The notes beneath the pieces were generated by a model. It had not been told where the DNA came from and did not search any database. It was given only the letters and a program-made list of their open reading frames with translations. From a virus, in the IMG/VR virus record IMGVR_UViG_3300002144_000297, positions 1 through 21,551 of that record: a stretch of 21,551 nucleotides of DNA. One strand, written 5' to 3'. Every line of letters starts with the position of its first letter. Position 1 is the stretch's first letter. Positions 1 to 21,551 of this stretch are shown here, in pieces. The position numbers and the translations under genes were made by a program.

Positions 1-169
1 CAGGGTCTTTAAGAGATAAATTTCCAAATACAATGTTCTGCATAGAACTTGTAGCTACTTGCTCACCAGCAAGTGTGGTCACCTTGTTGGTGATAGGATT
101 TGACGTACATTGAATCACGGCTGAGCCTGTGTTCTGATTTACTTGTACTTTTCTGAAGAATACATTCAT
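1..169 (-). CDS. Partial minus-strand gene, N-terminal 56 residues, unknown function
   Basis: An open frame on the minus strand starts with ATG at 169 and runs without a stop to the left edge, so only the N-terminal 56 residues are visible. The start reads MNVFFRKVQVNQNTGSAVIQ and continues with a Ser/Thr/Asn-rich stretch without Cys clusters or a membrane segment. The ATG follows an A/T-rich leader typical of genes here. Codons are richer in G and C than in the central + strand genes and resemble the tail fibre at the right end. It is the only clear minus-strand gene, so the window begins at a divergent junction between two transcription blocks. The composition and Thr/Asn-rich look would fit a virion or fibre-associated protein, but that is inference and I do not recognise the family. 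Confidence 0.6.
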   Translation of the reverse strand, partial: MNVFFRKVQVNQNTGSAVIQCTSNPITNKVTTLAGEQVATSSMQNIVFGNLSLKDP

Positions 170-185
170 TATTTATAATTAATAA

Positions 186-272
186 TTATTTGATGGATAC
201 CACAAGAACGGGGGTACCCTTACCGCGTAAATTAGCTGGGGAGTTGATAGCAAGATCCCCCACCACATGCAA
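186..272 (-). CDS. Doubtful minus-strand mini-ORF or C-terminal remnant
   Basis: On the minus strand a frame is open from about 372 to a TAA at 186, and its last 25 codons read like real protein (VGDLAINSPANLRGKGTPVL and onward). It has no ATG. The nearest possible starts are TTG at 272 or GTG at 266. Its stop lies 16 bp before the ATG of the minus-strand gene at 169, a normal operon spacing. The stretch 190-275 is clearly richer in GC than its surroundings. It may be the 3' end of a decayed gene, a very small gene with an unusual start, or chance. Two other frames are also open over the same stretch, so coding is not established. Confidence 0.22.
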   Translation of the reverse strand: MHVVGDLAINSPANLRGKGTPVLVVSIK

Positions 273-384
273 AACATACAATATTTCAATTACCTTTACC
301 AGGTTAAAAATTTGGGAAAATATTTTTTTTGTGTGTCCCGTAAAGAATGAAATTTGGAAAATAATTTTTATAGGATCTTAAAAT

Positions 385-404
385 TTTGTATATTATCCCT
401 ATAG
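385..404 (+). promoter_or_regulatory. Phage promoter motif, copy 1
   Basis: TTTGTATATTATCCCTATAG, 43 bp from its first base to the ATG at 428. It matches the copies at 17803-17822 and 10979-10998 apart from the three-base variable segment and the ends. All copies lie in intergenic DNA 37-46 bp before a start codon, which is the main argument for a promoter. It does not fit the Bacteroidota consensus TAnnTTTG well, so recognition by a phage-encoded or modified factor is possible. Confidence 0.65.
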
Positions 405-427
405 AAGCATAACACTAGATAACTACT

Positions 428-724
428 ATGGCGAAGGAAGAAAAGGATAAGGACTCTATACTTGATGATATTTATCAGAGACAGGTGGAGAAGGAGATGG
501 TTAATATTGCATATGATAATTCATATAGGGTATTGGTTGGAGAGATTACCTTTGATTCTTTATTAAATCAGGTAACTGAGGATGAGTCGGCACTAATGGG
601 TTTTGATCCAGATTACGGACCGTCTTTAGCTGAGTTAGAGAATATGATAGTGTGGTATGAAGAATATGAAGAGTATGAAAGATGTGGGAGACTACATGAA
701 ATATTAAAAAGTAAATATCCATAA
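428..724 (+). CDS. Small acidic hypothetical protein (98 aa)
   Basis: First gene after promoter copy 1. The product is strongly charged, with a Lys/Glu-rich N-terminus and many Asp/Glu throughout. It has no membrane segment and appears mostly helical. The C-terminal 27 residues (IVWYEEYEEYERCGRLHEIL) resemble the short UVR motif of UvrB/UvrC, where a helix rich in acidic and aromatic residues is followed by R-L-x-x-x-L. That motif also occurs in unrelated proteins as a small interaction helix, so no repair role follows. The gene ends 5 bp before the holin-like gene and is probably co-transcribed with it. Function unknown. Confidence 0.75.
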   Translation: MAKEEKDKDSILDDIYQRQVEKEMVNIAYDNSYRVLVGEITFDSLLNQVTEDESALMGFDPDYGPSLAELENMIVWYEEYEEYERCGRLHEILKSKYP

Positions 725-729
725 ATAAA

Positions 730-936
730 ATGGAACAAGTATTTGAATTAATTGAGGGGTATGGTTTATCTGTTGTTTTATTAATGGGTGCTTTATATGT
801 TTTGTATCAATTTGCGTTTTTTAGTATAAAAGAAGTAAAGGTTGGTTTTGAAAAGAGACACGAGGATTTAAGGAAGCAAATGAATGAAGTAAAAGAAAAG
901 CTAAATATTATTCTTGAATTTATTAAGAAAAACTAA
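730..936 (+). CDS. Holin-like small membrane protein (BhlA/UviB type)
   Basis: 68 residues with a short polar N-terminus, one membrane segment at about residues 12-32, and a charged helical C-terminal half rich in Lys and Glu that looks able to form a coiled coil. This is the architecture of the BhlA/UviB holin-like family: one N-terminal membrane helix, then a cytoplasmic coiled coil, about 70 residues. A holin would permeabilise the inner membrane at the end of infection and let the amidase reach the cell wall. Context supports this, since the amidase is encoded about 0.8 kb downstream and a second tiny membrane protein lies at 1230-1325. A virion or membrane-anchoring role is the alternative. 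The call rests on architecture, not on diagnostic residues. Confidence 0.55.
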   Translation: MEQVFELIEGYGLSVVLLMGALYVLYQFAFFSIKEVKVGFEKRHEDLRKQMNEVKEKLNIILEFIKKN

Positions 937-939
937 ATA

Positions 940-1224
940 ATGGCCACAAAGAAAGATAGTAGATTAGCAAGAGCGGGGGTATCTGGGTTTAATAAACCTA
1001 AGAGAACCCCTTCTCATCCTAAAAAATCTCATGTAGTAGTTGCTAAGTCAGGTGATCAAGTTAAAACAATTCGTTTTGGTCAACAGGGTGTTAGTGGAGC
1101 GGGAGCTAATCCTAGCACACCTGCAGAAAAAGCTAGACAGAAGTCATTCAAAGCAAGACATGGTAAGAACATATCTAAAGGTAAAATGAGTGCTGCTTAT
1201 TGGGCTGATAAAGTTAAATGGTAA
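940..1224 (+). CDS. Small basic conserved phage protein (94 aa)
   Basis: Very rich in Lys, Arg and Ser with few acidic residues. The C-terminal half carries a pattern that I recognise from small proteins of many phages: KxIRFGQQG, then KARQKSFKARHGKNI, then KGKMSAAYWADKVKW at the very end. I believe this is one of the Pfam domains of unknown function, possibly DUF6321, but I could not check the accession. The product is probably cytoplasmic and could bind DNA or be a minor virion component. Neither is shown. It starts 4 bp after the holin-like gene and is followed by the 31-residue membrane peptide. Confidence 0.75.
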   Translation: MATKKDSRLARAGVSGFNKPKRTPSHPKKSHVVVAKSGDQVKTIRFGQQGVSGAGANPSTPAEKARQKSFKARHGKNISKGKMSAAYWADKVKW

Positions 1225-1229
1225 ATAAA

Positions 1230-1325
1230 ATGACATTGATCTTTGATATCATATTAGCACTTACCCTCACTGTTTTTGCATTATACATGTTTGATGCTTT
1301 TTTATCGCACAAGAACGATGAGTAG
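1230..1325 (+). CDS. Tiny single-span membrane peptide (31 aa)
   Basis: ATG at 1230 follows the previous stop by 5 bp with an AAATAAA leader, and the frame ends at TAG 1323-1325. The product begins MTLIFDIILALTLTVFALYM and ends in a charged tail (SHKNDE). Residues 3-25 are one hydrophobic helix. Its position between the holin-like gene and the amidase suggests a lysis accessory role such as an antiholin or pore partner, but peptides this small can also be membrane toxins or of no effect. The regular spacing, the A-rich leader and the clean hydrophobic-then-charged layout favour a real gene. The family is not recognised. Confidence 0.55.
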   Translation: MTLIFDIILALTLTVFALYMFDAFLSHKNDE

Positions 1326-1400
1326 TCGTAAACAATAAAATACAATAAAATCCAAATAAAGATTGCCATACACTTTTTTTAGTTAAACTATTTATATATA

Positions 1401-1415
1401 TTTGTATTAAATAAG
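1401..1415 (+). promoter_or_regulatory. Weaker copy of the phage promoter motif
   Basis: TTTGTATTAAATAAG, 37 bp from its first base to the ATG at 1438, sits in the 112-bp gap between two genes. It keeps TTTGTAT and a downstream TAAG of the motif seen at 385, 10979 and 17803 but lacks the full TATATTAT core. The overlapping sequence TATATTTG (1397-1404) also fits the Bacteroidota -7 consensus TAnnTTTG, although no TTG lies at the usual distance upstream. Confidence 0.4.
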
Positions 1416-1437
1416 TTTAATTTAAAATAAATCAACA

Positions 1438-1740
1438 ATGGCAAATTCACAAAACCAAAATTCTTTAGATGATAAAGAACCTGTTTTATCAAAAGAAGAA
1501 TTAAATGCACGTAGAGAAGAAATCACTACTTTCTACAAAGACAACATTCCACATTTAGAGGTACAGGCAGAGTATGAAATGCTTTTAGCTACTATTGAGA
1601 AATCAAGAGCTGAACGTATGCAGGCCCAAATGTTTATGGCTCAACAGTATGCAAATCAAAAAGATGGGGTAGACCCTAATTCTGAGGAAGCTATAGCTTT
1701 TAAACAAGCTATGGAAGAAGCAGCATCTAAAATAGATTAG
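1438..1740 (+). CDS. Helical hypothetical protein (100 aa)
   Basis: First gene after the 112-bp gap with a probable promoter. The product is mostly helical, with a polar N-terminus (residues 1-20), a charged helix around residues 20-60, and a Met/Gln/Ala-rich helix (ERMQAQMFMAQQYANQ) at about 60-75. It has no Cys, membrane segment or known motif. It ends 2 bp before the first ATG of the amidase gene, so the two are likely co-transcribed and perhaps translationally coupled. A small structural or chaperone-like role is possible. I do not recognise the family. Confidence 0.75.
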   Translation: MANSQNQNSLDDKEPVLSKEELNARREEITTFYKDNIPHLEVQAEYEMLLATIEKSRAERMQAQMFMAQQYANQKDGVDPNSEEAIAFKQAMEEAASKID

Positions 1741-1742
1741 TT

Positions 1743-2666
1743 ATGATGAGGATGTTAAAAAAGGGGGATAAGGGTTCAGATGTTGAAACTCTTCAAAGAG
1801 CCTTGGGTCTTATACCGGATGGATCATTTGGACCATTAACTGAGAAAGCTGTTATTAGATTTCAGTTATCTAATGATTTCCCTGTTACAGGTATAGTTGA
1901 TTCTCCTATATGGGCTTTATTGTTTAATAAACCAGATATAGTTTCAGAAGAAATTGATGAGGATAGTGATATTAGTGAAGGATATTTTAGAACTAACTAT
2001 CATCAATTGATTCATAAATATTATTTACCTAAAGGTGAATACCTAAAAGGTCCTATTGAAAATCAATATATATTCTTACATCACACTGCAGGAAATAATA
2101 ATCCTTATAAAACAGTGGATCAATGGGGTAGAGATACAAGAGGAAAAATAGCTACAGAGTTTGTATTGGGTGGAAAGAATCATAAAAATGGTGATGATGA
2201 ACACGATGGAGTAATGATCCAGGCTTTTCCAGAAAAGTGCCAGGGATGGCACCTTGGAACAACTGGATCTGGAAGAATGAATAGACATTCAGTTGGTTTA
2301 GAAATATGTAATATGGGTTATCTAACAGATGATAATAAAACATATGTCGGATCACGTTGTACACCAACTGAAATAACAACATTAGAAAAACCATTTAGAG
2401 GTCATTTAAAATGGCACAGTTATACTGAAGAACAAATCAAAGCTACAGAACAATGGATTAGATATGTTGGAGAAAGGGATCAAATAGATATTAGAAAAGG
2501 ATTACAAGAGTTTATAAAAAAACATGGAGCTCAAGAAGCATTTGGTTTTCAAGAAGATGCTTATTATGGAAAAGTAAAAGGATTATTAACACATACCAAT
2601 GTAAGGAGGGATAAATCTGACTGTTATCCTCATCCTGATTTAGTTGATATGATAATGAGTTTATAA
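1743..2666 (+). CDS. Endolysin: N-acetylmuramoyl-L-alanine amidase with peptidoglycan-binding domain
   Basis: A cell-wall hydrolase that cleaves the bond between N-acetylmuramic acid and L-alanine. Residues 5-62 form a peptidoglycan-binding domain of the PG_binding_1 type (KKGDKGSDVETLQRALG, then DGSFGPLTEKAVIRFQ). A linker of about 40 residues leads to an Amidase_2-type catalytic domain at about 105-307. Zinc ligands are expected at H113 or H114 (in LHHTAG), H284 (THTNVRRD) and C294 (KSDCYP), with E187 (VGLEICN) among conserved acids. Cys as third ligand is also found in T7 lysozyme. There is no signal peptide, so export needs a holin, probably the protein at 730-936. Three ATGs are available (1743, 1746, 1752), and all leave the binding domain intact. 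A tail-associated wall hydrolase is the alternative. Confidence 0.9.
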   Translation: MMRMLKKGDKGSDVETLQRALGLIPDGSFGPLTEKAVIRFQLSNDFPVTGIVDSPIWALLFNKPDIVSEEIDEDSDISEGYFRTNYHQLIHKYYLPKGEYLKGPIENQYIFLHHTAGNNNPYKTVDQWGRDTRGKIATEFVLGGKNHKNGDDEHDGVMIQAFPEKCQGWHLGTTGSGRMNRHSVGLEICNMGYLTDDNKTYVGSRCTPTEITTLEKPFRGHLKWHSYTEEQIKATEQWIRYVGERDQIDIRKGLQEFIKKHGAQEAFGFQEDAYYGKVKGLLTHTNVRRDKSDCYPHPDLVDMIMSL

Positions 2667-2667
2667 G

Positions 2668-3039
2668 ATGGCAATAGTAACCAACGTAGATTTAAAATTA
2701 AAGGTAGACATTGATGATTCAATAAAGTATCAAATAGTTACTTATTGTTTCTTTAATAAACTTTTAATAAGCAATACTGATTTAGATTTTTTATCTGAAC
2801 TTTCTAAAAATCCAAAAATGGAAATATCTAAATTTTGTAATTTATTAACTGAAAAGTCAATATTTAAAAGTCCTCAATCAGCAAGAAATGCAATTTCAAA
2901 AGCAGAGAAAAAAAGTCTGCTTGTTAAAAGTGGAACAAATAAAAAAGTTATTAGTATTAATAAAAATATTAATGTTCAAACAAGCGGGTTAGTATTACTT
3001 AATTATAAAATTCTAGGTAATGAATCCAAAGAAGCATAG
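2668..3039 (+). CDS. Winged-helix-like conserved phage protein (123 aa)
   Basis: Residues 15-90 are predicted helical and include a helix-turn-helix-like arrangement: a helix at 53-63, then FKSPQSARNAISKAEKKSLL (66-85) as candidate recognition helix, then a hairpin (VKSGTNKKVISIN) that would form the wing. The C-terminus (about 100-115) is a short beta stretch. The gene starts 1 bp after the amidase stop, and its last 20 bp overlap the HU-like gene, so the three are surely one operon. I recognise the family from Bacteroidota phages, where it lies near structural genes, but I know of no assigned function. Regulation of late genes or DNA binding during packaging are possible, both by inference. 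Confidence 0.7.
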   Translation: MAIVTNVDLKLKVDIDDSIKYQIVTYCFFNKLLISNTDLDFLSELSKNPKMEISKFCNLLTEKSIFKSPQSARNAISKAEKKSLLVKSGTNKKVISINKNINVQTSGLVLLNYKILGNESKEA

Positions 3040-3373
3040 TGAATTTAAAAAAGGAATAGCAGAAGAGGTTGGAGTACATTCTCAATTAGTTGATGATTTT
3101 GTAACTTTTTATTATAGTAAGCTTAGAAAAAAATTGTCAACATTAGACTTTCCAAGAATTTATGTAGATGGATTAGGTACATTTATTCTTAGAAAAAATA
3201 AGTTAGAGACATCAATTAAAAGACACAAAAGCATGTTAGGTAATATTGCCAAACGTACTTATAATGGTTATGCTAAAAGTGAAAACATCACTTCTAATAT
3301 TTTAGAAATGGAACTTGCTTTAAAACAATTAGAAAAGGATATACTAAAGAAAAAAGAATTTAAAGCAAAATAA
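3020..3373 (+). CDS. HU/IHF-like DNA-binding protein
   Basis: Residues 8-45 match the helical N-terminal half of the HU/IHF fold: a short helix with IAEEVGVHSQLVDDF, then a long helix ending KLRKKLSTLDFPR. The strand-turn GLGTF at 51-55 corresponds to the conserved G-x-G-x-F turn before the DNA-binding arm. The rest (about 65-117) is a Lys-rich helical tail, not a clear beta arm. HU-family proteins bend or compact DNA, and IHF-like genes beside the structural module are a feature of crAss-like phages. The start overlaps the upstream gene by 20 bp, consistent with translational coupling. It may help DNA packaging, replication or gene control. The truncated arm leaves DNA bending uncertain. Confidence 0.75.
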   Translation: MNPKKHSEFKKGIAEEVGVHSQLVDDFVTFYYSKLRKKLSTLDFPRIYVDGLGTFILRKNKLETSIKRHKSMLGNIAKRTYNGYAKSENITSNILEMELALKQLEKDILKKKEFKAK

Positions 3374-3383
3374 GTTTTACAAC

Positions 3384-3701
3384 ATGAAAGAAAAATGGAA
3401 AACATATTTAAAAGTATTTAAAAATGCCGATCTAATACTAGAAGGTATTAAAAATAATATATTTAAAAAAGAACATGTTGAAGCTGTTGCAACAGATAGA
3501 TTTCAAATATGTATAAATTGTTCTTTGTTTGATGCAAAAGGAACTGATTGTTTGGCTCCTGGTACTCAACCTTGTTGTTCTGATTGTGGTTGTAGTTTAG
3601 CATTTAAAGTGAGATCATTATCTTCTGAATGTCCAAAAGGATATTGGTTTGCATTAACAACAGAAGAACAAGAAGAAAAAATAAACCAACAAATTAAATA
3701 A
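3384..3701 (+). CDS. Cys-rich, probably zinc-binding protein (105 aa)
   Basis: Eight Cys lie between residues 43 and 83 (C43, C46, C56, C64, C65, C68, C70, C83), in the order CxxC, then CCxxCxC, then ECPKGYW. This spacing suggests one or two structural zinc sites. The N-terminal 40 residues are helical and basic, and the C-terminus is a Glu/Gln-rich tail. I recognise the pattern from small proteins of Bacteroidota phages near the terminase and nuclease genes, with no known function. It follows the HU-like gene by 10 bp in the same operon. A nucleic-acid-binding or adaptor role is plausible but not shown. Confidence 0.7.
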   Translation: MKEKWKTYLKVFKNADLILEGIKNNIFKKEHVEAVATDRFQICINCSLFDAKGTDCLAPGTQPCCSDCGCSLAFKVRSLSSECPKGYWFALTTEEQEEKINQQIK

Positions 3702-3708
3702 TAAAATT

Positions 3709-3951
3709 ATGAGCGATTTACTTGAACCAATTACCGTATCTGATATTGTAAAAGATTTATTAGAATATAAATTGATTACATTTGAAGCAGCAACAATACT
3801 ATTAAATGCAGAGGCACAAGCTAATGCATTTAATAAGAAAACAATATTACCTCCTGATTGGGTACCTAAAATTAAACAAGAAAATATTATTACATGGACA
3901 ATTGATCCAAATAATCCTGATGTACCATATTGGTACACCACAAGAACATAA
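3709..3951 (+). CDS. Hypothetical protein (80 aa)
   Basis: A small protein lying 7 bp after the Cys-rich gene and 4 bp before the nuclease. Residues 1-45 are helical (IVKDLLEYKLITFEAATILL). The C-terminal third carries Trp, Pro and Asp (ILPPDWVPK, then DPNNPDVPYWYTT), which suggests a short extended or binding segment. It has no motif that I recognise, no membrane segment and no Cys. Its tight position in the run suggests a function linked to its neighbours, possibly in virion assembly. Confidence 0.65.
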   Translation: MSDLLEPITVSDIVKDLLEYKLITFEAATILLNAEAQANAFNKKTILPPDWVPKIKQENIITWTIDPNNPDVPYWYTTRT

Positions 3952-3955
3952 TATT

Positions 3956-4768
3956 ATGGCTATTATATTTAAAGAAGAGGGACATACATATGAAAGTGTA
4001 GACAATGACAATATAGAGTGGTTAAGTGTAACCTCTTTTATAGGAATGTTTAAACCCAAATTTGATGCAAAAGGTCAAGCTAAAAAATCAGCTAAAAACA
4101 AAAGATCAAAGTGGTATGGGATGTCTGAAAGAGAGATACTAGATGCATGGGATAATGAAACAAAAAGAGCTATAAAGTTGGGTAACTTTTATCATAATCA
4201 GAGAGAGACTGATATGTTAGACTTTAATACTATTGAGCGTGATGGAACAGAGATACCTATTGTAAAACCTTTAACAAACGATGATGGTATTAAATTAGCT
4301 CCTGAACAAAAATTAGATGACGGTATATATCCTGAACATTTAGTATATTTGAAATCTGCAGGGATTTGTGGACAAGCTGACTTAGTAGAAATTGTTAATG
4401 GTTATATTAATATTTATGATTATAAAACCAATAAAGAAATTAAAGAAAAAGGATTTACTAGTTGGGAGGGAATAACAAATAAAATGTTTAAACCTGTAAA
4501 CAACTTGGACGATTGTAATTTAAATCATTATAACTTACAACTAAGCATTTATGCGTATATTATTAAAAAGCACAACCCAAAATTAAAAATAGGCAAGTTG
4601 GTAATACAACATGTTAAGTTTATTAAAGTGGGTGAGGATGATAACGGATATCCAATAACCAAAGTGGAAAATGGAGAACCTATTTTGGATGAAGTAAAAA
4701 TGTATGAATTACCATATTTAAAAAATGAAGTTGATTCATTAATGATATGGTTAAAAGATAATAGATAA
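3956..4768 (+). CDS. PD-(D/E)XK family nuclease (RecB/Cas4-like)
   Basis: 270 residues from the ATG at 3956. An in-frame ATG at 3806 lies inside the previous gene and its extra 50 residues look like antisense-type noise, so I reject it. Active-site residues fit the PD-(D/E)XK fold: D142 in GQADLVE, then D155-Y-K157 in IYDYKTNKEI, followed by the Q-containing helix NLQLSIYAYIIKK of RecB-type nucleases. The N-terminal third has the SVTSFIGMFKPKFD start common to phage exonucleases of this class. It probably digests DNA ends or processes branched DNA. A gene of this class beside the structural module is known in crAss-like phages. Roles in recombination, host DNA breakdown or packaging cannot be separated here. 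Confidence 0.8.
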   Translation: MAIIFKEEGHTYESVDNDNIEWLSVTSFIGMFKPKFDAKGQAKKSAKNKRSKWYGMSEREILDAWDNETKRAIKLGNFYHNQRETDMLDFNTIERDGTEIPIVKPLTNDDGIKLAPEQKLDDGIYPEHLVYLKSAGICGQADLVEIVNGYINIYDYKTNKEIKEKGFTSWEGITNKMFKPVNNLDDCNLNHYNLQLSIYAYIIKKHNPKLKIGKLVIQHVKFIKVGEDDNGYPITKVENGEPILDEVKMYELPYLKNEVDSLMIWLKDNR

Positions 4769-4770
4769 TT

Positions 4771-5025
4771 ATGGCAACAAATGTTACATTAACTACGGTT
4801 ACAATACTAACCGATAATCCGGGTGGAGAACAGTATTGGAATAGTAATACTGCTACTCCATTTTATATTACTCAGTCACAAATTGTAGGTGTATCTGCTT
4901 ATTACTCTACTATAAATAAGAACTTTTTACCTGGTGTAGTAAGAGTTTTATTAAGCAGTGGACTTGAATTAATAGTCACTGATAGTTATTCTATTATACA
5001 GGGATATATGAATACTAACCCATAA
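4771..5025 (+). CDS. Small beta-rich hypothetical protein (84 aa)
   Basis: Starts 2 bp after the nuclease stop. The product is rich in Thr, Ser, Tyr and Val with alternating hydrophobic residues and almost no charge, so it is probably all beta. It has no Cys, membrane segment or known motif. A minor virion component would fit the composition. I do not recognise the family. Confidence 0.65.
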   Translation: MATNVTLTTVTILTDNPGGEQYWNSNTATPFYITQSQIVGVSAYYSTINKNFLPGVVRVLLSSGLELIVTDSYSIIQGYMNTNP

Positions 5026-5035
5026 AATATAATAT

Positions 5036-5554
5036 ATGTTAATTAGATTATTTGATATACAAAACTCCAAAGTTGTTCCAACTGAACATTGTTATGCTTT
5101 ACCTTTTTTAAATGTTATTATGGAAGAATATCCTAATAGCTATTTGCAAGTATATCAATACATTTTTTATATGTCTTGTCCAAATCCAGATATGAATCCT
5201 TTTTTTAATTTACCTGAGCATGAAAAAGAAGATATTATAATTGAAGAAATTAAATTAGAAGAATCACCAGAAGATGGGAAAATAAGATATGCATTAGATA
5301 TGTGTAAAAAACTTTATGAAACCCCTACATATAGAGCTTATGTTGGTATTAAATCTATGCTTGATAGATTGGCCAAGTATATGGAAGTTACTGCAATAGA
5401 ACATGGAAGAGATGGTAACATAAATTCTATGGTAAATGCAGCAGCTAAGTTTGAACAAATAAGACATTCATATAAAGGGGCTTTTACTGATATGAAACAA
5501 GAACAAGAAAGTTCGGTTAGAGGTGGTGCAGGATTAGCTTATGACCAAATATAA
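5036..5554 (+). CDS. Conserved phage protein beside terminase (172 aa)
   Basis: A mostly helical protein with no Cys cluster or membrane segment. The N-terminal 60 residues contain aromatic and Pro residues (YQYIFYMSCPNPDMNPFFNL). The middle and C-terminal parts are charged helices (YRAYVGIKSMLDRLAKYMEV at about 108-127) ending in a Gly-rich tail. I recall similar proteins upstream of the terminase and portal genes of Bacteroidota phages. The position would allow a small terminase subunit, but I see no N-terminal helix-turn-helix, so this is only a possibility. The stop TAA overlaps the ATG of the next small ORF by one base. Confidence 0.65.
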   Translation: MLIRLFDIQNSKVVPTEHCYALPFLNVIMEEYPNSYLQVYQYIFYMSCPNPDMNPFFNLPEHEKEDIIIEEIKLEESPEDGKIRYALDMCKKLYETPTYRAYVGIKSMLDRLAKYMEVTAIEHGRDGNINSMVNAAAKFEQIRHSYKGAFTDMKQEQESSVRGGAGLAYDQI

Positions 5555-5721
5555 TGAAGGATAAAGAAATTATATGGCATTTTTGTTATTGGGATGAGCC
5601 CTGTACAACAAAAAACCAAACCGATAATACAGCATTAATAACAAATAAACAAACCAAAGAAGATGGCACAACAAATTATACCAGTAGGGAAGAAGATTCT
5701 GATAAAACAAAAGGCAGCTGA
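5554..5721 (+). CDS. Possible small ORF overlapping the co-chaperonin gene (55 aa)
   Basis: ATG at 5554 shares one base with the preceding stop (TAATG), an arrangement seen in coupled phage genes. The frame ends at TGA 5719-5721. The first 20 residues (MKDKEIIWHFCYWDEPCTTK) look protein-like, while the rest is a low-complexity Thr/Asn/Lys tail overlapping the GroES-like gene by 59 bp in another frame. If it is not a gene, 5555-5662 is a 108-bp untranslated spacer in an otherwise tightly packed run. No homology is recognised. Confidence 0.4.
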   Translation: MKDKEIIWHFCYWDEPCTTKNQTDNTALITNKQTKEDGTTNYTSREEDSDKTKGS

Positions 5722-5941
5722 AAAGTTTTTCAAAAACACTAATATTATTATTCCTGATGGATCTCAAGAAAGAGAGAATGTAGGAACAGTGGTAGGAGTA
5801 GGAGCAAGTGTATTAGAAATAAAAGTAGGAGATGTGGTTCAATATTCAGACCATTGTTTACCTGTTCCCATGAAACATAATGATCAAGAACATTTACTTA
5901 TTCAAGAAGGTGATGTTTTTGCAATTTTAGTGAATGTATAA
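5663..5941 (+). CDS. GroES-like co-chaperonin (Cpn10)
   Basis: 92 residues that follow the Cpn10 pattern end to end: IIPVGKKILIKQ at 5-16, a mobile-loop segment at about 17-27 ending in NIIIPD, GTVVGVG at 41-47, VKVGDVVQYSDH at 54-64, and a closing LLIQEGDVFAIL. GroES caps the GroEL folding chamber. Phage versions such as T4 gp31 replace the host cap so that a large capsid protein can fold. The likely client here is a virion protein such as the 539-residue capsid protein, but this is inference. The last 8 bp overlap the terL start, so the two genes are coupled. Length is close to the usual 95-100 residues. The mobile loop keeps the hydrophobic III-P contact for GroEL. Confidence 0.85.
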   Translation: MAQQIIPVGKKILIKQKAAEKFFKNTNIIIPDGSQERENVGTVVGVGASVLEIKVGDVVQYSDHCLPVPMKHNDQEHLLIQEGDVFAILVNV

Positions 5942-8120
5942 ATCCGTTCCAACATATTATAATGGTGAGTGGATAACCACGGATTTTGAAACTAAAAAAC
6001 AATTTGTTGATTATATACTAAGTATATTTAGTGAACCTGGCAAATATGGATTTAATAGTTTAGCTAAAAAATTTAATAAAGAAGCTCAAACTTTTAATAC
6101 TCAAGGGTTTTACTGTAATAAACCTTTTAGATCTAAAGACTTTACTACATATTGGGAAGATCAAAAAAATAAATGTAGAGAAGGTGTTATATATAAAGAT
6201 GATAATAAGTCTTGGTATTTAAGTAGAGATTATTATATGTGGTTAAACTTTTTACCAATCTTTGATAAAGAAGAAAAAAAGTATGGCTTTGCTAAAGTAA
6301 GAGATGCCCAATATCATATGGCTCTTTATGAATTATTAGCTGAGTTAAATAATAAACATTCTGCAATACTTAAAAAACGTCAGATTGCATCTTCATATTT
6401 TCATATGGGTAAACTTATAAATACCTATTGGTTTGAAGAAGGTAGTATTTGTAAAATTGGTGCATCATTAAAAGATTTTATTAATGATAAAGGATCTTGG
6501 AAGTTTTTAGATGAATATAAAATTTTTCTTAATGAACACACTGCATGGTATAGGCCAAGCAATCCAGAAAAGGTCCTTTTATGGCAACAACAAATTGAAG
6601 TAAGAATAGGCAATAGAAAAACTGCTAGAGGACTTAAATCTAAAATACAAGGTGGTTCATTTGAAAAAAATGCTACAACTGGAGTAGGTGGACCTTGTAC
6701 ATATTTCTTTCATGAGGAAGCAGGCATTGCTCCTAAGATGTCTGAAACATATGAATATTTACGTCCTGCTATGTCTTCTGGTATGATGACTACAGGTATG
6801 TTTATAGCAGCAGGATCAGTGGGAGATTTAGAACAATGTAATCCTTTAAAAGATATGATTACAAATCCTGTGGCAAATGACATATATGCTGTAGAAACTG
6901 ATTTAATAGATGCTGATGGTACTATTGGTATTGCAGGATTATTTATTCCTGAACAGTGGTCTATGCCCCCTTATATTGATGATTACGGCAATTCTTTAGT
7001 TGAAGATGCTGTTAGTGCAATCATTATAGAAAGAGATAGATGGAAAAATGAATTAAACAGTGAACAATTCCAATTAAGAATATCCCAAAAACCACTTAAT
7101 ATTGCTGAAGCATTTGCATATAGAAAAGCATCCGTGTTTCCTCAAGGGATACTTAGCAGACAACAAAAAAGAATTGAGGAAAAAGAATATCCTTATGAAC
7201 TCATTGAATTAGATAGAGATGAAAAAGGAATCTTTGCTAAGAGAACAAATAAATTACCAATCACTAGATTTCCTGTAGATAAAAAACAAACAGATAAAAC
7301 AGGTACTATTGTTGTTTGGGAAAGACCTGTAAAAAGTCCAGGGTTTGGGGCATATTATGCATCTATTGATCCTGTGTCAGAAGGAAAGACAACTACATCA
7401 GATTCTTTATGTAGCATATTTGTTTATAAGAATGCTACTGAAGTAACTAGAACTACTGTATCTGGAGATATTGAACAGTTTTTAGAAAAAGATAAAATTG
7501 TTGCTGCTTGGTGTGGAAGGTTTGATGATATTAATAAAACACACGAAAGACTTGAACTAATTATTGAATGGTATAATGCTTGGACTATTGTAGAGAATAA
7601 CATATCTCTTTTTATCCAGCATATGATTGCTAGAAAAAAACAAAGATATTTAGTACCTAAACAACAAATTTTATTTCTTAAAGATCTTGGTGCTAATAGA
7701 ACAGTATATCAAGAATATGGATGGAAGAATACCGGTATACTATTTAAAAGTCATTTAATTTCTTATGCTATTGAATTTCTAAGAGAAGTAATAAATGAAG
7801 AAACAGATATAAACGGTGTTGTAATAAATCAAACATTAGGAGTAGAAAGAATACCTGATCCAATGCTTATTAAAGAAATGCTAGCATATTACCCAGGTCT
7901 TAACGTAGATAGACTGGTGGCATTTGGGGCACTAATAGCTTTTGTTAAAATACAACAATCCAATAGAGGTTATTCTAAAAGGCAAGAATCTGAAGAAAAT
8001 TCTTTGGTAAAGTCAGATAATTTCAGTAAATTAAAGTATAGTCCGTTTAAAAATATTGGACAAAATAGATCAAGAAATAGTGATAGACCAACTAGGTCTG
8101 GGTTTAAAAATTATAAATAG
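5934..8120 (+). CDS. terL: Terminase large subunit
   Basis: 728 residues, an ATPase followed by a nuclease that pumps and cuts DNA at the portal. The ATPase P-loop region is deviant: KKRQIASSYFHMGK (147-160) lacks the normal GK(S/T) in the RQxGKS position and fits the form K-x-R-x-x-G-x-S with the lysine shifted upstream. Walker B is FFHEEAG at 258-264, with acids E261 and E262. The nuclease (RNase H fold) shows D479 in YYASIDPVSEG, a candidate acid E554 in VENN, and D659 in NVDRLVAFG. The start overlaps the co-chaperonin gene by 8 bp. The C-terminal 50 residues are polar and basic, perhaps for portal contact. The portal gene follows 20 bp later, as is usual. Confidence 0.9.
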   Translation: MYKSVPTYYNGEWITTDFETKKQFVDYILSIFSEPGKYGFNSLAKKFNKEAQTFNTQGFYCNKPFRSKDFTTYWEDQKNKCREGVIYKDDNKSWYLSRDYYMWLNFLPIFDKEEKKYGFAKVRDAQYHMALYELLAELNNKHSAILKKRQIASSYFHMGKLINTYWFEEGSICKIGASLKDFINDKGSWKFLDEYKIFLNEHTAWYRPSNPEKVLLWQQQIEVRIGNRKTARGLKSKIQGGSFEKNATTGVGGPCTYFFHEEAGIAPKMSETYEYLRPAMSSGMMTTGMFIAAGSVGDLEQCNPLKDMITNPVANDIYAVETDLIDADGTIGIAGLFIPEQWSMPPYIDDYGNSLVEDAVSAIIIERDRWKNELNSEQFQLRISQKPLNIAEAFAYRKASVFPQGILSRQQKRIEEKEYPYELIELDRDEKGIFAKRTNKLPITRFPVDKKQTDKTGTIVVWERPVKSPGFGAYYASIDPVSEGKTTTSDSLCSIFVYKNATEVTRTTVSGDIEQFLEKDKIVAAWCGRFDDINKTHERLELIIEWYNAWTIVENNISLFIQHMIARKKQRYLVPKQQILFLKDLGANRTVYQEYGWKNTGILFKSHLISYAIEFLREVINEETDINGVVINQTLGVERIPDPMLIKEMLAYYPGLNVDRLVAFGALIAFVKIQQSNRGYSKRQESEENSLVKSDNFSKLKYSPFKNIGQNRSRNSDRPTRSGFKNYK

Positions 8121-8140
8121 ACTAATTAAAAATATTTAGG

Positions 8141-10897
8141 ATGAAAGTATTAAATGCAATGCAGTTAAAAAATGGAGCTAAGGCTGAAGGAGGCCCTACG
8201 TTTTCTAGTTTAACTCAACCTATACAGTTTTTACCAGCTTCAGAAAAAAATGATGATTGGGCAGCATGGAATTTAGATTGGCTTGAACTTCAAGGTGTAG
8301 AATTTTTGCGTATTAATGCTAGAAGACTTTTAAAGAATTATAAATTAGCAAAAGGTATTATTGATAAAACAGATTACATAGTAGAGCCGGATAATGATTA
8401 TAAAGATATGATGGATGTTTTAACTAAAGAGAATGACTCTGCGTTAGAACTTAAATTTTATCCAATTGTTCCAAATGTAATAAATGTTTTAAGTGGAGAA
8501 TTTTCTAAAAGATATAATAAGGTTCAGTTCAGAGCTGTTGATGACAAATCATATAATGAAATGTTGGAGCAGAAAAGAATGCAAATTGAAGAATCTTTAT
8601 TAGCTGATGCTGAAACGCAGCTTATACAATCAATGATTGAAATGGGCATGGACCCACAATCTGAAGAAGCCCAACAAAAATTATCACCAGAAGGATTAAA
8701 ATCTCTTCCAGAGATAGAAGATTTTTTTAGTAAGTCTTATAGAAGCATGGTGGAAGAATGGGCATCGCATCAACATAATATTGATGACGAAAGATTCAGA
8801 ATGCAAGAACTAGAAGAAAGAGCATTTAGAGATATGCTTATTTCAGATAGAGAGTTTTGGCATTTCCGTATGCTAGAAGATGATTATGATGTAGAGTTAT
8901 GGAATCCTGTTCTTACATTTTATCAAAAATCTCCAGATCAAAGATATATTGCTGATTCTAATTATGTAGGTAAGATTGATTTAATGACTGTCTCAGATGT
9001 AGTAGATAGATATGGTTATTTGATGAATGAGAAACAATTATCTTCTTTACAGAGAATATATCCTGCACGTTCTGCACAATATCAAGTTAATGGTTATCAA
9101 AATGATGGTTCTTATTATGATGCTACTAGGTCTCATGAATGGAATACCAATATGCCTGGATTAGCTTACAGACAATATGCAAGTAATTATATGGCTGATC
9201 CTGCACGTGGTGGTGATATTGTTACTCAAATACTTTCTCAAGGTGAAGACTTAGAAGGATTTGGAGATAGTAATTTAATGAGAGTGTCTACAATCTACTG
9301 GAAGACTCAAAGAAAAATAGGTCACTTAACCAAAATTGAATTTGATGGTGAAGTTATTCAAGAAATTATTGATGAAACATATAAAGTAACTCAGAAACCT
9401 GTTTATGATACATCTATCTTTAAAAATAAAAGTAAAGAAACTTTATTACAAGGAGAGCATGTAGATTGGATTTGGATTAATGAAGTTTGGGGTGGTGTCA
9501 AGGTTGGACCAAATGTACCTGCCATGTGGAGAACCACAATGGATGATAATGTAAATCCTATATATTTAGGTATTAACAGAACTAAACCAGGTAGGTTACC
9601 CTTTCAATTTAAAGGTAATAACTCACTTTATGGGTGTAAACTTCCTGTAGAAGGTAGAGTATTTTCTGATAGAAATACAAGATCTACTTCTTTAGTAGAT
9701 TTAATGAAAGCCTATCAAGTTGGTTATAACATGGTTAATAATCAAATTGCAGATATTCTAATTGATGAATTAGGAACTGTTATTATGTTTGATCAAAATG
9801 CTTTACCGCGTCATTCTATGGGAGAAGACTGGGGAAAAAATAATTATGCTAAAGCATGGGTAGCAATGAAAGATTTTCAGATGCTTCCTTTAGATACATC
9901 TATTACTAATACTGAAAATGCCACTAATTTCAATCACTATCAAACTCTAAATATGGAGCAAACTAATAGGTTGATGTCTAGAATTCAATTGGCTAATTAT
10001 TTTAAACAACAATGTTTTGATGCAATAGGAATTAATCCACAAAGATTAGGTGGAGCAGTATCAGCAGAAACTGCAACAGGAGTTGTTAATGCAATGCAAC
10101 AATCATATGCACAAACAGAAATTTACTTTGTGCAACACTCAGATCATTTGATGCCTAGAGTTCATCAGATGAGAACTGACCTAGCACAATATTATAATAG
10201 TACAAATCCAAGTGTTAGATTGTCTTACATCACCACAGAGGCTCAGAAGGTTAATTTTACTATAAATGGTACTGATCTATTACTTAGAGATTTTAATGTA
10301 TTTGCGACCACTAAAACTAACCATAGACAAGTTCTTGAGCAATTAAAGCAGATGGCTTTAACTAATAATACAACAGGAGCATCAATTTATGAATTAGGTA
10401 ATATTGTTAAAGCAAGTTCTATTGCAGAAGTAACTGATATCTTAAAAGATTCAGAAACAAGATTAGAGCAAGAAAGAGCTCAACAAATGCAGCAAGAACG
10501 TCAAATGCAAGAACAACAACTTCAAGCTAAAGCTCAAGAAGAACAAATGAAGTTACAAGTTGAGATTCAGGAAAATGATAAGGATAGACAAAATAACTTA
10601 ACTATTGCTGAAATCAGAGCTGCTGGGTATGGTTCTATGGCTGATATAAATCAAAATCAAGTATCTGATTATCAAGATGCTATGAAAGATATTAGAGAAA
10701 CCACTAGATACCAAGAACAGGCAAACCTTAAACGTGAGGAAATGAATAGTAAGGGGGTACTGGAGAAAAGTAAATTGGATGTAGAGAAACAAAAAATTGC
10801 AGCAAGCATGTCAATTTCTCAAAATGAATTAGCTATTGCAAGAGAAAATAAAAACAAATATGATGTAGCTGCATCTAAAAAAAATAAAGACAAATAA
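8141..10897 (+). CDS. Portal protein
   Basis: 918 residues directly after terL, the normal place for the portal, which forms the twelve-subunit ring through which DNA passes. The N-terminal part (about 40-150) includes NVINVLSGEFSKRYNKVQFR, which resembles large portals of crAss-like and related phages, followed by a charged helical segment. The core (about 200-640) is mixed alpha/beta with many Trp and Tyr. From about residue 765 to the end the protein is a long Gln/Glu/Lys-rich helix (QQMQQERQMQEQQLQAKAQE within it), possibly a coiled-coil barrel at the inner end of the portal. Size and context make other calls unlikely. It ends the long run of genes, and a promoter follows. Confidence 0.85.
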   Translation: MKVLNAMQLKNGAKAEGGPTFSSLTQPIQFLPASEKNDDWAAWNLDWLELQGVEFLRINARRLLKNYKLAKGIIDKTDYIVEPDNDYKDMMDVLTKENDSALELKFYPIVPNVINVLSGEFSKRYNKVQFRAVDDKSYNEMLEQKRMQIEESLLADAETQLIQSMIEMGMDPQSEEAQQKLSPEGLKSLPEIEDFFSKSYRSMVEEWASHQHNIDDERFRMQELEERAFRDMLISDREFWHFRMLEDDYDVELWNPVLTFYQKSPDQRYIADSNYVGKIDLMTVSDVVDRYGYLMNEKQLSSLQRIYPARSAQYQVNGYQNDGSYYDATRSHEWNTNMPGLAYRQYASNYMADPARGGDIVTQILSQGEDLEGFGDSNLMRVSTIYWKTQRKIGHLTKIEFDGEVIQEIIDETYKVTQKPVYDTSIFKNKSKETLLQGEHVDWIWINEVWGGVKVGPNVPAMWRTTMDDNVNPIYLGINRTKPGRLPFQFKGNNSLYGCKLPVEGRVFSDRNTRSTSLVDLMKAYQVGYNMVNNQIADILIDELGTVIMFDQNALPRHSMGEDWGKNNYAKAWVAMKDFQMLPLDTSITNTENATNFNHYQTLNMEQTNRLMSRIQLANYFKQQCFDAIGINPQRLGGAVSAETATGVVNAMQQSYAQTEIYFVQHSDHLMPRVHQMRTDLAQYYNSTNPSVRLSYITTEAQKVNFTINGTDLLLRDFNVFATTKTNHRQVLEQLKQMALTNNTTGASIYELGNIVKASSIAEVTDILKDSETRLEQERAQQMQQERQMQEQQLQAKAQEEQMKLQVEIQENDKDRQNNLTIAEIRAAGYGSMADINQNQVSDYQDAMKDIRETTRYQEQANLKREEMNSKGVLEKSKLDVEKQKIAASMSISQNELAIARENKNKYDVAASKKNKDK

Positions 10898-10946
10898 TTA
10901 GTGTTAGCTATATACTGCAAAAAACTTTACATTTAATTCAAATTAT

Positions 10947-10980
10947 ATAAGTTTATTTTTTCATAACCAAGTAAACTTAT
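10947..10980. promoter_or_regulatory. Inverted repeat abutting promoter copy 2
   Basis: ATAAGTTTA (10947-10955) and TAAACTTAT (10972-10980) are perfect 9-bp inverted arms with a 16-bp spacer. The right arm ends inside the first bases of the promoter motif at 10979. It could be an operator for a dimeric regulator, or a weak hairpin ending the portal transcript. There is no U-run after the right arm, which argues against an intrinsic terminator. Confidence 0.45.
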
Positions 10981-10998
10981 TGTATATTATCTATATAA
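10979..10998 (+). promoter_or_regulatory. Phage promoter motif, copy 2
   Basis: ATTGTATATTATCTATATAA, 46 bp from its first base to the ATG at 11025. It shares TTGTATATTAT and the downstream TATA with copies at 385 and 17803. It lies in the 127-bp gap between the portal and scaffold genes and would drive strong expression of scaffold and capsid protein. Confidence 0.65.
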
Positions 10999-11024
10999 AG
11001 TATTAAATATTAAAACCAACAAAT

Positions 11025-12305
11025 ATGAATACAAAAGAAAACACTGTGAACAGTAACGTAGAAACATTAGATATTAACCTAGATGAAATCTTTAATGGTA
11101 CCCCTGGTGCCGGAGATATTACGTTACCTAAAGTAGACACAAACAAAAAAAACATTTTTTCTGGATTAAGAGAAAAACCAGATTTTTCATTTGCAGATCC
11201 TGATGTTGATGATATTGATGATTTATCAACAAAAACAACTTCTAGTGACGATGATGAATCTGAAACTAAAGATCTTAAGATGACCAAAGAAGATACAGAT
11301 AGTATCATGGATTCTTTAGATGAAGAAGATGAAGAAGATATTAAAAAAGAAACTAGGGGTAGAAAAAGCATCTCTGGTATTTCAGATGTATTTAGTAAGT
11401 TAATTAGTGAAGATAAAATTGTTCCATTTGATGATGAAAAATCTTTAGATGAATATACAGCAAAAGACTGGGAAGAATTAATTGAAGCTAACTTAGAAGA
11501 AAGAGGTAATCAAGTAAGACGTGAAACTCCAAAACAATTTTTTGCAAGTTTACCTGAAGAACTTCAAATTGCTGCTAGATATGTAGCTGATGGAGGACAA
11601 GATTTAAAAGGTTTATTTTCAACTTTATCACAAGTAGAAGAAACAAAATCTTTAGATGTTAGAAGAGAACAAGACCAAGAAACAATTATCAGAGAATATT
11701 TAGGTGCAACCGGTTATGGTACATCTGAAGAAATTGCTGAAGAAATTGAAATTTGGAAAGACTTAGGAAAATTAGAAACACAAGCTTCAAAGTTTAAACC
11801 TAAGTTAGATAAGATGCAAGAAAAAATTGTTGCTAAAAAAATTGAGGAACAAGAACTCAAAAAGAAACAACAAGAACATGCATCTAAAACATACATGTCA
11901 AATGTATACGAAACACTTAAAGATGGTGCTTTAGGAGATATTAAAATAGATAAAAGAACACAAGCAATGTTGTATAATGGTTTAGTTCAACCAAGTTATC
12001 CTTCTGTAAGTGGACGTAATACTAATTTACTCGGACATCTTTTAGAAAAGTATCAATTTGTTGAACCAAACTATAGTTTAATTTCTGAAGCATTGTGGTT
12101 GCTACAAGATCCTGAAGGATATAAAGCAAAAATAATGGATAAAGGAGCTCAGAAGAGTGTTGAACAAACTGTAAGAAAGCTTAAAACTGAGCAATCTAAT
12201 GCGGGTGGGTCTAATTCTTTAGGTGTCCAAGAAAAGGATGATCTAAGAAATAAGCCTACGGGTAGGAAGTTACCAAGAACCAACAACATTTTCAAACGGA
12301 TTTAA
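11025..12305 (+). CDS. Probable scaffolding / head assembly protein
   Basis: 426 residues between portal and capsid genes, where scaffolding proteins usually lie. Residues 1-120 are low complexity and very acidic (runs such as SSDDDESETK and SLDEEDEEDIKK), followed by a basic TRGRKS patch at about 113. The rest is mostly helical with Glu/Lys/Gln-rich segments (KIEEQELKKKQQEHASKTY within it) and a basic C-terminus (GRKLPRTNNIFKRI). Acidic, helical, disordered-ended proteins with a basic C-terminus fit scaffolds, whose C-terminal helix binds the capsid protein. No protease motif is evident. The call rests on position and composition, and an internal virion protein is the alternative. Confidence 0.6.
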   Translation: MNTKENTVNSNVETLDINLDEIFNGTPGAGDITLPKVDTNKKNIFSGLREKPDFSFADPDVDDIDDLSTKTTSSDDDESETKDLKMTKEDTDSIMDSLDEEDEEDIKKETRGRKSISGISDVFSKLISEDKIVPFDDEKSLDEYTAKDWEELIEANLEERGNQVRRETPKQFFASLPEELQIAARYVADGGQDLKGLFSTLSQVEETKSLDVRREQDQETIIREYLGATGYGTSEEIAEEIEIWKDLGKLETQASKFKPKLDKMQEKIVAKKIEEQELKKKQQEHASKTYMSNVYETLKDGALGDIKIDKRTQAMLYNGLVQPSYPSVSGRNTNLLGHLLEKYQFVEPNYSLISEALWLLQDPEGYKAKIMDKGAQKSVEQTVRKLKTEQSNAGGSNSLGVQEKDDLRNKPTGRKLPRTNNIFKRI

Positions 12306-12330
12306 TAATCACAAATAAATAAATAATAAC

Positions 12331-12354
12331 AATTAAAACAATTAAAAATTATGG
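12331..12354 (+). promoter_or_regulatory. A/T-rich translation leader of the capsid gene
   Basis: Two tandem AATTAAAA elements (12331-12338 and 12340-12347) end in AATT immediately before the ATG at 12351. Nearly the same leader stands before the 510-residue protein gene (16174-16195). There is no Shine-Dalgarno sequence. TAAAA-type leaders are known from flavobacterial genes, so this probably marks a strong ribosome-binding region. Confidence 0.45.
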
Positions 12355-13970
12355 CAACTCCAGTATTAAATAATGGGATTTTCCTAAGAGATACAAGCTA
12401 CAAAGCTAGTTCTCATGTTGATTCTTATCACCTAACCCAAATGCTTGGCAATGCTGAGCCTATGGATATGGGACCAGTTGATCTTTGGGCAATGACCCAA
12501 AAGGTAGAAATGCCTTTGTATCAAATGGCTTCCTTTGGTGGAAAGAACACAATCATGGTGGACAATGCACGTGGTGAGTACAAATGGCAAACTCCTATTG
12601 CTCAAGACCTTCCCTACATTGTAGCGGATATTGAAGCAGCAAACACAACTAAAGGTGTAGATGGTACAGACTTTAGAATTAAAATTTCCAAAAGAACTTT
12701 TGGTCATGGTGATATTATCACTTATGATAAGTATAATGGATTAGAACTTTATATTACAGCTGATGATATCATTCCTGCTGGTGACGGTTATATCTATACT
12801 GTTCAATTGGTAAACAACAACAATGCGGCTATCTTGGATAACAAGTATTTAGCTAAAGGTACTAAATTCTTCAGAAAAGGTTCTGCAAGAGGTGAGTACG
12901 GAGAAAGATTTTCTGACATTGAAACTGGTTCTGGTTTCCGTGAATTCTACAACTTTGTAGGAGGAGCAGAAGCACACGTACACTATTCTATTTCTAGCCG
13001 TGCTGATCTTATGATCAAAGGTGGTTTGAATGCTGATGGTACTGTACCAGTAACTGAAATTTGGAGAAACTTCAACCAAGATCCTAACAATCCTTCTGTT
13101 CCTTCTATTGAAGGTCTGATTGCTAATATGGGTAAAGCTGGTGCAAGAGAAGCATTTGAAAATGGTACTCTTACTAGAACTTTCATTACTAATATGGAAG
13201 CAGCTCACCTTAGCAAGATTGCTACCGATATTGAGACTTACTTAATGTGGGGTAAAGGTGGTAGAGTTAAACAAGATGGACCTGATGATATTAGATTATC
13301 TGTTGGTCTTTGGGCTCAGTTAGATAACTCATTTAAAAGAGTTTATAACAAGTCTTCTTTCACTCTTGACATGTTCAAGTCTGAATTGTATAACTTCTAT
13401 CAAGGTAAAGTTGAATTTAAAGGACCAGATCCTCAGAGATCTTTGGTTGTTCAAACAGGTATTGCTGGTATGCAATTGATTAACAAGGCTATTGCTGATG
13501 AAGTATATGGTTCTGGTTTAGTTCAAAATGCTAGTGAAATTGGTGCAGTTAAAGGTTCTGGTATGGACTTGGATTATGGTTTTGCTTACACAAGCTTTAC
13601 TATTCCTTTCCTTGCTAACGTTAAGTTTGTACTTAACCCAGCCTTTGATAACTTGAACACTAATGATATTGAGAATCCATTAATTGATGGAAGACCTTTA
13701 AGCTCTTTTAGCTTTATCATTTTTGATGTTACTGATGAAGGAAACGATAACATTCACTTGTTGAAACTTTCTTGGGATAATCAACTTAAGTGGTTCTACC
13801 AAAATGGTACTATGGACTACATGGGAAGAACTCAAGGGTTTGCATCTACTGGAAACTTTAATGGTTACCGTGTAATGATGTCACAAACAATGCCTGCTAT
13901 TTGGGTTAAAGATCCAACTAAAGTTCTTAAAATTGTAATGAGAAACCCAATTACTGGTGGATCATTCTAA
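12351..13970 (+). CDS. Major capsid protein
   Basis: 539 residues, placed after portal and scaffold as expected for the HK97-fold major capsid protein. Codon choice is visibly different from neighbouring genes, with more CTT, GGT, AAC and TTC, which fits very high expression. The gene has an A/T-rich strong leader and its own strong terminator at 13983-14021. The protein has an extended N-arm (about 1-50), a stretch rich in aromatics and Gly (about 180-215, with a GSGFREFYNFVGGAEAH segment), and a beta-rich C-terminal half. HK97 fold cannot be proven from sequence alone, but the neighbourhood, length and expression signals agree. I see no obvious N-terminal cleavage site. Confidence 0.85.
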   Translation: MATPVLNNGIFLRDTSYKASSHVDSYHLTQMLGNAEPMDMGPVDLWAMTQKVEMPLYQMASFGGKNTIMVDNARGEYKWQTPIAQDLPYIVADIEAANTTKGVDGTDFRIKISKRTFGHGDIITYDKYNGLELYITADDIIPAGDGYIYTVQLVNNNNAAILDNKYLAKGTKFFRKGSARGEYGERFSDIETGSGFREFYNFVGGAEAHVHYSISSRADLMIKGGLNADGTVPVTEIWRNFNQDPNNPSVPSIEGLIANMGKAGAREAFENGTLTRTFITNMEAAHLSKIATDIETYLMWGKGGRVKQDGPDDIRLSVGLWAQLDNSFKRVYNKSSFTLDMFKSELYNFYQGKVEFKGPDPQRSLVVQTGIAGMQLINKAIADEVYGSGLVQNASEIGAVKGSGMDLDYGFAYTSFTIPFLANVKFVLNPAFDNLNTNDIENPLIDGRPLSSFSFIIFDVTDEGNDNIHLLKLSWDNQLKWFYQNGTMDYMGRTQGFASTGNFNGYRVMMSQTMPAIWVKDPTKVLKIVMRNPITGGSF

Positions 13971-13982
13971 GAATAAATAATT

Positions 13983-14021
13983 AAAAGGGGAGGTGGTTAA
14001 AACTTCCTCCCTTTTTTTTTT
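13983..14021 (+). terminator. Intrinsic terminator after the capsid gene
   Basis: The arms GGGAGG (13988-13993) and CCTCCC (14006-14011) are followed by a run of ten T (14012-14021). The stem can extend through a G-U pair into AAAA/UUUU. It starts 12 bp after the capsid stop and would end or attenuate the scaffold-capsid transcript. Confidence 0.85.
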
Positions 14022-14042
14022 AACCTTTAAAATATTAAAAAA

Positions 14043-14240
14043 ATGGCACTAGATATTAAAAAAGCAAATAAAACAACTGAATTTACTAATTTAAGTGTTT
14101 CTAAAATAATTGCTTCACAAGCTGTAGGTAAAGATATATTAACCAGAGATTATCTAAATAATGCTGCAGCAAAAGCTGCTGGATTAGATGCTGGTGATTT
14201 ATATCACACAACAGGGTTTTTAAAAGTAGTTGTAGAGTAG
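14043..14240 (+). CDS. Small phage protein with AGLxxGDLYxT C-terminal motif (65 aa)
   Basis: The N-terminal 40 residues are polar. The C-terminus carries AAAKAAGLDAGDLYHTTGFL followed by KVVVE. The pattern AGLxxGDLYxT...LKVV is one I recognise from the ends of many small or large phage proteins, often near capsid or fibre genes, where it seems to be a mobile structural module. The gene starts 21 bp after the capsid terminator, so its transcript may come from read-through. A head decoration or minor virion role is likely by position, but not shown. Confidence 0.65.
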   Translation: MALDIKKANKTTEFTNLSVSKIIASQAVGKDILTRDYLNNAAAKAAGLDAGDLYHTTGFLKVVVE

Positions 14241-14255
14241 TAGTCAAATGACTAT

Positions 14256-14276
14256 AGCAAGATTAAACATCTTGCT
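14256..14276 (+). terminator. Hairpin after the 65-residue gene, possible weak terminator
   Basis: AGCAAGAT (14256-14263) and ATCTTGCT (14269-14276) are perfect 8-bp arms around a 5-base loop (TAAAC). Only two T follow the right arm, so intrinsic termination would be weak. It may instead protect the 3' end of the upstream message or attenuate transcription. A second small inverted repeat, TAGTCA-AA-TGACTA, stands just before it at 14241-14254. Confidence 0.45.
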
Positions 14277-14298
14277 TTAGAAATATTAATAATAAATT

Positions 14299-14314
14299 GT
14301 ACATAATTATGTAC
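14299..14314. promoter_or_regulatory. Perfect 16-bp palindrome
   Basis: GTACATAATTATGTAC is its own reverse complement and lies in the 117-bp gap before the gene at 14358. The preceding bases give TTGTACAT, a loose match to the TTGTATAT of the phage promoter motif, so it may be an operator overlapping a degenerate promoter. Two ATGTACA repeats occur in another structural-gene leader at 16144-16160. Confidence 0.45.
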
Positions 14315-14357
14315 TTTTGACTATCAAATAATTATTAATTAAACAAACCAAAAAAAG

Positions 14358-15374
14358 ATGAATGATTACACAATTGTAGAAAAGTATCAACAGACTAAAG
14401 ATCAAACTATTGCTATTAAACCTTTCTTTAATCCTAGTAAAGAAAACATGGGTTTAGAACAATATGGTTTGTCACTTCATGATGGAGTATTTCATGAAGA
14501 ATCATTAGCCTGTTTAGAAATGAATGGTGTTAAACGTTATGTTACAGGATTGAATGAATTTTCTCCTGAAGTAAAAATGTTACCCAAAACAGAAAAGGAA
14601 GCTAAGATTAAAGAGATTAGATCTGTAGTTGCTCAATTAGAAGCAGAATTAGCAGCTAATGTAGTTGATCCAGATGATAAAGATTTTTGGAATAAGCTTA
14701 CAGTGATGAAACCAGATAATTCAAAATTCTGGGATAAAATTAGTTTAAGATGTGGTAATGAACCTGTATTTTTAGATCCAGTAAAAGATCCATATGATTT
14801 AATTAAGTTACATGCTATTAATGCAGGAGGTTTTTCTATTGTTGCAAAATCACTAAGAGATGCAAGAGAAATGAATAATTCTCCTAAGTTTTATTTAGAT
14901 ACAGTACAAGAGTCATTATCTACAAGAACAGAACTTAGCAAATTAAAAAATAAAGCACTTGTGAGTCTGCAAACAATGTATGATTCTAATACTACTAAAT
15001 TAATGTATGTTGCTAAAATTTGTGATGTTGATAGTGTTCAATATGTAAAGAATACACCTAACGATATACTATATGAAAATATGGATAATTATATTAATGG
15101 GTTTGGAGCAGAGTCTTCAAAGAAAAGATCTGCTACACAATTTTTAGAAGTTGGTGGTCTTACAATGGAAGAATTAAAAATAAGAGCGCTTATTAAAGAT
15201 GCACTTTATTATAGATTTATTACAACTAAAGCTGGAGGTTGGATTGAGCCAATTGACAGTAATATTAGACTTGGTAAAACACCTTCTGAATGTTTAGCAT
15301 TTTTAAAGAACCCTGAAAATGAAGAATCTTTAATGGCACTTTTAGATAAAGTTGAACCATATTGGAATTCTTAA
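14358..15374 (+). CDS. Conserved structural-block protein of unknown function (338 aa)
   Basis: A soluble, mixed alpha/beta protein. Residues 60-110 contain a charged helix (EKEAKIKEIRSVVAQLEAEL), the middle has several Trp and Asp (FWNKLTVMKPDNSKFWDKIS), and the C-terminal half is helical with a short C-terminal Trp-Asn-Ser. It has no membrane segment or Cys cluster. I recall similar proteins in uncultured Bacteroidota phages between the capsid and the connector, with no function assigned. It ends 11 bp before the connector-like gene and is probably co-transcribed with it. A head-completion or neck role is likely from position only. Confidence 0.65.
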   Translation: MNDYTIVEKYQQTKDQTIAIKPFFNPSKENMGLEQYGLSLHDGVFHEESLACLEMNGVKRYVTGLNEFSPEVKMLPKTEKEAKIKEIRSVVAQLEAELAANVVDPDDKDFWNKLTVMKPDNSKFWDKISLRCGNEPVFLDPVKDPYDLIKLHAINAGGFSIVAKSLRDAREMNNSPKFYLDTVQESLSTRTELSKLKNKALVSLQTMYDSNTTKLMYVAKICDVDSVQYVKNTPNDILYENMDNYINGFGAESSKKRSATQFLEVGGLTMEELKIRALIKDALYYRFITTKAGGWIEPIDSNIRLGKTPSECLAFLKNPENEESLMALLDKVEPYWNS

Positions 15375-15385
15375 AACATTAAAAA

Positions 15386-16093
15386 ATGAACAATAACACT
15401 CTTTTACTTAAATTAAAACAAAGACTCAATAAACTTGATAGTCAAGATTATGATAACATAGAGTGTTGGCAGTTTGTTGAAGCTTTTAATAAAGTTCAAT
15501 TAGAGTGGTGTAGAAGAAATCTACATGGAGGCAATATGTATAAAGAAGGTGATGAGTTATCTAAAAAAAGAATAGATGATTTGCAACCTTTATTAATAGA
15601 ACTATCTTTAACAGGTACTGTTACTAATACATATTTTGAATCAGATAACTTTCCAGTAGATACGTATTTAGAATTTAAAAGAGTTGGTACTGATGCTACT
15701 TCAGAATGTTGTACAGATCCAAGATCAATGACTGTGTATTTATCGGAGGTTGCAAATGTTCCTTTATTATTAAGAGATCCTTTGAAGAATCCTGATTTTG
15801 ATTGGGGTGAAACATTTTGCACAATGCAAAATAATACAATAAGAATCTATAAAAATCCTGATTTTAATATTGTTAATCCGATCCTAACTTATTATAGAAA
15901 ACCTGTATACATTGAAGTATTAGGTTGTACAGATCCATATACAGGAGGGACAAGTTTAGTAAATATTGAATGTGAATTTAAAGATGATGTAGCTGAACTT
16001 ATGCTAGATGATACAGCATCTCTTATTGCTGGTGATATTGAAAATATATACCAACAACAAAGAGGTCAAGCTGCAGCTGAACGTAATAACTAA
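15386..16093 (+). CDS. Probable head-tail connector (ring / adaptor) protein
   Basis: 235 residues. An N-terminal helical part (about 1-70) with LLLKLKQRLNKLDSQDYDNI is followed by a beta-rich middle and a C-terminal stretch with ILTYYRKPVYIEVLGCTDPY (about 170-190), then NIECEFKDDVAELMLDDTAS and LIAGDIENIYQQQ. This last arrangement, YYRKP followed by an ECEF helix and an IIAGDIE-type helix, is one I recognise from connector or ring proteins of crAss-like and related Bacteroidota phages. Such proteins bind the portal and form the neck. Position after the capsid and before tail genes agrees. The precise ring position is not determined. Confidence 0.65.
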   Translation: MNNNTLLLKLKQRLNKLDSQDYDNIECWQFVEAFNKVQLEWCRRNLHGGNMYKEGDELSKKRIDDLQPLLIELSLTGTVTNTYFESDNFPVDTYLEFKRVGTDATSECCTDPRSMTVYLSEVANVPLLLRDPLKNPDFDWGETFCTMQNNTIRIYKNPDFNIVNPILTYYRKPVYIEVLGCTDPYTGGTSLVNIECEFKDDVAELMLDDTASLIAGDIENIYQQQRGQAAAERNN

Positions 16094-16143
16094 ATATATA
16101 AGAACTTTATTTGATAAATTAAAAATATTTTCTTATATTATTA

Positions 16144-16160
16144 ATGTACACTGATGTACA
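16144..16160. repeat. Paired ATGTACA repeats in the leader of the 510-aa gene
   Basis: ATGTACA at 16144-16150 and again at 16154-16160. Because TGTACA is its own complement, the pair is also an inverted repeat. Centre spacing is 10 bp, about one helical turn, which suits a bound protein dimer. A degenerate promoter-like sequence (TCTTATATTAT, 16131-16141) lies just upstream. This is a possible operator or promoter element for the gene at 16192. Confidence 0.4.
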
Positions 16161-16173
16161 AATATATATATCT

Positions 16174-16195
16174 AATTAAAAATTAAAAATTATGG
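16174..16195 (+). promoter_or_regulatory. A/T-rich translation leader shared with the capsid gene
   Basis: Tandem AATTAAAA-type elements end at the ATG (16192-16194), nearly identical to the leader of the capsid gene. The shared leader suggests that the 510-residue protein is also made in large amounts. No Shine-Dalgarno sequence is present. Confidence 0.4.
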
Positions 16196-17724
16196 CTTAT
16201 TTTAACAACGCGTTTAACAAAACGTTCATTGCAGATAGCACGTTATTGACGGCTGATACTGCAACAAGTGCCTTAACGGCAGGGCAACTAGCCTTGGTTG
16301 ATGGTTCTACTTGGAAGTCTGTTGCATTACTTGGTGGTTTAGCAGTTCCTGCTATTGGAACTGGTGACCTTGCCTATGTAGTACAAGGTTCTTTTTACAC
16401 TAAAGATACGATTGGAAACAATCCTGGACATGGTGGTTACAAAGAATCAGTAAAATCTAAGGGTATTAACCCAAGATACATTTCTAGATTGTGGAAAACA
16501 AATTGTCTTACTGCTACTCAAGCAACTGCTTCATTATCATTAGGTGCAAAATGTACTCCATGTGGAACCACACAATTCATGAGAATGGATGTAAAAGGTT
16601 CTCCAGCATTACGTTTCTTAAATCACAATGCTTATGCAATTGGTGATTCTGCAAACATTTGTTGTATTGATGGACAAACATATTTAGATCCTGCATTAGT
16701 GTTAGCTACTGAAGCTGCAATGATTGTTGGAAATGGATTAGCAAAAGGTACTGCCGGCTATGAAGCAGGTAATCCTTTAATTACTCCATTTGTAGCTGAA
16801 GCTGATTTAAATGGTGTTGCTACAGCAACATTATCTGCTGGTGGTACAGGATATGCTGTTGCATCTGACGTTGCAACAACAGGTGGTGCTTCAGGTTCAT
16901 CAGGATTAAAAGTAAACATTAATACAGTTGCTGGTGGTGCAGTTGCTACTTTTTCTATTGCAAATGTAGGTAGTGGATATGCTGTAGCTGATGTAATAAC
17001 AATTTCCGGTGGTGGTGCTGATGCAACATTTATTGTTGATACAGTTAGCGCTGGTGGTGTTGTTGTTTCTGTAACTGATGCTGCTGGACAAGTAGTACAA
17101 AGTGTATATACTATTGCTCAAGCACAAGGTCTTGCTGCTGCTGGAAATTATGCAGCTTCAACAACTCCTGATGCTGCTGCAGCTACTGTTACTGCATCTG
17201 TTCATTTTGTAGGAGCTTATGTTGATACTCAATTTGGAGATTGTTCTTTTGATACAAGAGATCATTTTAACAAAGAACCTGTAGAAATTATTGCAACTAT
17301 TCTAGATGAAACTGGTAATCCTTGTAATGATTGTGGTACTGCTGCAAGAACTCCTGGTCAAATGGAGCAAACTCAAGGTGAGCAAGTAATTAGAGAATTA
17401 ATTTTATCTGAAAGATACCGTCAGTCTCCTTACAACCAAGGAAATGCTGATAGTGCTAGAATCAGAGAAATTGAAATGTCTGATGAGCTTTTAGCTGCTG
17501 TAACAAGAACTGCTACTTATAGAGCTTACTATATTCAGCACACTGTGCCAAGATTTAATAACCCAACGGGTGTATTTGATAATGATCAATATGTATATAA
17601 AGTATATGTTAAATGTTCAGATACCGCTGCACAAGGTCAATTAGATGATTTATTTGAAGGTCTAGTTGCATGGGCTGGTGACAATGGTAATAAAATTGCT
17701 ATTGAAACTGGTGCGAACTGGTAA
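16192..17724 (+). CDS. Large virion structural protein with inserted Gly-rich repeats (510 aa)
   Basis: Residues 1-200 contain polar beta stretches and Cys pairs (GAKCTPCGTTQF, NICCIDGQTY). About residues 203-305 form a Gly/Ala/Val-rich segment with two repeats of the form GxGYAVAxDV...GG (near 217 and 258), a pattern typical of small beta domains grafted into phage surface proteins. The last 120 residues are charged and include LILSERYRQSPYNQGNADSA and a beta-rich end. The capsid-like leader and the strong terminator (17746-17781) suggest high expression. The gene lies in the tail position, so a major tail, sheath-like or decoration protein are candidates. I recognise the N-terminus (MAYFNNAFNKTFIA) from uncultured Bacteroidota phages but cannot name the role. 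Confidence 0.7.
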   Translation: MAYFNNAFNKTFIADSTLLTADTATSALTAGQLALVDGSTWKSVALLGGLAVPAIGTGDLAYVVQGSFYTKDTIGNNPGHGGYKESVKSKGINPRYISRLWKTNCLTATQATASLSLGAKCTPCGTTQFMRMDVKGSPALRFLNHNAYAIGDSANICCIDGQTYLDPALVLATEAAMIVGNGLAKGTAGYEAGNPLITPFVAEADLNGVATATLSAGGTGYAVASDVATTGGASGSSGLKVNINTVAGGAVATFSIANVGSGYAVADVITISGGGADATFIVDTVSAGGVVVSVTDAAGQVVQSVYTIAQAQGLAAAGNYAASTTPDAAAATVTASVHFVGAYVDTQFGDCSFDTRDHFNKEPVEIIATILDETGNPCNDCGTAARTPGQMEQTQGEQVIRELILSERYRQSPYNQGNADSARIREIEMSDELLAAVTRTATYRAYYIQHTVPRFNNPTGVFDNDQYVYKVYVKCSDTAAQGQLDDLFEGLVAWAGDNGNKIAIETGANW

Positions 17725-17745
17725 TATTTAAGTTACACAAATACT

Positions 17746-17781
17746 AAAAGGCAGGAGAATTAAAAAACTCCTGCCTTTTTT
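17746..17781 (+). terminator. Strong intrinsic terminator after the 510-aa gene
   Basis: GGCAGGAG (17750-17757) and CTCCTGCC (17768-17775) are perfect 8-bp arms with a 10-base A-rich loop and a six-T run (17776-17781). Flanking AAAA/TTTT can extend the stem, and the preceding A-run would allow weak function on the other strand. It is followed 21 bp later by promoter copy 3. Confidence 0.92.
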
Positions 17782-17802
17782 ATTTTATAATGTGTTTCTT
17801 TT

Positions 17803-17822
17803 TTTGTATATTATATATATAG
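17803..17822 (+). promoter_or_regulatory. Phage promoter motif, copy 3
   Basis: TTTGTATATTATATATATAG, 40 bp from its first base to the ATG at 17843, directly after the strong terminator. It differs from copy 1 only in the variable three-base segment. The terminator-promoter pair marks a clean boundary between transcription units, with the fibre genes downstream. Confidence 0.7.
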
Positions 17823-17842
17823 TATGATAAAGTTATAGAAAA

Positions 17843-18394
17843 ATGGCAGATAAACATATATTGAGCTTAGAAATCCCTACTGTGTCTAACTGTGGTTTAC
17901 TTTGTATTAAGGATACAAGTCAATATTCATCAGAGTTAGCAGTAGATTGTGAAGAATTATTAATCACTTTACCTGGATTTTCAGTTCCTGTATTAATTAA
18001 AGTTAATAAAGGATTTGACATGTGTTTAACAGCATGTATTTTAGCTTTACAAAAAATTGAATGTGGGACCGTTCAACAAGATATTCCAGATGGAATTTAT
18101 GTTATTAGATATAGTGTATCTCCTAATTTAAAAGTTTATGTGGAGTATAATCATTTAAGAGTAACAGCATTGTTGACTTCTTATTATAAAGTGTTATGCC
18201 AACTTAATGTACAAGCTTGCCAACCAGAATCTCAAAAACAGGCATTGTTAAGTGAAATGAGCTTTATTAAAACTATTATAGATGCTGCTGTAGCAAATGC
18301 AGAATACTGTCAATCTTCTGCACAAGCAATGCAATTATATAATTATGCAAAACAAAGATTAAGTAAAATAAATTGCCCAACAGGAAACTGTTAA
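17843..18394 (+). CDS. Cys-rich conserved phage protein of unknown function (183 aa)
   Basis: First gene of the fibre unit. The N-terminal half is beta-rich with spaced Cys (SNCGLLCIKD near 15-25, then DCEELLITLPGFSVPVLIKV). The middle has IPDGIYVIRYSVSPNLKVYV, and the C-terminal half is helical with Cys (LNVQACQPESQ, NAEYCQSSAQAMQLYNYAKQ) and ends CPTGNC. I recognise this family from uncultured aquatic Bacteroidota phages, where it often travels with the 64-residue Cys protein that follows. No function is assigned. Its place before the fibre suggests a baseplate or fibre-attachment part. The many Cys could bind metal or form disulfides in the virion. Confidence 0.65.
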   Translation: MADKHILSLEIPTVSNCGLLCIKDTSQYSSELAVDCEELLITLPGFSVPVLIKVNKGFDMCLTACILALQKIECGTVQQDIPDGIYVIRYSVSPNLKVYVEYNHLRVTALLTSYYKVLCQLNVQACQPESQKQALLSEMSFIKTIIDAAVANAEYCQSSAQAMQLYNYAKQRLSKINCPTGNC

Positions 18395-18432
18395 GTGATA
18401 AAATAATAAAAATTTAATAAAACCAATTAAAT

Positions 18433-18627
18433 ATGAATTGTGCAAATTGTAATGAAGGCTTTAGTTGTGGATGTCAAAAGATGATTGTAAATGGTATAAC
18501 TATTCACAAAACATGTCATAATGAATGGAAAAATAAAAACCTTTCCTCTAATGTGATTTCTTATACAAGCAACGATTTAAGTTTAGAATTAGCAAAAGAA
18601 CAAATTAAAAATTTAAGATCTAAATAA
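18433..18627 (+). CDS. Small zinc-ribbon-like protein (64 aa)
   Basis: N-terminal cysteines C3, C6, C12, C14 and C28 plus H25 (MNCANCNEGFSCGCQKM, then IHKTCHNEW) suggest one zinc site. The C-terminal half is a polar helix (SLELAKEQIKNLRSK). The pattern CxxCNEGFxCGCQK...VHKxC is one I recognise from small proteins next to fibre genes of Bacteroidota phages. It ends 3 bp before the next gene. Function unknown. A structural or assembly role with the 183-residue protein is plausible from repeated co-occurrence as I remember it. Confidence 0.65.
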   Translation: MNCANCNEGFSCGCQKMIVNGITIHKTCHNEWKNKNLSSNVISYTSNDLSLELAKEQIKNLRSK

Positions 18628-18630
18628 AAA

Positions 18631-19167
18631 ATGGCAGTTGCAAAAACATCTAATTCGGCTTATCAAGCAGATCAATGTCTTATTGAAAAAATTGATGTTG
18701 AGCAAAATTTTGCTAAGCAAACTTATGTAGTATTTAGAGAAAAAAAATTTGGAATAACACCATGTTGTTATGTAGATTATGAATCTGCAGTTATTGATAA
18801 AGCAATTTCAGATTGGAAATATAGTAGTGCATCAAAAGTAGTTATTTCTAGTGGTCTAGCTGGACTCTTTATTGAACCATTAGCACCAATTAATTCAGAA
18901 GCAAGTATTTTATGTCCAATAACTCCAAGTAATGTTTGTACAGTAATAGACTTACAAGAGTTATTAAAAAATAGAGAAACGTTTATATTTTCACAATTAA
19001 GCCCATTAATTGTTTGGACTATTACACATAATTTAAGTCAGTATCCGTCAGTAACAGTAGTAGATTTAAACAATCACATTGTTGTCGGAGATATAGTATA
19101 TACTAATAGTAATATATTAACAATAACTTTTGAAAATGCTTTTGCGGGATATGCCTATTTAAATTAA
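18631..19167 (+). CDS. Small virion protein with fibre-type C-terminal module (178 aa)
   Basis: The N-terminal two thirds is a mixed fold with some Cys (EKKFGITPCCYVDYESAV). From about residue 119 the protein carries SQLSPLIVWTITHNLSQYPS, then VTVVDLNNHIVVGDIVY and TITFENAFAGYAYLN at the end. This WxIxHNLxxxPSVTVVD...GDxxY...LTITFxxAFxGxAYLN pattern is familiar as a C-terminal module of phage fibre and receptor-associated proteins. The protein is therefore probably a short tail or fibre component, perhaps linking fibre to tail. It follows the zinc-ribbon-like gene and precedes the long fibre in one unit. Confidence 0.65.
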   Translation: MAVAKTSNSAYQADQCLIEKIDVEQNFAKQTYVVFREKKFGITPCCYVDYESAVIDKAISDWKYSSASKVVISSGLAGLFIEPLAPINSEASILCPITPSNVCTVIDLQELLKNRETFIFSQLSPLIVWTITHNLSQYPSVTVVDLNNHIVVGDIVYTNSNILTITFENAFAGYAYLN

Positions 19168-19203
19168 ACAAGAACAAAACAAATATAAAAAAAAACAAAT
19201 ATT

Positions 19204-21549
19204 ATGGCAATTAATTTCTTAAACACGGTTGATCTTAATAAGAATCAACTTAACAACGCGGTAATACAAAACCTAGCTGTAGATCCTGTTTCAGGGGAAG
19301 TTGGGCAGATAATATTTAACACGGCTGCTGATACTCTAAAACAGTATGTAGCAGATGTAGGAACTGGTTCTCCAGGATGGGTGGAAGTTGGTTCCACTAG
19401 TGTTGTAGCTGGTGCTGGCATAGGTGTTACCTTTTCTGGAGGGAATGCAATAGTAAGGAATACAGGTATTATAAGTGTACTAGATGGTACATACATCGAT
19501 CTAACAAAACAAGGTGGTGGGGATAATACACAATTAACCGCAGATCTATCTGCTGTTGACGGTACTTCTGTAGCAGGCACTAGATTTTTAAGCAAAGACA
19601 ACACGTGGGACGTGCCTACGTTCCCTACTGTAGGGAATGGTATTTTAACTGTTCAAGGAACGGGTGTTTTAGGAGGAACTGGAACATTTACCGCGAATCA
19701 ATCGGGTAATACCACTATATCAATAACTCACGACACTCAAACTCAAACTAACACAACTCCCTCCACCACTTTAACTCATGGTGGAACCTTTACAGCTCTT
19801 TCAGCTAATGCAAGTGTTGATGCTTCAGGTCATGTCACGGGTCAACAACTTACAACTTATACATTGCCAGCTGATTTGCAAGGTGTAACAAGTGTAAACT
19901 TCACAACAGACGGTACCGCTTTAAACGTAAACTCAAACACTGTTACAACTTCCGGTACCATGACGGGTATCTGGCAGGGTACAGCGGCTCAGTATGTAAA
20001 TGGTGAAGGAGATTTAACTACTTTTCCAGCTATTCCTCAAGGAGACATCACCCAGGTTAACATAACGGCCGGTTTTGGATTAAGTGGCACGTCTGTAAAC
20101 ACTACAACAGGGGCACATATTCAAACGCTGACTGTTGGGCAAGGAGATGGTATAACGGTTTCAGCAACTAATGTCGCTGTTAATAGCACAGTTGTTAGAA
20201 CTACCGGCACTCAATCTATTGCAGGCTCAAAAACTTTTACTGATCAAGTAACAATCCCTACTACTCCGACAGCCAACGCAAGCGCTGCTTCAAAGCAGTA
20301 TGTGGATCAATCAAACGTTGGACAATCAATATTTCAAGGCGGATATAACGCTGCTACAAATACACCAGACTTAGATGTTTCACCTTCTAACCTTATTAAG
20401 AAGGGTTGGTTCTGGGCAGTAACAGATACAGGTGTTTTCTTTGCGGAAACAGTTCAGCCAGGAGATTTAATATATGCTAACCAGGATAATCCAGGAGCAA
20501 CATTTGCTAATTGGGTTGTAGTTCAATCAGGACAAGACATTGCGACAGCAGGAGCATCAGATGGTGCAACGGTAAAAGGTATTGCCGGTTTTAACTCTGC
20601 TCACTTTAACGTGACATCTAATGGATGGGTTTCTTCTGATATATACGGCGGAGGTTCTACACTAGGTATTGTACCTTCTGGAGGCGTGGCCGGAACGTTC
20701 CTTAACGGAGCTGGTTCTTGGGCTACCCCCGCAGGTACTTATGTACTGCCAGTAGCAACAAGTACTGTTCTTGGGGGTGTTAAAATTGCAGATAACACCG
20801 TACAAACCACAGCGGCTAACACTATAACCACTACAGCTAGTAGAACATATGGTAGTCAATTTAATGCAGCGGGTCAAGTAGTGGTTAACGTTCCTTGGAC
20901 GGATACTACTTACAGCATGATGACGTCTACCGTCTTAGGCCTAGGCAAGTTATTTTCAGACACTACCCAAACCATCGGGGCCACCGCCGTAAGCGCCACC
21001 GCCTCTAGAACATATGGGGTTCAAAAGAATTCTAGTAATCAACTAGTAGTTAACGTGCCGTGGGTAAATACACAAAATGTAACTTCAGTTTCTCCAAGTA
21101 GCGCGAACAATCTTCTAGGTATGTCTGTAACGCCTACAACGGGCGCTGTTGTAGTAGGTCTAAATATAAATGGCCTTGCGGCGATCTCTACCCTTGACGA
21201 TGCAGATACTCTAGCTATTTATGACGGAGGTATTAACAAAAAGATATCTTTACTACAATTAGAAAATCACATTGGTGCCGCCAAGTCTAAAAGATTTATA
21301 CTTAACACGACAACGACTAATGTATCTCAGCAGGTTTCTCCTCCAGGTGGAACTATAGGATGGGTGGTTGCAGTAGGCGTAGCTTTAGGCGTAAGCACAG
21401 CTTTAGATTGTGCGGTGGAGATTATACAAACATCTAATGGAGCAACGGTGTATGCCGAAGTAACAAGATCAGGTACGGATGTAACAATTAACTTTTCAAC
21501 ACCAGTATCACAAGGCGATTATCAAGCTTTAATTACTAGAATATATTAA
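19204..21549 (+). CDS. Tail fibre / receptor-binding protein (781 aa)
   Basis: The N-terminus (MAINFLNTVDLNKNQLNNAV) is of a type that I recognise from fibres of Bacteroidota phages and probably attaches to the tail. The body is very rich in Thr, Gly, Ser, Asn and Val with repeated beta segments, including a fibre-type element (SIAGSKTFTDQVTIPTTPTA, then SAASKQYVD). Two 50-residue repeats lie at 519-568 and 574-623. The C-terminus (GTDVTINFSTPVSQGDYQAL, about 756-775) resembles the end module of the 178-residue protein. The gene is richer in G and C than its neighbours and uses codons such as ACG, GCC and ACC that are rare elsewhere here, which suggests exchange with other phages. Role: host recognition. 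Confidence 0.85.
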   Translation: MAINFLNTVDLNKNQLNNAVIQNLAVDPVSGEVGQIIFNTAADTLKQYVADVGTGSPGWVEVGSTSVVAGAGIGVTFSGGNAIVRNTGIISVLDGTYIDLTKQGGGDNTQLTADLSAVDGTSVAGTRFLSKDNTWDVPTFPTVGNGILTVQGTGVLGGTGTFTANQSGNTTISITHDTQTQTNTTPSTTLTHGGTFTALSANASVDASGHVTGQQLTTYTLPADLQGVTSVNFTTDGTALNVNSNTVTTSGTMTGIWQGTAAQYVNGEGDLTTFPAIPQGDITQVNITAGFGLSGTSVNTTTGAHIQTLTVGQGDGITVSATNVAVNSTVVRTTGTQSIAGSKTFTDQVTIPTTPTANASAASKQYVDQSNVGQSIFQGGYNAATNTPDLDVSPSNLIKKGWFWAVTDTGVFFAETVQPGDLIYANQDNPGATFANWVVVQSGQDIATAGASDGATVKGIAGFNSAHFNVTSNGWVSSDIYGGGSTLGIVPSGGVAGTFLNGAGSWATPAGTYVLPVATSTVLGGVKIADNTVQTTAANTITTTASRTYGSQFNAAGQVVVNVPWTDTTYSMMTSTVLGLGKLFSDTTQTIGATAVSATASRTYGVQKNSSNQLVVNVPWVNTQNVTSVSPSSANNLLGMSVTPTTGAVVVGLNINGLAAISTLDDADTLAIYDGGINKKISLLQLENHIGAAKSKRFILNTTTTNVSQQVSPPGGTIGWVVAVGVALGVSTALDCAVEIIQTSNGATVYAEVTRSGTDVTINFSTPVSQGDYQALITRIY
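20758..20907 (+). repeat. Tail-fibre internal repeat A
   Basis: Encodes 50 residues (TSTVLGGVKIADNTVQ, later TASRTYG and VVNVPWTDT). By eye it is identical to repeat B at 28 of 50 positions, with no gap. The DNA has diverged more than the protein, so the duplication is old or the copies came from different sources. Confidence 0.75.
20923..21072 (+). repeat. Tail-fibre internal repeat B
   Basis: Encodes 50 residues (TSTVLGLGKLFSDTTQ, later TASRTYG and VVNVPWVNT), the second copy of the unit at 20758-20907, 15 bp after it. The conserved end VNVPW in both copies may form the closing strand of a beta layer in the fibre shaft. Confidence 0.75.
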
Positions 21550-21551
21550 TT

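Follow-up and report, generated by a model that had tools for sequence, protein, structure and literature searches.

Gene content of the window

The window, that is, the whole stretch of DNA analyzed here, is a virus fragment of 21.6 kb (21,551 nt). It carries two short, Cys-rich CDS on the plus strand, encoding proteins of 183 aa (positions 17843–18394) and 64 aa (18433–18627). The preliminary description had placed both ORFs at exactly these positions and noted their high Cys content, and on both counts it was accurate. The pair follows a structural region of crAss-like arrangement (terminase, portal, a 426-aa gene, major capsid, ring and a 510-aa gene), and the capsid protein matches the Pfam family Crass_capsid with 104 bits against a cut-off of 27. 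The capsid gene (12351–13970) is the most strongly conserved of the region's genes, with 94–99% identity over the 81 loci compared. Upstream of the terminase gene are CDS for an amidase with a peptidoglycan-binding domain (1743–2666), an exonuclease (3806–4768) and a phage GroES-like co-chaperonin (5663–5941).

A single ring gene was detected in the window by hhalign. Its product, a tail barrel protein of 235 aa with 7 Cys (15386–16093, plus strand), matched gp64 of Cellulophaga phage phi17:2 (97.0% probability) and a 221-aa protein of Leptolyngbya phage Lbo-JY46 (95.8%), and the ring proteins gp34 and gp35 of PhiCrAss001 (crAss001) ranked third and fourth among the 22 targets, at just 9% and 2%. 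For the 338-aa protein encoded before it, the best match was a 293-aa protein of Lbo-JY46 (88%), with gp33 of crAss001 second (5%). The 510-aa protein (16192–17724, plus strand) stands where gp36, the auxiliary capsid protein, would be expected, and this putative role is a purely positional assignment; hhalign aligned it with a 631-aa protein of Lbo-JY46 (45.9%) and found no match to gp36. An early guess that it was a contractile-tail protein was abandoned.

Downstream of the pair, the next gene of the unit encodes a 178-aa protein (18631–19167, plus strand) that matches phrog_30556 (2.4e-17) over residues 116–178, its C-terminal ~60 residues being a domain common to several PHROG families of unassigned function. 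It is followed by the gene for a 781-aa fibre protein (19204–21549, plus strand; Pfam BppL_N, 3e-7; phrog_8309, 7e-9).

Terminator and promoter-like motif

An intrinsic terminator, consisting of the stem GGCAGGAG/CTCCTGCC, a 10-nt loop and a T6 run (17750–17781, stem 17750–17775, plus strand), lies 3' of the 510-aa gene and 5' of the 183-aa gene. A hairpin with a T-run preceded the 183-aa gene in 87 of 90 different sequences; at a control site, placed around the stop of the same gene, none of 89 had one. Between the terminator and the gene is a promoter-like motif, TTTGTATATTAT-N3/4-TATAG (17803–17822, plus strand), which recurs in 86/90 sequences, 37–52 nt 5' of the ATG. The sequences without it (L182, L184, L185 and L186) form one clade and carry a different hairpin near the ATG. 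Similar sites precede two other units of the window (385–404 and 10979–10998), giving 3 matches at three or fewer mismatches where 0.01 would be expected. A scan of the window for sigma-70 promoters returned 19 sites, close to the 18.7 expected by chance. A motif of the same type is also found near position 29727 (minus strand) of the relative G001, before a gene for a 740-aa Cys-rich protein.

The conservation of the hairpin with its T-run and of the motif, together with the similar motifs before other units, provides good support for the earlier proposal that the pair has a promoter of its own, in the sense of a conserved element that would act as a promoter; the recurrent TTTGTATATTAT motif is possibly the late promoter of the lineage. 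The proposal that the pair opens a unit ahead of the fibre genes also stands, with the terminator and motif on its 5' side, and the 178-aa gene and then the 781-aa fibre gene on its 3' side. The two genes would then be co-transcribed.

Conservation of the gene pair

Related loci were collected from both genes: the best 80 of the 237 stretches related to the 183-aa protein and 27 found with a distant member as query, and, from the other side, one locus plus the best 80 of the 193 relatives of the 64-aa protein. The record of the Leptolyngbya phage (L083) was set aside, and contigs were counted by hand as distinct contig names. In the resulting pool of 187 loci on 137 distinct viral contigs, the two genes lie next to each other in all but one locus (186 of 187), and so in 136 of the contigs. 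The lone exception (L074) is a contig that stops within the first gene, and at one further locus (L120) the first gene is interrupted (110 aa). The small gene directly follows the larger one, with a gap of 10–78 nt in 80/80 loci, and in all 14 contigs of 107–118 kb each gene is present as a single copy, side by side with the other. Both loci found on contigs of metagenome-assembled genomes (MAGs; L196 and L197) carry the pair as well. The earlier statement that this pair recurs in uncultured phages was thus borne out for many of them, with the gene order kept, whichever gene the search was started from.

A tblastn search of 50,697 phage records gave no match for either protein, nor with a divergent member of the small-protein family as query, and the literature searched, mostly titles and the opening lines of abstracts, yielded no paper describing the 183-aa/64-aa pair.

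Predicted fold of the 183-aa protein

The AF2 model of the 183-aa protein, based on an alignment of 64 sequences with a lowest identity to the window protein of 55%, has a pLDDT of 87.6 and a pTM of 0.80. It consists of an N-terminal beta sandwich (residues ~1–107) and a C-terminal part with helices at 108–121, 130–154 and 159–177. When the model was compared with the PDB, the top two chains were both PhiCrAss001 gp38: 7qol_W (Z 9.0, rmsd 3.8 over 146 residues) and 7qoj_G (Z 9.0, rmsd 3.7 over 145 residues), the latter entry being named 'Tail hub protein A gp38'. The alignment with gp38 runs from position 6 to 172 of the predicted model and so spans both domains. The chains below gp38 have Z scores of 7.7 or less, and nearly all of them align only over residues 1–109, through an Ig, FnIII or similar beta-sandwich domain. 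With Foldseek, no PDB entry matched the model within an E limit of 0.001, and the first 50 matches listed did not include gp38.

Beta sandwiches are very common among proteins. The likeness to gp38 in this sandwich and in the helical hairpin could have arisen by chance, and the protein might be another Ig-like virion part, such as a head fibre, a decoration protein or a receptor-binding adaptor. The predominance of beta sandwiches among the fold matches would fit this, as would the missing sequence link to gp38 (see later) and the place of the gene at the start of the fibre unit. What makes it improbable is that gp38 itself tops the PDB chains, 1.3 Z above the rest and with both domains covered, and that the gene lies between the gp36 position and the fibre genes, as do its counterparts in crAss001, Lbo-JY46 and phi17:2 (with four extra genes between in phi17:2).

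A comparison with predicted viral structures put first a 'structural protein' of 171 aa from Cellulophaga phage phi17:2, aligned over its full length (TM 0.80, E 4e-9), which we take to be gp58, judging by length and phage. The third-ranking structure was a 167-aa protein of the crAss-like phage cr128_1, whose genome has a gp38 relative of equal length. The gene for gp58 occupies the corresponding slot in its genome, as does that for gp056 of phage phi4:1 (both Lightbulbvirus structural proteins). The structural annotation of gp056, a positional counterpart, comes from 'experimental MS/MS proteomics' of virions. The Cellulophaga proteins differ from the window protein in having three Cys rather than 11, and the protein encoded next is of 100 aa and does not have the zinc-finger pattern of the 64-aa protein.

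Sequence comparisons reached as far as Lbo-JY46, where a 177-aa ORF (XAI97411.1) matched the profile of the 183-aa family (E 9.5e-7; hhalign 73.8%) and shares with it the gene order around the capsid, ring and fibre genes. This ORF is annotated as hypothetical, and differs also in its next gene, which encodes a 92-aa protein with only an N-terminal CxxC. It matches phrog_31752 'virion structural protein' (3.8e-5) and, by hhalign, phi17:2 gp58 (75.7%). The direct link from the 183-aa profile to gp58 was no stronger than noise (E 0.02, next to 0.023 for another ORF). Comparison with 12 hub sequences of the gp38 family gave an hhalign probability of 0.6%, though the sequences may have diverged too far for this comparison to be decisive, and the match to the gp38 profile was no better after phi17:2 and Lbo-JY46 had been added, with the C-terminus alone, or under three alignment settings. 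A sequence profile search of the PDB did not find gp38 and returned one chance match, and the window protein had no Pfam family and a best PHROG value of just 0.023. As all profile comparisons with gp38 failed, no homology in sequence to gp38 is claimed, and the identity proposed below rests on fold and position.

Gene order and identity as a tail hub protein

The position of the 183-aa gene was compared across the window, crAss001, phi17:2, Lbo-JY46 and a relative of 116 kb. According to the part of PMC10172136 available, which is the source of the gene roles, the order in crAss001 is gp33, the rings gp34 and gp35, the auxiliary capsid protein gp36, hub A (gp38), hub B (gp39), R2 (gp40), IHF (gp42), R1 (gp43) and the muzzle (gp44). 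The order in the window is the 338-aa gene, the 235-aa ring gene, and then the 510-aa, 183-aa, 64-aa, 178-aa and fibre genes. In the 116-kb relative the fibre genes are followed by genes for proteins of 188, 224, 314 and 2171 aa, for which the best of nine crAss001 proteins were IHF, R2, R1 and the muzzle, at low probabilities of 0.3–22%; three neighboring genes of the same genome, used as controls, gave nothing sensible. With gp40 as BLAST query and an E limit of 1, 7 of the 14 genomes showed an R2-like gene (best E, 1.4e-5). The 183-aa gene thus has the place of hub A, after the ring and auxiliary capsid genes, before a small gene in the hub B slot and ahead of R2, the auxiliary capsid and R2 assignments being themselves weak.

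The 183-aa protein and PhiCrAss001 gp38 (PDB 7qoj, 7qol and 8ckb) share a beta sandwich with a C-terminal helical part (Z 9.0 over 145–146 residues), a gene position between the auxiliary capsid gene and a small hub gene, and a high Cys content (11/215 in gp38). They differ in that their sequences show no detectable similarity, in that the window protein is shorter by about 30 residues, and in that its gene is followed by a zinc-finger gene in place of hub B and then directly by the fibre genes. The 183-aa protein had been described as being of unknown function; its predicted fold and gene position match the fibre-docking collar protein of crassviruses, tail hub protein A, and this is probably what it is. 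That it works like the crassvirus fibre-docking hub is a stronger claim than that it is homologous to gp38, and both are likely.

Conserved cysteines

Cys accounts for 11 of the 183 and 5 of the 64 residues of the two proteins. In 22 further ORFs of the window it makes up 54 of 6158 residues (0.88%), which gives binomial P values of 8e-7 and 3e-4, respectively, for the pair. The head proteins are Cys-poor (0/539 in the capsid protein, 2/918 in the portal and none in the 426-aa gene), and tail proteins of the relative contain Cys frequently (10 in the R1-like and 30 in the muzzle-like protein). Five of the 11 Cys positions of the 183-aa protein are occupied in 90/90 sequences and the other six in 73–89, and the neighboring residues Cys 108/109 of the ring protein are kept in 92/92. 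Two further Cys-rich loci were seen. The window itself has a gene for a 105-aa protein with 8 Cys at 3384–3701 (phrog_13558, function unassigned, 8.8e-8). On the minus strand of the relative G001 (L199/L200), at 29665–26867 and downstream of the fibre genes, there is a second Cys-rich pair, of 740 aa (25 Cys) and 186 aa (13 Cys).

The preliminary description had regarded Cys-rich virion parts as uncommon, which overlooks the disulfide-bonded hub and barrel of PhiCrAss001. In the part of PMC10172136 available, the hub is described as an A2B trimer, twelve of which form an interlocked collar seated on rings R1 and R2 and grip the N-terminus of fibre gp22, and disulfide bonds are described within the hub, within the ring (barrel) and at the contacts between hub and ring. 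The conserved Cys of the 183-aa protein and Cys 108/109 of the ring protein are compatible with disulfides to partner hub proteins and to ring proteins, and those of the 183-aa protein likely form disulfides after lysis.

The same residues could instead bind metal, as Fe-S or zinc clusters, in keeping with the invariance of five of the 11 positions in 90 sequences and with a partner that is a probable metal protein. This is very unlikely, as the 183-aa protein has no CxxC and its Cys are spread across both domains, two Cys have been lost jointly with the rest kept, and disulfides are what the crAss001 hub uses in the available part of PMC10172136. The two residues concerned, C21 and C61, are both present in 73 of the 90 sequences and both missing in 17, and neither occurs alone. 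Their joint loss was considered as a disulfide signature and rejected, because on the tree it is a single event and says little about pairing.

The 64-aa zinc-finger protein

The 64-aa protein of the window has five Cys and a ligand-like His, and its family follows the pattern C-x2-C-x5-C-x-C-x10/11-[CH]-x2-C, which includes four predicted metal ligands (C3, C6, position 25 and C28), with Cys/His exchange at one of them. Residues C3, C6, C12 and C14 are found in 87/87 sequences and C28 in 85/87, and position 25 is Cys in 54 and His in 33. Also invariant are G13, Q15, K16 and G21, which gives the motif CGCQK. On the tree of the neighboring gene, position 25 has changed between Cys and His at least four times, exchanges that a disulfide would not tolerate, so this residue appears to be a metal ligand. 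The protein very probably binds zinc.

The predicted model has a hairpin at residues 16–25 and a helix at 26–38 (pLDDT 84–87 over residues 1–30), and its PDB neighbors are mostly LIM, RING, PHD and FYVE zinc domains, each of them a weak match (E 0.04 and above). It shows a knuckle, a beta hairpin and a second ligand pair at the start of the helix. On this model the protein is a treble-clef-like finger; the earlier label of zinc ribbon, a beta-only fold with two knuckles, does not fit a second ligand pair that opens a helix. Treble-clef and LIM fingers (e.g., the LIM domain of LMO2, 2xjy) likewise have a knuckle, a beta hairpin and a helix with the last ligand pair, and show Cys/His exchange. 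The 64-aa protein differs from them in having one finger only, in its extra invariant CGCQK and in having no assigned sequence family, with Foldseek E values of 0.04 to 0.2. The window protein matched no PHROG or Pfam family, other members match many zinc families weakly, and a profile search of the PDB gave weak matches only, mostly to zinc proteins.

The 64-aa gene is the constant neighbor of the putative hub gene and occupies the slot of tail hub protein B, directly after hub A. PhiCrAss001 gp39 (tail hub protein B) is similarly a small protein encoded right after hub A, but it has 114 aa, 2 Cys and no zinc pattern, and shares no profile similarity with the 64-aa protein. Profile comparisons with gp39, phi17:2 gp57 and the 92-aa protein of Lbo-JY46 gave no match. 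Relatives of the 64-aa protein are 39–72 aa long; among 93 different pairs, 16 have a small protein of at most 45 aa, and the shortest (39–45 aa) have no space for the C-terminal helix. Median identity is 45%, compared with 81% for the hub gene. An association between the length of the hub tail and that of the partner was dropped as confounded by kinship.

Small treble-clef and LIM-like fingers usually bind other macromolecules. The 64-aa protein might accordingly be an assembly factor or regulator of the unit outside the virion, for example by maintaining hub or fibre proteins in a folded or reduced state ahead of assembly, or by tuning late transcription. Such a role is only a little less probable than its opposite: the variable length and fast evolution of the protein are unlike those of a tightly packed virion part, and it has no similarity to hub B. 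It is countered by the strict adjacency to the hub gene (186/187 loci) and by the 100-aa protein in the same slot of phi4:1, which was annotated from virion MS/MS and is unrelated to it in sequence. That the 64-aa protein is itself carried in virions is conceivable, at slightly under an even chance.

Relatives and hosts

The best capsid match among named phages was the phage Lbo-JY46 of the cyanobacterium Leptolyngbya, followed by crAss-like and Cellulophaga phages. The Leptolyngbya phage record (L083, PP438436.1) has in common with the lineage its capsid protein (28%), its gene order and a hub relative. Hosts outside the Bacteroidota, the group named in the preliminary description, are possible on these sequence comparisons. 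A scan of genome contigs gave two confirmed loci among 10 candidates, L196 and L197, in MAGs labelled Pseudomonadales and Campylobacteraceae; no host is claimed from them, because these may be mis-binned phage contigs.

Proposed role of the pair

The genes, their conserved adjacency, the predicted fold and the gene order are the observations on which we base the following explanation, which as a whole we consider fairly likely: the 183-aa protein would be hub A of a crAss-like lineage, and the zinc finger a partner located in, or assembling, the same hub. As in PhiCrAss001, the 183-aa protein would form, from many copies, a collar that clamps the tail barrel where the ring proteins lie and holds the N-termini of the tail fibres. 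The hub would be built from the beta sandwich and the C-terminal helical hairpin, and the conserved Cys would form disulfides within the hub and to the rings once the virion exits the reducing cytoplasm. The 64-aa protein would adopt its treble-clef fold around a bound zinc ion, most likely sitting in the hub or helping to assemble it, where it may touch the 183-aa protein.

What would be new is a variant of a known virion part that is invisible to sequence searches, together with a constant zinc-finger partner. It extends the fibre-docking hub of PhiCrAss001 to a lineage beyond the reach of such searches, and gives a testable function to two conserved hypothetical genes common to at least 137 uncultured viral contigs. 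The constant zinc-finger partner also raises the question of how fibre docking is built without a recognizable hub B. One answer, which we regard as rather doubtful, is that a zinc finger carried in the virion has taken the place of hub B in this lineage, with a metal site then holding the collar together alongside the disulfides. If true, fibre attachment in these viruses would depend on metal and on redox state.
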